Positions 1 to 58,682 of a stretch of DNA of 58,682 bases are shown piece after piece. The DNA comes from an uncultured Verrucomicrobia subdivision 3 bacterium. Its GTDB lineage: Bacteria > Verrucomicrobiota > Verrucomicrobiia > Limisphaerales > UBA11358. The stretch's first letter is position 1. Each line of letters begins with the position of its first letter. The stretch is from contig CAIQWB010000124.1 of NCBI GenBank assembly GCA_903875465.1, forward strand, positions 1-58,682. Reading direction: 5' to 3'. The notes beneath the pieces are model-generated. The model was not told where the DNA came from. It did not search any database and saw only the letters and a list, made by a program, of their open reading frames with translations. The translations under genes and the position numbers were made by a program.

Positions 1-699
1 AATGGTGCCTTGAACGTGCACCGCCCCGGCGTCGAGGGCGGCCAGAGCATTGGCCACGCCCACGCCGCTGTCATCATGCGTGTGAATACCCAACTTGCAG
101 TTGAGTTTCCCCAAGGCCGCCTGGGTGATGCCGGCAATCTCGCTGGGCAGGCAACCGCCATTGGTGTCGCACAACACCACGAAATCTGCCCCTGCCTTCT
201 CCGCGGTCTGCCACGTGGCCAAGGCATAATCCGGATCCAGCTTAAAACCGTCAAACGCATGTTCGGCGTCATAGACCACAAATTTGCCGTGATCCTTTAA
301 GTACCGCACGGTGTCCGCGATCATGGCCAGGTTTTCCTCGGGGGTGCAGCGCAATACTTCCCGGACGTGGAGCAGGGAGGTCTTGCCAAATATCGTCACC
401 ACCGGTGTGCCGGCTTCGATGAGCAACCGCACTTGATCGTCGGCTTCCACCGGTGTGCCCTTTTTGCGGGTGGAACCGAAGGCTGCCAGCCGGGCATTTT
501 TGAACTTCTTTTTGCGGGCCTGGGCAAAAAACTCAATATCCTTGGGATTGCTGCCCGGCCAGCCACCTTCAATATAATGAACCCCGAACGCATCCAGTTT
601 TTCCGCGATGCGCAGCTTGTCGGCCACCGAAAAATTAATGCCTTCGCCCTGCGAGCCGTCGCGCAAGGTCGTGTCGTAGATTTCGACTTGTGGTTTCAT
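1..699 (-). CDS. cimA: citramalate synthase (partial, 5' part)
   Basis: The 233 residues read from the ATG at 699 leave the window at position 1 with the frame still open, so only the N-terminal half is present. The protein opens with the HMGL-family signature DTTLRDGSQGEG. It continues with GGWPGSNPKD, typical of the CimA/LeuA2 branch rather than LeuA, and ends near HTHDDSGVGVANAL, whose two histidines are metal ligands of the TIM barrel. Family members condense pyruvate with acetyl-CoA to (R)-citramalate, feeding isoleucine synthesis by the threonine-independent route. The gene points leftward, away from a long intergenic region. No Shine-Dalgarno sequence precedes the ATG, and an AT-rich TATAG stretch lies just upstream. 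An isopropylmalate or homocitrate synthase is less likely given the GWPGSNP motif. Confidence 0.9.
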   Translation of the reverse strand, partial: MKPQVEIYDTTLRDGSQGEGINFSVADKLRIAEKLDAFGVHYIEGGWPGSNPKDIEFFAQARKKKFKNARLAAFGSTRKKGTPVEADDQVRLLIEAGTPVVTIFGKTSLLHVREVLRCTPEENLAMIADTVRYLKDHGKFVVYDAEHAFDGFKLDPDYALATWQTAEKAGADFVVLCDTNGGCLPSEIAGITQAALGKLNCKLGIHTHDDSGVGVANALAALDAGAVHVQGTI

Positions 700-869
700 G
701 TATTGCTATAAAAAGGAGTCTCAGTATCGCCCAAATGGCGGGGCGAGGCAAACCCCAAAAGCGACCGCCGCGAGTGGTAAGGCGGATGATTTGGCATGCG
801 GCTTGAAGGCTGCTCAAGCTCGTGTGCTAGGAGGTTGATGGGACAGTCGGCTATTGAAGTAAGTGCAAG

Positions 870-1657
870 GTCTCAAGCCCAAGGTCCAAGGTCAAAACCG
901 GGCAAAGGCACGATTAGAGGCGATTCGCCTGGATTTGAAAACCAATGCCGGGTCAGGATAAAACCAAGGGTTTGGGAGAATATTGGCGCCCATCCAGCGG
1001 GGCAGACCTCCGTTGGGTGGGGGCTTGACGGGGCTTGACGGGATGTTTCATGGTTTTGATGCAATTTGTTGAATTTCAACGACCTGCTGCGTTTTACCGG
1101 CTGGAGAGGGGCTTTACGAAGAAGTCCAAGGTCCAAGGTGGAAAACTGGCAAAGGCACGATTGGGTACGATTAGGGGCGATTTGCTTGGGTTTGGCCACG
1201 AACGCCGGGGCAGGGGATCCGACCTACGGGGCATGGACGTGTGCCTGGTGGTCCGGTGAAATCATCGGGAGGAGCAGGATCGCAGTTGGGCGGAGGAACT
1301 CCATGTGCGCAGCCGGGACTTTTTTTATTTTTTAAAGCCGGATGTGCCCGGATCTACCCGGAAGTAGCCGGATTCTCCTTACGATGGCCGCGAAGGGAGA
1401 CTCATTTCAGGGAGTCCATTTTGGGATGTCAAAGAACCGATTTCTCCCTGGCACTCCTTGGCGGAGCATTTGGGGCGCCATGTTTGGCATGGCAAAGGGG
1501 CCAAGGGAGGATGGATGGCTGTTCACGCGGAAAGCCGACGCGTCGCAAAGCGGCACCCGGCACGGGCGCAAGGGCGGAATCATTATTCGGTCCAATCCAC
1601 TCACAAGATGAGTATATGGCCGCGGGCAGAGTTTGTCAAATGGAGGCAGCGCCGGGC
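870..1657. repeat. interspersed intergenic element, copy A
   Basis: The 1.1 kb between cimA and glgP has no convincing gene. Most of it matches, in the same order, the region at 47386-47970. Shared blocks are: GGCAAAGGCACGATT (twice here, 901-915 and 1148-1162, once in copy B); a T-rich run followed by four GGAT units with period 10 (1340, 1350, 1360, 1370); TGTCAAAGAAC at 1427; and a final block at 1586-1657, about 57 of 72 positions identical to copy B. Distances are conserved: 87 bp between the GGAT array and TGTCAA in both copies, and 179 versus 180 bp from there to the promoter-like block. Sequence between blocks has diverged, so the spacing and blocks look constrained. Whether this is an RNA gene, a regulatory island or a mobile remnant cannot be told. 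Positions 700-869 hold nothing recognisable. Confidence 0.6.
1611..1639 (-). promoter_or_regulatory. sigma70-type promoter inside element copy A
   Basis: On the minus strand TTGACA (1639-1634), a 17-bp spacer and TATACT (1616-1611) form a near-consensus housekeeping promoter. Both hexamers and the spacer length are identical in copy B (47952-47924), while the spacer bases differ. Predicted start is near 1604, reading leftward through the element. The next minus-strand gene is cimA, over 900 bp away, and copy B has no equivalent gene, so an element-encoded transcript is more likely than a cimA promoter. Confidence 0.6.
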
Positions 1658-1717
1658 AGCACTTCAATGGGCGGATCATGTTTATTGCACAAACATGCCA
1701 AAAAGGGTGTGGTTTTT

Positions 1718-1746
1718 TTGTTTGCTCAAATCCGGGCCAGTATTTA
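1718..1746 (+). promoter_or_regulatory. candidate promoter of glgP
   Basis: TTGTTT (1718-1723) and TATTTA (1741-1746) are separated by 17 bp and lie about 50 bp before the glgP start. The hexamers are only partial matches to consensus, so this is a candidate. Confidence 0.35.
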
Positions 1747-1797
1747 GCTTCATGACGATCGGCCGACCGCCGCGCATTATTCAGGATCTTTTTGCTT

Positions 1798-3972
1798 ATG
1801 AACCAACCCTTGACGACTTCGGAATTAAATGAATTGGTGGCGGGCTTAAGCCAGCTCTCCCGGAATTTATGGTGGTGCTGGGACCAGGAAGCCCAGGACT
1901 TGTTTAGCGAGCTGTCGCCCCGGGGCTGGCAAAATCTCTTCCACAACGCCGTGGCCGTGCTGCGCGAAGTTTCGGAATATGAACTCCGGGTGCGGTTGCA
2001 GGATCCCAGCTTTGCCCAGCACGTGCGCTCGGTGCTGGCTGAATTCAAGGCTTATTTGACTGACCAGAACACCTGGACCCACCAGCACGCACCGCACCTG
2101 CATAAAAATCCGGTGGCTTATTTCTCGGCGGAATTTGGTTTTCATGAATCCCTGCCGATCTCGGCGGGTGGCCTGGGCATTCTGGCCGGCGACCATTCCA
2201 AATCGGCCAGTGACCTGGGGTTGGGGTTTGTCGGGGTCGGGCTGTTTTATCGCGAGGGCTATTTCCAGCAGGCGATTGATTCGAATAACTGGCAGACGGA
2301 ATATTATAATTTGGTGGACCCGGCCAACGTGCCGCTGGAACCCGTGCTCAACGCCCTGGGCGTGCGGTTGAAATGCACCGTGGAGATCGCGATGAACATC
2401 GTCACGTTTCAGGCGTGGCGGGTCAATGTTGGCCGGGTACCCGTTTATTTGCTGGACACCAACCTGCCGGAAAATGAGTCGCACTTTCGCGACCTGACCC
2501 TGCGCGTTTACGGGGGTGACAGCACCACCCGGATCATGCAGGAAATTTTGCTGGGCATCGGGGGCGTGCGCCTCCTGCGCGCGCTCGGCGTGGCACCCTC
2601 AGTATTTCATATGAACGAGGGCCACGCGGCCTTTCTGACACTGGAATTGATCCGCGAGAAAATGGCGGCGGGCTTTGCTTTTGCCGAGGCGCAGTCGGAG
2701 ACCAAGACCCAGTGCATCTTCACCACCCATACGCCGGTGGAGGCGGGGCACGATCGTTTCACTCCGGACCTGATGAACTACGCGCTGCAACGCTATGTGG
2801 CGCAAATGGCTGTGCCGTTTTCCGAGGTGATTGCCCTGGGCCGCGTGCGGCCGAACGATGCGCACGAACCCTTCTGCATGACGGTGCTGGCCCTGAAAGT
2901 TTCCCGCGCGGCGAATGCCGTCAGTGAATTGCACGGGGTGGTCAGCCGGGAAATGTGGCAGTGCCTGTATCCGGGCACGCCGGTGGAGAAGGTCCCCATC
3001 GGCCACATCACCAACGGCATCCATTTGCTGGGCTGGATGAAAGGCTCGGTTCGCACCGTATGGCGCAAGAAATTGACGGACGAGCGCAATGGCGAGACGG
3101 CCTTTTTGCGCGAAAAATTTGGAACTGACTATGCCGCGGCTTTGAATTCGCCGGAATTCTGGAGCAAGATGACGGATCCCAATTTTATCACGGATGAGGA
3201 GCTGTGGGCCATGCGGTACAAACAGCGCCGGGAATTGATTGAGTTTGGCCGCCGCCGGTTGCTGCTGCAAAACCAGCGCCTCACCCAGGGCGATTTCATT
3301 CGCTTTGACCACTTGCTCAATCCGGACGCCCTGACCATTGGCTTTGCGCGGCGCTTTGCCACCTACAAGCGCGCGCCGCTCATTTTTCAGGAATTTGAGA
3401 ATATCGTCAAACTGGTCAAGGACAAGCAACGGCCGGTGCAGTTCATTTTTGCGGGCAAAGCGCATCCGCGGGATGAGGACGGCAAGCGGTTCATCCAGCA
3501 AATCATCCATTTGAGTAAACATAGCGAACTGGCTGGTTATGTGGTGTTCCTGGAAAATTACGACATCCATGTGGCGCGCCAGATGGTGTCTGGCTGTGAT
3601 ATTTGGCTGAACAACCCGCGCCGCCCGCTCGAAGCCTCGGGTACCAGCGGCATGAAGGCGACCTGCCATGGTTGCATGGGCTTCAGCATTCTGGATGGCT
3701 GGTGGCGCGAAGGCTACGACGGGACCAATGGCTTTGCCATCGGCGGGGATTCGCATTCGCCCGACGTGGCCGAACAGGACCGGGTGGACAGTGCCAACCT
3801 GTACAACACGCTCACCCAGCAAATTGTGCCGATGTTCTTTAACCGTGATGCCCAGGGCATTCCCCGGCAGTGGATCCAGCGCATCCGCAATTCCGTGGCC
3901 ACCATGGTCTCCCAGTTTACCACCGAGCGCATGGTCAAGGAATACGCCCAAAAATATTACAACGCGACATAA
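1798..3972 (+). CDS. glgP: alpha-glucan (glycogen) phosphorylase
   Basis: Cleaves terminal alpha-1,4 glucosyl units of glycogen or maltodextrin with phosphate to release glucose-1-phosphate. At 724 residues it belongs to the short bacterial/archaeal phosphorylase type. Residues 1-100 form the extra N-terminal DUF3417-like domain (NLWWCWDQEAQDLF), followed by YFSAEFGFHESLPIYSAGGLG-like sequence, here with SAGGLGILAGDH, and the conserved HMNEGHAAF. The C-terminal half carries EASGTSGMKA, whose lysine (about residue 620) binds pyridoxal phosphate. I start at the ATG at 1798; an in-frame TTG two codons earlier is less likely. An AGGA at 1783-1786 is a weak ribosome site. The gene stands alone, with no other glycogen genes in the window. 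Identification of the family is firm; the exact glucan substrate is inferred. Confidence 0.93.
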   Translation: MNQPLTTSELNELVAGLSQLSRNLWWCWDQEAQDLFSELSPRGWQNLFHNAVAVLREVSEYELRVRLQDPSFAQHVRSVLAEFKAYLTDQNTWTHQHAPHLHKNPVAYFSAEFGFHESLPISAGGLGILAGDHSKSASDLGLGFVGVGLFYREGYFQQAIDSNNWQTEYYNLVDPANVPLEPVLNALGVRLKCTVEIAMNIVTFQAWRVNVGRVPVYLLDTNLPENESHFRDLTLRVYGGDSTTRIMQEILLGIGGVRLLRALGVAPSVFHMNEGHAAFLTLELIREKMAAGFAFAEAQSETKTQCIFTTHTPVEAGHDRFTPDLMNYALQRYVAQMAVPFSEVIALGRVRPNDAHEPFCMTVLALKVSRAANAVSELHGVVSREMWQCLYPGTPVEKVPIGHITNGIHLLGWMKGSVRTVWRKKLTDERNGETAFLREKFGTDYAAALNSPEFWSKMTDPNFITDEELWAMRYKQRRELIEFGRRRLLLQNQRLTQGDFIRFDHLLNPDALTIGFARRFATYKRAPLIFQEFENIVKLVKDKQRPVQFIFAGKAHPRDEDGKRFIQQIIHLSKHSELAGYVVFLENYDIHVARQMVSGCDIWLNNPRRPLEASGTSGMKATCHGCMGFSILDGWWREGYDGTNGFAIGGDSHSPDVAEQDRVDSANLYNTLTQQIVPMFFNRDAQGIPRQWIQRIRNSVATMVSQFTTERMVKEYAQKYYNAT

Positions 3973-4054
3973 GCCCGGGTGGCGGTGAGCCCCGGTGGCC
4001 ACGCCGGGTGATCCCCCGATGGAAAGGCGGCTTCGCCCAGACGTTTTTTAAATA

Positions 4055-4082
4055 TTGCGCTGGGCCGAATCGTAATTATTCT
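4055..4082 (+). promoter_or_regulatory. candidate promoter of the aminotransferase gene
   Basis: TTGCGC (4055-4060) and TATTCT (4077-4082) with a 16-bp spacer end 14 bp before the ATG at 4097, implying a leader of only a few bases. The spacer and -10 region lie in a GAATCG...CGATTC inverted repeat (4067-4091). Confidence 0.4.
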
Positions 4083-4096
4083 TTTCGATTCACATT

Positions 4097-5269
4097 ATGA
4101 AATATAAAATTTCTGAACGCGCTGCGTCCCTGTCACCCTCGCTGACCCTGACCATTGATTCCAAGGCGAAGGCGATGAAGGCCGCAGGCGAGGACGTGGT
4201 GGGTTTTGGCGCGGGCGAACCGGATTTTGACACGCCGCAACACATCAAGGACGCCTGTGCCAAGGCGCTGGCTGACGGCTTTACCAAATACACGCCGGCG
4301 AGTGGGATTCCGGAATTGCGCGAAGCAATTGCGGACAAATTTAAGCGCGAAAACGGGCTCACTTACAAACCCAGCCAGGTGATTGTGAGCTGCGGGGGCA
4401 AGCATTCCTGCTACAACGTGATCATCGCCACCTGCCAGCCGGGCGACGAAGTCATCATTCCCTCGCCTTACTGGTTGAGCTATCCGGAAATGGTGAAACT
4501 GGCGGGGGCCAAACCCGTGATTATCACCACCACGGACCAGACCGAGTTCAAGGTGACCCCCGAGCAACTCCGTGCCGCCATCACCCCGAACACCCGGCTG
4601 TTCGTCCTCAACTCGCCCAGCAACCCCACGGGCAGTGTTTACACCCCGGCGGAAATCCGCGCCCTGGGTGATATTTGCGTGGAACATGACATTCTCATCA
4701 TGAGCGATGAGATCTATGAGCATCTGGTTTATGATGGTGCCGAGGTCAAGAGCGTGGCGAGTTTTTCCCAAGCGCATTTTGACCATACGATCATTGTCCA
4801 TGGCTTTGCCAAAGCCTGGAGCATGACGGGCTGGCGGCTGGGGTTTCTGGCCGCCCCGGAGCCGATTGCCAAGGCCATTGATGCCGTGCAGAGCCACAGC
4901 ACCAGCAATCCCACGAGCTTTGCGCAAAAGGGGGCCGTGGCGGCGCTGACCGGTTCGCAGGAACACCTGCCCAAGTGGCTCGCGGAATTCGCCAAACGCC
5001 GCACGTACGCCTTCGAAAAATTGAACAGCATTCCCGGCATTTCCTGTGTGAATGCGAAGGGGGCGTTTTATCTCTTCCCGAACATTTCCAAAACCGGTCT
5101 TAAATCCGGTGACTTTTGCGCCCGGTTGCTGGAGCAGGAAAAGGTGGCCGCGGTGCCGGGGATTGCCTTTGGAGCCGATGACTATCTCCGGATCAGTTAT
5201 GCCACCAGCCTGACTAATATTGAAAAAGGCCTGAACCGGCTGGATAAATTTGTGCGCGGTTTGAAATAA
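4097..5269 (+). CDS. aspC: class I pyridoxal-phosphate aminotransferase, aspartate type
   Basis: A 390-residue fold-type I aminotransferase of the thermophile-type aspartate aminotransferase (AAT-Ib) group. It transfers the amino group between L-aspartate (or prephenate/aromatic acids in some members) and 2-oxoglutarate. Visible motifs are GFGAGEPDFDTP near residue 37, SNPTGSVY near 175, the SDEIYEHLVYDG segment carrying the cofactor-binding Asp and Tyr, and AKAWSMTGWRLGF, whose lysine (K239) forms the Schiff base. The usual SK before this motif is AK here. No Shine-Dalgarno sequence is visible upstream of the ATG. The gene is monocistronic, bounded by its own promoter candidate and a strong terminator. 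The family assignment is secure; substrate preference is not resolved by sequence alone. Confidence 0.88.
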   Translation: MKYKISERAASLSPSLTLTIDSKAKAMKAAGEDVVGFGAGEPDFDTPQHIKDACAKALADGFTKYTPASGIPELREAIADKFKRENGLTYKPSQVIVSCGGKHSCYNVIIATCQPGDEVIIPSPYWLSYPEMVKLAGAKPVIITTTDQTEFKVTPEQLRAAITPNTRLFVLNSPSNPTGSVYTPAEIRALGDICVEHDILIMSDEIYEHLVYDGAEVKSVASFSQAHFDHTIIVHGFAKAWSMTGWRLGFLAAPEPIAKAIDAVQSHSTSNPTSFAQKGAVAALTGSQEHLPKWLAEFAKRRTYAFEKLNSIPGISCVNAKGAFYLFPNISKTGLKSGDFCARLLEQEKVAAVPGIAFGADDYLRISYATSLTNIEKGLNRLDKFVRGLK

Positions 5270-5305
5270 CACCCGCCCGGAGAGTACCCGGGAGTTCTGT
5301 TCCAT

Positions 5306-5335
5306 AGCCTGCGGACCTTGTCCGCGGGCTTTTTG
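5306..5335 (+). terminator. rho-independent terminator after aspC
   Basis: An 11-bp stem (AGCCTGCGGAC / GTCCGCGGGCT, one G-T pair) with a CTT loop is followed by a run of T. It lies 36 bp past the aminotransferase stop and just before the end of the converging gene. Confidence 0.85.
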
Positions 5336-5346
5336 TTTGTCCTGGC

Positions 5347-6249
5347 TTACGGCCAGTCAAAAACCGCCTCGGCATCCGCATATTTCCATTTGCCATCCAC
5401 CGGCAGGCGGGGCGTCGTCCGTCCGGTGTAAGAAAAAACCCGGTGGGGAGGGGATTTTTCAATGCTGAAAAAGATCGGCCGTATCCAATGCGCCAGGATC
5501 AGATTGGTGGGTTCCATTTTAACCACCACCACGGACTGGTCCGGCCCGGGGGCAGGGGGCTCGAGCACCAGCCGAAAATTAAAGGTGGCCGCCGGGTCCA
5601 GGGAGATGAAATGAAATTTCACCGGATTGCCGTGCATTAATTCGTCCCAATGTTCCAGGATGTGGGGATAAATCGTGTCCGAGATGAGCGTGTTGGTTTG
5701 GAGCAGCTCACTGTTGCGAGATACGCGGGCGTTTTTGCCGTCACCCTGCCAATGCTCCAGCAGCATCCGCTCGTGCGCGCTTTTTTTGGGGTCAGGTTCA
5801 ATGACAATGCTGCCCCGGGTATGGGCGCGCACATCTTCCATCAAGTAACTGGCCAGTTGATTCTTGTGGTAATGAATGATTTCCCGGCAGGCCACCGTGC
5901 CATCGGGCAAAGTGAAAGTTTGGTGCACTGTAATGAGATCACCCTGGCGCATGGCCTGGCGCTGGTATTTAAAGAGGATGGTTTTTCGGTGGGAACCAAT
6001 TTCATAAAAGGTTCCCGTCATTAAGGGTGGGCTGGCCAGATCGATGGTTAGTTTGCCGGGGGCCTGATTGGTGTTCTCGGTCGTCCACGCCCGCCCGCAA
6101 AAGAGGAGAAAAGATAGTAACAACCCAATGCCGGGCGCGCTCCATCGGTGGGAAAAACTGGCCGTAATGAGGGCGGGAAAACGCCCGGGGGAGGGAGCAT
6201 TAGACCGATTATATGTTGATAACACTCCAGCCAAATGCGATTGATTCAC
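5347..6249 (-). CDS. exported or membrane-anchored protein of unknown function
   Basis: A 300-residue protein I do not recognise. After about 35 polar residues there is one hydrophobic stretch (IGLLLSFLLFCG, near residues 41-52), then a soluble domain of mixed beta character with many aromatic and charged residues. This suggests a signal anchor or signal peptide with an over-long N terminus; there is no later ATG before the hydrophobic segment. A TATAAT -10 hexamer on the minus strand at 6289-6284 with a weak -35 gives a plausible leader of about 28 bases. The downstream-most residues (DGKWKYADAEAVFDWP) overlap no other gene, and the gene converges on aspC. It sits 84 bp after another exported minus-strand protein, so both could act at the envelope. 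Confidence 0.65.
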   Translation of the reverse strand: MNQSHLAGVLSTYNRSNAPSPGRFPALITASFSHRWSAPGIGLLLSFLLFCGRAWTTENTNQAPGKLTIDLASPPLMTGTFYEIGSHRKTILFKYQRQAMRQGDLITVHQTFTLPDGTVACREIIHYHKNQLASYLMEDVRAHTRGSIVIEPDPKKSAHERMLLEHWQGDGKNARVSRNSELLQTNTLISDTIYPHILEHWDELMHGNPVKFHFISLDPAATFNFRLVLEPPAPGPDQSVVVVKMEPTNLILAHWIRPIFFSIEKSPPHRVFSYTGRTTPRLPVDGKWKYADAEAVFDWP

Positions 6250-6333
6250 TGGTATTAGGTTAGGTCAGAACCACGTTTGAGTCATTATAATTTCCACCCT
6301 TTGGCGCCGAATCAATGGACCGGTCCTGGCAGA

Positions 6334-6816
6334 CTACATCACCCCGGTGGTTAAATCGTTAGTCCCTTTGGCTGGTACCGGGGTGGGCACCGCGTGGCCG
6401 GCGGGCTTGACGGAGGGGATGGCTGGCGGCCTGTTTGTGGGGATGCTCCATCCGCCCACGACATAGAGTTGGGTGGGTTTTTCCAGGACCATTTCCGGTC
6501 GGTCGTGATAATTGATGATCTTACCGGTGAGTTCCACGGACCGGCCTTTTAAAGCCCGCAGCGCGCCAAATTGATTCGTGGCGCTGGCATGAATCACCGC
6601 GGCGAAGGGTGAATCGGGGTAGGGTTGGTCGAGATTAATAAAGACAATGGTGGGGCGCAGACTGACTTGGGCCACGCTGCCCGTCACGGTCATTACTTCA
6701 TCGTAATGGTGATCCGCGTCCTTCGTGCCAATTTTAATCGGGGCGTTGGTGGCGTCGGCCATGGCCAAGGACACCAGGCCGGTTAGCAAAGCAGTTAACA
6801 AGAGGCGCACATTCAT
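6334..6816 (-). CDS. small exported protein with probable OB-fold
   Basis: A 160-residue protein with a clear signal peptide (MNVRLLLTALLTGLVSLAMA, cleavage after ADA or MA). The mature part is a compact beta-rich domain. A stretch with GSVAQVSLRPTIVFINLD, then PFAAVIHA, then KGRSVELTGKIINYHDRPEM and a final LEKPTQLYVV, resembles periplasmic OB-fold proteins in which a G-x-V strand and a GxI-x-Y-x-G/DRPEI turn recur. Similar domains occur next to nucleases and in stand-alone exported proteins, and the ligand is unknown. The proline/threonine-rich C-terminal 40 residues look disordered. It is divergent from the gene at 6924 and 84 bp upstream of the 5347-6249 gene on the same strand. Confidence 0.7.
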   Translation of the reverse strand: MNVRLLLTALLTGLVSLAMADATNAPIKIGTKDADHHYDEVMTVTGSVAQVSLRPTIVFINLDQPYPDSPFAAVIHASATNQFGALRALKGRSVELTGKIINYHDRPEMVLEKPTQLYVVGGWSIPTNRPPAIPSVKPAGHAVPTPVPAKGTNDLTTGVM

Positions 6817-6886
6817 CTTTACAGATTGAACGCCCCCACACCGGCTGGCAAACCTTTATCTGCATCTTTATGACAACTCTTTATAT

Positions 6887-6914
6887 TTGCAAAGCCTTAT
6901 GGGCATGATAGGCT
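6887..6914 (+). promoter_or_regulatory. candidate promoter for the small basic protein
   Basis: TTGCAA (6887-6892), 16-bp spacer, TAGGCT (6909-6914). The -10 element ends 9 bp before the ATG at 6924, so a nearly leaderless transcript is predicted. Confidence 0.35.
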
Positions 6915-6923
6915 AATCCGAAT

Positions 6924-7277
6924 ATGAGTAATCTGTCCCTATTAACGTCGAAGCAATTAAAGCGCGCGGCGGAACTTAAAGAAAAGCTGGAAGCCCTGAC
7001 GGCGGAACTGAATGAACTGCTGGGCAATGGCGACGTCGCAGCCACGGTGGAATTGGGCAAGCCGGTCAAGCAAGGCAAGTTTAGTGCCGCCGGGCTGGCC
7101 CGTTTGCGGGCTGCCCAAAAGGCCCGCTGGGCGAAATTGAAAGCGGCCAAAGGGACCCAACCGGAGCAGCAGTCCCGGCGTAAAATGAGCGCGGCGGGTC
7201 GCGCCAAGATCGCCGCCGGTGCCCGCGCTCGCTGGGCCAAGGTGCGCGCCGCCAAGGCGGCGAAAGCGGCCAACTAA
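6924..7277 (+). CDS. small alanine/lysine-rich basic protein
   Basis: A 117-residue protein. Residues 1-40 form a predicted amphipathic helix (KRAAELKEKLEALTAELNEL), perhaps a dimerising coiled coil. Residues 50-117 contain two imperfect copies of a basic repeat, SAAGLARLRAAQKARWAKLK and SAAGRAKIAAGARARWAKVR, separated by a polar linker. The composition recalls histone H1-like tails and other nucleoid or nucleic-acid-binding proteins, so DNA or RNA binding is a reasonable inference but no known fold is evident. The gene is flanked by its own promoter candidate and a terminator, consistent with a monocistronic regulator or structural protein. Confidence 0.75.
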   Translation: MSNLSLLTSKQLKRAAELKEKLEALTAELNELLGNGDVAATVELGKPVKQGKFSAAGLARLRAAQKARWAKLKAAKGTQPEQQSRRKMSAAGRAKIAAGARARWAKVRAAKAAKAAN

Positions 7278-7298
7278 ATTTAGCTGTCTTATTATTGC

Positions 7299-7334
7299 AA
7301 AGGCCACTTATTACAAGTGGTCTTTGTCTTTTTT
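7299..7334 (+). terminator. rho-independent terminator
   Basis: AAAGGCCACTT and AAGTGGTCTTT (one mismatch-like G-T pair) enclose a 5-base loop and are followed by GTCTTTTTT. It begins 22 bp after the stop of the small basic protein. Confidence 0.75.
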
Positions 7335-7498
7335 AGAGTCCTTCGAGGGTATTAGTTTGGCGCTTATCCCAACTTATGTCAGCGCACGGCCAAAGACGAC
7401 TGGACGATCCCGGGTGCAAACGCTGGTTTTTCCGGGTTGGTAATTGTGGGTGGGTTGCCGCGCCGCGGGTCGGGTTACCCCGGGTTAGTGGATGGAGA

Positions 7499-7527
7499 TT
7501 GTCCGGAAGCACGCAAGCTCGTATATT
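7499..7527 (+). promoter_or_regulatory. promoter of rsmH
   Basis: TTGTCC (7499-7504), a 17-bp spacer and TATATT (7522-7527). The -10 ends 8 bp before the ATG at 7536. This argues that the in-frame open sequence upstream of 7536 is promoter rather than coding, and that the mRNA is nearly leaderless. Confidence 0.55.
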
Positions 7528-7535
7528 CCCGGGTC

Positions 7536-8591
7536 ATGTCTGAAAACACCCAACCGAATTCCGGGCCGCCAGCCGCGGCCATGCCCCACCGGCGCCGGGT
7601 ACGTTATGCGGGGAAAAATCCCCGCCGGTATGAGGAGAAATACAAAGAACACCGGCAGGTGGGCGACACCGTGGCCAAAGTCCTGGCATCGGGCAAGACG
7701 CCGGCCGGAACGCACCGGCCAATCATGGTGGCGGAAATTTTGTCTGTGCTGGCGCCGCAGCCGGGGGCGGTGGGGGTGGATTGCACGTTGGGCTATGGCG
7801 GGCATGCGGAGCAATTCCTGCGGGCCTTGCAACCGGGCGGCCGGTTACTGGGCCTGGATGCCGATCCGATTGAACTGCCGAAAACCGAGGCGCGGTTGCG
7901 AGCCTTGGGCTTTGGCCCGGAAACGTTCACGGCGCACCGAACCAATTTCGCCGGGCTGCCCCAAGTGCTGGCGACCGCCGGATTAGCCGGGGTCGACATG
8001 GTGCTGGCCGACCTCGGGGTGTCTTCCATGCAAATTGACAATCCCGCCCGTGGCTTTTCCGTCAAGGAAACCGGCCCGCTGGACATGCGCATGAATCCGC
8101 AGCGTGGCCAGCCCGCGTCCGCCTTGCTGGCGCACAGTCAGCCGGAGGCGCTCACGCGATTACTGGTGGAGAATGCCGATGAACCGCATGCCGCCGCCTT
8201 GGGCACCGCCCTGGCCGGCCGGTCGTTTGCCACCACGTCCGCTTTAGGTGAAGCCATCCGCCAGGCGCTGCCCCGTTTGACCCGGGATGAAGCTGGACTC
8301 TCGGTGCGGCGGGTTTTTCAAGCCTTGCGCATTGCGGTGAATGATGAGTTCTCCGCCCTCACGACCTTGTTACTGCAATTGCCCAAGGTGCTGAATCCCG
8401 GCGGCCGCGTGGCGGTGCTGACGTTCCATTCCGGGGAAGACCGGCGGGTTAAGAAAGCCTTTGAGGCCGGGTTGCAATCCGGGGTGTATGCGGCCATTGC
8501 CCAGGAGGTGTTGCGGCCTGGGCCGGAAGAACGCCGGGAGAATTCCCGGGCCAGTTCGGCCAAATTGCGCTGGGCGCGAATGGCGGCGTAA
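7536..8591 (+). CDS. rsmH: 16S rRNA (cytosine-1402-N4)-methyltransferase
   Basis: Methylates N4 of C1402 in the 16S rRNA decoding centre using S-adenosylmethionine. Signatures are HRPIMVAEIL followed by VDCTLGYGGHAEQFL (SAM-binding motif I), DLGVSSMQIDNPARGFS, LDMRMNP, RRVFQALRIAVNDE, and near the C terminus HSGEDRRVKKAF with RASSAKLRWARM. The family normally has HSLEDR, so the Gly is a substitution. At 351 residues it is longer than the usual 310 because about 50 basic residues precede the first motif. The start at 7536 is chosen because a promoter overlaps the longer open frame. In most bacteria rsmH heads the division and cell-wall cluster; here no ftsL, murE or mraY follows, so it is an orphan. 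Confidence 0.93.
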   Translation: MSENTQPNSGPPAAAMPHRRRVRYAGKNPRRYEEKYKEHRQVGDTVAKVLASGKTPAGTHRPIMVAEILSVLAPQPGAVGVDCTLGYGGHAEQFLRALQPGGRLLGLDADPIELPKTEARLRALGFGPETFTAHRTNFAGLPQVLATAGLAGVDMVLADLGVSSMQIDNPARGFSVKETGPLDMRMNPQRGQPASALLAHSQPEALTRLLVENADEPHAAALGTALAGRSFATTSALGEAIRQALPRLTRDEAGLSVRRVFQALRIAVNDEFSALTTLLLQLPKVLNPGGRVAVLTFHSGEDRRVKKAFEAGLQSGVYAAIAQEVLRPGPEERRENSRASSAKLRWARMAA

Positions 8592-8673
8592 TTCGTGGGC
8601 ATCCTGAATCCGGCATGGTTCTGGTGGGCAAAAAGTCTGGATGTGAGTCGATAAATTGTCCATTCGCCCACAT

Positions 8674-9087
8674 TCAACTTAATTTTTGGGTGGCAGGCAA
8701 AATCCAGGCCGAGGGATGGGGCGCAAAACCTATCCGGGGATAATAACCCACGGCGTTGGGGGCCGCCAAAAGGATTAGTTTTGCCTTCGCGCCCAGCTGG
8801 GCTTGGGTGAGCCGGATCAACTCTCGCCCGATACCCTGTTTTTGATACTCAGCATCGACCGCCAAATCTGACAAATAGCAACAGTAGGCGAAGTCGGTGA
8901 GAGAACGGGCCACGCCCACCAGTTGGTCGGCGTGCCACGCTGTGACCAGCAAGTTGGCATGCTGGAGCATGGCCGCAAGGCATTGGGGGTCGTCCACTGG
9001 CCGCCGTTCGGCCAGGGTGGAGCGCTGCAGCACATCGGCGAATTCCGCAATGCTGAGCGGGCGGGACGTTGAGTATTGAATGTTCAT
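8674..9087 (-). CDS. GNAT-family N-acetyltransferase
   Basis: A 137-residue single-domain acetyltransferase. It would transfer an acetyl group from acetyl-CoA to an amine of unknown identity. The core reads LVGVARSLTDFAYCCYLSDL (strands 4-5), then VDAEYQKQGIGRELI, in which QKQGIG is the Q/RxxGxG/A pyrophosphate-binding loop, then AAPNAVGYYPRIGF, the usual last helix-strand. I place the start at the ATG at 9087, which matches a complete GNAT domain. An in-frame extension to 9330 is open but rich in Pro/Gly and has no domain. No Shine-Dalgarno is evident. The gene diverges from the arabinose genes and is probably unrelated to them. The substrate is unknown. Confidence 0.8.
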   Translation of the reverse strand: MNIQYSTSRPLSIAEFADVLQRSTLAERRPVDDPQCLAAMLQHANLLVTAWHADQLVGVARSLTDFAYCCYLSDLAVDAEYQKQGIGRELIRLTQAQLGAKAKLILLAAPNAVGYYPRIGFAPHPSAWILPATQKLS

Positions 9088-9429
9088 GCTGGCGATTGGT
9101 GGCATCCAGGGTCGTTGGCCGGCAGAGCCATTGGCTTGGAAAATGCCTGAGGACAGTAGTGAGGCGGTTGCCCGGGGGTCAAGTTCATTTCCCCCGGAGG
9201 CGAACCCTGGGCCAGGCGGGGGCTCACTGTTGGCGTTTCTGCAGTTATGCGCAATTTGGCTAATAAAATGCGCATTGTGGGGCGGGGTTGCCTGAGGCAT
9301 TATGTTATTTAATGCTGGTTCCTGACACACAACGTTTACCTTTACCCGGGCAGGGTTGCCCGGGATGATTTTGTATTGTTCGATTTTATGAGTTTAACCT
9401 GTGGCGTCATCGTGGAGTTACGAAAACCC
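9088..9429. promoter_or_regulatory. divergent intergenic region before the arabinose genes, with hairpin
   Basis: No gene is supported in these 342 bp. Near the right end CCCGGGCA and TGCCCGGG (9345-9352 and 9357-9364) form a perfect 8-bp inverted repeat with a 4-base loop. It lies 65 bp before the first arabinose gene, next to AACGTT (9332-9337) and to a weak TTTACC/GATGAT promoter candidate whose spacer contains the repeat. This position suits an operator or attenuator for arabinose control. That role is inference, since no regulator gene is present nearby. Confidence 0.4.
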
Positions 9430-11415
9430 ATGCGGGCGGCTTTTAAAAGACTTTGGATGGTGGCGATGCTGGTCCTTGCTTGCCTGGGGTGGCTGCCACG
9501 GTTGGCGGCCGACGCCTCCGTTCTGGAGAACGTGCGGCCGGTGACCCCTGTGGTGGCCGGGGCCGCCCAGCCGTTTCCGCTGGCGGATGTGCGGTTGCTG
9601 CCCGGGCCGTTTTACGACGCCATGGTGCGGGATCAGAAGTATCTGCTGTTTTTGGAGCCGGACCGGTTGTTGCGTAATTTCCGTACGAATGTTGGTCTGC
9701 CGGTCACGGCCAAGCCGTATGGGGGCTGGGAATCGCCGGATTGTGAAGTTCGCGGGCATGCCCTGGGGCATTACCTTTCCGCCCTTTGCCTGATGTACGC
9801 CAGCACGGGCGATCCGCAATACAAGCAGCGCGCCGATTATATCGTGGCCCAACTGGCGCTGTGCCAGGCGGCGGCCCCGGCGGCGGGTTTTCATGCGGGG
9901 TATTTGTCCGCCTTTCCAGAATCTTTCATTGACCGGGTGGAAGCCCGCCAGCGGGTCTGGGCACCGTGGTACACCCTGCACAAAATTCTGGGGGGGTTGT
10001 ATGATGCCTCCCAACTCTGTGGCAATCAGCAGGCCCTGACAGTGGCGGAACAGATGGCTGACTGGGTGGCTTTTCGGGTGCACCGGCTCACCCCCTCGCA
10101 AATGCAGGATTCCTTGCAAGAAGAGCAAGGGGGCATGACGGAAGTGCTGGCCAATCTCTACGCGGTTACGGGCAACCCCAATTACCTGCAAACTGCGCTG
10201 GCTTTCAATCACTTGAAAGTCATTGAACCCCTGGCGGCACAGGAGGACCACCTGGACCGTCTGCACGCCAACACGCAAATCCCCAAGATTATCGGAGCTG
10301 CCCGGGAATATGAAATGACCGGCGACCCGCACCTGGGCGAGGTGGCCAAGTTTTTCTGGGACCGGGTGGCCTTGCACCGTTCCTACGTGATTGGAGATCA
10401 CAGCGACCGGGAATTCTTCTTCAATATCAATCACTTTGCCGACCATCTTTCGGCCGAGACGTGTGAAACGTGCAATGAGTACAACATGCTCAAACTCTCC
10501 CGCCAGCTGTTCGGCTGGTCCCCGGAGGCAGTGACGATGGATTTCTACGAACGGGCCTTGTACAATGATATTCTGGCCTCCCAGGACCCGGCGCAGGGCA
10601 TGTTTGTTTATCTGATGTCCCTCAAACCGGGCCATTTTAAGAATTACTCCACGCCGGAGGATTCCTTTTGGTGCTGTGTGGGCACCGGCATGGAAAATCA
10701 TGCCAAATATGGCGACACGATTTTCTTTCACGATGACCAGTCCCTCTTTTTGAACCTGTTTATTGCTTCGGAGTTGCACTGGACCGAAAAAAATCTGGTG
10801 GTTCGCCAGGAAACCAAGTTTCCCGAGAGCGACACCACCCGCCTGACCTTTCACTGCCCCAAACCCGAAACGCTGGCTTTGAAAATCCGCTGGCCGGCCT
10901 GGGCGCAACCTACGCTGTCGATTCGGGTGAACGGGAAGAAACAGAAGGTCAGTGGCTCGCCTGGTTCCTATGTCACCCTTGATCGCTCGTGGCGTGATGG
11001 CGACCGGGTGGAAATCAAATTGCCCATGAGCCTGCACACGGAACCCTTGCCCGGCAGCACCAATATCCTGGCGTTACTGTGCGGTCCGGTGGTGCTCGCG
11101 GGGGATTTGGGGACTAATAATTTGCCCATCCAGTATAATTCTGATCAGACCGCCTCGGCCAAGCTTAAGGATCCGGCCGTGCCCGTGCTGGTTGCCGAGC
11201 CGGCGGAGCTCCTGAAGCGCGTGCGGCCCACCGGCGAACCGCTGGTCTTTCGCACCCATCATCTGGGCGAGCCTGACGATGTCCGGCTCATTCCGTTTTA
11301 CCAGGCCAGCCATATTCGCTATAGCGTTTATTGGAGCGTGGTCAGTCCGGCTGAGTGGCATAAACATAATGCCCGGGCCGACCGGCAGTCTGCTTTACCC
11401 CCCAACTTGAATTAA
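9430..11415 (+). CDS. beta-L-arabinofuranosidase-like glycoside hydrolase (GH127/GH146, former DUF1680)
   Basis: A 661-residue exported glycosidase with a signal peptide (hydrophobic WMVAMLVLACLGWLPRL, cleavage near AADA). Members remove terminal beta-L-arabinofuranose from arabinan, arabinogalactan or hydroxyproline-linked sugars using a zinc-bound cysteine nucleophile. Visible here are WESPDCEVRGHALGHYLSAL, the ETC motif at E343-C345 and CC at C415-C416 (WCCVGTGMEN). Their spacing of 72 residues approximates the Glu/Cys/Cys-Cys zinc site of the family. I start at 9430 because it gives a proper signal peptide; an upstream in-frame start would bury it. The stop is only 4 bp before ribulokinase, so it is the first gene of an arabinose operon, which strengthens the substrate call. 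GH127 versus GH146 is not resolved. Confidence 0.87.
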   Translation: MRAAFKRLWMVAMLVLACLGWLPRLAADASVLENVRPVTPVVAGAAQPFPLADVRLLPGPFYDAMVRDQKYLLFLEPDRLLRNFRTNVGLPVTAKPYGGWESPDCEVRGHALGHYLSALCLMYASTGDPQYKQRADYIVAQLALCQAAAPAAGFHAGYLSAFPESFIDRVEARQRVWAPWYTLHKILGGLYDASQLCGNQQALTVAEQMADWVAFRVHRLTPSQMQDSLQEEQGGMTEVLANLYAVTGNPNYLQTALAFNHLKVIEPLAAQEDHLDRLHANTQIPKIIGAAREYEMTGDPHLGEVAKFFWDRVALHRSYVIGDHSDREFFFNINHFADHLSAETCETCNEYNMLKLSRQLFGWSPEAVTMDFYERALYNDILASQDPAQGMFVYLMSLKPGHFKNYSTPEDSFWCCVGTGMENHAKYGDTIFFHDDQSLFLNLFIASELHWTEKNLVVRQETKFPESDTTRLTFHCPKPETLALKIRWPAWAQPTLSIRVNGKKQKVSGSPGSYVTLDRSWRDGDRVEIKLPMSLHTEPLPGSTNILALLCGPVVLAGDLGTNNLPIQYNSDQTASAKLKDPAVPVLVAEPAELLKRVRPTGEPLVFRTHHLGEPDDVRLIPFYQASHIRYSVYWSVVSPAEWHKHNARADRQSALPPNLN

Positions 11416-11419
11416 TCAC

Positions 11420-13096
11420 ATGAGCAATCAATACACCATCGGGCTGGATTATGGCACGAATTCCGTGCGCGCCCTTATTGTCAACGTCGCCAACGGTGCG
11501 GAAGTCGCCGCCGCCGTCTGGACCTACGCCCACGGCACCGAGGGCGTGATCCTGGCCCGCGATCCCAACCTGGCCCGCCAGCATCCCGCGGATTATTTAC
11601 AAGGCGCGGAGACCACGATTCGCGAGGCCCTGGCCACCGCTGCCAAAAATGTGCGCGGGTTCAAGCCTGCCCAGGTGATTGGCCTGGGGGTGGATACCAC
11701 GGGCAGCACCCCGCTGCCGGTGGACAAACAAGGCCAGCCGCTCGCTTTCAACAAAAAATTTGCCAGCAATCCCGCCGCGATGGCGTGGTTGTGGAAGGAT
11801 CATACCGGCGTGAACGAGGCGGCGGAAATTACCGCGCTCGCCAAAAAACTCCGGCCCCAATACCTTGCCAAATGTGGCGGCACGTATTCGAGCGAATGGT
11901 TTTGGAGCAAAATTTTGCGCTGCCTGCGCGTGGCACCGGCGGTTTTTAATGCCGCCCATGCCTGGGTGGAACTATCCGATTTTGTGCCCGCCGCCCTCAC
12001 CGGCACGGAGCATCCGGATAAATTTGTGGCCGGGGTGTGTGCCGCCGGTCACAAAGCCATGTGGAACACCACGTGGGGTGGCTATCCGGACACGGAATTC
12101 CTGGCCAAGCTTGATCCGAAGCTCGCGGCCTTGCGGGAGCGCCTCACCACGCGCGTTTGGTCGATTGACCGTTCGGTGGGTGGCTTGACGGCCGATTGGG
12201 CCAAGCGCACGGGGCTTACGGCGGGTATTCCGGTGGCCGTGGGGGCTTTTGATGCGCACCTTGGTGCCGTCGGTTCCGGCGTGGCTCCCGGTACCTTGGT
12301 TAAAATCATTGGCACGAGCACTTGTGATATCGCCATTTCCCCAACCACACAAAAACTCGCTGATGTACCCGGTCTTTGTGGCATTGTGGATGGTAGTGTG
12401 CTGCCCGGCAACTTTGGGCTCGAAGCCGGCCAATCGGCGGTGGGCGATATCTTCAACTGGTGGGTTAATTACATCCAGCCCGGGGGCAAAAATCCGTTGA
12501 ACCATCAGGATCTTAATGCCGCCGCCGCGAAGCTCAAGCCGGGCGAATCGGGTTTGATCGCGCTGGATTGGAACAACGGCAACCGCACCATTTTGGTGGA
12601 TCAGCGGCTGACCGGCCTGCTCGTCGGCCAGACGCTGTACACCACACCGGTGGAAATTTATCGGGCCCTGGTGGAAGCCACGGCCTTCGGCGCGCTTACC
12701 ATCATCAATCGGTTTGAGGAATATGGGGTGAAAATCAAGGAGGTGGTAAACTGCGGCGGCATTGCGGAAAAGAGCCCGCTGACGATGCAGATTTACGCGG
12801 ACGTCACGGGCCGGCCCATGCGGGTCTCCCGTTCGGCCCAGACCTGTGCGCTTGGTTCGGCGATTGCGGCGGCGGTCGTGGCGGGGGTTTATAAGGGTTA
12901 TGCGCCCGCCCAGAAGGCCATGACCGGCTTGAAACCCGTGATTTATCGTCCTAATCCCAAGGCGCACGCGACCTATCGCGAGTTGTATGCCGTTTATCGC
13001 AAGCTCCATGACGCCTTTGGCACGCCGGACTGGCAGGGTAATCTTTTCGATGTGATGAAGCATCTCATTGACATTCGCAGTCAGGTTAGAAAATAA
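11420..13096 (+). CDS. araB: ribulokinase
   Basis: Phosphorylates L-ribulose (also D-ribulose and ribitol in some members) to ribulose-5-phosphate with ATP in the cytoplasm, the second step of L-arabinose catabolism. The 558-residue length matches AraB-type FGGY kinases. The N-terminal phosphate loop reads GLDYGTNSVRALIV. GAFDAHLGAVGSGV followed by IGTSTCDIAIS is characteristic of ribulokinases, and the C-terminal signature spans NCGGIAEKSPLTMQIYADV and ALGSAIAAAV. It lies 4 bp after the glycosidase and 15 bp before the epimerase. No Shine-Dalgarno sequence precedes the ATG (TTGAATTAATCAC), so translation is coupled or SD-independent. Confidence 0.94.
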   Translation: MSNQYTIGLDYGTNSVRALIVNVANGAEVAAAVWTYAHGTEGVILARDPNLARQHPADYLQGAETTIREALATAAKNVRGFKPAQVIGLGVDTTGSTPLPVDKQGQPLAFNKKFASNPAAMAWLWKDHTGVNEAAEITALAKKLRPQYLAKCGGTYSSEWFWSKILRCLRVAPAVFNAAHAWVELSDFVPAALTGTEHPDKFVAGVCAAGHKAMWNTTWGGYPDTEFLAKLDPKLAALRERLTTRVWSIDRSVGGLTADWAKRTGLTAGIPVAVGAFDAHLGAVGSGVAPGTLVKIIGTSTCDIAISPTTQKLADVPGLCGIVDGSVLPGNFGLEAGQSAVGDIFNWWVNYIQPGGKNPLNHQDLNAAAAKLKPGESGLIALDWNNGNRTILVDQRLTGLLVGQTLYTTPVEIYRALVEATAFGALTIINRFEEYGVKIKEVVNCGGIAEKSPLTMQIYADVTGRPMRVSRSAQTCALGSAIAAAVVAGVYKGYAPAQKAMTGLKPVIYRPNPKAHATYRELYAVYRKLHDAFGTPDWQGNLFDVMKHLIDIRSQVRK

Positions 13097-13111
13097 TCAT
13101 CCCTGCCACCC

Positions 13112-13804
13112 ATGCTTGAAGCATTAAAAAAAACAGTTTGTGAAGCCAACCTCCAATTGGTTGCGGCAGGTTTGGTGATCCAAACTTGGGGCAATGCCAG
13201 TGCGGTTGACCGGGAGCTTGGCGTCATGGTCATCAAACCCTCCGGGGTGCCTTATTCAGGTATGCGGCCCGAGCACATGGTCGTGGTCTCGCTGACCACC
13301 GGCCTGCCCGTGGCCGGCAGCCTCAAACCCAGTTCGGACACGCCGACCCATTTGGAATTATACCGGGCCTTTCCCACGGTCGGGGGCGTGGTGCACACGC
13401 ACAGCTTGCATGCCACCGCCTGGGCGCAGGCCTGCCGCAAAATTCCGTCGTATGGCACCACTCAGGCGGATTATTGGTATGGCGAGGTTCCCTGCACCCG
13501 GGCGATGACGCCGGAAGAAATCAAAACGGATTACGAGAAAAATACCGGGGGCGTGATTATTGAAACGTTTCGCGAGCTCAATCCCCTGGAACATCCCGCC
13601 GTGCTGGTGGCCAGTCACGGTCCGTTCACCTGGGGCAAAGACCTTGCCACGGCTGTGCAAAACGCCGAGATACTTGAATTCGTCGCCCGGCTGGCCAGCG
13701 AAACGCTGCGCATCCATCCGACCACGCCCCCGATGCCGGCCGCCCTGCTGGATAAACATTTTCTGCGAAAACACGGACCGCAGGCTTATTACGGACAAAA
13801 ATAG
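13112..13804 (+). CDS. araD: L-ribulose-5-phosphate 4-epimerase
   Basis: Converts L-ribulose-5-phosphate to D-xylulose-5-phosphate by a retro-aldol mechanism, linking arabinose to the pentose phosphate pathway. The 230 residues fit the class II aldolase family. GNASAVDRELGVMVIKPSGV binds the phosphate. Zinc ligands are H95 and H97 in VHTHSLHA and H169 in VASHGPF, nearly the same numbers as the E. coli enzyme. The C-terminal AYYGQK carries the catalytic tyrosine. The gene follows araB by 15 bp and precedes the mutarotase by 12 bp. No Shine-Dalgarno is visible. Confidence 0.94.
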   Translation: MLEALKKTVCEANLQLVAAGLVIQTWGNASAVDRELGVMVIKPSGVPYSGMRPEHMVVVSLTTGLPVAGSLKPSSDTPTHLELYRAFPTVGGVVHTHSLHATAWAQACRKIPSYGTTQADYWYGEVPCTRAMTPEEIKTDYEKNTGGVIIETFRELNPLEHPAVLVASHGPFTWGKDLATAVQNAEILEFVARLASETLRIHPTTPPMPAALLDKHFLRKHGPQAYYGQK

Positions 13805-13816
13805 TCACACAAAAAC

Positions 13817-14974
13817 ATGAAAAACATCATTCCATTGGTACTGGTCGCAACGGCTGGACTGGCCGCCGCCAGTTTGGTAGGCTGCGCCTCTCATTCTATG
13901 TCTCATTCAACTCAAGACTCAATCTCCAGTAAACCCTTTGGCCAGACGCCCGACGGCACCGCCGTGGAACTTTACACCTTGCGGAATGCCCACGGCCTTG
14001 AGGCGCGCATCATGACCTACGGGGGTATTTTGCAATCCCTGCAGGTGCCGGATCGCACCGGCAAGCTGGGGGATGTCGTGCTGGGCTATGATCAATTGCA
14101 GGGCTACATCGACAAGACGCCCTACTTTGGCGCGCTTATTGGTCGTTATGGCAACCGCATTGGCGGCGCTAAATTCTCACTGGATGGCCAGACCTATAAT
14201 CTGGCCACTAATAATGGTCCCAATTCGCTGCATGGTGGCTTGAAAGGATTCGACAAAGTGGTTTGGTCGGCCAAACCCCTGGTGGGACCCGATGGCCCCG
14301 AACTCGTGCTCGCTTATTACAGCCGCGATGGGGAGGAAGGTTTCCCGGGCAATTTGCAAGTGACCGCCATTTACACCCTGACGGATGACAATGAGCTCAA
14401 GCTTGAGTTTAGTGCCACCACCGACAAGGCCACCGTCGTTAATCTTACCCACCATACTTACTGGAACCTGACGGCCGCTGGCGACAAAGACATCCTGGGT
14501 CATTTGGTCTATATCAATGCCGACCAGACCACTCCGGTGGATTCCGGCCTGATCACCACGGGTGAATTCAAATCCGTGGACGGCACGCCCTTTGATTTCC
14601 GCAAGCCCACGACCATTGGTGCGCGCATTAGTGATCCCGATCCCGTGCTGCAATATGGCCCGGGGTATGACCACAACTGGGTCATCAACAAGCCTTTTGG
14701 GCAGTATGGCTTGCAGGCCCGGGTCACTGAACCTGGCACCGGCCGCATCATGGAAGTCTGGAGCGACGAACCCGGTCTGCAATTCTACGCGGGTAATTTC
14801 CTGGATGGCACGATCAAGGGCAAAGGTGGCAAGGTATACAATATCCATGACGCGTTTTGCATGGAACCGCAACATTATCCTGACTCCCCCAACAAGCCGA
14901 ACTTCCCCACCACCGTACTCAAGCCCGGGGAGAAGTATCATAACACCATCGTTTACAAATTCAGTGCTGAGTAA
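13817..14974 (+). CDS. galM: aldose 1-epimerase (mutarotase), lipoprotein
   Basis: Interconverts alpha and beta anomers of aldoses. A lipoprotein signal peptide (MKNIIPLVLVATAG...) ends in the lipobox LVGC near residue 23, so the mature 362-residue enzyme should be anchored to a membrane and act on sugars outside the cytoplasm. Family motifs are MTYGGILQSLQVPDR, GRYGNRIGGAKF, NLTHHTYWNL (catalytic His) and the C-terminal FCMEPQHYPDSPN with its conserved Glu. In this operon it probably converts the anomer released by the glycosidase into the form taken up by the adjacent symporter. The symporter begins 26 bp downstream. Export of GalM is common in Verrucomicrobiota and Bacteroidota; that point is from general knowledge. 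Confidence 0.92.
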   Translation: MKNIIPLVLVATAGLAAASLVGCASHSMSHSTQDSISSKPFGQTPDGTAVELYTLRNAHGLEARIMTYGGILQSLQVPDRTGKLGDVVLGYDQLQGYIDKTPYFGALIGRYGNRIGGAKFSLDGQTYNLATNNGPNSLHGGLKGFDKVVWSAKPLVGPDGPELVLAYYSRDGEEGFPGNLQVTAIYTLTDDNELKLEFSATTDKATVVNLTHHTYWNLTAAGDKDILGHLVYINADQTTPVDSGLITTGEFKSVDGTPFDFRKPTTIGARISDPDPVLQYGPGYDHNWVINKPFGQYGLQARVTEPGTGRIMEVWSDEPGLQFYAGNFLDGTIKGKGGKVYNIHDAFCMEPQHYPDSPNKPNFPTTVLKPGEKYHNTIVYKFSAE

Positions 14975-15000
14975 GCTGGATTGAATCAGACCGGATCCTT

Positions 15001-16806
15001 ATGAATGAAATAACCAACGCCGTGGCCACCTCGGTGGCGGCGGTTGCGAAGGAACCTGTGTTTAATGGCTTGGACTGGGCCGTCATTGCCCTGTTCGCCG
15101 TAGGCATGGTTGCGGTAGTCCTGTTCTCGATGCGGAAGAAGAACGAGTCCGGCAAGGATTACTTCCTCTCCGGTCGCGACGCCAACTGGTTGCAAATTGG
15201 CTCGTCGATCTTTTCTTCCAACATCGGTTCCGAACATCTGGTCGGGCTGGCTGGCGCTGGTTTCATCACCGGCATGGCCATGGCGCATTGGGAAATGCAT
15301 GCCTACTGGATTCTGATCTTGGGCTGGGCTTTCGTGCCGTTGTATGACCGCATGAAAGTCTTCACGATGCCAGAATTCTTGGAACTGCGCTTTAGCCGGG
15401 GTTCCCGTAATGTGCTGAGCCTGCTCACTATCACCAGTTTGGTGCTGACCAAAATTGCCGCGACGATTTACGCCGGTGATGTGGTGATTCGCACCCTGCT
15501 GGGCGTGGAGTCGGTGAGCATATTCGGCCATGACGTTGACATCTTCTGGGTGATTGCCCTGGGTTTGGCTTTCACTACGGGTGTCTACACCGTTTTTGGC
15601 GGCATGCGGGTCATCATGTATACGGCCGTGTTGCAGGCCCCGGTGCTGATCTTCGGCTCCCTGTTCATTCTTTACATCGGCTTGGAGAAGCTGGGCCATG
15701 GCAGCTTGATTGAGGGGTGGAACGCCACCAAGGCAGCGGTCGGTCCCAATATTCATTTGATTCGTTCCCTTAAGGATCCCGAATGGCCCTGGCTGGCGGT
15801 GCTCCCGGGTTCGGCAATTATCGGCTTCTGGTACTGGTGTACCGACCAATATATTGTGCAGCGCGTGCTGGCCGGCAAGAATCAACAAGAATCCCGGCGC
15901 GGCACGATTCTGGCCGGGTATTTTAAACTCACCCCGGTGTTCATCTTTTTGCTTCCTGGCATGGTGGCCTTTGCGCTTACGCAGACCCCGGGCAGTGGTT
16001 TCACCACGCCTGCGTCGGGCGATGCCGCTTACACTTCCCTTGTGGCGGAGATCCTGCCTCATGGAGTTAAAGGCATTGTGGCCTGCGGTATGATCGTGGC
16101 GCTGATGGCGTCGCTGGCCTCTAAATTCAATGCCTCGGCTACGCTTTTCACCATGGACTTCTACCGGGAATGGTACCCCAATGCCTCTGGGAAAACAGAG
16201 GTGTTCGTGGGTCGCGTGGCCACGGCGGTGATTGTTTTCGCGGGTATCTGCTGGGTGCTCGTCATCAAAGGCATGCACTTGAGCCTTTATGTCTATTTGC
16301 AAAATGTGCAGGCCTATCTCTCTCCCGCCATCGCGGTGTTGTTTGGCGTGGGCGTGTTTTGGAAACGTGCCACGGCGCCGGCGGCTCTCTGGGCCTTCTC
16401 CGTGGGCGTGTTCTTCGGGTTCGCCCGCTTGATTGCGGATATCATCATGGGTGACGCTGGCAAAGTGGTTGGCACCCTGAAGGGGCAGCTTTACCACGGT
16501 GCCATCACGGCGGATCAATATGCCGCCGGGATTGCGCCCATTGCAGCCAAGTATGGCCTGCTCTTTACCTTCTGGAACATCCACTGGCTATACTTCTGCC
16601 AGGCACTGTTTTTGCTTACCTTGGTGCTGATGGTGGTCATCAGTCTGATGACCGCGCCGCCCGACCCCAAAACTATCAAATACACCTGGTACGGTGCCAC
16701 CCCTGCTGAAAAAGCCGCCACCCGCGCCAGTTGGGGTGTCTGGGATGTGGCCTTCAGCTTGGTGGTCGTCGCCTGTGTGGTGATTTTCTACATCAAGTTT
16801 TTCTAA
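15001..16806 (+). CDS. sodium/sugar symporter (SSS family)
   Basis: A 601-residue inner-membrane transporter with about 14 hydrophobic helices, the length and pattern of the SGLT branch of the solute:sodium symporters. Signatures are SSNIGSEHLVGLAGAG in helix 1-2, GFWYWCTDQYIVQRVLAGK around helix 7, and ASLASKFNASATLFTMDFY, which contains the serine/threonine residues of the Na2 sodium site. Gene order (glycosidase, araB, araD, mutarotase, symporter) strongly suggests L-arabinose as the substrate, though galactose or glucose transporters look the same at this level. Transcription should end at the strong hairpin 17 bp after the stop. The start at 15001 is preceded by a weak CGGA. Confidence 0.9.
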   Translation: MNEITNAVATSVAAVAKEPVFNGLDWAVIALFAVGMVAVVLFSMRKKNESGKDYFLSGRDANWLQIGSSIFSSNIGSEHLVGLAGAGFITGMAMAHWEMHAYWILILGWAFVPLYDRMKVFTMPEFLELRFSRGSRNVLSLLTITSLVLTKIAATIYAGDVVIRTLLGVESVSIFGHDVDIFWVIALGLAFTTGVYTVFGGMRVIMYTAVLQAPVLIFGSLFILYIGLEKLGHGSLIEGWNATKAAVGPNIHLIRSLKDPEWPWLAVLPGSAIIGFWYWCTDQYIVQRVLAGKNQQESRRGTILAGYFKLTPVFIFLLPGMVAFALTQTPGSGFTTPASGDAAYTSLVAEILPHGVKGIVACGMIVALMASLASKFNASATLFTMDFYREWYPNASGKTEVFVGRVATAVIVFAGICWVLVIKGMHLSLYVYLQNVQAYLSPAIAVLFGVGVFWKRATAPAALWAFSVGVFFGFARLIADIIMGDAGKVVGTLKGQLYHGAITADQYAAGIAPIAAKYGLLFTFWNIHWLYFCQALFLLTLVLMVVISLMTAPPDPKTIKYTWYGATPAEKAATRASWGVWDVAFSLVVVACVVIFYIKFF

Positions 16807-16823
16807 CCAAGAATTCCTTCTAC

Positions 16824-16859
16824 AAGGCTGGTGGCGAGTCATCGCCACCAGCCTTTTTT
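16824..16859 (+). terminator. rho-independent terminator of the arabinose operon
   Basis: A perfect 14-bp stem (AAGGCTGGTGGCGA / TCGCCACCAGCCTT) with a GTCA loop is followed by TTTTTT. It is the strongest terminator in the window. Confidence 0.92.
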
Positions 16860-16976
16860 GCTTTCCCGCCGGCCGGGATCCCGGTTGCCCGGGCGATAGC
16901 AAAGAAGCGCCGATTAGAAAAAATCCCAAAATTTATCATTCCGCTGGCCGCCCTTTTTCGTCATATTCGCCGCATT

Positions 16977-18152
16977 ATGGAATCCAACCCAGCAAACCAA
17001 ACAACCCCAGTGGTCTCGAATTTGTTGCCTTCCTTGGGCAAGGCCTTGGATAAACTTCGCCAACTCGGCGTTACTCCGGGTTCAGTGGCCATCGTGCCCG
17101 CCATCAACCTCGTCGGTGAACTCCAGAACGTGGATGCTGACCGGGTGACGCGTCTGGCCAGGGTTTTTCAGGCGGAAGCGGATTTCAATGAGCTCGCTCG
17201 CGAGCAAACCACCGGCATGGTCGTTGGTGATGCCCACACCAAAATTGCCCGGAATTTCGACACCATCATCGAGGACACCCGCGCAATCTTTAACCACCTG
17301 CATGATGATGGTAAAATTGACATGTGGGAAAAGCTGGATATTGCCCGCCGCACCCTGATCCACGGCGGCAGCATCCCCGGCCGTTTCAAATCTGTGCGGG
17401 AGCTGTTTCTCGACACCACCCAGCGCTGCCAGCAGCAGCTCGTGCACGAACAGGTCATTATCGATGCCTACAACGCCTTCCGCGCCGCCTATGGTGAAGG
17501 CATGGTGGATGCGCTGGAACTCCAGCAGTTTTGTCTCAGCCACCTCAATGAGGTCAAGGCGAAGAGCCAAATTGTGGTTGAAGCGTGGGCGGCCATCACC
17601 GATCCCATCGAAAAAGCCCGGCAAACCCTCGCCAAAAACCAGGCGATTGATGAAGTTGAGACGGCCGACCGCCAGTATCAGGTCGCCACGAATCTGGTCA
17701 ATGACATGCGGGTGGGGCAGGGGGCCGGCGATGCCGTGGTGGAAAAACTCAAGCAGACACACAAGGCCAAAATCGCCGTGCAGGACCGGGCGATCACGTT
17801 TTTTGGCACCAATGAGCACGTTATTACGGCCCTGTGTGTGGCATTGCAATCGGAAAAAGGCCTCAATGAACGGACCCAAACCCTGGAAGCCCTCCAGCGT
17901 GGCACCGAGAAGGCCATGGATGTCCTGGCCGAAATCGGGACAAAAGTAGATCAGCAGGCCATCGAAAAAGCATATGGCCAAAGCCTGAGCCCGGAAGCGG
18001 TGGGCCGGTTGGTGGATGCCATGGTGAATTACCAGAAGGAAGTGATTGAACTCACCGCCGCCGCGCGGGCCAAGGCGGATGAAACTTCCAAAGCCATTGT
18101 GGCCCGCGTGCAGACCGGGCAGGAAGAGCTGGCCCGCCTGGCGGTCAAGTAA
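16977..18152 (+). CDS. coiled-coil protein, possibly TelA-like; first gene of an unknown three-gene module
   Basis: A 391-residue cytoplasmic protein with no signal peptide or membrane segment. It is predicted almost entirely helical, with long heptad-like stretches. The C-terminal third (AQSEKGLNERTQTLEALQRG-type sequence, then helices rich in Ala/Glu) is reminiscent of the TelA toxic-anion-resistance family (QALNETTN-like helix). The match is by eye only and I am not sure of it. The start at 16977 is chosen over a longer open frame that runs into the symporter's terminator. It is followed after 50 bp by a membrane-anchored coiled-coil gene and then by a third coiled-coil gene. The three probably form one operon beginning after the arabinose terminator. 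Confidence 0.75.
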   Translation: MESNPANQTTPVVSNLLPSLGKALDKLRQLGVTPGSVAIVPAINLVGELQNVDADRVTRLARVFQAEADFNELAREQTTGMVVGDAHTKIARNFDTIIEDTRAIFNHLHDDGKIDMWEKLDIARRTLIHGGSIPGRFKSVRELFLDTTQRCQQQLVHEQVIIDAYNAFRAAYGEGMVDALELQQFCLSHLNEVKAKSQIVVEAWAAITDPIEKARQTLAKNQAIDEVETADRQYQVATNLVNDMRVGQGAGDAVVEKLKQTHKAKIAVQDRAITFFGTNEHVITALCVALQSEKGLNERTQTLEALQRGTEKAMDVLAEIGTKVDQQAIEKAYGQSLSPEAVGRLVDAMVNYQKEVIELTAAARAKADETSKAIVARVQTGQEELARLAVK

Positions 18153-18202
18153 GTTCGTTGGTGATTTTCACCCGCCGCGCGCGCCAGTCCCTTTAATACA
18201 TC

Positions 18203-19708
18203 ATGGACACAACCGGAAATGACCGCCTGGATTTGGCCACGGTGAATGGCATGATGAACCTTTGCGAAGCAAAGGAACAAGCCAAGCTCAACGAAGCTGC
18301 TGCCATTATTGAACCAGAAAAGCGCCGGGAAGCCTACGCCCGGCGGTTGCGGGAATTTTACGCCCGTGAAGGCGTGACCATGGGGGAGGAAACCATCCAG
18401 AAATCCGTGGAGGAATATCTGGAAAATGAAATGGCGTTCCAAGCGCCACGTGGTGGCCTAGACGGAATAGTGGCCTGGCTCTTCATTTACCGATTATGGG
18501 TTACTTTGGTTTTGATGCTGGTCATGCTCTGCATCGTGGTGGCCGGTCTGGCGGCATTTGTGGTGATGGACGGAAACCGCCAGCGCGCCTTCACGGCGGC
18601 CACGGACATTACGACGAGCTTGGAGAATGAACTTAAGGCCGCCCAGGATTCGGTCAGCAGTGGGGAACAAACCCAATCCCTTAATGCCAAAAATCGTGAC
18701 GTTCAGTTTACCGCCAAAGCACTGCCTGAACTGCTGCGAAATCCGCAGACCGCGCTGGACCAGGAGATCGCCAAAAACTTTACCGGTGCCGAGCATGCAC
18801 TGACGCTGGCGAATGAAGAAGCAAGCGGCTACCGCCAGGCGCTGGCTGGGGCCAGTGGCTATCACGCCAAGAGCACGACCGAATGGGAGCAATTGGACCA
18901 TGAAGCCACAACTGCCCGGGATAAAATTGAAGGGGAATTGGGCGCTGCCCGGAACGCGCTAACGGCCATTAGCAGCCTCCAAGCGACGCAGACGACCCTG
19001 GACAAACTGGGCGGCATTTGGCAGAGCCTGAACGAGCAAATAGCCGGGATACCGGCCAAATGGAAAGCCCCTGCCCAGGCCAGCCTGGATGCTGGTGCCG
19101 CCTTGCTCACGCAGGGTTCCAGTGGGGCGGAAAACTCCTTGCAGGTTGCCCGGCAATTGATCCGCGAAGGGGCCAAATGGGGGGAAACCGCCGTGGCCGG
19201 CCAGACGGAGCTGGCCGCCAGCCGCGCCTGTGTGGCCAGGGATGCTGATACCCAAATGGCATTGAGCGCCGCGCAAACGGCCGTGCAGCAAGCTTTGGAC
19301 GAGCAGGATTTGGCCGGGGCGGCCAAAGCGGTGAGCGGACTCCAGCGGATAGTGGCCCAAATCAACCAAGCCTACGAGGTTCGTATCGTTTGTCGCACCG
19401 GCCGCCGCAGTGTTGTTCAACGGACCGAGCACAACAGTCACGCCAACCGGTATTACGCGATTGTGGAATCGGTTAATCATGATGGAACGCCGGTAAAACG
19501 GAGCATCCAGAACCGGGAAAGCGGCACTTTCCTAGAAACCGCCATGTGGGGTCAGGAGATTCCGCAAAAGCTCTATCAAGATCTTTATCACGAGAAATCC
19601 ACCACGGGGGCGATTCAGGATTTGTCCTTTGGCACCAAGGAGCCGGGTTACCTGGAACCCCGATTCTCCAAGGCCCCTGGCAGCAACCATGAAATTACCA
19701 GTTGGTGA
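18203..19708 (+). CDS. membrane-anchored coiled-coil protein with DUF6384-like C terminus
   Basis: 501 residues. Residues 1-90 are charged and helical (cytoplasmic). One strong membrane segment follows at about 96-118 (WVTLVLMLVMLCIVVAGLAA), then about 260 residues of Ala/Glu/Gln-rich coiled coil. The C-terminal 110 residues are a distinct beta-rich domain (YEVRIVCRTGRRSVVQR, NRYYAIVESVNHDGTPV, QKLYQDLYHEK, EPGYLEPRF). That last domain looks like the DUF6384 family, in which R-I-V-x-R-x-G, YYxIVEAV and GYLEP recur; this is recognition from memory. By topology the coiled coil and terminal domain face the periplasm. It may be a partner of the cytoplasmic protein encoded just upstream. No Shine-Dalgarno is seen before the ATG. 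Confidence 0.78.
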   Translation: MDTTGNDRLDLATVNGMMNLCEAKEQAKLNEAAAIIEPEKRREAYARRLREFYAREGVTMGEETIQKSVEEYLENEMAFQAPRGGLDGIVAWLFIYRLWVTLVLMLVMLCIVVAGLAAFVVMDGNRQRAFTAATDITTSLENELKAAQDSVSSGEQTQSLNAKNRDVQFTAKALPELLRNPQTALDQEIAKNFTGAEHALTLANEEASGYRQALAGASGYHAKSTTEWEQLDHEATTARDKIEGELGAARNALTAISSLQATQTTLDKLGGIWQSLNEQIAGIPAKWKAPAQASLDAGAALLTQGSSGAENSLQVARQLIREGAKWGETAVAGQTELAASRACVARDADTQMALSAAQTAVQQALDEQDLAGAAKAVSGLQRIVAQINQAYEVRIVCRTGRRSVVQRTEHNSHANRYYAIVESVNHDGTPVKRSIQNRESGTFLETAMWGQEIPQKLYQDLYHEKSTTGAIQDLSFGTKEPGYLEPRFSKAPGSNHEITSW

Positions 19709-19728
19709 CCTGAACCAAGGCTAACCCC

Positions 19729-21195
19729 ATGCAAACCGGCGCATCCATATACCAATCCATTCGCGGCACGGAAAGCCAGTTGGAGAGCGAGCAAAACCAG
19801 CTCTCCAGCCAGTTGGCGGCGTGTGAGCAAGTCATCAACCAGGCCATGTCCAGCCGTGCCCGGCTGGTCAGCCAACTGGCAGATAGTTATATGGACCCGG
19901 CGGTGGCCGCCGGTCTGGGAGGGCGGCTGGCGAGCGTGACCACCATGCTCAACCAAATGCAACTCGCCAAGAGCCAGCGCCGCACCGCGCTGCAAGGCTT
20001 GCTCGCCCAAGCCAAAAAGCGTCTGGACGATACCACCGCCGCCCTCACCGCCGCCAAAAACGACGAGCATGCGGTGGCGGATTGCCTGGCCACGAAGCTG
20101 GCTGAAGCCCGCACCCAGACCGAGGCCCGGGAAGATTGGAAGCTACTGGCCGATAAAGTGCAGCGCCGCCGGGTTGAAATTGAAGCGGCTGAAAAAGCCC
20201 GGGCCCAAGCCGAGAAAGTACTGGCCGCCAAGCGTGGTGGGTATGAGGATAATACCTGCTTCAAATATCTCTGCCGGCGCACGCGCCCCAGCATTTTCCC
20301 CTGGATTCGTGCCGGGGATGAATGGCTGGCCAACCGGGTTGATTTCAAAAACCAAAAAGCACGTTACGATCGTCTGATTGCCCGCCCGAAACTCATCGAT
20401 AGTTTGATTGCAGGCAGCCAGGCGGAGCAGGCAACCTGGGAGGCCCAGCTGCAGCAAATTGCGGAAACCGTGGAAAACCAGCTGGGCATTCCGCAGCTAA
20501 AACACATTCTTGAGCAAAAGACCCAGACCAAGGCAGCCACCGACCGGCAGGCCAGTTCCGTGGCCACGGAAATCACCGCACTGGATGCCGAGCTTCAGGC
20601 CATTCTGAAAAATGATTCGTCTTTCGAGCGCCATCTGAAGGGTGAAATTGCCGGTCTGCTGAGCCAGGTTTCCACCGACCAACTGGCGGCTGCAGCGGCA
20701 CAAACCGCCACCACCGAGGATGATCGCATTGTGCAGGAAATTAGAACCTTGGAAATTCAAATGGTCACTGCCAAACAATCCGCCAATGGCTTGCAAGCCC
20801 AACTGGCCGATAAACAAACGCAAGTGGCTGGCCTTCATAACCTGCGCCAGCGCTTCGAAAACGAAAATTACGCCACCCGGCGCAGCGTGTTTCACAGCAG
20901 CTTGGACATGAACAATTTACTATTGGGTTTCCTCGCCGGGCAAATGGCGGAGAGCGCCATCTGGAACGTAATCGACAGTGCGCAATCATGGCGGCGCGAG
21001 TTCAGGCCGGCGCAATCCACCACCATCTTTGGCGGGGGGGGCGACAACAACTGGGGCAACTGGGGTGGTGGCGGCAGCGGTGGTGGCGGTATGGATTTTG
21101 GATCCAGCAGCAGCTCCAGCAGCAGCGATTTTGGATCCAGTGGCGGCGGCGGCGGCGGTAGCGATGGTGGTTGGAGCACCACCGGCGGCGTCTAG
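19729..21195 (+). CDS. long coiled-coil protein with Gly/Ser-rich tail
   Basis: 488 residues. Two long coiled-coil segments (about 1-160 and 215-385) flank a short segment with cysteines and aromatics (DNTCFKYLCRRTRPSIFPW). Residues near 395-420 (DMNNLLLGFLAGQMAESAIW) are mildly hydrophobic and could touch a membrane. The last 70 residues are glycine/serine repeats ending GGWSTTGGV. Such tails occur in proteins annotated near TPM or stress-response membrane genes, but no function follows from that. There is no signal peptide. It is the last gene of the three-gene module, 20 bp after the membrane-anchored partner, and its stop lies 11 bp from the end of the converging dehydrogenase gene. Confidence 0.75.
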   Translation: MQTGASIYQSIRGTESQLESEQNQLSSQLAACEQVINQAMSSRARLVSQLADSYMDPAVAAGLGGRLASVTTMLNQMQLAKSQRRTALQGLLAQAKKRLDDTTAALTAAKNDEHAVADCLATKLAEARTQTEAREDWKLLADKVQRRRVEIEAAEKARAQAEKVLAAKRGGYEDNTCFKYLCRRTRPSIFPWIRAGDEWLANRVDFKNQKARYDRLIARPKLIDSLIAGSQAEQATWEAQLQQIAETVENQLGIPQLKHILEQKTQTKAATDRQASSVATEITALDAELQAILKNDSSFERHLKGEIAGLLSQVSTDQLAAAAAQTATTEDDRIVQEIRTLEIQMVTAKQSANGLQAQLADKQTQVAGLHNLRQRFENENYATRRSVFHSSLDMNNLLLGFLAGQMAESAIWNVIDSAQSWRREFRPAQSTTIFGGGGDNNWGNWGGGGSGGGGMDFGSSSSSSSSDFGSSGGGGGGSDGGWSTTGGV

Positions 21196-21206
21196 CCTTT
21201 TGGCTT

Positions 21207-22931
21207 TTACTTCGGCGTGATCCGCCACATCGTGCCATTGCCATCCTCAGTGACCAGCAACGCCCCATCGTGGGCGACGGCCACTCCCACCGGCCGGCCC
21301 CAGACGCTGTGATTATTCACGACAAAGCCGGTCAAAAAGTCCTCATATTCGCCCGTGGGCACGCCGTGATCGACGCGGACCCGAATGACTTTGTAACCCG
21401 TGCGTGTGCTGCGGTTCCAAGAACCGTGCTCGCAGGCAAAAACATCGCCGCGATATTCCGCCGGGAAGGCCGCGACACCGTTGGTGGCTTCATAAAACGT
21501 CATTTCCAAGGACGCGGAGTGAGCCTGTAGCAGCACATCCGGCACAATCGCCAGGCCGGCCAAATCAGGCCGTTCGCCGGCATGACGAGGATCCTCATGG
21601 TTGCCCAAATAATACCAGGGCCAGCCATAAAATCCGCCGGCTTTAACCCGGGTGATATAATCCGGAACCAGGTTGTCGCCCAAGCCGTCGCGTTCGTTGG
21701 TGGAAACCCATAATTCACCGGTCGACGGATCCACGGCCATGCCCACCCCATTGCGAATGCCATTTGCAAAGACGGTTAGCGGTTGGTGTCCCTCCGGATC
21801 CGTCACCAAGATATCCGCCCGGTTGGTTTCTCCACCCCAGGCCTCGGCCCGGGCGTGGCTGGTTTCCCAAGCCTGGATTTCCTCGCTGGTTTTCTTCCGC
21901 ATTCCCTCCGCGGCGTTGGAGCCAGAGCCCACCGAAATAAACAAGCGTTTGCCATCCGGCGAAAACGCCACATCCCGGCTGGTATGACCACCTGTCGTGC
22001 CACTTAATTTCGGCACAATTACCTCGGCTGCGCCGCTGGCCTTGAGATCGCCATTACGGTAGGGCAGGCGCACCACCGAATTATGATTCCCCACATAAAT
22101 CCATTGCGGATCAGGTCCGGGCGGATAGAAAGCGATGCCGAAGGGCTGATTGAGGCCATCGGCAAACACTTGGTTTACTCCGGGAGACTCGGCGCCATCG
22201 GCGGCGCGCAGCACGCGCAAGCGATTTTGGCCCGTTTCCGCGATGAAAATATCACCATTGGGGGCCAACCGCACCAAGCGGGGACCTTGCAAACCAGAGG
22301 CGAATAGTTTGACGGCGAAGCCGGGGGGGACGGACAAAACGGCATTTGTCGGAGCGGCCACGACTTCCGGGCCATTGCCGGCGGAAGGGGTGCTAAAAGG
22401 AGCGGGTAAATCTGCCACTGTAATATGGTGCTTAACGCCCGGCGCGGCATTCGGCCAGTCACTTGGGTCCGTGGCAGTGGTCACATTGCTGGGGGCCAGA
22501 GGCGTTACGCCCGGTGGCAGGGCCAGGGTGGCCAGATAGGCAATCACATTTTGCCGGTCATCCGCGTTGGGGACGATCATGGGCATGGCTGTTCCCGGCA
22601 CAGCCACCATTGGGGCGGTCAGAAAATGGTCCAGCGTGGCTGTATCCCACACCAGCCCCGAGCCGCTTAAGGCTTTCGTATAGTTGAAAAATGGACTGGA
22701 GCCGGCTTTGCGGCCCAACACCCCCGCGAGGCTCGGTCCTTGCTTGACCACCACGGTATTGCCTGGACCAAGGGCCGTTGCGTGGCAGATCGCGCACGCG
22801 ATTTGAAAATAGGCCTGTCCACGGGTGGCATCACCGGTCGGGGACGGCTGGGCGTACGCAGCGCTTAAGCCGCCCAGAAACAGGAGGCTGGGGAGCCAGG
22901 CGCGGTTGACTGCTTTCGTCAATGGAATCAT
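21207..22931 (-). CDS. cytochrome c / PQQ-type sugar dehydrogenase (sorbosone dehydrogenase-like)
   Basis: 574 residues, exported (signal peptide ending AAYAQ, residues 1-28). Residues 35-145 are a class I cytochrome c. Heme attachment is CAICH at 46-50, and PGTAMPMI probably supplies the distal methionine. The remainder is a six-bladed propeller of the soluble glucose/sorbosone dehydrogenase type: PPGFAVKLFASGLQGPR, IFIAETGQNRLRVL, RDVAFSPDGKRLFISVGSGS, ERDGLGDNLVPDYI, YGWPWYYLG and a closing GRPVGVAVAHDGALLVTEDG. Such enzymes oxidise sugars or aldehydes with PQQ and pass electrons to heme in the periplasm. The substrate is unknown. A start at 22931 fits the signal peptide and a promoter whose -10 ends 7 bp before it. 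Confidence 0.85.
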   Translation of the reverse strand: MIPLTKAVNRAWLPSLLFLGGLSAAYAQPSPTGDATRGQAYFQIACAICHATALGPGNTVVVKQGPSLAGVLGRKAGSSPFFNYTKALSGSGLVWDTATLDHFLTAPMVAVPGTAMPMIVPNADDRQNVIAYLATLALPPGVTPLAPSNVTTATDPSDWPNAAPGVKHHITVADLPAPFSTPSAGNGPEVVAAPTNAVLSVPPGFAVKLFASGLQGPRLVRLAPNGDIFIAETGQNRLRVLRAADGAESPGVNQVFADGLNQPFGIAFYPPGPDPQWIYVGNHNSVVRLPYRNGDLKASGAAEVIVPKLSGTTGGHTSRDVAFSPDGKRLFISVGSGSNAAEGMRKKTSEEIQAWETSHARAEAWGGETNRADILVTDPEGHQPLTVFANGIRNGVGMAVDPSTGELWVSTNERDGLGDNLVPDYITRVKAGGFYGWPWYYLGNHEDPRHAGERPDLAGLAIVPDVLLQAHSASLEMTFYEATNGVAAFPAEYRGDVFACEHGSWNRSTRTGYKVIRVRVDHGVPTGEYEDFLTGFVVNNHSVWGRPVGVAVAHDGALLVTEDGNGTMWRITPK

Positions 22932-22938
22932 GGGATGT

Positions 22939-22967
22939 TTTATATTTGAGTGCCTGGCGGCTGTCGA
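22939..22967 (-). promoter_or_regulatory. promoter of the cytochrome/PQQ dehydrogenase gene
   Basis: Minus strand TCGACA (22967-22962), 17-bp spacer, TATAAA (22944-22939). The -10 ends 7 bp before the ATG at 22931, so the transcript should be leaderless. This also decides the start over the upstream in-frame extension. Confidence 0.5.
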
Positions 22968-23024
22968 TGATAAACCCATGGTGAATGGATGTTTTAGCCG
23001 GGCGGTGGTTGGGAAATGGGGTGG

Positions 23025-23750
23025 TTATAAATTGTCGCTGCCCGTGCGGACATCGCCGCCAATGTTGGGAGCATCCCGGTTGAGTTGTTGCCCCGGGCCA
23101 TAGGAAAACCAATTGGCGTCGTAATAATTTCCGGCCTGGTTTTGGCGAAAAATCACTTTCCAGGTTTGCGCATGACCGTCACTGGCCGCAGCCACCAGCG
23201 TGGGCTGCTGGGTGAAGGGCGGCGGCACGCGCCGGAAATGATTGTCGCTGGTCTCATGATAGATGACTTGCGCCGAGGGCTGGCTGAAAAGCGAGGTTTG
23301 CATCCGGGCAATCTGGCAGGATTGCTGCCAGACCAAGTAACGAAAGCTGGCCGAAGTCACATTGGTGTCCGACGGAGCCGTTCTTGGGGCTGGATTTCTG
23401 GGGTCCGACGGACACCAAAACACTTGAGAATTGCCGACTCCCAGTAATTTATCCACTCCGCCGTAAACTTGAGTATCGATGATTGCCGAGGCTGCGCCGG
23501 TCACGTCATTGGGCGCCACGCCAAAATCCAGAGCCGAGGGCAGGCGGTCGGCGTTGTCGTTCACATAAACGGTCAGGGCCAGGCCAATCTGCCGGAAATT
23601 ACTGGTGCAGCGGATTACCTGCGCGCGTTCCCTGGCCCGGGCCAGGGCTGGCAATAACAGCGCCGCCAGAATGACAATAATGGCAATTACCACCAATAAC
23701 TCAATGAGAGTAAAGGCGGTTTGGTCGCGCATTGGCTGGTTCAACTCCAT
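23025..23750 (-). CDS. prepilin-like protein (type II secretion / pseudopilin N-terminal signal)
   Basis: 241 residues. The N terminus carries the class III signal peptide, with [24 protein letters not shown] forming the hydrophobic helix, cut after Ala before Phe where Gly is usual. The middle contains [24 protein letters not shown] and the rest is a globular domain. A late DGHAQTWKV matches the H-x-x-DGH tail typical of the very numerous pseudopilin-like proteins of Verrucomicrobiota, Planctomycetota and Lentisphaerota. Function of these multi-copy proteins is unknown; they may be pilus or secretion subunits. Either ATG (23750 or 23732) is possible. It lies 93 bp upstream of the dehydrogenase gene on the same strand. 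Confidence 0.85.
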
Positions 23751-23904
23751 CCATTATTTCCAGACGTTGGGCACCCGTAGAAGTTTCGCAAAACTATGAA
23801 TTTTTAATTGGAGGGACGGTTGACCGGAGGGCTGGATTCCAAATTTAAAATATACAAAAGATATGCGAAAAAAAGGTCCGACAGAGGGGGGATGGTTCGC
23901 CAAA

Positions 23905-23940
23905 CAAAAAACCCCACGGCCAGGAACTGGCCGGGGGTTC
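23905..23940 (-). terminator. rho-independent terminator of ftsH
   Basis: On the minus strand AACCCCCGGCCAG and CTGGCCGTGGGGTT enclose a TTC-type loop and are followed by TTTTTTG. It starts 24 bp after the ftsH stop. Confidence 0.85.
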
Positions 23941-23963
23941 ATGCTGAAAATCAGGGCATCCTC

Positions 23964-26060
23964 TCAAATTGCCGCCGGGGCGGCATTCCCGAGGCCGGGC
24001 AGCTTCGGCGGGACGGGCTTGGGCGGAACTTCCGGCATGGTGGTCACCGCCTGGGCTCCGCTAGGCGGGTCCACTTTGGGCGGCGGGGGCGGGGGGGTGA
24101 AGCGGCCGGATTTCACAATGTCCGCCACTTGAATGCCGTCCAGCGATTCGTATTCGAGGAGGGCGTTGGCAATGATCTCCAGCTTGTCGCGGTGGTCATT
24201 GATGGCCTTGGTGGCGCGCTCGTAGCAGCCATTGATGATGCCCCGCACCTCGGCATCGATTTGTTGCGCTGTGGATTCACTGTAGGACTGCCGTCGCATC
24301 ATATCGCGGCCGAGGAAAAACTCGTCGTCCTCGGCATATTTGACCATGCCCAAATGCTCGCTCATGCCATACTGGCACACCATCGCGCGGGCCATATTGG
24401 TGGCTTGTTGAATGTCGCCACCGGCACCCGTGGAGATGTCGCCGGAAATGATCTCCTCGGCAATCCGGCCGGCCATCGTCATGGTGATGGTGTCGAGCAA
24501 TTCCTTCTTGCGATAATTCAGAATGTCTTCCTTGGGCAGGGACATGGTGGAACCCAAAGATGGACCGCGGGGGATAATCGTCACCTTATGCAGGGGATGG
24601 GTGTGCTCCAGAAGCACATTCACCAACGCATGGCCAGCTTCGTGCCAGGCGGTGAGCTTTTTGTTCTCATCGGTCATGGCCAAGCTGCGGCGTTCGCGGC
24701 CCCAACGGACCTTGTCGCGGGCTTCTTCAAGTTCGGGCTGGCCGACGGATTTTTTGCCAGTACGGGCCGCCAACAGTGCGGCCTCATTCAACAAATTAGC
24801 CAGCTCAGCCCCGGAATAGCCCGGTGTCCCGCGAGCGGTCACGGACAAATCCACGGCGGGATCGAGCTTCACATTGCGGGCATGCACCTTCAAAATCGCC
24901 TCACGACCACGCACGTCGGGCAAATTCACCGTGATGCGCCGGTCAAAGCGGCCGGGACGCAGCAGCGCGGGATCCAGCACATCCGCACGGTTGGTGGCGG
25001 CGATAATGATGATGCCTTCCTGGGTGTCAAAACCGTCCATTTCGACGAGCAAGGCATTGAGAGTTTGTTCGCGTTCGTCGTTGCCGCCGCCCAAGCCCAC
25101 ACCACGGCTGCGGCCCACGGCATCGATTTCATCGATGAAAATCAGGCAGGGGGTGTTGCGGCGTGCCTGGTCGAACATGTCGCGCACCCGGCTGGCCCCG
25201 ACGCCGACAAACATTTCCACAAAGTCTGAACCACTGATGCTAAAGAAACTGGCGTCGGCCTCGCCAGCGATGGCCTTGGCGAGCAAGGTTTTGCCAGTGC
25301 CGGGGGAGCCGACCATGAGGACGCCTTTGGGAATGCGACCGCCCAGGCGTTGAAATTTTTTCGGATCCTTGAGGAATTCCACGAGTTCGGAGACTTCCTC
25401 AATGGCTTCCTCAATGCCGGCCACGTCTTTAAACGTGGTCTTGTTGCGGTCCTTAGCGAGCATTTTGGCCTTGCTCTTGCCAAAACTCAACGCGCCCTTG
25501 CCGGCCATCTTGATCTGGCGAATGAAGAAGAACCAAAACAGCACCCCGATACCGATGAAGAAGAGCAATTGATAGCCAATGGACCAGAGCATGGCGTTCT
25601 GTACATTTAGCTCGCAACGGTCGGAATGGAACAAATCCTCCTGCATTTTTTGGGTCAGGAACACATTAGGACTCAGGAAAGGGGTTTCCACCAGCTTGCC
25701 GGTGGCATCTTTCATGAAGCCGGCCGCCTTGTTGGTCGCCGCGCCAGCGGTGTCCACGGTCAAAAACTTTCCACTGATTTCTGTGAGGGGAAATGACTGG
25801 GGATTGTAGCTAATGACAAAATGGGAGATTTGGTTGGACTGGAATTTGGCGAGAAATTCCGGCTGGGACAGGATGGTGCCAGGCTGGGTGCTGATGCGAT
25901 TGCGCAGAAACATGAGGGCCACAATGCTGCCAATAATGGCAATCCAAGCAATCCAAGTAAACGCTGGCACTTTCATGCCGCCGGGAGGCTTTTTCTGTTT
26001 GCCGCCATCACCGTTTTTTTGATTTTGATCGTCTAACATTTGTTTATGGAGATTTACCAT
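23964..26060 (-). CDS. ftsH: ATP-dependent zinc metalloprotease FtsH
   Basis: Membrane-bound AAA+ protease that degrades misfolded membrane proteins and short-lived regulators. 698 residues. After a hydrophilic N terminus comes transmembrane helix 1 ([19 protein letters not shown]), a periplasmic loop of about 110 residues, then helix 2 ([18 protein letters not shown]). The ATPase has Walker A GSPGTGKT, Walker [12 protein letters not shown] and second-region RPGRFDRRI. The protease zinc site is HEAGH at about 473-477. The C-terminal 45 residues are proline-rich and poorly conserved. I use the ATG at 26060, which has a purine-rich GGGGGG 7 bp upstream; starts at 26084 and 26039 are alternatives. 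It is divergent from dusB and ends at its own terminator. Confidence 0.96.
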
Positions 26061-26146
26061 AACACGCCCCCCGGAATGGCGCAATGTGGTAATTAAACTA
26101 ACTTAAGCCAGATTATTCTAATTTTTGCCTATTTTGTGCGAAATTT

Positions 26147-26161
26147 GAGGATATAATCCTC
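26147..26161 (+). promoter_or_regulatory. palindromic -10 region of dusB
   Basis: GAGGATATAATCCTC is a perfect inverted repeat containing a consensus TATAAT (26152-26157). The -35 is weak. The -10 ends 7 bp before the dusB ATG, so a leaderless mRNA is expected, and the palindrome could also be an operator. Confidence 0.5.
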
Positions 26162-26164
26162 CGT

Positions 26165-27295
26165 ATGCGTCTCGGTTCCCTGACCCTTGAATCCAATTTG
26201 TTCCTCTCGCCGCTGGCGGGCTATACCAACCTGCCATTCCGGCTGGTGGTGCGGGAAATTGGCGGTGTGGGGCTATGCACCACTGATTTGGTCAATGCCC
26301 GTTCCCTGCTGGAAAAGCGGGATAAGGCCTATAAATTAATTGAAACGTGTGCCGCGGACGCTCCATTGGCGGTCCAGCTCTTTGGCAGTGTCCCCGAGGA
26401 GATGCGCGATGCCGCCCAAGTGGTGGAAGCGCGCGGGGCGGTGTCAGTGGACATTAACATGGGCTGTCCGGTCCGCAAAGTCTGCAATGTGGGGGGGGGC
26501 TCGGCCATGATGACGGAATTGACCAAAACCGCCAATTTGGTGCGTGGCATGGTTAATGCCGTGAAAATACCGGTAACTGCCAAAATGCGCCTTGGCTGGG
26601 ATGCGGACAACCTGACGGCTCCGGACCTGGCGAGGGCACTCGAAGATGCCGGTGTGGCGGCCATATTCGTCCATGGCCGGACCCGCGAGCAGGGGTTTGG
26701 TGGAACGGTGAATCTAGCGGGCATTGGGGCGGTGGTCGCGGCGGTAAAATCCATTCCTGTCATTGGGAATGGTGATGTTGTCACTCCGCAAGCGGCGCGG
26801 CGGATGTTTGAGGAGACTGGTTGTGCGGGGGTTAGTGTCGGGCGGGGCGCGTTTTACAACCCGTGGATTTTTCAGCACATCCGGCAGCATTTGCGCCCGG
26901 GGGGCGGGTTTGAACTACCGCCGGAACCGCCATTCGCCGAGCGTATTCGCGTCATGTCCCGGCATTTGGACTTGATGATCGAGGTGTTCGGCGAAGATTT
27001 GGGCTGCCGGATGTTTCGCAAGGTGGCACCGTGGTACGCCAAACGCTTTGGGCCAACGAGCGAATTTAACAAGCGGGTGGTGTTGCTTGCCAGCCGCGCC
27101 CATTATCAAGAAATTCTCCAGCACTACTTGCAGTGGCGGGCGCAGTTTCTGGACGACCAGGGCGAACTCCTGCCGCGTTACGTGCCACCCCCCATGCTGG
27201 CCTCTTTTATGCAACCATCACTGGGTGCGGACGAACCGGCCGTGGCGGCGCGCCAGCACATTCCGGTGCCCAAAGGGCCGGTGGAGGTATGGTGA
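26165..27295 (+). CDS. dusB: tRNA-dihydrouridine synthase
   Basis: Flavoenzyme reducing specific uridines in tRNA D-loops. The FMN barrel begins FLSPLAGYTNLPFRL. DINMGCPVRKVCNVGGGSAM contains the catalytic cysteine in GCP, VTAKMRLGWD binds tRNA/FMN, and VHGRTREQGFGG and PVIGNGDVVTP with GVSVGRGAFYNPWIF complete the phosphate-binding end of the barrel. At 376 residues it is somewhat longer than the usual 320-350, because of a proline-rich tail of about 40 residues after the helical domain. Bacterial DusA, DusB and DusC cannot be separated with certainty by eye; the motif set resembles DusB best. It lies opposite ftsH with 104 bp between starts. Confidence 0.9.
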   Translation: MRLGSLTLESNLFLSPLAGYTNLPFRLVVREIGGVGLCTTDLVNARSLLEKRDKAYKLIETCAADAPLAVQLFGSVPEEMRDAAQVVEARGAVSVDINMGCPVRKVCNVGGGSAMMTELTKTANLVRGMVNAVKIPVTAKMRLGWDADNLTAPDLARALEDAGVAAIFVHGRTREQGFGGTVNLAGIGAVVAAVKSIPVIGNGDVVTPQAARRMFEETGCAGVSVGRGAFYNPWIFQHIRQHLRPGGGFELPPEPPFAERIRVMSRHLDLMIEVFGEDLGCRMFRKVAPWYAKRFGPTSEFNKRVVLLASRAHYQEILQHYLQWRAQFLDDQGELLPRYVPPPMLASFMQPSLGADEPAVAARQHIPVPKGPVEVW

Positions 27296-27391
27296 TGAAC
27301 TTGCGCCTCTCATACAAATATCCGATGCGGGAAGCTGCCAATCAACATTGACGCTCCCGCCCCGCCTCCGCAAGACTAACGGTTGAAACCC

Positions 27392-28654
27392 ATGACTGGT
27401 AAATTCATCCTCATTTTCGCCCTGGCTATCGCCGACCTCCAAGCACCGGCGGCGGACCGAACCAACTACAATGTCCGTGCTTTTGGGGCCAAGGGAGATG
27501 GGGTGACGCACGACACCGCCGCGTTGCAACAGGCCTTGGATGCCTGTGCCACCAATGGTGGCGGCACGGTGGTGCTGTCCGAGGGCGTATACCTCACCGG
27601 CAGCCTGGTGATTGGGCCAGAGACCACTTTGCAACTCGAGCACAATGCCAGCATTGTGGGCAGCCCGGACGTGGCGGATTATCCGCTGGTGCATATCCGT
27701 TGGGAGGGGGAGTTTCGGGAAGGGCACCGAGCCTTGTTGTCAGCGGAAAAAGCTGGTCACGTCACCATCCTTGGTCCGGGTGCCATCTTTGGTCCGCCCA
27801 TCAACCTTGGCCGCCTGCGTAACCCGCGTGGCCCGGCATTGATTGAACTGACGGAATGCACGAATGCGGTGCTGGAAAATTTTGCGACCCAGTACGAGCA
27901 ACTATGGTCCATTCATTTGCTATTTTGCCAGAACCTGACGGCCCGGGGTCTGACCATTCGCAGCATCAATGCCAATGGTGACGGCCTGGATGTGGATTCC
28001 TGCCGCGATGTCTTGATTGAGCATTGCAACATCGACACCGGGGATGATGCGATTTCGCTCAAGTCCGGGCGCGGGCTGGCCGCGCAGCAGCTGGGACGGC
28101 CGTGCGAAAACATCACCATCCGGGATTGTTTGCTCACCAGCAGCATCTACGCGGCCCTCGGCATTGGCACGGAAATGTCCGGCGGGGTGCGCAACGTCCG
28201 CCTGGAGAACAACACTATGTCAGGGCACCAGAACACGATTTTTATCAAAAGCCGGGATGGTCGGGGCGGCTACATTGAAAATATTGTTGGCGAAAACATC
28301 ATGGCCAACAACTCCCCGACGTTTATCGGTATCGATTTGATCAAAAAGGGCATTCAAGCCACCGATCCTGTGCCGGGGGAGGTTGAAAAATGGGCGCGGG
28401 TAAAGAACATCTCCTTCAGCCATGTGCAGGTGAACCATATTTCCGAACTCATCGCTGGCAAGGACATTCCGGTCCAGCGCCCTTTGGACGGGTTGACGCT
28501 CACGGACATCACCGGGACTTGCGTGCGGGGCATTTCCCTGGCCAATGTGACCAATGCGAATTTTTCTGCGATCAACGTCACGGGGTTTACTGGCCCGCTG
28601 ATTAATGTGAAAAATGTCCAGGGGATGGGGTTGGATGCGGCAGCGCCCAAATAG
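27392..28654 (+). CDS. GH28-like polygalacturonase/rhamnogalacturonase, exported
   Basis: 420 residues with a signal peptide (KFILIFALAIADLQAPAADR). The mature protein starts with YNVRAFGAKGDGVTHDTAA, the typical entry to a right-handed parallel beta-helix of the pectin-lyase fold. Catalytic motifs of GH28 are recognisable: NGDGLDVDSC (NTD-type Asp) and DTGDDAISLKSG (paired Asp). The third motif is GIGTEMSGGV rather than the usual G-H-G, and IKSRDGRGG replaces R-I-K. So it is a divergent member, perhaps acting on rhamnogalacturonan or an unsaturated galacturonide. It fits the plant-polymer theme of the arabinose operon but stands alone, 96 bp after dusB. Start at the ATG 27392 rather than a TTG three codons earlier. 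Confidence 0.85.
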   Translation: MTGKFILIFALAIADLQAPAADRTNYNVRAFGAKGDGVTHDTAALQQALDACATNGGGTVVLSEGVYLTGSLVIGPETTLQLEHNASIVGSPDVADYPLVHIRWEGEFREGHRALLSAEKAGHVTILGPGAIFGPPINLGRLRNPRGPALIELTECTNAVLENFATQYEQLWSIHLLFCQNLTARGLTIRSINANGDGLDVDSCRDVLIEHCNIDTGDDAISLKSGRGLAAQQLGRPCENITIRDCLLTSSIYAALGIGTEMSGGVRNVRLENNTMSGHQNTIFIKSRDGRGGYIENIVGENIMANNSPTFIGIDLIKKGIQATDPVPGEVEKWARVKNISFSHVQVNHISELIAGKDIPVQRPLDGLTLTDITGTCVRGISLANVTNANFSAINVTGFTGPLINVKNVQGMGLDAAAPK

Positions 28655-28747
28655 GCTCGGGATTTGCAACAGGCTTGGTTAAGATCGCAGCGGTATTGTT
28701 CTCCCCAAGCAGTCGGATAGTGCGGGTTTTGTTTCCCTAAACGGGGT

Positions 28748-30982
28748 TTAACAACCAAGCCGGGTCCGCGCCTGATGGGCTTGCCAGCGGCGCGTTATCA
28801 CCAAAATCGCAATGGCCACACAGCCCCAGCCGAAACGGTCACCATAAAGGTGGTAATACGTGGGCACGCGCTTTTCGCCAGGCGTGAGCAGGGGGATCTC
28901 CACGGTCAGGGTGCCCGGGCCATAGATGGTCCCGTGGGCATCCTTAAAATACTCTTTCAGGTGGCCGTGGGCGTCGATCCAGCAGGTCAGCCCATTATTG
29001 GCGCAACGCAGCAGGGGCATTCCATTTTCCACCGCGCGGAAGGTGGCCGCCGCGGCTTGCTGCCATTGGGCCGAGCCTTCCCCAAACCAGCCATCGTTGG
29101 TGATATTCACCAGGAAATCGCCGTCCTCCGTTGCGTATTCGCGCACGAAATCGGGAAAAATGTCCTCAAAGCAAATCAGCGTGGCGGTGTGGACTTGCAA
29201 ATTCGGGAGCTCAAAAGGCACGGCGTGGTCGCCGGTGGCAAAACCTCCCGTGATTGGGGTAAACCATTTGATGAAGGGCACCCACCGCACGAGCGGAATG
29301 AATTCGCCGAACGCCACCAGCTTGCGTTTATGGTATACATTTTTGAGCTGGCCGGCGGGGCTGACCAGAAAACTGCTGTTGAAATAATCGGCATCGTCCG
29401 CATTGGTGGAACCGGGATGCAGCGCTGCGTCGTCGCTCCCCAAGATCAGCCAGACATGGTTGGTGCGGGCCAGGTCGGTAACCTGGTTGTAAGTATTCTC
29501 GTCGTAACGCACCATGCGCGTGAGGGAGGCTTCCGGCCAGATTAGCAGGTCGGTGTCATTGGTGAGCCCCTGGCGGGACAGGGTGAGGATTTTGGCGAGC
29601 AGGGTGCCATCATTGGTTCCATTCCAAATCATGGTCTGGGGAATGCTGGGTTGCACCATGGTGACCCGCAGATATGGTAGTTTGGTGGTGATTTTTGACG
29701 GTTGACCGGACGTCTTTTCCGGGAGCAAACGGGCGAGGCCCACGGCAAACAATAGCGCCACAGCCAGCAGAGGGAGGACAATTTCCAGCTGCCAGGCGAA
29801 ACGCGTGGCCGGCCGGTTCAGGATCAAACGCCCCGCGGAAAAAAGCGAGAGGGAGGTCCAGACTACTATAAACGACAAACCGTACACGCCCGTGACACGG
29901 GCGATCTGCACCAGCGGGGTCATGGCATATTGCGAGGTGCCGAGGAGATTCCAGGGCAAGCCACCGAAGAGCCGGGCGCGCAGCATTTCCAGCGCCACCC
30001 AGACGGCGGAACCGGTGAGCGCCCAAAGCGTGCGCCGGTGCCAAGTGCCGCTGGCCGCCGGTTGAGATTCATCATAGGCCACCAGCCAGACCCACGCGGC
30101 AGGGTATAACGCCAGGTAAGCGCTCAAGGCCAGCCAGCCGAGGATGGGAAAACCGGTGACCGGAATGTGTAACAACCAGGAGAAGGAGCCCAGCGCCCAA
30201 AACAGGCCCGCCACATAACCAATCCGGGCGGTGTCCCCGCCTGTCTGGTGCCGGGCTGCCAGCAACATCAGACCCGGGGCCACCCAGGCGAAACCGGCAA
30301 TGCCGGGCAGGGGGAAGGCAAGCGCCAGAATTGATCCGGCACCGGCTGCGGCCAAATAGCCACTGCGAACCAAGAGTTCGCCCCAAAACCGCCGGGCAAC
30401 GGTCAGGGCGGAGAAGTTTTCGCAAAAAGTGGGTCCGAGCGTGGTGCATTGCGCGGCCTCTTGGAGCACCTTGCGACTGGCATTCACCACCACGGCCTGG
30501 CGAGCACCCCGCCACACAGGGTAATCGGCGGTGGAATTCCCGGCATAATCAAAGCCTTTTTGGCCATATTTTTCAGTGAGAAGGCGGACTTTGTTGCCGC
30601 TGCGCAGATTGATTTTACCATCACTGCCCAGCACCTCATCAAACAAACCCACATAGGCTGCGACGGGCCGGGCCATGGCAATATCGGAGGCGGTGGCGAG
30701 CACCAGTTTGCGTCCCGCTGCCTTTTGAGTGCGCAGCCAGGCCAGGAATTCGGTATGGTAGGGCAGGGTGGCTGGGTCAATCGTCACCCGGCGCGCGAGC
30801 TCCTGTTTGAGCCGTGCCCGGCCATGGGCCCACCAGAATAACACGGGAAAAACGGCCAGGGGATTGCGCCGGAGCAGGCGGGCCAGATGTTCCCACAGCA
30901 AATCCGTTTTTATGAGGGTTCCGTCCAAATCCACACACAACTTGATGGCGGATTCCGATGGCTGATTGGTTGACGGCGGCAT
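28748..30982 (-). CDS. lnt: HAD phosphatase - apolipoprotein N-acyltransferase fusion
   Basis: 744 residues in two parts. Residues 1-215 are a haloacid dehalogenase domain: DLDGT (D18, D20), LATASD (motif II), GNKVRLL (Lys) and DYAGNSTADYPVWRGA (acidic motif). It resembles the HAD domain elsewhere fused to UbiA-type prenyltransferases. Residues 220-744 are an apolipoprotein N-acyltransferase, with about six membrane helices and then a nitrilase-like periplasmic domain. The catalytic triad is E484 (WPEASL), K552 (YHKRKL) and C604 (LICFED). The spacings of 68 and 52 residues equal those of E. coli Lnt (E267, K335, C387). The enzyme adds the third acyl chain to lipoproteins such as GalM here. 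No frameshift separates the two parts, so the fusion is real in this sequence. What the HAD domain dephosphorylates is unknown. Confidence 0.9.
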   Translation of the reverse strand: MPPSTNQPSESAIKLCVDLDGTLIKTDLLWEHLARLLRRNPLAVFPVLFWWAHGRARLKQELARRVTIDPATLPYHTEFLAWLRTQKAAGRKLVLATASDIAMARPVAAYVGLFDEVLGSDGKINLRSGNKVRLLTEKYGQKGFDYAGNSTADYPVWRGARQAVVVNASRKVLQEAAQCTTLGPTFCENFSALTVARRFWGELLVRSGYLAAAGAGSILALAFPLPGIAGFAWVAPGLMLLAARHQTGGDTARIGYVAGLFWALGSFSWLLHIPVTGFPILGWLALSAYLALYPAAWVWLVAYDESQPAASGTWHRRTLWALTGSAVWVALEMLRARLFGGLPWNLLGTSQYAMTPLVQIARVTGVYGLSFIVVWTSLSLFSAGRLILNRPATRFAWQLEIVLPLLAVALLFAVGLARLLPEKTSGQPSKITTKLPYLRVTMVQPSIPQTMIWNGTNDGTLLAKILTLSRQGLTNDTDLLIWPEASLTRMVRYDENTYNQVTDLARTNHVWLILGSDDAALHPGSTNADDADYFNSSFLVSPAGQLKNVYHKRKLVAFGEFIPLVRWVPFIKWFTPITGGFATGDHAVPFELPNLQVHTATLICFEDIFPDFVREYATEDGDFLVNITNDGWFGEGSAQWQQAAAATFRAVENGMPLLRCANNGLTCWIDAHGHLKEYFKDAHGTIYGPGTLTVEIPLLTPGEKRVPTYYHLYGDRFGWGCVAIAILVITRRWQAHQARTRLGC

Positions 30983-31007
30983 GGCGGTTGATTAATTTCC
31001 GTTCCCG

Positions 31008-32573
31008 ATGATTTTGTCTTCTTTCCCCCGCCGATGCGCAAACTGCTTTGGCGCGACCTTTTTTTTGGTCATGGGTTGGAAGCTTATACTGCTGCTGCTG
31101 ACCGCGCAACCCATCCCGGCCAATGATGCCTATTTTTATGATGGCCCGGTGGTGAATTTTTTGCTCCACGGGCACTATTGCAACCCCACCCTGGCGATTC
31201 CCTTCCCGTTTTCCGCAAACCACATTTACAGCGTTTATCCGCCTTTTTACCAAGCGGTGTTGTATCCGTGGATGGCGGTTTTTGGCACCAGTGCGCGGTC
31301 CGCCATGTGGTTTCACCTGGCGTTATTTGGAGCCTATGGTTTTATCCTGCTGGGCATCTTTCGTCGTTTGGGGGTGCCGGCGGCGGCAGTCAATTTGGCC
31401 GGTTTGTTCTTATTGGGCATCACGTTTGATGACCGGCCCGATGGGCTGGCGCAACTACTGGGGATGCTGGCGATTTACGCGTGGGTGCGTTCTTTGCCGG
31501 CACCGTCCACTCGCTGGCCCTGGCTGGCCGCAGTCTGTGTGGTGCTGGCCTGCTGCACCAATCCGGAGATTGGCGGGCTTTACCTCGGCTGGTTTTGGCT
31601 GCTGGGGTTGGGTGCTGCCGGACTGCGCCAAAACCGCTTGCCGCTGGCGCCGATGCTATTCATGACCCTGGCGCCGGTGGCCTTGGTGTCCTTCATTAAA
31701 TGGGGGCGTCCGGATTTATGGGCAGGCTTTATGGAGCATGCCAGCCAGACCCCTTCCCTGACCCACTTGCGAGTTCCCTCAGCCGGTGAGTTGCTGAAAC
31801 TACTCCGCACCATTCCCGCCTTGCTGGTTATTGCCCTGTTCCTCGGGCTGCGCGGCCGGGGAAACACCGGTCCACGCTGGCTGGCCGCGGGGTGGCTAGC
31901 AGATGCCCGACCAGCCATGCTGCTGGTCTCCGGTTTGTTGATGGCGGTGGTTTTGGCAGTTGCCGGGCTGGTGGTTTTTACGGCGAACTGGTTGCTGATT
32001 CTGGCGCATTTTCAGCCTTTGCTGGTGGGCTTATTCCTGGGCCTGGAAGCCCGGCAAAGTCCGCCGCCACGCAGTGTTTCCAGGCTGGTGCTGCTCCTGA
32101 TGGCGGCGGTGGTCGCCGTGCGGGCGGTGGGTATGACCACTTGGGGGGTGGCGTGTGCCTTGGATCGTAGTTATGGTAGTTCCCTGCAAATCGTGCGGAA
32201 CCAACTGCGGCGGACCCCGCCGGAATCCACGGTCGTAATGTCGAGTGCTTATCTCTATGAGGCCCAGCGCTTTAATCACCTGCGCTTGATCAATGAAGAC
32301 TGGACTCACCGGACTGAAAAGCTACCCGTGAATATTAACGGGGATACCTTGGGCTTGCTCAAGTTGCGCCCGGCCGCATTGATTTTGACCCAATTTGATT
32401 ATTACCGGCGCTACCAAATTCCACTGGGGGAACTGCGCGCCCTGCCTGAATTACTTACGGTCACAACCACGAACTTTGCACGGTTGCCAGCTCCGGATTC
32501 ATTCCCCCGTTTCCAGCAAGTGGTGCAACATGTGGCTTGGGCACCGGTGGTGGTTCAATTGCATTGGAAATAA
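31008..32573 (+). CDS. multispanning membrane protein, possible GT-C glycosyltransferase
   Basis: 521 residues with about nine to ten hydrophobic helices. The first periplasmic loop carries PANDAYFYDGPVVNFLLHG. Paired acidic residues in this position, followed by the YPPFYQAVLYPWMAVFG helix, resemble the catalytic loop of GT-C glycosyltransferases and ArnT/PMT-type enzymes that use lipid-linked donors. A smaller C-terminal soluble part (residues 400-521) is present. No specific family signature is certain. The gene diverges from lnt with 25 bp between start codons, so their promoters must overlap the genes or each other. A lone membrane protein annotated as hypothetical would be the conservative label. 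Confidence 0.7.
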   Translation: MILSSFPRRCANCFGATFFLVMGWKLILLLLTAQPIPANDAYFYDGPVVNFLLHGHYCNPTLAIPFPFSANHIYSVYPPFYQAVLYPWMAVFGTSARSAMWFHLALFGAYGFILLGIFRRLGVPAAAVNLAGLFLLGITFDDRPDGLAQLLGMLAIYAWVRSLPAPSTRWPWLAAVCVVLACCTNPEIGGLYLGWFWLLGLGAAGLRQNRLPLAPMLFMTLAPVALVSFIKWGRPDLWAGFMEHASQTPSLTHLRVPSAGELLKLLRTIPALLVIALFLGLRGRGNTGPRWLAAGWLADARPAMLLVSGLLMAVVLAVAGLVVFTANWLLILAHFQPLLVGLFLGLEARQSPPPRSVSRLVLLLMAAVVAVRAVGMTTWGVACALDRSYGSSLQIVRNQLRRTPPESTVVMSSAYLYEAQRFNHLRLINEDWTHRTEKLPVNINGDTLGLLKLRPAALILTQFDYYRRYQIPLGELRALPELLTVTTTNFARLPAPDSFPRFQQVVQHVAWAPVVVQLHWK

Positions 32574-32739
32574 ATGCACGATATGGAAAAAGGAGTCATT
32601 GAATTTAGCCCGTTTTGCGGAGGCGGATAACAGCAGGTTCTTCGCCGGGGAAACGTCAATTTAAACTCCCCCGTTCGTGGGACTTGACATCCCCAGATAT
32701 TTTTCCACCATCAGGGAGTTGCCTAGGTCTGCTATTAAC

Positions 32740-33768
32740 ATGAGTTTTAATACGTTTAGCATCAAGAATCAGTTTCGCTACGAAATCGTTCGTAAGATTT
32801 TCGAGGGCGGGATGGGGATTGTTTACGAGGCGGAACAGCATGGCGCGCGTAATTTTGTGAAGCGGGTGGCCATCAAGGTGATTCGCCCCAGTTTTGCCAG
32901 CCAAAAAATGTTCATTGAGAACTTCATTGGGGAGGCAAAACTGGTGGCCGACTTGATTCATACGAACATTGTTCAGACGTACCACTTGGGCGAGGACAAT
33001 GGCATCTGCTTCATCGCCATGGAATTGATTCGGGGCGTTAATCTGGAGCAGTTTACCGTGCAACTGACGGAGAAGAAAAAGACGCTGCCCAAAGAGTTGG
33101 CGGTGTTTATTACCAGCCGGATCGCTCGCGGGCTGGCTTACGCGCATTCGAAAGCGGACCGCGATGGCAAGCCACTGGGGATTGTGCATCGGGATGTGAG
33201 CTTCAAAAACATCATGATCGCCTTTGAAGGGGATGTCAAACTCACTGACTTTGGCATTGCCAAGGCCAGGGGTTTTTTGACGGATCAGGAGGGCGAAGTC
33301 GTGGCGGGCAAGGCTGACTCCATGAGTCCCGAACAGGCCGATTTTCAAATCACCGACAAGCGTTCCGACCTTTTTTCCGTGGGCGTGGTGCTGGCCAGTC
33401 TTTTGCTGGGGCGGAATATTTTCAAAGGCGACACGGCGGAAGAATCTCGCCAGCGTATTCTGAACCAGCCCATTCCGGATTTTCGGGCGCTGGATCCGCG
33501 GATTGATGACAAATTAAATGACATTTTACACCACTGTCTGGCCCGTGACCTGTCCCGTCGCTATGCCACGGCCGATGAGTTGATGTACGATCTAGAGTAC
33601 TATATTTATCATGATGGTTACGGCCCCACGAATGAAACCTTGGGTAAATTTATCCGCGAAATTTTTGGGCAGGAAGCCGGCCGGACCAAGACGGCCCAAA
33701 GCCTGGACAAAACCATGTTGTTAGAGTCGACCGCCGTGGTAAAAAGTCGCAAGGGACATGGCCTATGA
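32740..33768 (+). CDS. serine/threonine protein kinase
   Basis: A 342-residue Hanks-type kinase without a membrane segment, so cytoplasmic. The glycine loop reads FEGGMGIVYEA (the first Gly is Phe), with ATP lysine K46 in RVAIKVI. The catalytic loop is HRDVSFKN, metal-binding DFG is in LTDFGIAKA, and the activation segment ends MSPEQA. The usual G-T-x-x-Y-M before it is replaced by GKADSM. The last 75 residues, after the kinase fold, are short and polar and contain TKTAQSLDKTMLLEST, which could hold autophosphorylation sites. I start at 32740; an in-frame upstream start would add 21 residues without homology. Its TGA overlaps the ATG of the next gene (ATGA at 33765), implying translational coupling to the amidase. 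Confidence 0.88.
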   Translation: MSFNTFSIKNQFRYEIVRKIFEGGMGIVYEAEQHGARNFVKRVAIKVIRPSFASQKMFIENFIGEAKLVADLIHTNIVQTYHLGEDNGICFIAMELIRGVNLEQFTVQLTEKKKTLPKELAVFITSRIARGLAYAHSKADRDGKPLGIVHRDVSFKNIMIAFEGDVKLTDFGIAKARGFLTDQEGEVVAGKADSMSPEQADFQITDKRSDLFSVGVVLASLLLGRNIFKGDTAEESRQRILNQPIPDFRALDPRIDDKLNDILHHCLARDLSRRYATADELMYDLEYYIYHDGYGPTNETLGKFIREIFGQEAGRTKTAQSLDKTMLLESTAVVKSRKGHGL

Positions 33769-34664
33769 AAGTATCCAAACCCGGACAGGTCCAACTCGGG
33801 CTCATTCAGACTGATTGCTCGGTTGACCCGGCGCTAAATTTGCAGAAAACGGTGGCCTTGGTGGAAAAAGCGGCCCGGCAGGGAGCCCAAATCATTTGCA
33901 CCCAGGAACTGTTCCGTTCGCAATATTTTTGCCAGAGTGAGGATCACGCCCACTTTAAACTGGCGGAGACGATTCCCGGCCCCAGCACGGAAGCCTTGCA
34001 GCAAATTGCCAAAGCCCATGCGGTGGTGATTGTGGCCTCCTTATTTGAGAAGCGGGCCGCTGGCTTGTATCATAACACGGCGGTGATTATTGACGCGGAT
34101 GGCACTTTGTTGGGACGGTATCGCAAGATGCACATTCCCGATGATCCGTTGTTTTACGAAAAATTCTATTTCACGCCCGGTGATCTGGGCTTTAAGGCTT
34201 GGGACACGCGTTATGGACGCATTGGGGTGCTGATTTGCTGGGACCAGTGGTATCCGGAGGCGGCCCGACTGACGGCGTTGCAAGGCGCTCAAATCTTGTT
34301 TTATCCAACTGCCATTGGCTGGCATCCCTCGGAAAAAGCCAAATACGGTACGCGCCAGCATGACGCTTGGGAGACCATCCAGCGTAGTCATGCCGTGGCC
34401 AATGGCTGCTATGTGGCTTCCGTGAACCGGGTGGGGCACGAAACCTTGGCGGGCGTGGCGGGTGATGGCTTGGAGTTTTGGGGCCAAAGTTTTGTGGCCG
34501 GTACGTCGGGGGAAATCCTGGCCCGCGGCAGTGTTGACCAAGAGGAAATTTTGATTGTGCCCGTGGATTTGGAAAATGTGGACACCTCGCGCACACACTG
34601 GCCTTTCCTTCGCGACCGGCGGATCGATGCCTATGACAATCTGACCAAGCGGTATGTTGATTGA
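33765..34664 (+). CDS. aguB: N-carbamoylputrescine amidase
   Basis: Nitrilase-superfamily enzyme that hydrolyses N-carbamoylputrescine to putrescine, CO2 and ammonia, the last step of the agmatine route. 299 residues. The catalytic triad is visible as E48 (CTQELF), K121 (YRKMHIPDD) and C158 (LICWDQWYPEA), with the family's YEKFYFTPGDLGF segment after the lysine. ARLTALQGAQILFYPTAIGW is also characteristic of AguB rather than other amidases. The agmatine deiminase partner gene aguA is not in this window. The gene overlaps the kinase by 4 bp and the next gene by 11 bp. Confidence 0.93.
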   Translation: MKVSKPGQVQLGLIQTDCSVDPALNLQKTVALVEKAARQGAQIICTQELFRSQYFCQSEDHAHFKLAETIPGPSTEALQQIAKAHAVVIVASLFEKRAAGLYHNTAVIIDADGTLLGRYRKMHIPDDPLFYEKFYFTPGDLGFKAWDTRYGRIGVLICWDQWYPEAARLTALQGAQILFYPTAIGWHPSEKAKYGTRQHDAWETIQRSHAVANGCYVASVNRVGHETLAGVAGDGLEFWGQSFVAGTSGEILARGSVDQEEILIVPVDLENVDTSRTHWPFLRDRRIDAYDNLTKRYVD

Positions 34665-35532
34665 AACCGCGGCCAAGCCCCTGGTCTGGATTACCGGTGC
34701 CGGTGGGTTCATCGGCAGCCACTTAATGGCCAGCGCCCCGCAATTTGCCCCGGGCTGGCGGGTGCGCGCCCTAGGGCGCCCGCAGGTTGACTTGCTGGAT
34801 TTTACCTCTTTGGAAGCGGCTTTCCGGCAAGAATTTCCACAGTTGATCATTCATTGTGCGGCCATCAGTACCGTGGCGGATGCCAAGGCTGATCCCGCGC
34901 TCGCCCGGCGCGTGAATGTGGAGTTGACCCGCTTTTTGGCAGGATTGGCGGCGGATTGTGGATTCGTTTTGTTTTCCACGGACTTGGTGTTTGATGGCCG
35001 CCAGGGCCAATATCGTGAAACGGATGCTCCAAATCCTTTGCATCAGTATGGTGAAACCAAGGCGGCAGCCGAGCAGGTCGTCCTCACCAATCCCCGGCAC
35101 TTGATTGTGCGCACATCCATTAATGGAGGTGTTTCCAGAACTGGCAACCGGGGTTTTAACGAGCAATTGCGCCAGGCGTTGCAAATGGGGCGGGGGATGA
35201 CCCTGTTCACCGACGAGTATCGTTCGCCGATTCCGGTGATGGTCACGATCCGGGTTCTTTGGGAACTGTTGCACCGGCAATGTGCCGGTCTCTTTCATGT
35301 GGGCGGGGCAGAAAAAATGTCCCGCTGGCAGATTGGCCAATCGCTGATCCGGCGCTGGCCTGAGCTGGCCGACCGGATCCATGAAATCAAACCCGGGCTG
35401 GCGAAAGACTTTCCGGGTCCGCCGCGCGCGTTGGACACTTCCATGGATATTTCCAAGGTGCAAGGCGTGGTGGCCGAACCGGTGCCTGGCTTGTCCGCGT
35501 GGCTGGAGGCCCATCCGCATGAGCCCTTCTGA
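34654..35532 (+). CDS. RmlD-like sugar-nucleotide reductase (short-chain dehydrogenase)
   Basis: 292 residues of the dTDP-4-dehydrorhamnose reductase-like extended SDR group. The N-terminal Rossmann motif is ITGAGGFIGSHLM. FSTDLVFDGRQGQYRETDAP follows, with the conserved serine/threonine and Asp of this group, and YGETKAAAE supplies the catalytic Tyr-x-x-x-Lys. RmlD proteins reduce dTDP-4-keto-rhamnose, while relatives act in other nucleotide-sugar or methionine adenosyltransferase contexts. No rmlA, rmlB or rmlC gene is nearby, so the reaction is open. The reading frame overlaps aguB by 11 bp and gluQ by 14 bp. Confidence 0.82.
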   Translation: MLIETAAKPLVWITGAGGFIGSHLMASAPQFAPGWRVRALGRPQVDLLDFTSLEAAFRQEFPQLIIHCAAISTVADAKADPALARRVNVELTRFLAGLAADCGFVLFSTDLVFDGRQGQYRETDAPNPLHQYGETKAAAEQVVLTNPRHLIVRTSINGGVSRTGNRGFNEQLRQALQMGRGMTLFTDEYRSPIPVMVTIRVLWELLHRQCAGLFHVGGAEKMSRWQIGQSLIRRWPELADRIHEIKPGLAKDFPGPPRALDTSMDISKVQGVVAEPVPGLSAWLEAHPHEPF

Positions 35533-36358
35533 AGCGGTTTATCGGGGGCGGCTGGCACCTTCGCCCACGGGCTTTTTGCATTTGGGCCATGCCCGAACCT
35601 TTTGGATCGCCCAAGAACGCTGCCGCACCCAAGGGGGCACGTTGATCTTGCGCAATGATGATTTGGACGAGGCACGGTGCCGGCCAGAATTCAGCACGGC
35701 CATGGTGGAGGACCTGCACTGGTTTGGTTTGCAGTGGGAGGAGGGGCCGGATTGCGGCGGTCCGGTGGGGCCCTACGTGCAGAGCCAGCGGCTTGAATAT
35801 TATCGGGCCGCCCTGGTTAAATTAATTGCAGGCGGCTGGGTGTATCCCTGCACCTGTTCCCGCAAAGACATTTTGGCCGCCAGCCGGGCACCGCATGCGG
35901 TGGATGACGAGGAACCGGTTTATCCAGGCACTTGCCGAGGGCGCTGCCTTGAGATGATGCACGGCCAAAAGTTTTCGTGGCGTTATCGGGTGCCGGATGG
36001 GCAACGAGTTGAATTTGTAGACCAAAATCTTGGGCAACAACAGTTTGTGGCGGGTCGTGATTTTGGGGACTTTGTAGTTTGGCGTCATGACAAGGTGCCA
36101 GCCTATCAGCTGGCCTGCACCGTGGATGACGCGGCCATGGGGGTCACCGAAGTGGTTCGCGGTGCGGATTTGCTGATGAGCACCGCACGACAGCGATTGC
36201 TTTATAACAGTTTAGCCCTAGTGCCGCCCGCCTTTTATCACTGCCAACTGATGGTCGATGAAACCGGACAAAGACTGGCTAAACGCAACGACGCGTTGAG
36301 CTTGCGCACATTGCGCCAGCAAGGGTGGCAACCAGAGGCGTTGCAGAGCCCATTTTAA
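35519..36358 (+). CDS. gluQ: glutamyl-Q tRNA(Asp) synthetase
   Basis: Attaches glutamate to the queuosine base at position 34 of tRNA(Asp). The 279-residue length equals the catalytic domain of GluRS with no anticodon-binding domain, as expected for GluQ (YadB). The class I signature is HLGH in GRLAPSPTGFLHLGHA, the KMSKS equivalent is KRND in QRLAKRND, and zinc ligands are in CTCSRKD and YPGTCRGRC. I place the start at 35519, which yields the canonical N terminus MSPSEAVYRGRLAPSPTG; a longer open frame reads into the previous gene. A GGAGG lies 11 bp upstream. It overlaps the reductase gene by 14 bp and is the last of a four-gene overlapping chain. Downstream is a palindrome, then the ATP synthase operon. 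Confidence 0.93.
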   Translation: MSPSEAVYRGRLAPSPTGFLHLGHARTFWIAQERCRTQGGTLILRNDDLDEARCRPEFSTAMVEDLHWFGLQWEEGPDCGGPVGPYVQSQRLEYYRAALVKLIAGGWVYPCTCSRKDILAASRAPHAVDDEEPVYPGTCRGRCLEMMHGQKFSWRYRVPDGQRVEFVDQNLGQQQFVAGRDFGDFVVWRHDKVPAYQLACTVDDAAMGVTEVVRGADLLMSTARQRLLYNSLALVPPAFYHCQLMVDETGQRLAKRNDALSLRTLRQQGWQPEALQSPF

Positions 36359-36392
36359 GACGGAAATCATCGCATTATGATGGGGCTGAGGG

Positions 36393-36469
36393 GACTAAGG
36401 AATTAGTCAGGCTTAACTCAAAAATTTTTGGAAATTGCTTGTGAAAATTTTCACGATAGGGCATTATAT
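36393..36469 (+). promoter_or_regulatory. palindromes and candidate promoter before the ATP synthase operon
   Basis: Two perfect inverted repeats occur: GACTAA-GGAA-TTAGTC (36393-36408) and GTGAAAATTTTCAC (36441-36454). The second overlaps a weak TTGTGA (36439-36444) and precedes TTATAT (36464-36469), so it would sit between -35 and -10. This layout suits an operator controlling atp transcription. The first could be an operator or a small terminator for gluQ. No matching regulator is known from the window. Confidence 0.45.
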
Positions 36470-36532
36470 CCGTCCTTTGAAATGCCACGGGGCAAAAAGC
36501 CCGGCAATTTGCGTTGTTTGGAACGGAAACTT

Positions 36533-37474
36533 GTGAACAAATTTGGAAAATTTATATTGGTTTTGGCAATACTCGCCTCGATCTTCGTGGCGGGCGTAAA
36601 CGCGGCGGAGGCGGCCGCGCCAGCTGGGGTGGCGCCGGCGGCGGAGGCAGGTGGTTCAATTATTTCGCAAAAATCAGAAACCGTGTTTCAGGTTGGACCT
36701 TTGCCGGTGACGAATGCGATGATTTCCACGTGGATCGTGGTGGCCATCATTATCTTGGTTGTGCGGCTCACGACTTGGAAGGTGACCGAAATTCCCTCTA
36801 AAGGACAAAATCTGATGGAGGCAATCTTTGAAGGTTGGGAAGGATTGATGGCTAATGTGCTGGAGCCAAAGGTGGTTCGCTGGGTTTTTCCGTTTGGCAC
36901 AACTTTCTTTCTTTTCATTGTGGTGGGTAACTTAATGGATTTGTTGCCTGGGGTTGGGAGTATTGGATGGGGTGAGCACGATGCGGCCAGCTCGCTGCCG
37001 TTTGCGGTGCGGGATGCCAGCGTGCCTTTGCTTCGTCCGCCGACTACGGATGCTAATTTGACGGTGGCAATGTCCCTTGTGTTTTTTGTTATGAGCCTTT
37101 ACTGGGCGGTTAAGTACAACGGCCCCATGGGTTTGTTGAAGCATGTCTTCGGAGTTAAAGTAGAAACAAATAAATGGGCGTATCTTCCCTTGATGCTGTT
37201 GTTTCTGTTCATCGGCGTGATGGAATGTTTTTCGATTTTATTCATCCGCCCAGTGGCACTGGCCTTGCGTCTTTATGGTAATATATTCGGGGGCGAAAGC
37301 ATGTTGACCATGGCCATGTCCCAAAAGTCAGTTTTCATGGCGGTGCTGCTATCATTGCCGGGATACTTTTTTGAAGTGGTGGTCTGCCTCCTTCAGGCCT
37401 TTGTATTTGCGATGCTAGCGGTGGCGTTTGTGGGCACTTTGTGCACACATACCGAAGAGGAACACGGCCATTGA
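36533..37474 (+). CDS. atpB: ATP synthase Fo subunit a
   Basis: Forms the proton half-channels next to the c-ring. With the GTG start at 36533 the protein has 313 residues, beginning NKFGKFILVLAILASIFVAG, a signal-peptide-like segment with a possible cleavage at VNAAEA. An ATG at 36482 would add 17 polar residues. A long exported N-terminal part before the first functional helix is usual for subunit a of Bacteroidota/Verrucomicrobiota. The essential arginine lies in ALRLYGNIFGGE in the penultimate helix region, and the C-terminal helix ends ATEEEHGH-like (HTEEEHGH). It is the first gene of atpBEFHAGDC. No atpI-like gene precedes it. Confidence 0.92.
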   Translation: MNKFGKFILVLAILASIFVAGVNAAEAAAPAGVAPAAEAGGSIISQKSETVFQVGPLPVTNAMISTWIVVAIIILVVRLTTWKVTEIPSKGQNLMEAIFEGWEGLMANVLEPKVVRWVFPFGTTFFLFIVVGNLMDLLPGVGSIGWGEHDAASSLPFAVRDASVPLLRPPTTDANLTVAMSLVFFVMSLYWAVKYNGPMGLLKHVFGVKVETNKWAYLPLMLLFLFIGVMECFSILFIRPVALALRLYGNIFGGESMLTMAMSQKSVFMAVLLSLPGYFFEVVVCLLQAFVFAMLAVAFVGTLCTHTEEEHGH

Positions 37475-37551
37475 TAATTTAAATTTTGCCAGCCGGAAGA
37501 CCTATGGGTGCTGGTGGCGATAAACTGAAACCATAAATAAAGATAAAGCGT

Positions 37552-37755
37552 ATGATGCTCGGAGAAATCACAGGTAATATTCACATCGGTCTGGCCTTCG
37601 GTGGCGCGGCCATTGGTATCGGCATTGCCGCCGCCGGCGGTGTCATGGCCATCGGACGCAACCCGGGTGCGTTCGGCAAAGTTTTCACCACGATGTTGAT
37701 TGGCATGGCGCTGGCCGAAGGGTTGGCGATTTTGGCCTGGATCGTTGTTCACTAA
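37552..37755 (+). CDS. atpE: ATP synthase Fo subunit c
   Basis: A 67-residue hairpin of two hydrophobic helices; the family is usually about 70-90 residues, so it is short. The proton-carrying glutamate is E56 in GMALAEGLAI of helix 2. Helix 1 contains the Gly-rich GAAIGIGIAAAGG for tight ring packing, and the polar loop is GRNP. It lacks the Gln in helix 1 and the Ser after the Glu (EG rather than ES) that mark sodium-translocating rings, so proton coupling is likely. The start could be either of two consecutive ATG codons (37552 or 37555). Confidence 0.95.
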   Translation: MMLGEITGNIHIGLAFGGAAIGIGIAAAGGVMAIGRNPGAFGKVFTTMLIGMALAEGLAILAWIVVH

Positions 37756-37764
37756 GTCAATTTT

Positions 37765-38253
37765 ATGATCCAGGTTCTTGGCATTGAGTGGGTAAAATTG
37801 ATCGCTCAACTGGTCAATTTTTCCCTAGTGCTGCTGGTGTTGTGGAAGCTGGCCTACAAGCCGGTGTTTGCAATGCTGGAAGCGCGCCGCCAGAAAATTA
37901 TCGACGGGATCGCCAACGCGGAAAAGATCAAGACAGATCTGGCCCGGACTGAGGTGGAGCGTCAAAAAACCCTGGCGGACGCTGGTGAGCTGGCCAATAA
38001 GATTATTGCGGATGCGCGCGCGGCCGCTGTGCGCGTGACCGAGCAGGAATCGCAAAAGGCCATTGCCACCGCCGAACAAATCATTACCAAGGCACGCCAA
38101 GCTGCCGCGCAGGAACGGGCGCAGATGCTCGCCGACTTGAAACGCGAAGTGGGCCGTTTGGTGGTGCAGACCACGGCGACGGTCACTGGCAAGCTGCTGA
38201 CTGCCGACGATCAGAAACGTCTGGCTGAGGAAACGCAAAAGCAGCTGGCATGA
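37765..38253 (+). CDS. atpF: ATP synthase Fo subunit b
   Basis: 162 residues. One N-terminal membrane helix (IAQLVNFSLVLLVLWKLAY) and the conserved KPV segment are followed by a long charged helix with heptad character that forms the peripheral stalk to F1. Length and topology match single-b bacterial enzymes, and there is no second b-prime gene. The gene starts 10 bp after atpE with no Shine-Dalgarno sequence (GTCAATTTT before ATG), in keeping with other genes here. Confidence 0.94.
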   Translation: MIQVLGIEWVKLIAQLVNFSLVLLVLWKLAYKPVFAMLEARRQKIIDGIANAEKIKTDLARTEVERQKTLADAGELANKIIADARAAAVRVTEQESQKAIATAEQIITKARQAAAQERAQMLADLKREVGRLVVQTTATVTGKLLTADDQKRLAEETQKQLA

Positions 38254-38290
38254 GGGGTTTAAGCGCCTACTGCAATCATCGTCATCAGGA

Positions 38291-38683
38291 ATGAAAATCT
38301 CCAAGCAATCCCAGCGCGAGGCCCGGCAGTTATTTCGCAACTGTCAAGTAAACGGTCTGTTGGATGAAAACCGGGTGCGGCAAACGATCTCCCTGTTGGT
38401 GGAGAAAAAACCGCGCGGATACGTGGGGATTTTGTCCCGGATGCACCGGTTGGTAAAGCTGGATTTGGAACAGCATGCCGCCCACGTTGAAAGCGCGACC
38501 CCCCTGACAGATGATGTCCGCGCCGGGGTGAAGAACCAGTTGGATGGCATCTATGGGACTGGTTTGTCCATTACATTCCTGGAAAACCCCGCCCTACTCG
38601 GTGGGTTGAGGATCCGGGTGGGCAGCGACCTCTACGACGGCAGCGTGAAAACCCGTTTGGAAAAATTAGAGCAAAGTTTTTAA
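38291..38683 (+). CDS. atpH: ATP synthase F1 subunit delta (short)
   Basis: 130 residues, versus about 177 for typical delta subunits. The C-terminal half matches the family: LTDDVRAGVKNQLDGIYG, then NPALLGGLRIRVGSDLYDGSVKTRLEKL, which is the b-interacting domain. The N-terminal six-helix bundle, which binds the crown of the alpha subunits, is reduced to a region ending in RMHRLVKLDLE. Whether this short form is an adaptation or the missing part is replaced by another protein cannot be said. Position between atpF and atpA is canonical. An AGGA directly abuts the start codon, too close to be a normal ribosome site. Confidence 0.88.
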   Translation: MKISKQSQREARQLFRNCQVNGLLDENRVRQTISLLVEKKPRGYVGILSRMHRLVKLDLEQHAAHVESATPLTDDVRAGVKNQLDGIYGTGLSITFLENPALLGGLRIRVGSDLYDGSVKTRLEKLEQSF

Positions 38684-38692
38684 TCGGATACT

Positions 38693-40225
38693 ATGAGTAA
38701 TTTGTTGCAAGAAATTGAAGCCCAAATCTCGGGCGCAAAGTCCGCCACCTCAAAACAAAACGTGGGCGTGGTGCGGGAAATTGGCGACGGCGTGGCCAAA
38801 ATTGAAGGCCTGACGGACACCATGCTCAACGAAATGCTGGATTTCGGTGGCGGTGTGGTGGGCCTCGCCCTCAACCTCGAAGAAACCGAAGTTGGCGCTG
38901 TCGTGCTGGGTGACTACACAAAGATCAAGGAAGGCACTGAAGTTCGCACCACGGGCAAGCTGCTCCAAGTGCCGGTGGGCAAGGGATTGCTCGGTCGCGT
39001 GGTCAATGTCCTGGGCCAGCCGCTGGATGGCAAAGGCCCCATTCAAGAATCTGCTTTTTATCCCGTGGAGAAAATTGCCCCCGGGATTGTCAAGCGCAAA
39101 TCAGTGAGCCAGCCCGTCCAAACCGGCATCATGGCCATCGATGCGATGATTCCGATTGGCCGCGGCCAGCGCGAGTTAATCATTGGTGATCGTTCGACCG
39201 GCAAGACCACGATTGGCGTGGACACCATGATCAATCAGGCCCGGATCAATAAAGCGGCTGAAGCTGCGGGTGACAAAAATTTCCGACCCATTTACAGCAT
39301 TTACGTGGCGGTGGGCCAGAAGCAGTCCAACATTGCCCGGGTGATCGGCATTTTGGAAGAGGCGGGTGCCTTGCCCTATTCGGTGATCGTGGTGGCTTCC
39401 GCCTCTGATTCTGCATGTAACCAGTATCTCGTGCCTTTCACCGGTGCGGCGATTGGTGAATGGTTCATGGATAATGGCATGGATGCTTTGATCATTTATG
39501 ATGATCTTTCCAAGCACGCCGTAGCTTATCGTCAGGTGTCCCTCATTTTGAAGCGTCCCTCGGGCCGTGAAGCTTATCCTGGTGACGTTTTCTATCTCCA
39601 CAGCCGTCTGTTGGAACGCAGCGCCCGGGTAAGTGAAAAATACGGTAATGGTTCACTCACGGCCTTGCCGATCATTGAGACCCAGGCTGGTGACGTCTCG
39701 GCCTACATTCCCACTAACGTGATTTCCATCACGGATGGTCAGATTTATCTCGAAACCGACTTGTTCTATCAAGGCGTACGGCCCGCAATTTCCGTTGGTT
39801 TGTCGGTATCGCGCGTCGGTTCAGCTGCCCAAATCAAGGCCATGAAGCAAGTCTCCGGCCGGATCAAGGGCGATCTCGCCCAGTTCCGTGAATTGGCCGC
39901 TTTTGCCCAGTTCGGATCGGATTTGGATGCCAAGACCCAGGCTTTGCTGGAACGCGGCAAACGCATCGTGGAATTATTCAAGCAGAACCAGTATAACCCG
40001 CTGGCCGTTGAGGTTCAGGTGCTGGTGTTGTGGTCCATGCAAAACAATTTCCTGGATGACGTGGCTGTGGATAAAGTCAAAGATTTCCAAGCCAAATTGG
40101 TGGATTTCGCGATCACCCGCAAAGCAGATTTGCTAGCCAAAATTCGCAACGAAAAAGCCATCAGCGATGCCCTCAGTGCGGAGTTGAAGGCCGCTGTTAC
40201 AGAATTCAAGCAGTCCTATCGTTAA
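38693..40225 (+). CDS. atpA: ATP synthase F1 subunit alpha
   Basis: Non-catalytic nucleotide-binding subunit, 510 residues. The phosphate loop is [11 protein letters not shown] (usually GDRQTGKT), and [19 protein letters not shown] precedes it. The signature [22 protein letters not shown] contains the conserved arginine that acts as arginine finger at the beta site. The N terminus [12 protein letters not shown] matches the delta-binding helix. The gene is 10 bp after atpH and 10 bp before atpG. Confidence 0.97.
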
Positions 40226-40234
40226 TTAATTTCC

Positions 40235-41113
40235 ATGCCCAGTACGCGCGACATACGACGGCGGATCAAGTCGGTTAAAAACACCGCCCAGATCACCAAA
40301 GCGATGCAGATGGTGGCTGCGGCCAAGATGCGCAAGGCGCAGCAGGCCGCGCTGGTGGGCCGTCCGTATGCCGATTTGATGAACGAGGTCATGGCCCAGG
40401 CATCGGTGCGCACGGCCGCCTTTGAACATCCCTTGATGGAAGTGCGTCCGATCAAGAAGCGCGCGGTCATTCTCGTTAGCAGCGACCGCGGTCTCTGCGG
40501 CGGGCTGAATAGTAATCTATTTCGGGAAGTGGTGAAATTTGACAAGAACACCACCGTTTTCATCACGGCGGGCCGGAAGGCCGCCCAGTTTGTCAGCCGC
40601 ACCAAGCGGCCGCTGTCCTCTGAGTTTGGATACAAAGACACCCCGTTGTTTGCCGAAGGCCGAGCGATTTCCAAATTTGCCCAAGATTTGTTTTTGAAGG
40701 GCGAAGTGGATGCAGTAGATATTTTGTTCTCCAAGTTTGTCTCCACCTTGGTACAAACACCGAAAGTCGTTGCTTTTCTGCCGGTAGGAAAAATTTCCCC
40801 AGTTACCGCCGGAATCAATTCGTCTGCCACCAGCGAGCCCAAGCCCATTTCGGCGGACAATTTTGAGTTTGAACCGGATGAAGAGACCGTGCTGGGTGAA
40901 TTGCTCCCGCACAGTTTGAATTTCCAGATGCATCAAATTTTGCTCGAAGCCAAGGCGAGCGAGCAAAGTGCCCGGATGGTGGCGATGAAAAATGCCACGG
41001 ACAATGCGAAGCAGATCATCAAAGATCTCACCCTCGAATATAACAAGCTGCGCCAGGCGAACATCACCAAGGAACTTTTGGAAATCACCACTGCGCAAAT
41101 GGCAGTTGGTTGA
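40235..41113 (+). CDS. atpG: ATP synthase F1 subunit gamma
   Basis: The central rotor shaft, 292 residues. N-terminal helix RDIRRRIKSVKNTAQITKAM and C-terminal helix MKNATDNAKQIIKDLTLEYN with RQANITKELLEIT are the coiled-coil pair entering the alpha3beta3 head. The globular middle has LVSSDRGLCGGLNSNLF. All expected elements are present, with a slightly unusual insert around residues 185-215. Confidence 0.96.
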   Translation: MPSTRDIRRRIKSVKNTAQITKAMQMVAAAKMRKAQQAALVGRPYADLMNEVMAQASVRTAAFEHPLMEVRPIKKRAVILVSSDRGLCGGLNSNLFREVVKFDKNTTVFITAGRKAAQFVSRTKRPLSSEFGYKDTPLFAEGRAISKFAQDLFLKGEVDAVDILFSKFVSTLVQTPKVVAFLPVGKISPVTAGINSSATSEPKPISADNFEFEPDEETVLGELLPHSLNFQMHQILLEAKASEQSARMVAMKNATDNAKQIIKDLTLEYNKLRQANITKELLEITTAQMAVG

Positions 41114-41129
41114 ACATTGAAATCATTAA

Positions 41130-42593
<1,464 letters not shown>

Positions 42594-43004
42594 ATGGCTG
42601 TCACTATTAAAATTGAGGTCGTCACTCCGGAAGCAAAAGTGTTTTCCAGCGAGGTGGACATGGTCACGCTCACCGGCGTGGAGGGTGAAATGGGGATTCT
42701 CGCGGGGCATATGCCGCTCATGACCCAGTTGATTGGCGGTGAGATTATCATGCGCCGAGGTTCTGAAACCCTTTACTTCGCAGTGGGCGACGGCTTTGTT
42801 CAAGTCACTGGAGAGAAGGTCTCCATTCTCACCGACATGGCTGTATCCGCCGAGAACATCGACGAGGCCAAGGCGCAGGAGGCACTGCAACGCGCCCAAA
42901 CTCGTCTGACTCAGAAACTCAGCGATGAAGAGTCTGCCTCGGTGCAGGCCTCCATCGCCCATGCCAGCGCCCAATTGCGGGTCAAGAAATTCGCTCGCAA
43001 ATAG
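42594..43004 (+). CDS. atpC: ATP synthase F1 subunit epsilon
   Basis: 136 residues. The N-terminal beta-sandwich has KIEVVTPEAKVFSSEVDMVT and EGEMGILAGHMPLMTQL, the classic P-x-G-x-H contact with gamma and the c-ring. The C-terminal two-helix inhibitory domain (NIDEAKAQEALQRAQTRL and the rest) is present. It closes the operon and is followed by a terminator. Confidence 0.94.
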   Translation: MAVTIKIEVVTPEAKVFSSEVDMVTLTGVEGEMGILAGHMPLMTQLIGGEIIMRRGSETLYFAVGDGFVQVTGEKVSILTDMAVSAENIDEAKAQEALQRAQTRLTQKLSDEESASVQASIAHASAQLRVKKFARK

Positions 43005-43032
43005 ACTGCAATATTCCTTTCATTTAAATCGT

Positions 43033-43072
43033 TGCCGCCTTAATCGTTCAGGCGGCAGCGCTTTAACTTTTT
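43033..43072 (+). terminator. terminator of the atp operon
   Basis: TGCCGCCT and AGGCGGCA (8-bp perfect stem, 9-base loop) are followed by GCGCTTTAACTTTTT, an interrupted T tract, 29 bp after atpC. Confidence 0.65.
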
Positions 43073-43136
43073 CGACCGGTCTGGTTTTTCTGATTCGCCT
43101 TTGTTTATTCACAGGCATGGAACTATCAAGGTTCCA

Positions 43137-44237
43137 TCATCGGCCTTGGATCAATACTTTAAAAGCTCTGCCCAAGTGCTGCGGGTGGGTAAGAGTCTGA
43201 AACTGGCGTGTCCGCCGGGCGTTCCACGCCCCAAAGCTTGGGGCCTTGATCGCGTCCCCCAAAATTCCAGTTAAAAACTGGGGCTGCGTCGCGTAAACAT
43301 GCGTTTTCAATCCCGCGCGCTCGCCAGCGCTTTGGACGGCTGAGAAATTTACATGGGCAGTGAGATCCTGCGCCCCTGGATGAGCCAGCACATTCTCGCT
43401 GAACTGGTGCTGATGATAGCCCCGCAAGGTGCCATTGGTACGGGCTGGACTGATCAGTTCCTCTTGGGTGAACCCGTAATCAATCGCCAGCAACTTTCCC
43501 TGAACCAAACATGCTGCTGCCGCCTGCCACCAATCATCGGCGGCGGGACTCACCTCAATGGTGTACCCATCCGGCAAAACGTTGAGCAACTCATCAGGCA
43601 GCTTTAGGGCACTGGTCAGTTTGCCAATATCATGGGTGATTTTCATCCATGCGAAGTGTTCGCCTTCCACGGTTACGCCCCACTCAAACCAAACTCGGCG
43701 GGTTTTGTCCCAACCCAGCCGATGCACGGGCAAAGCATCCAGAAGTTCATTGGAAAAAATAATGCCATTAGTTTTGGCTAAGGCCGATAAATGGCCAAAC
43801 CACCGAACCCGGTCCCCAAATTCCGCCAGTTTCTCGCGCTGCCAAGCCTGCCTTAGAGGTGAAGGATCAATAATTGCGTAATGTAATTGGTTATACAGTT
43901 CCGGTCTTTGGTCCGTAAGCCAGCTCAGAATATCCCGGGCCAATTGTCCATCGTGGGCTCCCGCTTCGATTAGCCACAGGCCGCCTGCGGCGTTTGGCAA
44001 GGCTTCCAGCCACTGGGCAAAACGGAAGGCCAGTAACTGGCCAAATAGTTCCCCGGTGCTAACGCTGGTGTAAAAATCACCTTGAAAGCCCACACGCTGG
44101 CGATCGGTTTCATAATAACCCAGACCCGGATGATATAACGCCAGTTCCATGAACCGGGCAAAGGAGATCGGGCCGTGCGTGCCAATTTCGGAGCGGATGA
44201 TTTGGGACAGTTCAGACACAGGCAGATTTTCCCGCAT
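43137..44237 (-). CDS. MidA/NDUFAF7-family SAM-dependent methyltransferase
   Basis: 366 residues. The N-terminal part has the family signature ISFARFMELALYHPGLGYY and FQGDFYTSVSTGELFGQLLA. The SAM-binding glycine motif is IEAGAHDGQLARDIL, where the family usually has GxGxG. GIIFSNELLDALPVHRL is a further signature. Mitochondrial homologues symmetrically dimethylate an arginine of complex I; bacterial members have unknown protein targets. It converges on the atp operon and lies about 90 bp upstream-to-downstream order after the anti-sigma gene on the same strand. No Shine-Dalgarno is obvious. Confidence 0.88.
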   Translation of the reverse strand: MRENLPVSELSQIIRSEIGTHGPISFARFMELALYHPGLGYYETDRQRVGFQGDFYTSVSTGELFGQLLAFRFAQWLEALPNAAGGLWLIEAGAHDGQLARDILSWLTDQRPELYNQLHYAIIDPSPLRQAWQREKLAEFGDRVRWFGHLSALAKTNGIIFSNELLDALPVHRLGWDKTRRVWFEWGVTVEGEHFAWMKITHDIGKLTSALKLPDELLNVLPDGYTIEVSPAADDWWQAAAACLVQGKLLAIDYGFTQEELISPARTNGTLRGYHQHQFSENVLAHPGAQDLTAHVNFSAVQSAGERAGLKTHVYATQPQFLTGILGDAIKAPSFGAWNARRTRQFQTLTHPQHLGRAFKVLIQGR

Positions 44238-44328
44238 GGCAAAGCAAGGGCAAACTATTTGGCGTTTTCAAACCAGAATTTATAGAACTAATTACCACTG
44301 CCAGGTACTAACGGGCAGTGGCAGAACC

Positions 44329-44775
44329 CTACTTGACCAGGATGGTGTTGGTGGTTTCAGTAATTGCGAGTTTGGGATTGGTTGCCGATTGGGGGGGAAC
44401 CCCGTTTGCCACCTTGGGGGCCGTTTGGGTGTGAAAACGCAGGGATATTCCCACCACGACCAGCACCACCAAGGCGGCGATGGGCAGGACCAGGATACGG
44501 AGCCGGGCCAGCAAACCGGGCTTTGAGCGGATCGGGAAACGACGCTCGCTGCGGGCAATGTCCTGGGCGATTTTGGACCAATAAAATTCGCGGGATTCAG
44601 CCAGCATTACCGGACCTTGGGCCAGCCGAACTGCCTGGCGGGTGCCGCGCAACTCCGCCAGCAGGGCTGCCGCGGCCGGGTCACGCTGAATCCAAGCAGC
44701 GGTGGTTTCGGCTTCGTCCGGCGGCAGTTGGCCATCCAAAAAAGCCTGCACCTTTAATTGATCTTCCCAGTTCAT
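44329..44775 (-). CDS. anti-sigma factor, membrane-anchored
   Basis: 148 residues. The cytoplasmic N-terminal 90 residues contain LDGQLPPDEAETTAAWI and RDPAAAALLAEL, the usual start of RsiW/ChrR-type anti-sigma domains. There is no H-x-x-x-C-x-x-C zinc motif. A single membrane helix follows at about 94-112 (ILVLPIAALVVLVVVGISL), then a periplasmic tail of 35 residues. Its ATG overlaps the stop of the sigma gene by 4 bp, so the two are co-translated, as expected for a sigma/anti-sigma pair. The signal it senses is unknown. Confidence 0.85.
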   Translation of the reverse strand: MNWEDQLKVQAFLDGQLPPDEAETTAAWIQRDPAAAALLAELRGTRQAVRLAQGPVMLAESREFYWSKIAQDIARSERRFPIRSKPGLLARLRILVLPIAALVVLVVVGISLRFHTQTAPKVANGVPPQSATNPKLAITETTNTILVK

Positions 44776-45365
44776 GATTCTTTTTGCCAGGCGGCGAGCA
44801 ACGACGCCATTTTGCGGCGGGCATAAAATAGCCGCGACATCACGGTGCCCAGCGAACAGCCCATGGTTTTGGCAATGTCTTTGTAGTCCATTTCCTCAAA
44901 TTCGTGCAAGATTAAAACCGTCCGGTGGTCGACCGAAAGCTGGTCCAAGGCTGCGTCAATGACCCGGCGCAGTTCCCGCCGTTCAAGGCCGGCCGTTGGA
45001 TTTTCCGTGATCACCGGCAGGTCTGGTTCGCGGCCTTCGTGGGCCTCGGTCAGAGCCTCCAGTGAATCTGTGCGCTGCCGTTTTTGGCGCCGCAGATGGT
45101 CCAGAGAGAGGTTGATGACAATCCGCGTCATCCAGGTGGCAAACCCCGCCTCGCCTTGGAATTGCTGCAACCGCTGCCAGCCTTTGACCCAGGCGGTCTG
45201 GGATAATTCCAGAGCCTCATCCTCGTTTCGGGTCAGGCTCAGAGCGCGGGCAAAAATTTTGTCCCGATGGCGCGCCACCAATTCCTCAAACGCAGCCAAG
45301 TCACCAGAACGGGCCAGACTCACCAATTCGCGGTCATCAATCGTGCTGTAATCAGTGCCCGACAT
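44772..45365 (-). CDS. ECF RNA polymerase sigma factor
   Basis: 197 residues. Region 2 spans LVARHRDKIFARALSLTRNE to FATWMTRIVINLSLDHLRR (RNA polymerase and -10 binding). Region 4 spans LDQLSVDHRTVLILHEFEEM to GCSLGTVMSRLFYARRKM, the helix-turn-helix for the -35. I use the ATG at 45365; the open frame extends to 45656 but overlaps hisB on the same strand, so the longer form is unlikely. It follows hisB by 34 bp and is coupled to the anti-sigma gene. Co-transcription with hisB is possible but may be accidental. Confidence 0.9.
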   Translation of the reverse strand: MSGTDYSTIDDRELVSLARSGDLAAFEELVARHRDKIFARALSLTRNEDEALELSQTAWVKGWQRLQQFQGEAGFATWMTRIVINLSLDHLRRQKRQRTDSLEALTEAHEGREPDLPVITENPTAGLERRELRRVIDAALDQLSVDHRTVLILHEFEEMDYKDIAKTMGCSLGTVMSRLFYARRKMASLLAAWQKES

Positions 45366-45399
45366 ATTGGACGACGGCGCGGGAGGTTTATTCAACCAT

Positions 45400-46062
45400 T
45401 TATAATTTACCTTTGGTGCTCGGTAGGAGACCGGCAATGCGCGGGTCGCGCTGGCAGGCGGCATCCGTGGCCCGCGCAAATGCCTTGAAGAGAGCTTCCA
45501 CAATGTGGTGCGGTTCGTCGCCGTAGAGCAATTCCAGATGGAGATTACAACGGGCCTCGTTGGCAAAGCCTTGGAAAAATTCCCGGGCCAGGCCAAAGCG
45601 GAAGGCACTGGAAACGTCCTGGGTTTTTTCGGCGGCGGTGATTTGCTTCTGGGCAAAGGTATTCAGGCCTTTCCACACCAAATAGGACCGGCCGCTGAAA
45701 TCGATGACGCACCGGGCCAGGCACTCGTCCATGGGCACGTAGGCCTCGCCGGTGAAGGGGTTTTGGGGATGAAACCCCGCGCCATAGCGTCGCAACCCGC
45801 GCTTGTCGCCCAACGCTTGGAGGATGGCCTGCCCCAGGGCGATGCCGCAATCCTCGACCGTGTGGTGTGCATCCACCTCCAGATCCCCTTTGCACGTGAG
45901 TTTCAAGTCCATCGTGGCGTGCTTGGCGAACAAGGTCAGCATGTGGTCGAAAAATGGGATGCCCGTTTTGATGCGCGATTTGCCGGTGCCGTCCAGATCG
46001 AGCTGGATGGCAATGCGGGTTTCCTTGGTTTCGCGTTTGAGACTGGCCGACCGGAGGTTCAT
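45400..46062 (-). CDS. hisB: imidazoleglycerol-phosphate dehydratase
   Basis: Dehydrates imidazoleglycerol phosphate to imidazoleacetol phosphate in histidine synthesis. 220 residues, monofunctional (no HisN phosphatase part). Manganese-binding motifs are FFDHMLTLFAKH, DAHHTVEDCGIALGQA and, in the second repeat, DEPHHIVEALFKAFARA. The first 12 residues are a little longer than usual. It starts 87 bp after the end of the prepilin gene, whose terminator intervenes. No other his gene is in the window. Confidence 0.95.
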   Translation of the reverse strand: MNLRSASLKRETKETRIAIQLDLDGTGKSRIKTGIPFFDHMLTLFAKHATMDLKLTCKGDLEVDAHHTVEDCGIALGQAILQALGDKRGLRRYGAGFHPQNPFTGEAYVPMDECLARCVIDFSGRSYLVWKGLNTFAQKQITAAEKTQDVSSAFRFGLAREFFQGFANEARCNLHLELLYGDEPHHIVEALFKAFARATDAACQRDPRIAGLLPSTKGKL

Positions 46063-46088
46063 ATCAGTGTGAGCTATGCAACGAGTTG

Positions 46089-46129
46089 GAAAAAAGCAAA
46101 GAGCAATTGCATGGTTTACGCAATTGCTC
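46089..46129 (-). terminator. rho-independent terminator of the prepilin gene
   Basis: On the minus strand GAGCAATTGC and GCAATTGCTC form a perfect 10-bp stem (46129-46120 with 46110-46101, 9-base loop) followed by TTTGCTTTTTT. It lies just upstream of the hisB start. Confidence 0.8.
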
Positions 46130-46149
46130 CCCGTGGTTGATGGTTCAAT

Positions 46150-46530
46150 TTATTGCCCGGGGACGGCGGCCCCCGGAGTAGCGGTGCCGCTGTGCACCGA
46201 GCAGGTGGCGCGCACGCTCAGGGAGTTAATGGTGTAGGTCCCGCCGCTGGGGCAGGTGGGGAAGGCATTGTTTTTCAAGTGCACCTTCAAATCTTCCTCG
46301 GAGGCCACGTCATTGTCGCCTTTTTTGCTTTCGAGCATCCACATTTGCTTCGCCCCTTCGATGGCTTCGATGTTCATCTGGCAGGTTTGGCCTTTGGCCG
46401 TTTTAATGGCGTGATTGATACCCACCGTGGCCACGCTCATCAGCAAGCCGATGATGGCCACCACCACCATGATTTCCACCAGCGTAAAACCGCTACGGCG
46501 GAGATTGTTCGTCATTTTCATTAGTTTCAT
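46150..46530 (-). CDS. type II/IV prepilin-like protein
   Basis: 126 residues. A short basic leader (MKLMKMTNNLRRSG) ends at G/F, then FTLVEIMVVVAIIGLLMSVA, the class III prepilin helix with Glu at +5. The mature part has CQMNIEAIEGAKQMWMLE and a late CPSGGTYTINSL...ATC, a cysteine-bounded small domain typical of pseudopilins in Verrucomicrobiota. Three start codons lie within 16 residues; I give the longest. Preceded by a good promoter with a hairpin and followed by a terminator, it appears monocistronic and may be an abundant pilus or secretion pseudopilus subunit. Confidence 0.88.
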   Translation of the reverse strand: MKLMKMTNNLRRSGFTLVEIMVVVAIIGLLMSVATVGINHAIKTAKGQTCQMNIEAIEGAKQMWMLESKKGDNDVASEEDLKVHLKNNAFPTCPSGGTYTINSLSVRATCSVHSGTATPGAAVPGQ

Positions 46531-46580
46531 ACCATTATTTTCCTGCCAATTTTAACTTGCCGGACGGCCGGCAGCATTGC

Positions 46581-46637
46581 GCACATTGTTAATGTGCGGC
46601 GATGGTTTATTCTAGCAATCGCGGCGGCAAAGTCCAA
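46581..46637 (-). promoter_or_regulatory. promoter of the prepilin gene with downstream hairpin
   Basis: TTGGAC (46637-46632), 17-bp spacer, TAGAAT (46614-46609). The predicted start is near 46602. GCACATT-AAC-AATGTGC (46597-46581) directly follows, so the 5' end of the mRNA would carry a 7-bp hairpin, as an operator or stabilising structure. Nothing else is evident in 46531-46818. Confidence 0.6.
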
Positions 46638-46818
46638 TGCGTTTCCCGGTTCGAAGCGGCCCCGGCCGCAACTATTCACAATGATAAAACAAGGCAATCG
46701 GTAAAAAGTTGCGATTTTCGCCCGCTCTTGTAGCGTCTGGGCTGACTGGCCGATGGTTTCCGCCAAGACGAAAGTGTTTTTCCGACAGCCAGTAATCTGT
46801 TTTATCCATATCATTGCT

Positions 46819-47220
46819 ATGACCCGATGCTATTGTTTTGTGCTGTTTTGGCTGGCCCGCGTGGCAGGTCTCATTGGTTTGGTGGCCGGTGGCAAGTCTT
46901 TGGTTAAATACGCGCTGGCGCGGCTCAAAGATCCCTATTTCGATTCCTTTTCCTACAATGACCTGGTGTTTTCGGGCGGGGTGATTTTTTTATTGTCCTT
47001 GCTGGTTTTGATTTTGGTGGAGTTGGGCAAAAACGTGGGGCGGACATCGCCGGTACAGCCGGTTGGGGCGACCAGCGCATCCGTACCAGGAAGTGGGGCA
47101 GAGGACCAAGCCACCATGACGAACCGGGCGGCGGGGGCCAAGGCGGAGGCTGTGCTGGTGGTGACGGAGGCATCGCCAGATGCTAAATTGGCGCGGCTGC
47201 TGAAGCAACATGAGGATTGA
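46819..47220 (+). CDS. small two-helix membrane protein of unknown function
   Basis: 133 residues. Two hydrophobic segments, at about 5-25 (CFVLFWLARVAGLIGLVAGG) and 51-68 (VFSGGVIFLLSLLVLILVEL), are followed by a 65-residue Ala/Thr/Gly-rich tail, probably disordered. I start at the ATG at 46819; an upstream in-frame alternative at 46753 would add 22 residues. No family is recognised. It diverges from the prepilin gene and is followed by a long intergenic region. Confidence 0.55.
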   Translation: MTRCYCFVLFWLARVAGLIGLVAGGKSLVKYALARLKDPYFDSFSYNDLVFSGGVIFLLSLLVLILVELGKNVGRTSPVQPVGATSASVPGSGAEDQATMTNRAAGAKAEAVLVVTEASPDAKLARLLKQHED

Positions 47221-47385
47221 GGGGGTGGTTTTCAGTTGGGGCAAGGTTTTTTGTTTGCCATGCAATTGACTGGTGTTCGCCTTCGTTCGGAGTTTTGGCG
47301 AACAGGCCATTCTTCGCGGGGAGCCAAGGTGGGCTGGGATTTCCGGGGCCCGGCCGGGGTAAAGCCACGGCTTTAGGCTATTTTT

Positions 47386-47970
47386 GGCGCCCACCCAGTC
47401 GGTTAGACGGCCGTGAGGGGGGCTTTACCACGCTGGACGGCGGAGGGGAACAAGTCCAAAGTCTCAGTTCCCCTGTCACAACCTGGCAAAGGCACGATTA
47501 GGTGCGATTTACCGCGATTTACCCACACGCCGGGGCGGGGTGGCGCAGGCTTGCAGGTCCGGGGTTGTCACCAGTCAGGGGCAGGGTGCAGTCTGGGGAA
47601 AGAGGGGCCAGCGGGACGGAGCGTTGAGTTTTTTTCTTTTTTTCTTTGGCCGGATGTACCCGGATCTACTCGGATGTAGTCGGATACGGCTGGGGGGCCG
47701 GCGCATGGAGGCTCATTATTTGGGTCTCCGCTTTGAGTTGTCAAAGAACTGACTGCCGCCGCACGCACCGTGGTGGACCCATTAGCGCGGCATGGGTGAC
47801 TGGGCCAAGCAACCTTTTGCTGATGGGCGGGCGTTCGCGCGGAAAAATGGTGCGACGCAAGGTGGTCATCTGGCCCGGGTGGAGGGGCGGAAAAATCACC
47901 CGGTCTAAACCACTCTCTTGATGAGTATATGGCAGCGGGGGGATTTTGTCAAATGGAGGCGGTGCCGGAA
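47386..47970. repeat. interspersed intergenic element, copy B
   Basis: Second copy of the element described at 870-1657, in the same orientation. It has GGCAAAGGCACGATTA (47485-47500), a T-rich run, four GGAT units with exact period 10 (47652, 47662, 47672, 47682), TGTCAAAGAAC (47739) and the promoter-bearing block 47899-47970. The neighbouring genes differ from those of copy A, so the element itself is the conserved unit. The stretch 47221-47385 and 47971-48060 shows only GC-rich sequence, including a tandem GGGAGGGGGCCT repeat near 47990-48010. No credible gene was found between 47221 and 48509. Confidence 0.6.
47924..47952 (-). promoter_or_regulatory. sigma70-type promoter inside element copy B
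   Basis: TTGACA (47952-47947), 17-bp spacer, TATACT (47929-47924), the same hexamers and spacing as copy A. The predicted transcript starts near 47917 and runs leftward across the period-10 array. Confidence 0.6.
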
Positions 47971-48060
47971 GCTTTTCGGCGGAAGCCTGGGAGGGGGCCT
48001 GGGAGGGGGCCTGGTCCTGGTTTGGCGGGAAATTGTAAAATAGCCGAAAATACCATAAAA

Positions 48061-48222
48061 CCCGAACTCCGAAATTAAAACGGCCGGTCGGCATCAATCT
48101 CTTGGGCATAAACGCTTTGGAAAAATCTCACCAGACCACTGCGGGTATGCCGGCGATTTTTCCAAAGTGTTTCTGCTCCAACATCTTGACGCATCCCAGC
48201 CATTTTAATTTCGGAGTTCGGG
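48061..48222. mobile_element. MITE-like foldback element
   Basis: A 162-bp near-perfect palindrome. The outer arms are CCCGAACTCCGAAATTAAAA (identical at both ends, extending to 23 of 24 positions). The inner arms AACGCTTTGGAAAAATC and GATTTTTCCAAAGTGTT pair at 16 of 17 positions around a 27-base loop. TAAAA occurs directly on both sides (48056-48060 and 48223-48227), which could be a 5-bp target duplication. No transposase gene is inside. A second copy starts at 58649. A long transcribed hairpin or large REP-like element is the alternative reading. Confidence 0.7.
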
Positions 48223-48509
48223 TAAAATTGGCCGTTTTTCGATGATGGTGCGCGCAAACGGACGCCATTGGGGGAGGCTGGCGGGGGCCGGGGTGAGGAA
48301 TAATGACCAAAAATCATGGGGCACCGCAAGCCGCATTGGCGGTGCCTGGCCAGGTCGTTGGCAGGATTTTGGCGATCACGCCCCCGCCACGGCTAATCTT
48401 TTTTTGCTAATTAGTTTGCAAAAAAGGGTGGCCGCAGTTTTCATGGTATTCTCAGAATTGTATCCGGGAAGGCAAGGTGTTTCGCGGTTACTTATCCACT
48501 TAACCGACT

Positions 48510-51500
48510 ATGTACCACGAAATCGATTTCAACCGGGGCGGTTTTTTTGGATGCCGCCACCACCGGCCCGGCTTTTTGCGCACCCTCTTACTGACGCTGG
48601 CGCTATTGCCGGGTTTTACCCCGGCTGGCCGGGCGACGATCACCGCGCTGAATTACTGGCGCCAGGGTGAGAATGATCCGGGGGCGCACCCGGGGGTGGT
48701 CGCCAGCGCCACTACGGACAGCGTGGGGACCAACCCGCTCACCATGGTGGGCAGTTCGTTATATTCAGGGAATATCGCCACGGCGGCGGCCACCGCCACG
48801 GGCAGCAGCCTGGACACCTCGTTTTTTGCCAACGGGGTTTATGGCATCGGCACGCTCATTCCGGCCACCCTGCTCAATAACTTTGGCGTAGAACTATGGG
48901 TCAACCCGGCCAGCACGTCGGGAAGCCAGGCTTTGGCTTACAATGGCAGCCCGGGGAGCAGTGGCTGGGGGCTTTTTCTCATTAATGGCACGTACCAAGG
49001 GCTTTTTGGCGGGGTAACCTTCATTGGCACAGCGACGGCCACGGCCGGAACCTGGACCCATCTGGCCTTGGTAAGAAATAACGGCACGACCACGCTTTAC
49101 GTCAACGGGGTGGCCTCCGGCAGCACCAGCACGGCGGCCCCCAACCCGCCGACGGGAAACTTTGGCTTCGGGATCAATCCCAACGGGGGCGGGAACCAGT
49201 TTCTGGGTTACATGGACGAAATGCGCATTTTCACATTTACGGCCAACCAATTCAGCACCAGTGATTTGTTGATCAATGCGGGAGCGCCATTGGCCACGGT
49301 TGGGGCCGCCACCAGTATCACGGCGACCAGCGCCATCCTGAACGGCAGTGTTAATCCCAACGGGCTCGACAGCGTGAGCTATTTTGCTTACGGCAGCGGC
49401 ACTTACGGCACCCTCACGCCCAATCAGAAGGCGGCGGCGGCGAAGTCCAGCGGGGCGGTCAGTGCGGCGATTACCGGTCTGGCTCCCGGTACCAGCTATC
49501 AATATTTGGTCGTGGCGGCCAATAGTGCCGGGCAAATTTCCAGCAGCGGGACCACCTTTACCACGCTTGCCGTGGTGCCGGTGGCCACCACCGGCCAGGC
49601 GGCACCGGTTACGGGCACGGGGGCCACCCTGAAGGGCACGGTTAACCCGAATGGGGCCGCGACCACGGCCTATTTTCAATATGGGCTGACGGCGAGTTCC
49701 ACCGTGCCGAGTTTGCCGAACGGCAGTTTCGAGGCGGACACCTACACGGTTTATCCAGGTTATGCCAGTGGGAATGGCGGCGGGATCACGGGATGGACGC
49801 TTTCGGACCCGTCGCGAATCGGGATCAATCCGGCGGGAAGTTCGCCGTTTGCCGATAACGGTGCGATCCCCGACGGGGCCAATGTGGCGTTCATCCAATC
49901 CTCGGGTGTTAATGCCGTCACGCTGGCCACCACCATCACGGGGCTGGTGGTCGGACAAACTTATCTAGTGAGTTTTCTGGCCAATTCCCGGTCCGGGTTT
50001 GCCGCGCCCATGGCCGCCTGGTCCGTTAACGGGGGCAACTATGTGCCGATTACGGCCGCGCCGGCGGTGGGCGGGAGCCAAGGTTATTACTCCAACACGG
50101 GATTTTTTGTGGCGACCGCGGCCACGGCGGCCCTGGTGCTGCGGAATCAGACCAATGCCGACAGCACGGTGCTGGTGGATGCGTTTAACGTATATCAGAT
50201 AGGGGGAGGAGCCACGGTGCCCGTGGCCCTGGCCGCCACCAATGTGGCGTTGCCGGTGGCCAGTGCGGTCACCAGCCTGGCCCCGGGCACCCTCTATCAT
50301 TTTCGGCAAGTGGCGGTCAACAGCCAGGGAACCACGACCGGCAATGACCAAGTCTTTACCACGGCGGGGGGGCCAGTGATCACGTCCGCAACGGCGAGCA
50401 ACCTGACGACCAGCAACGGGGTGTTGCAGGCGGTGGTTTTTCCGGGGCAGAGCAGCACAACGGTTTATTTTAATTACGGGTTATCCACGGATTACGGATT
50501 TACCACGGGGGCAACCAACATTGGCGCCGGCAGCAGCAGCGTGAGTGGCGCGGCGCTGGCAGACAACTTGTTTGCCGGCCTGCCGTATCATTTTCAAGTG
50601 GTTGCGGCCAACAGTTCGGGAACCGCCGTCAGTCCGGATTTTACATTCACGGCACCGGGTAATTTGAGTGCCACGGTCACGACGACTAACGACAACCTGA
50701 GCGCCGGTTCCTTGCGCCAGGCCATCGCCAATGCCACCAACGGGGGCACCATCAATTTCGCCGTCACCGGCACCATCACGCTAACCAATGCGTTGCCGGC
50801 CATCTTCAAGGGCCTGACCATCAACGGTCCCGGCGCGGGCAACCTGACCATCAGCGGCAACAACCTTTACCGGATATTTTTCGTGGACGCGGGAACGAAC
50901 ACCGTTAACGTCAACAATTTAACGCTGGCCAATGGCAAAGCCCAGGGCGGCGCGGGCGGAGGTTCCTATGGCGGTGGTGGCCTCGGGGCGGGCGGTGCGC
51001 TGTTTGTCAATTCCGGATCGGTGATTGCCTCGAATCTTAATTTCACGGGAAATTCGGCGGTGGGGGGCAATGGGGCGAGCTCGGCCGGCGGGGGAACTGG
51101 CGGGGGCGGCGGGGGATTTGGCGGAGCGGGCGGCACGAGCAGCGGTGCCGGCGGTGGCGGTGGCGGCGGGTTTGCTGGAAACGGCGGCACGAAATTAGAG
51201 ACCGGAACCGGTGGGGGCGGTGGGGGCGGGTTTGGCGCCAGTGGCGGTCAGGGCCGTTTCGATGCCGGGGCCGGCGGTGGGGCGTTGCTTGCTGGGCAGG
51301 ATGGCAGTGTGGGCGTGGGCGGGACCGGCGGGGCTGGCGGCGGGGGCACGGGTGCAAACAATGTGGGTCCGCAAGGCACTGCCACCGGTGGCAGCGGCAT
51401 ATTGTTCGGCGGCGGTGGCGGTGGCGGCTACGGCATATTTGGGGCTCAGTCCGGCGGCTATGGCGGCAATGGTGGCAAATTTGGCGGGGGGGGCGGCGGC

Positions 51501-54500
51501 GGTTATTATGGCCCGGGTGGTGCCGGTGGGGATTTTGGCGGCGGGGGCGGCTCGGGTCTCAATTATTTCAACGGTTACGGCGGCGGTGGCAGTGGCGGCT
51601 TTGGTGGCGGTGGCGGTGGCGATTGGGAGTTTGGCGGCAACGGAGGATTCGGTGGCGGCGGCGGCGGCGCCATCCATTATGGCGGAATGGCGGGCGCGTT
51701 TGCGGGATACGGGAACGCAAATGGCGGCGGGGGCGGGTCGGCATTGGGTGGGGCGGCGTTTGTGCGCGCGGCCAACGGGGCGTCGATCACAATTTATAAT
51801 GCCTCCATGGACGCGGGCTTGCTTACCGGTGGTGGCAGCGCCTCCCAAGCCGGTCAGACGGCGGGCAGCTCCTTGTTTAGCCTGGGTGGAACCAATGTGA
51901 TCACGGTCGGCAGTGGAACCAATATCATTGCGGGTAGCATTGCGGAATACGGCCCCGCTGCACTCGCCAAAAACGGCGCGGGCACCCTGGTGCTTTCCGG
52001 GGCCAGCAGCTATTCCGGTCCAACCTGGATTAATGGAGGAACCCTGACGGTGGCCGGCAACATCAGTTCCAGCAGCGCACTTTATATCACCAACGGCGCA
52101 ACGCTCGGCGGCGGCGGCACGGTGGGGGCGGTTAATTTAAACACGGGCGGCACTCTGAGTCCCGGCTTGGGAACCCTGACCACGGGTAATGCCACCTGGG
52201 CGGGAGTGGCCAATTATAACTGGCAGATTTACGATGCCACTAATGCCGAAGGCCTGGGGTACGGCACCATCAAAGTGAATGGCAGCCTCGACCTTTCGGC
52301 CGTGACCACCCTCGATCTGAATCTGTGGTCGTTCGCCAACGGGGCGCCTGCGACCAACGGCAACCCGATTCATTTTCCCTCGCTGGCGGGCGGGTCCTGG
52401 ACCTTGATTCAAACCAGCGGCGGCATCACCGGTTTCAATGCGAACAAATGCGTGGTGAACAAGGCGGCGACCAATGGCACTGGTGGATTTACTAGTGGAC
52501 TGGCCCAAGTCACGTTTATCGCGAGTGTGACGGGCAGCAAGCTGGTGTTGACGCCGGTGGCCGCGCCTTTTTTGCTGGGGCAACCCGTCACGGAGATCAC
52601 CAGTTTGAACGCCCTGCTGAATGCCCAGGTTAATCCCTACAATACGAATGCAGTCCTGATATGCCTCAGCGGTCTGACCACCAACTATGGAACGACTAAT
52701 CTGATCAGCCTAGGGGCGGGGGGCGCGCCCGTCGCCGTGACTAACCGATTGACCGGGCTGGTGGCGGCCACGATGTATCATTACCGGATGATTGCCACGA
52801 ATGCAGCGGGGCTGGCCGACAGTGGCGACCAGACGTTCATTACGCCGGCCGGTCCGCCGGTGGCGGTGACGCTAGGGGCAACGAGCCCCGGCAGCAATAC
52901 GGTGTCGGTCTATGGCACGGTCAATCCGGAAAACGCGGCCGGCGGGTGGTTTTTCCAATATGGATTGACGACGAATTACGGGCTGGTCACGAGCCCCAAC
53001 GCCCTGGCTTCCGGCAGCGTGCCCGTGCGGGTGACCAACAGCCTGGCGGGACTGGACCCGGGCACCTTGTATCATTTTCAATTGGTGGCGACCAATGGCC
53101 TGGGAACACGGGGGGGCGGGGACCTGACGTTTACCAGCCCGGCGAGCCTGCCGGCCCTGGGGCAGCAGCCGCCGAGCGGCATTGGCCGCAGCAACGCCAC
53201 CCTGAATGTCCTCGTCACACCCAATGACGTGGCCACCACCGTCTTTTTTTCCTGGGGGGCAACCACCAACTATGGCATGACAAATGCATTGGTGGTGGGG
53301 AGTGGCACGGACGTGCTGCCCGTGGCCGATGCCTTGACGAACCTCGCGACCTATACCCTGTATCATTACCAAGTCACCGCCATTAATTCGGCGGGGGCCA
53401 CCACCGGCAGCGACCAAACATTTTACACGCTGGCCCCGGCGGTGAACGGACCGCTGAGCCCCGTGGCGTACTGGCACATGGGCGAGAGCGATCCGGGCGC
53501 GGCGGCGGGGACTTTGGCTGCCAGCACGCGGGATGAATTCGGCAGCAACACGCTGACGCTGAACGGAAATGGCGCTTACTATGCCGCGCAGGTGAGTGCC
53601 AACGCGGCTGGACTGGCGGGCAGCAGGCTGTCGCTCAATTTTTCCAACGGCGCCACTTACGCCACGGGTATGCAGCCCTTTCTGGCGGTGTCCAACTTTG
53701 GCGTGGAGGGCTGGTTCTATCAGACAACCACGCCCGGTTCCCAGGTGTTGTTTTACAATGGCGATCCCGGGGGCAACGGCTGGGGGGTGGGCGAAACGGC
53801 TGGCAACTATGAAATTCTCCTGGGCAACGTGGTGTTTTATCCCACCCCCGCCGCGGCGGGTTTAAATGGCTGGACCCATCTGGCTTTGGTTTGCGAGGGC
53901 GGGATGGCCACGTTATATACCAATGGCATCGTGGCGGGCACCGTGGCCGCCACTCCCAATCCGCCGACCGGCAGCTTTGCCCTCGGCGCGACCCCCGGGG
54001 GGGGCAATATTTTCACCGGGTTCATGGACGAAGTGCGGGTGTTCACTTTTGCCACCGGCACCTTTGCGACCAACTACCTGCTGTTGAATGTGCCGTTGAA
54101 ACTCGCTCAGTTCAGCCAGGTTTTGGCCAGCGCCATCAGCAACACGGGCGCGACCTTGAAGGCCACGGTGACGGGCAACGGACCCGCCGGGGCCGGGGTG
54201 CAGGCATGGTTCCAATACGGACTGACCACCAATTATGACCGGGTCACGATTACCAATACGATCGCGGCCAGCCCGGCGCAACCCATCGCCACGGCCCTGT
54301 CCGGATTGCAGATCAATACCGTGTATCACTATCGCGTCGTGGCAAACAACGGCACGGGCGTGAGCAGCAGTGACGACATGACCTTCTTGACGCAGGTGCT
54401 GGCGCCCACGGTGACGGTGCAGCCGGTCAGCAGTTTCCCGGTCACCAATGCCACGCTCAATGCGCTGATCAATCCGAACGAAGCCGCCACGACGGTTTAT

Positions 54501-56045
54501 TTTCTGTGGGGGCGGACGGCGGGCCATGGCCAGACCAATGTGGTGAACCTTGACTCGGGATATACGGCAGTGCCGGTGGCGGACACCTTGAGCAACCTGT
54601 TGACCGGCACGCAGTATCATTATGAAATTGTGGCCAGCAACGCCCTGGGGATAACCCTGAGTGGCGACCAGGTCTTCACGACCGGGAGTGCCGCGCCGGC
54701 GGTGGGCACGCTGGCGGCCAGCGGCATTACCGCGACCACGGCCACCCTGAATGGCGTGGTCAATCCCAACAGCCTGGCCACCGCAGCCTATTTCAGTTAC
54801 GGCGGGTCGACCAATTTTACCAGCCCGGCCATTCCGAATCCCGGTTTTGAGGCTGACACTTACACCGGCTATCCCGGATATGCCAATGGAAATGGCGGCG
54901 GCATTACGGGCTGGACGATTTCCTTTCCCACCCGCGAAGGTTTAAACTCGGCCACGCTGGCGCCGTTTGCCGATAATGGAGCCATACCCGAGGGGCACAA
55001 CGTGGCGTTCATTCAATCGCTCTTGGTGCTCAGCGGGCCTGTCCCCACGCTGGGCACCACGCTCACGGACCTGGCCCCGGGGCAAGCCTACCAGGTCACT
55101 TTTCGCGCTAATTCCCGGGCGGCGAGCGCCCCGCCGCAATCTACCTGGTCACTGAATGGCGGGGCCTGGGTGGCCTTCACCGCCTGGCCACCGGTCGGTG
55201 GCACCAATGCCTATTACACCAACTCGGGCACGTTTTTGGCCACGGGAACCACGGCGACCCTGCAATTGCGGAATCAACTCTTCTTGCAGGACAGCGCGGT
55301 GCTGGTGGATGACTTCAGGATTGCGCAGGTGGGGCTCGGCTTGACCGGGACAATCGCGCTGCCGACCACCAACGTGGCCATGCCGGTGGCGGTGACCGTT
55401 ACCGGTTTAAGACCGGGGACGACTTATTATTACCGCCTGAACGGGACGAACGCACTGGGCAGCGCGCAGGGGGGGACCTTTTCATTCACCACCCCCACGG
55501 CCGCACCCGCTACGACGACAGTCGCGGCCAGTGCGATCGCGGCCAAAAGTGCGACACTCAACGGGACAATCAATCCCAATGGAGAGGCAACGACGGCCTA
55601 TTTCCAATACGGGGTGACCACGAATTATGGCAGCTTCAGCCCCACCAACAATTTGGCGGCGGACTACGCGCCGCTGGCATTGGCCAGCCTGATCAATCAT
55701 TTAACACCGGCCACGACCTACCATTTCCAACTGGTGGGCAGCAATGGCACGGGTGCCACCGCCGGGGAGGATCTGACCTTCACGACCCTGGCGGATCCAC
55801 AGGCGACGGACATCCGCTTCAATGGCGCATTCGCTCCAGCCAGCGGGACGCTGCAGTTGAGCTTTACCAACGTGAGCGGACTCAACTTCACGATCCTGGG
55901 CACCACGAACCTGGCGGTCCCCGTGGGGGACTGGACGGTGCGGGGAGTGGCGGTGGAAGTGCCCGCAGGGTCGGGGAATTACCAATTTGTGGACCCGCAA
56001 ACGACAACCCATGCCACGCAGTTCTACCGGGTTCGTTCGCCTTGA
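48510..56045 (+). CDS. giant secreted modular protein (LamG, Fn3-like repeats, beta-helix/Gly-rich, autotransporter-type repeat)
   Basis: 2511 residues, exported (hydrophobic FLRTLLLTLALLPGF, residues 22-36, cleavage near GRA). Order by residue: LamG-like lectin domain 45-255; Fn3-like repeats 265-360 and 360-620, the second interrupted by a DUF642-like jelly-roll beginning GSFEADTYT; Fn3 625-715; parallel beta-helix segment 718-1130 containing about 270 residues of glycine-rich sequence (nt 50940-51760); an autotransporter-associated strand repeat (KNGAGTLVLSGASSYSGPTW) to 1350; three Fn3 units; second LamG 1650-1860; two Fn3 units; another Fn3 with the same jelly-roll insertion (2060-2330); one Fn3; and a C-terminal module ending THATQFYRVRSP. 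Fn3 units share L-N-G-x-V-N-P-N-G and PGTxYHFxLVA-type motifs. Probable role is carbohydrate or surface adhesion. Expression and anchoring are unknown, and the low-complexity DNA makes assembly errors possible. Confidence 0.88.
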   Translation: MYHEIDFNRGGFFGCRHHRPGFLRTLLLTLALLPGFTPAGRATITALNYWRQGENDPGAHPGVVASATTDSVGTNPLTMVGSSLYSGNIATAAATATGSSLDTSFFANGVYGIGTLIPATLLNNFGVELWVNPASTSGSQALAYNGSPGSSGWGLFLINGTYQGLFGGVTFIGTATATAGTWTHLALVRNNGTTTLYVNGVASGSTSTAAPNPPTGNFGFGINPNGGGNQFLGYMDEMRIFTFTANQFSTSDLLINAGAPLATVGAATSITATSAILNGSVNPNGLDSVSYFAYGSGTYGTLTPNQKAAAAKSSGAVSAAITGLAPGTSYQYLVVAANSAGQISSSGTTFTTLAVVPVATTGQAAPVTGTGATLKGTVNPNGAATTAYFQYGLTASSTVPSLPNGSFEADTYTVYPGYASGNGGGITGWTLSDPSRIGINPAGSSPFADNGAIPDGANVAFIQSSGVNAVTLATTITGLVVGQTYLVSFLANSRSGFAAPMAAWSVNGGNYVPITAAPAVGGSQGYYSNTGFFVATAATAALVLRNQTNADSTVLVDAFNVYQIGGGATVPVALAATNVALPVASAVTSLAPGTLYHFRQVAVNSQGTTTGNDQVFTTAGGPVITSATASNLTTSNGVLQAVVFPGQSSTTVYFNYGLSTDYGFTTGATNIGAGSSSVSGAALADNLFAGLPYHFQVVAANSSGTAVSPDFTFTAPGNLSATVTTTNDNLSAGSLRQAIANATNGGTINFAVTGTITLTNALPAIFKGLTINGPGAGNLTISGNNLYRIFFVDAGTNTVNVNNLTLANGKAQGGAGGGSYGGGGLGAGGALFVNSGSVIASNLNFTGNSAVGGNGASSAGGGTGGGGGGFGGAGGTSSGAGGGGGGGFAGNGGTKLETGTGGGGGGGFGASGGQGRFDAGAGGGALLAGQDGSVGVGGTGGAGGGGTGANNVGPQGTATGGSGILFGGGGGGGYGIFGAQSGGYGGNGGKFGGGGGGGYYGPGGAGGDFGGGGGSGLNYFNGYGGGGSGGFGGGGGGDWEFGGNGGFGGGGGGAIHYGGMAGAFAGYGNANGGGGGSALGGAAFVRAANGASITIYNASMDAGLLTGGGSASQAGQTAGSSLFSLGGTNVITVGSGTNIIAGSIAEYGPAALAKNGAGTLVLSGASSYSGPTWINGGTLTVAGNISSSSALYITNGATLGGGGTVGAVNLNTGGTLSPGLGTLTTGNATWAGVANYNWQIYDATNAEGLGYGTIKVNGSLDLSAVTTLDLNLWSFANGAPATNGNPIHFPSLAGGSWTLIQTSGGITGFNANKCVVNKAATNGTGGFTSGLAQVTFIASVTGSKLVLTPVAAPFLLGQPVTEITSLNALLNAQVNPYNTNAVLICLSGLTTNYGTTNLISLGAGGAPVAVTNRLTGLVAATMYHYRMIATNAAGLADSGDQTFITPAGPPVAVTLGATSPGSNTVSVYGTVNPENAAGGWFFQYGLTTNYGLVTSPNALASGSVPVRVTNSLAGLDPGTLYHFQLVATNGLGTRGGGDLTFTSPASLPALGQQPPSGIGRSNATLNVLVTPNDVATTVFFSWGATTNYGMTNALVVGSGTDVLPVADALTNLATYTLYHYQVTAINSAGATTGSDQTFYTLAPAVNGPLSPVAYWHMGESDPGAAAGTLAASTRDEFGSNTLTLNGNGAYYAAQVSANAAGLAGSRLSLNFSNGATYATGMQPFLAVSNFGVEGWFYQTTTPGSQVLFYNGDPGGNGWGVGETAGNYEILLGNVVFYPTPAAAGLNGWTHLALVCEGGMATLYTNGIVAGTVAATPNPPTGSFALGATPGGGNIFTGFMDEVRVFTFATGTFATNYLLLNVPLKLAQFSQVLASAISNTGATLKATVTGNGPAGAGVQAWFQYGLTTNYDRVTITNTIAASPAQPIATALSGLQINTVYHYRVVANNGTGVSSSDDMTFLTQVLAPTVTVQPVSSFPVTNATLNALINPNEAATTVYFLWGRTAGHGQTNVVNLDSGYTAVPVADTLSNLLTGTQYHYEIVASNALGITLSGDQVFTTGSAAPAVGTLAASGITATTATLNGVVNPNSLATAAYFSYGGSTNFTSPAIPNPGFEADTYTGYPGYANGNGGGITGWTISFPTREGLNSATLAPFADNGAIPEGHNVAFIQSLLVLSGPVPTLGTTLTDLAPGQAYQVTFRANSRAASAPPQSTWSLNGGAWVAFTAWPPVGGTNAYYTNSGTFLATGTTATLQLRNQLFLQDSAVLVDDFRIAQVGLGLTGTIALPTTNVAMPVAVTVTGLRPGTTYYYRLNGTNALGSAQGGTFSFTTPTAAPATTTVAASAIAAKSATLNGTINPNGEATTAYFQYGVTTNYGSFSPTNNLAADYAPLALASLINHLTPATTYHFQLVGSNGTGATAGEDLTFTTLADPQATDIRFNGAFAPASGTLQLSFTNVSGLNFTILGTTNLAVPVGDWTVRGVAVEVPAGSGNYQFVDPQTTTHATQFYRVRSP

Positions 56046-56133
56046 ACGAGGCCGGCCGCGAATTCGATGATTGACCGGGGGGTGGTTTATGGTTTTTATA
56101 GGGCGACCCCGAAACGTCAACTCCACATTACCC

Positions 56134-56694
56134 ATGAAATTTGGAATTCGCCGCCAGTTAATGTCAGGATTTTGGCTTGGCCTGGCGGTGGCCGCCCTGG
56201 CCATCACAGGGAGGGCGCAAGAAAAGCCGGTGGCGCTGGTGGTGCCGCCCGTGGGGGTGTGCGTGGACGGAGCGGAACCGGCGAATCTCTTTTACAGTTT
56301 GGCCGACCAGGCCCTGGCGGCCATGCGGCAACGGGCCGAGGGCCTAAAAATAAAAGGGGCGGCGGTGTTGGCATATGTGCCGGGCACGAACACCACTTCC
56401 TGGATTTCAAAAATGGTGATTGTGGGACAGATGACCAGCCATTCTGCGGCCACGAATGATCCGGGGTCTAATTTGCTGGGGATTGCTTATGCCAAGGCGG
56501 CCGAGATGGCGGAAACGCTGAAGCCGAGCGGGAGCAAGGTGCGGCCGCCGATGAAGGGTGAATTGGGCTGGCAAGGCGGGTGGATTGAGCCTTGTAAATC
56601 CGGATGGCTGATAGCGGCCTTTAGTGGCGGGCGTTCGGAGGATGATGTAACGGTGTCCAAGGCCGGTTTGGCGGTTTTGGTCGAGGGAATGTGA
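56134..56694 (+). CDS. small exported protein, possibly GlcG/HbpS (DUF336)-like
   Basis: 186 residues with a signal peptide (GFWLGLAVAALAITGRAQ). The mature domain has ADQALAAMRQRAEGLKIKGA, then AVLAYVPGTNTTSWISKMVI and LGIAYAKAAEMAETL. This order (helix, strand with variable turn, then A-Y-x-K-A helix) resembles the heme-degradation/GlcG-like DUF336 domain, but the match is only suggestive. It follows the giant protein by 88 bp on the same strand. The start at 56134 gives the signal peptide at the N terminus. Confidence 0.62.
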   Translation: MKFGIRRQLMSGFWLGLAVAALAITGRAQEKPVALVVPPVGVCVDGAEPANLFYSLADQALAAMRQRAEGLKIKGAAVLAYVPGTNTTSWISKMVIVGQMTSHSAATNDPGSNLLGIAYAKAAEMAETLKPSGSKVRPPMKGELGWQGGWIEPCKSGWLIAAFSGGRSEDDVTVSKAGLAVLVEGM

Positions 56695-56732
56695 CGGCTT
56701 GGCCGGGCAGAGTCACCCATTTAGGGGATATG

Positions 56733-56753
56733 AATTCGTAACGAATTTGTTAC
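56733..56753. promoter_or_regulatory. overlapping inverted repeats before the PEP-CTERM gene
   Basis: AATTCG-TAA-CGAATT (56733-56747) overlaps GTAAC-GAATTT-GTTAC (56738-56753). TTGCC-TCT-GGCAA lies further down, near 56780. They precede the ATG at 56822 by about 70 bp and look like operator sites; there is no direct evidence for a regulator. Confidence 0.35.
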
Positions 56754-56821
56754 ATTCAGTTTTCAGCCAGAGATTTAGTTGCCTCTGGCAACCCATGGCA
56801 ACCTTTCTAAACGACTAACGA

Positions 56822-57586
56822 ATGAAAAAAATTAGTGCGATAATTCTGGCCAGTTCACTGGGCCTGGCCGCACAGGCCCAGCTCATTAATGCATTCAACG
56901 GCGAAAGCTTAAGTGCCTATACGGCCACGCCCATCCTGGATAACAATGGCGGGGGCGGTTCCGGACTCGCCTTTTCCGATGCCTCCGGTTCGCTGGTGGC
57001 TTCGTTTGTGGGGACAACGAGCGCACCGGAACAGGCCTTGTTTTTGACGTCCGTCGCGCTGCCCGTGGGGGACACGTTGTCGGTGCTCACTTCCATGCCA
57101 GTGACCGCGACGCAAATGGATTTGGGGCTGGCGATCTGCGCGACGGCCACGCCGACGGCGGCGGCCAGTGGTAATAGTTATAATTCCCGCACGCTTTATG
57201 ATTGGGCGAGCATCAGTGTGCGGCCGAGTCAGACGGCCATTCGCGCGAACACTTCGATTAGTGGCACGCTGACCACGGCCAGCGGGGTGCTGGGGGCCGC
57301 CGCCAACACGGTGGCGTCGCTCTTCATCAATAACAATGGGGGTGGTTCGTTTACTTTGGGCTATGTGGACACCAGCGCGGTCAGTCACATTAGTGAAACG
57401 GTCACTTTTAGTCCGACCTCATTGGTGGGATCGGCGATTGGCATTTATAGTGACGTTCGGGCCACGGGAGCCAGTCTGGGGGGCTTGTCCAATCTGACCA
57501 TCACGCCCACTCCGGAACCCTCCACCCTGGCACTGGGTGGCCTGGGGCTGGCCGTTCTGGCAGCGCGGATGGGTCGCAAACAGTAA
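56822..57586 (+). CDS. PEP-CTERM sorting-domain protein
   Basis: 254 residues. N-terminal signal peptide KKISAIILASSLGLAAQAQ. The C terminus has the tripartite PEP-CTERM signal: PTPEPSTLA, a hydrophobic helix (LGGLGLAVLAA) and a basic end (RMGRKQ). Such proteins are cleaved and processed by exosortase and usually become part of the extracellular matrix or surface polymer. The mature middle is Thr/Ser/Gly/Ala-rich and beta-like with no recognised domain. No exosortase or exopolysaccharide gene is in the window, so processing depends on genes elsewhere. Confidence 0.9.
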   Translation: MKKISAIILASSLGLAAQAQLINAFNGESLSAYTATPILDNNGGGGSGLAFSDASGSLVASFVGTTSAPEQALFLTSVALPVGDTLSVLTSMPVTATQMDLGLAICATATPTAAASGNSYNSRTLYDWASISVRPSQTAIRANTSISGTLTTASGVLGAAANTVASLFINNNGGGSFTLGYVDTSAVSHISETVTFSPTSLVGSAIGIYSDVRATGASLGGLSNLTITPTPEPSTLALGGLGLAVLAARMGRKQ

Positions 57587-57622
57587 ACAATTTTTTCGGC
57601 GGACATCATCAACAGTCCAGAT

Positions 57623-57657
57623 TCGCCATCCGGAGTCATCCGGGTGGCGATTTTGTT
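57623..57657 (+). terminator. rho-independent terminator of the PEP-CTERM gene
   Basis: TCGCCATCCGG and CCGGGTGGCGA (one G-T pair, 6-base loop) are followed by TTTTGTTT, 36 bp after the stop. Confidence 0.7.
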
Positions 57658-57704
57658 TGGGGAATTTCATTGGCAAAACCGGCGGCGGTTGGCTTACTCG
57701 CGGC

Positions 57705-58610
57705 GTGTCGAAACCAACGCATCATGGGACCATTGCCGGCAGTTTGCTGCTGGTGGTCTTTTTCTGGGGGGGCAACAATGTGGCCACCAAATGGCTGGTG
57801 GCCACCTGGCCACCAGTGTTTACCGGGAGTGTGCGCTTTCTGGCGGGAGGCATCGTGTTGCTGGGGGTATTGCGGTTCACGCCCTGGCTGGGGGCGTTTC
57901 AGGTGCTGACGCCGGCCTTGCGGCGGGCGCTATGGCTGCGGGCCGGCCTGGCGCTGGCGGCTTACATTGTGGCATTCAACTGGGCCTTGCGGCTCACTTC
58001 CGCAGCGCATGTGGCGCTGTACCTCGGGGCATCGCCAGTATGGCTGGTGGTGGCGGAGGGGCGACGGGGCACCGTGGGGGAGCGGTTGATTCGCTGGGGT
58101 GCGGCGGCGCTGGCGGTGGCGGGGGTGCTGGTGCTTTCCTGGCCGGCATTACATGGTGGCACCCTCCATTTAGGGGGGGAAATCGTAGGGTTATTCGCGA
58201 GCTTTTTATGGGCGGCCTACAGTCATCAGGTGCGGCCTTTGAACGCGCAGCTCAATGGCACGGAGGTGGCGGCGCATACGATGTGGATGGCCGGCGTGTG
58301 GCTGCTGCCGGTGGGATTGCTGGAGTTGTGGCAGCGGACGATTCCGCTGGATGCGAAAAGCCTGGGCGTGATGGGTTTTTGCGTGGTGTTCGGGGCGGTG
58401 ATTCCCTATGCCCTGTGGAACAGCGCGCTGCGGCACTGGCGGGCGAGCCAGGTGATGTTGTTCGCCAATTTAATCCCGTTGAGCACGTCGCTCTGGGCGC
58501 TGGTATTTTTGGGTGAACCGATGACGCATACCTTCTGGCTGGCGATGATTTTGGTGGTGGCGGGGGTGTGCTTGGGGCAATCGCATTGGTTGAAGGGGAA
58601 GCAGGGCTAA
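57705..58610 (+). CDS. EamA/DMT-superfamily transporter
   Basis: 301 residues with about ten hydrophobic helices in two EamA repeats (LLLVVFFWGGNNVATKWLVA and, in the second half, IVGLFASFLWAAYSHQV). It is the usual length and topology of the drug/metabolite transporter superfamily, whose members export or import amino acids, nucleotides or drugs; the substrate is unknown. No ATG lies near the first helix, and I use the GTG at 57705. The longer open frame from 57537 overlaps the PEP-CTERM gene and its terminator, so it is rejected. Confidence 0.85.
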   Translation: MSKPTHHGTIAGSLLLVVFFWGGNNVATKWLVATWPPVFTGSVRFLAGGIVLLGVLRFTPWLGAFQVLTPALRRALWLRAGLALAAYIVAFNWALRLTSAAHVALYLGASPVWLVVAEGRRGTVGERLIRWGAAALAVAGVLVLSWPALHGGTLHLGGEIVGLFASFLWAAYSHQVRPLNAQLNGTEVAAHTMWMAGVWLLPVGLLELWQRTIPLDAKSLGVMGFCVVFGAVIPYALWNSALRHWRASQVMLFANLIPLSTSLWALVFLGEPMTHTFWLAMILVVAGVCLGQSHWLKGKQG

Positions 58611-58648
58611 ACTGCAAACTGCAAGCTTTTAGACCCGGGAACATTTAA

Positions 58649-58682
58649 CCCGAACTCCGAAATTAAAACGGCCGGACGGCAT
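58649..58682. mobile_element. start of a second foldback element, cut by the window edge
   Basis: The last 34 bp match the left end of the 48061-48222 element at 33 of 34 positions, in the same orientation, 38 bp after the transporter stop. It is preceded by TTTAA, an AT-rich 5-mer comparable with the TAAAA beside the first copy. The rest of the element lies outside the window. Confidence 0.75.

Follow-up and report, generated by a model that had tools for sequence, protein, structure and literature searches.

Dispersed promoter-boxA cassettes with ten-nucleotide arrays in a Verrucomicrobia subdivision 3 genome: candidate Nus-factor leader modules

Two intergenic elements, copies A and B, in the window studied here (the whole 58,682-nt stretch of DNA that was analysed, from an uncultured Verrucomicrobia subdivision 3 bacterium) are, judging by their sequence, members of a dispersed minus-strand family in which a sigma-70-type promoter (TTGACA-N17-TATACT) is followed by a leader, a boxA and repeat arrays. 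By our own criteria the genome holds 32 such cassettes, namely 17 copies of the family, four further boxA loci and 11 sites found through their array decamers. The reading that we put first, to which we would give about an even chance, is that these are dispersed promoter-boxA leader modules, in which Nus factors would be loaded onto a polymerase that has a long untranslated region to cross before, in most cases, entering the gene that follows.

The two window copies match each other at 70% over 335 nt (E 2e-35), far beyond chance. A first-pass annotation had described them as blocks in the same order at conserved distances, and we confirmed this order, with the blocks lying at the positions it gave, while several details had to be adjusted. 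The GGCAAAGGCACGATT block is indeed shared, at 47485 in copy B, and occurs twice in copy A (901 and 1148), not once; period-10 CCGGAT units start at 1338 in copy A and 47650 in copy B, the supposed four GGAT units being three GGAT and one GGAA in copy A; the TGTCAAAGAAC block is present in both (1427 and 47739); and the similar end block, given as 72 bp of about 79% identity, measures 102 nt at 78% (1554-1655 and 47867-47968). Spacings do agree to within 1 bp, at 89/89 and 180/181 from the coordinates against the 87/87 and 179/180 noted before. The argument from fixed distance is nonetheless not general: from the -35 hexamer to the boxA there are 52 to 203 nt across 17 copies, the equal spacing being a feature of A and B, which both have long leaders. 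The functional strand of both is the minus strand, because promoter and boxA read on it; a CsrA-type GGA decoy, formed by the GGAT units of the first-pass annotation, was set aside since promoter and boxA place the transcript on the other strand. The core element of copy A spans about 1021-1657, and 870-1020 contains a second, partial copy of the repeat block. The features are as follows.

1021..1657, minus: copy A core cassette, from the promoter to the 3' module CCCGTCAAGCCCCGTCAAG (copy-to-copy BLAST coverage profile and sequences)
1634..1639, minus: copy A -35 hexamer, TTGACA (sequence)
1611..1616, minus: copy A -10 hexamer, TATACT, spacer 17 nt (sequence)
1594..1610, minus: copy A initial transcribed region, CATCTTGTGAGTGGATT; the commonest form in the family is CATCATGAGAGTGGTTT (GAG[TC]NG motif)
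1426..1437, minus: copy A boxA, GTTCTTTGACAT (match to the rRNA spacer boxA)
1338..1373, minus: copy A period-10 array, ATCCGG type (the GGAT units of the first-pass annotation)
1320..1337, minus: copy A A-rich tract (T-rich on the plus strand)
1148..1183, minus: copy A period-10 array, CTAATCGYRC type, plus CTTTGCC
1124..1139, minus: copy A period-7 stretch (CCTTGGA)
1031..1042, minus: copy A 3' end motif, CCCGTCAAGCCC
884..936, minus: extra partial repeat-block copy behind copy A, without promoter or boxA
1..699, minus: gene with an HMGL-like domain behind copy A, sense, truncated by the window edge
47386..47970, minus: copy B core cassette (BLAST and sequences)
47947..47952, minus: copy B -35 hexamer, TTGACA (sequence)
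47924..47929, minus: copy B -10 hexamer, TATACT, spacer 17 nt (sequence)
47738..47749, minus: copy B boxA, GTTCTTTGACAA; with the next base, C, 13 nt are identical to the spacer boxA GTTCTTTGACAAC
47650..47685, minus: copy B period-10 array, ATCCGG type
47485..47522, minus: copy B period-10 array, CTAATCGYRC type, plus CTTTGCC
46753..47220, plus: ORF behind copy B, convergent (antisense to the cassette)

The HMGL-domain gene is presumably of the citramalate/isopropylmalate-synthase type.

Further copies, which the first-pass annotation had proposed as a check, are plentiful. Searching the 5.3-Mb assembly with copy A gave 26 pieces at E <=1 and 18 at E <=0.001, the query included; joined by place and orientation, with the weak C22, C114 and C148 left out, they make 17 loci, the window copies among them, and the stronger pieces of this own-genome similarity search are mostly 66-84% identical. 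The boxA search added one more distant copy (C76), the 18th. All 18 carry, on the minus strand, TTGACA, a 17-nt spacer (16 in C76) and TATACT or a one-base variant of it, followed in most by CATCATGAGAGTGGTTT or similar; the GAG[TC]NG motif lies about 14 nt past the start of the -10 in 16 of them. The pattern TTTGACA-N16-19-TATACTCATCA matched 11 times in the genome and never in the reversed control, copy A, which ends in CATCT, being outside these exact matches. A boxA stands downstream of the promoter, on the transcribed strand, in 16 of the 17 similarity-found copies (C104 has none) and in C76, its first 11 nt being within one base in 17 of 18 (GCTCTTTGACA in C120, GTTCTTTGGCA in C38). Identity by column was 0.83-0.94 at the -10 and following positions up to 33, 0.50-0.94 in the spacer, 0.28-0.56 in the flank beyond -16, and 0.88-1.00 in the boxA against 0.35-0.88 around it, with TTGACA and the boxA itself serving as alignment anchors, where conservation is partly by construction.

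The same parts also recur when copies are found by other means. A promoter is present in all four copies matched by BLAST on the boxA side only (C5, C17, C24, C142), and of the four matched on the promoter side only, C38, C52 and C87 have a boxA and C104 has none. The decamer pattern AATCGYRCCYAATCGYRC gave 68 genome matches against none in the control, 15 of the places being new and 14 of these testable (one is too close to a contig end); a boxA with <=1 mismatch lay 65-442 nt upstream in 11 of the 14 and a promoter in 12, each of the 11 boxA being preceded by TTGAC[AG]-N15-19-TAnnnT, while L341 has the promoter only, and both are missing from L330 and L332. When these stretches were shuffled (n=1400), a boxA appeared in 0.4%, a promoter in 1.1% and both in 0.0%; for random 650-nt pieces of the window taken outside A and B the figures were 0.0%, 0.7% and 0.0%, respectively. 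The boxA GTTCTTTGACAT occurs 20 times in the genome (0 in the control), and at 17 of these 20 loci the top promoter score exceeds the shuffle-95% level. The four additional boxA loci counted among the cassettes have promoters above null (L024/L087, L038, L048, L049/L088); L052, with a promoter score of 8.6 under a threshold of 9.8, and L341 were left out.

Such joint recurrence argues against a selfish dispersed repeat, an explanation under which copies spread by an unknown route, with promoter and boxA incidental and no gain to the host. MITEs and REP/REPIN elements are dispersed intergenic repeats with tens of diverged copies, and the cassettes resemble them in being numerous, diverged and mostly intergenic; truncated forms, such as C104 and C120 (in which family similarity stops soon after the boxA), and the lineage-specific sequence would likewise suit a selfish repeat. 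On the other hand, promoter and boxA are kept together, unlike in these elements, and the comparison of 18 copies on the minus strand showed no terminal inverted repeats common to them, only other flanking repeats. Together with the relatives described below, which keep the plan with different sequences, this makes the selfish repeat unlikely in our view.

The identity of the boxA rests on comparison with rRNA loci of the genus, SSU rRNA having been obtained from 9 of 40 genus genomes and none from the own assembly. Five of the genus rRNA loci have both ends; their 16S leaders contain TGCTCTTTGAAAA (with CATT in place of CTTT in one), and GTTCTTTGACAAC is present in the 16S-23S spacer of all five. 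The family boxA shares its first 11 nt with this spacer boxA in 5/5 loci, copy B shares all 13, and GTTCTTTGACA is identical to it in 5/5. The own genome has two NusB-domain matches, the second inside a longer frame. By sequence, the family element is thus an rRNA-type boxA and a candidate NusB/E binding element. The cassettes share with rRNA operon leaders and spacers a promoter and a boxA identical over these 11 nt, but differ from rRNA operons in being dispersed, and the Rfam scan of the window placed no rRNA behind its two copies.

Behind the boxA stand period-10 arrays of two kinds, the ATCCGGCTA and CTAATCGYRC types. The tail also includes a tract rich in A, a stretch of period 7 and a 3' module that ends in CCCGTCAAGCCC; some copies lack one or more of these parts. 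Rather than recent duplication, the first-pass annotation had favoured a unit under constraint, for instance an RNA gene or a multi-part regulatory island. Its outline stands, with 17 similarity copies and 32 cassettes in the same part order. RNAalifold found no conserved fold (three segments, roughly aligned, gave energies of 0, 0 and -0.8, and the third alignment contains some misplaced rows), the compensatory changes that had been suggested as a check were not seen as far as these alignments allow, and scanning the window with Rfam at the gathering threshold gave 0 matches. Compared with dinucleotide shuffles, the 200 nt that follow the boxA fold slightly more stably (mean z from -0.3 to -1.5 in six genomes). 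A Rho-loading role for the arrays as C-rich, unstructured stretches is unsupported: C exceeds G in only some genomes, folding is slightly stronger than in shuffles, and 2 of the 10 listed units have no YC step. Our guess is that the arrays offer multiple landing sites to a factor that binds RNA or DNA. Within the array region of two cassettes, L018 (own C24) and L331 (own C32), there is a similar insert, CCGGATCCATGCAATAGAAA ... GGTTCCGGCTTAG. Long expanded decamer arrays with units CCCTATCGTA and CCCAATCGTG stand at contig ends in L077 (own C52) and L333 (own C83), and may break the assembly there.

The own decamer unit has a counterpart at rRNA loci L057-L061, where the pair GTGCGATTAG/CTAATCGCAC of the pre-16S leader and trailer is the same as its complement or as one of its forms; this likeness may be due to chance. 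It could also be taken to mean a trans-acting RNA on ribosome assembly, whose CTAATCGYRC arrays would imitate the trailer strand of 16S, CTAATCGCAC, and base-pair with GTGCGATTAG in the pre-16S leader, directly after the leader boxA. The trailer strand is present in 4 of the 5 genus rRNA loci with both ends and the leader sequence in 6 of 7 genus leaders, and by inspection array variants could still pair through G-U. A match of such length is, however, not improbable (rough estimate 0.06), the majority of own units read CTAATCGTGC and so differ by two changes, such a match is absent from the arrays of other genomes, and SSU rRNA was not found in the own assembly, all of which leads us to consider this explanation very improbable.

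Comparison with relatives at first suggested a species-only repeat. Copy C142 as a BLASTN query against 49 genus genomes matched the own genome only, as did the exact promoter pattern when sought in the order (293 genomes); distant BLASTN of 350 nt of copy A against a phage collection gave 0 matches, and no viral contigs with CTAATCGTGCCTTTGCCAG were found. In a broader contig collection, which may omit records near the window's genome, the exact promoter pattern gave 27 single, taxonomically scattered matches, none titled Verrucomicrobiota, which we read as chance. The species-only view was overturned by the boxA search in the order: the boxA 12-mer occurs at least 6 times in 12 of the 293 genomes (6 to 29), against at most 3 for the reversed control, with counts of 20 in the own genome (G000), 29 in G138, 22 in G012, 18 in G258, 16 in G153, 14 in G184, 12 in G103, 10 each in G239 and G112, 9 in G019, 7 in G170 and 6 in G143. 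In a phylum sample of 288 genomes only the own genome, G534 (18), G475 (6) and G493 (6) reached at least 6, and G539 had 7 reversed-control matches. Among the matches listed for G534, 13 boxA 12-mers lie within 0.9 kb of contig C5 (23103-23983), in steps of about 72 nt; this is perhaps an array of another kind, CRISPR-type or another tandem array with the 12-mer in its repeat. CRISPR arrays consist of repeats of about 20-40 nt with unique spacers between, whereas the cassette repeats are 10 nt long and stand head to tail without spacers.

We read 123 boxA loci from 11 genomes, comprising all of those in the own genome (20), G258 (18) and G239 (10), and 22 of 29 in G138, 8 of 16 in G153, 10 of 22 in G012, 10 of 12 in G103, 8 of 14 in G184, 7 of 10 in G112, 5 of 9 in G019 and 5 of 6 in G143, with G170 left out. 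Lag-10 runs above the shuffle-95% level (base-composition shuffles) follow the boxA at 87 of the 119 loci with enough sequence in the 11 genomes: 17/20 in the own genome, 14/17 in G258, 5/10 in G239, 22/22 in G138, 5/8 in G153, 6/9 in G012, 9/10 in G103, 8/8 in G184, 1/5 in G143 and 0/5 in each of G112 and G019. The 10-nt units are genome-specific, for example AATCAAGGTG in G258, ATTCAAGGTG in G239, AATTAAACCA in G103, AATCCAAGTT in G184, AAAAGTGCGG in G138 and AAAGTGCCAG in G012. Promoter scores exceed the shuffle-95% level at 10/10 loci in G239, where recognisable versions of the own promoters occur (TATACTCATCGCGCGAGTGGTT; TTGACAACTCATCAGGCGATGCTA), and at 5/10 in G103; few are above null in G258 (2/18), G138 (0/22), G153 (0/7), G012 (1/10), G143 (1/5), G184 (1/8), G112 (0/7) and G019 (0/5).

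As to the genes behind the cassettes, a simple codon-usage gene caller placed 120 of the 123 boxA loci outside called genes and 3 inside. Among the 17 own-genome copies with an ORF behind, 12 are sense (C120 on a low-scoring ORF) and 5 convergent. All ten boxA cassettes of G239 are sense to a gene; these genes include tyrS and purM, which score above curated cut-offs, as well as IMP-dehydrogenase, GalU- and CdsA-like genes that fall below equivalog cut-offs, and 2 of the 10 are without any family match. Annotation of 30 downstream proteins, 10 each from three genomes, gave no evident function common between genomes. Overall, 63 of 94 are sense, against 0.62 expected from random placement in longer intergenic gaps (an estimate from only 38 gaps; p 0.34), and the window's own family, at 31/39, is the only one to exceed this background (p 0.03). 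As proof of a leader role, orientation is weakened by the background estimate. We therefore hold the leader reading at about one half.

These results also bear on autonomous long noncoding RNA genes, whose product would be an untranslated RNA of several hundred nucleotides with decamer arrays, made processive by boxA as proposed for CRISPR arrays, gene proximity being incidental. Absence of coding periodicity (lag 3) downstream of the boxA in most genomes speaks for such genes, as do the arrays kept in most copies, the existence of convergent copies and the overall sense bias, which is not above background; against them stand the missing conserved fold and array sequences that differ between genomes. 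No intrinsic terminator was found by a strict rule in the 20 gaps tested, gaps of convergent copies included, which also argues against them. The six of ten G239 cassette-to-gene gaps that were tested are 188-380 nt long and without terminator, and five have no second promoter above null (one does), again a point against autonomous genes; the nine of 12 own sense gaps tested are likewise without terminator, with a second promoter above null in one, a tie in one and none in seven. Weighing these points, we regard noncoding RNA genes as a somewhat unlikely explanation.

On the preferred leader reading, RNA polymerase would start at the cassette promoter and the nascent boxA would bind NusB-S10 (NusE), by analogy with pre-rRNA; the Nus-modified polymerase would then cross several hundred untranslated nucleotides. 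In most copies the transcript would be a long 5' leader that extends into the following gene and places it under Nus control; for copy A this is the HMGL-domain gene. Copies facing a convergent ORF, such as copy B, would give free or antisense RNA. We favour read-through (antitermination) as the effect over repression as in E. coli suhB, although sequence cannot tell the two apart. Antitermination cannot safely be concluded from a boxA alone, because, according to PMC5725501, E. coli rRNA does not need Nus factors against Rho, their role there being mainly to aid folding, and at suhB Nus factors promote Rho termination through translational repression.

The same paper describes Nus factor control of E. 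coli suhB via a 5' boxA, putative boxA upstream of genes of many functions in diverse species, and an expectation of few targets per species, the survey having taken only sites <=50 nt from gene starts, without noncoding RNAs. The cassettes resemble suhB-type mRNA leaders in having a boxA in what is, for them, a predicted 5' untranslated region, but unlike the surveyed sites theirs is some 200 nt or further from the gene, on its upstream side, and unlike such leaders they are repeat-like, each bringing a consensus promoter and 10-nt arrays of its own, with 32 cases in one genome by our criteria. According to PMC7862264, which cites Stringer et al. for boxA upstream of CRISPR arrays, a CRISPR array transcript is about tenfold higher with boxA; the cassettes share with this arrangement a promoter and boxA before a long untranslated repeat array. 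In the literature searched, which had subscription papers and preprints outside its scope, no description of multi-copy promoter-boxA-array cassettes was found.

A wider proposal is that several lineages of the order have a repeat-amplified 'Nus regulon', in which tens of cassettes per genome would recruit the rRNA Nus machinery to period-10 untranslated transcripts and so couple many unrelated genes or free RNAs to the state of ribosome synthesis. We consider this possible, if doubtful; a regulon of such a repeat-amplified kind could conceivably be previously undescribed. The known settings of boxA are rRNA, some mRNA leaders and CRISPR arrays. If the proposal is true, some 32 cassettes in one genome, and relatives with up to 29 of the boxA 12-mers, would show that a repeat-like module can spread the rRNA Nus machinery over a genome. 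Scattered cassettes would offer a natural series for asking about Nus factor roles outside rRNA, and the arrays, whose period stays the same from genome to genome although their sequence does not, are amenable to testing.

Other elements were seen alongside the cassettes. A MITE-like short element with inverted ends, ACCCGAACTCCGAAATTAAAACGGCC ... TTTTAATTTCGGAGTTCGGGT, occurs in the window at 48060-48223 and 58642-58682 and also at L024, L025, L336 and L337, and adjoins or sits inside several cassettes. Another shared block, TTTTATGATCTTTGCTGCTATTT-like, lies about 50-200 nt upstream of the promoter in L071, L074, L081 and L083 and about 125-275 nt upstream in L082, and was also met in inverted orientation. 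Finally, an open frame of 2511 codons with internal repeats (48510-56045 of the window) is divergent from copy B.
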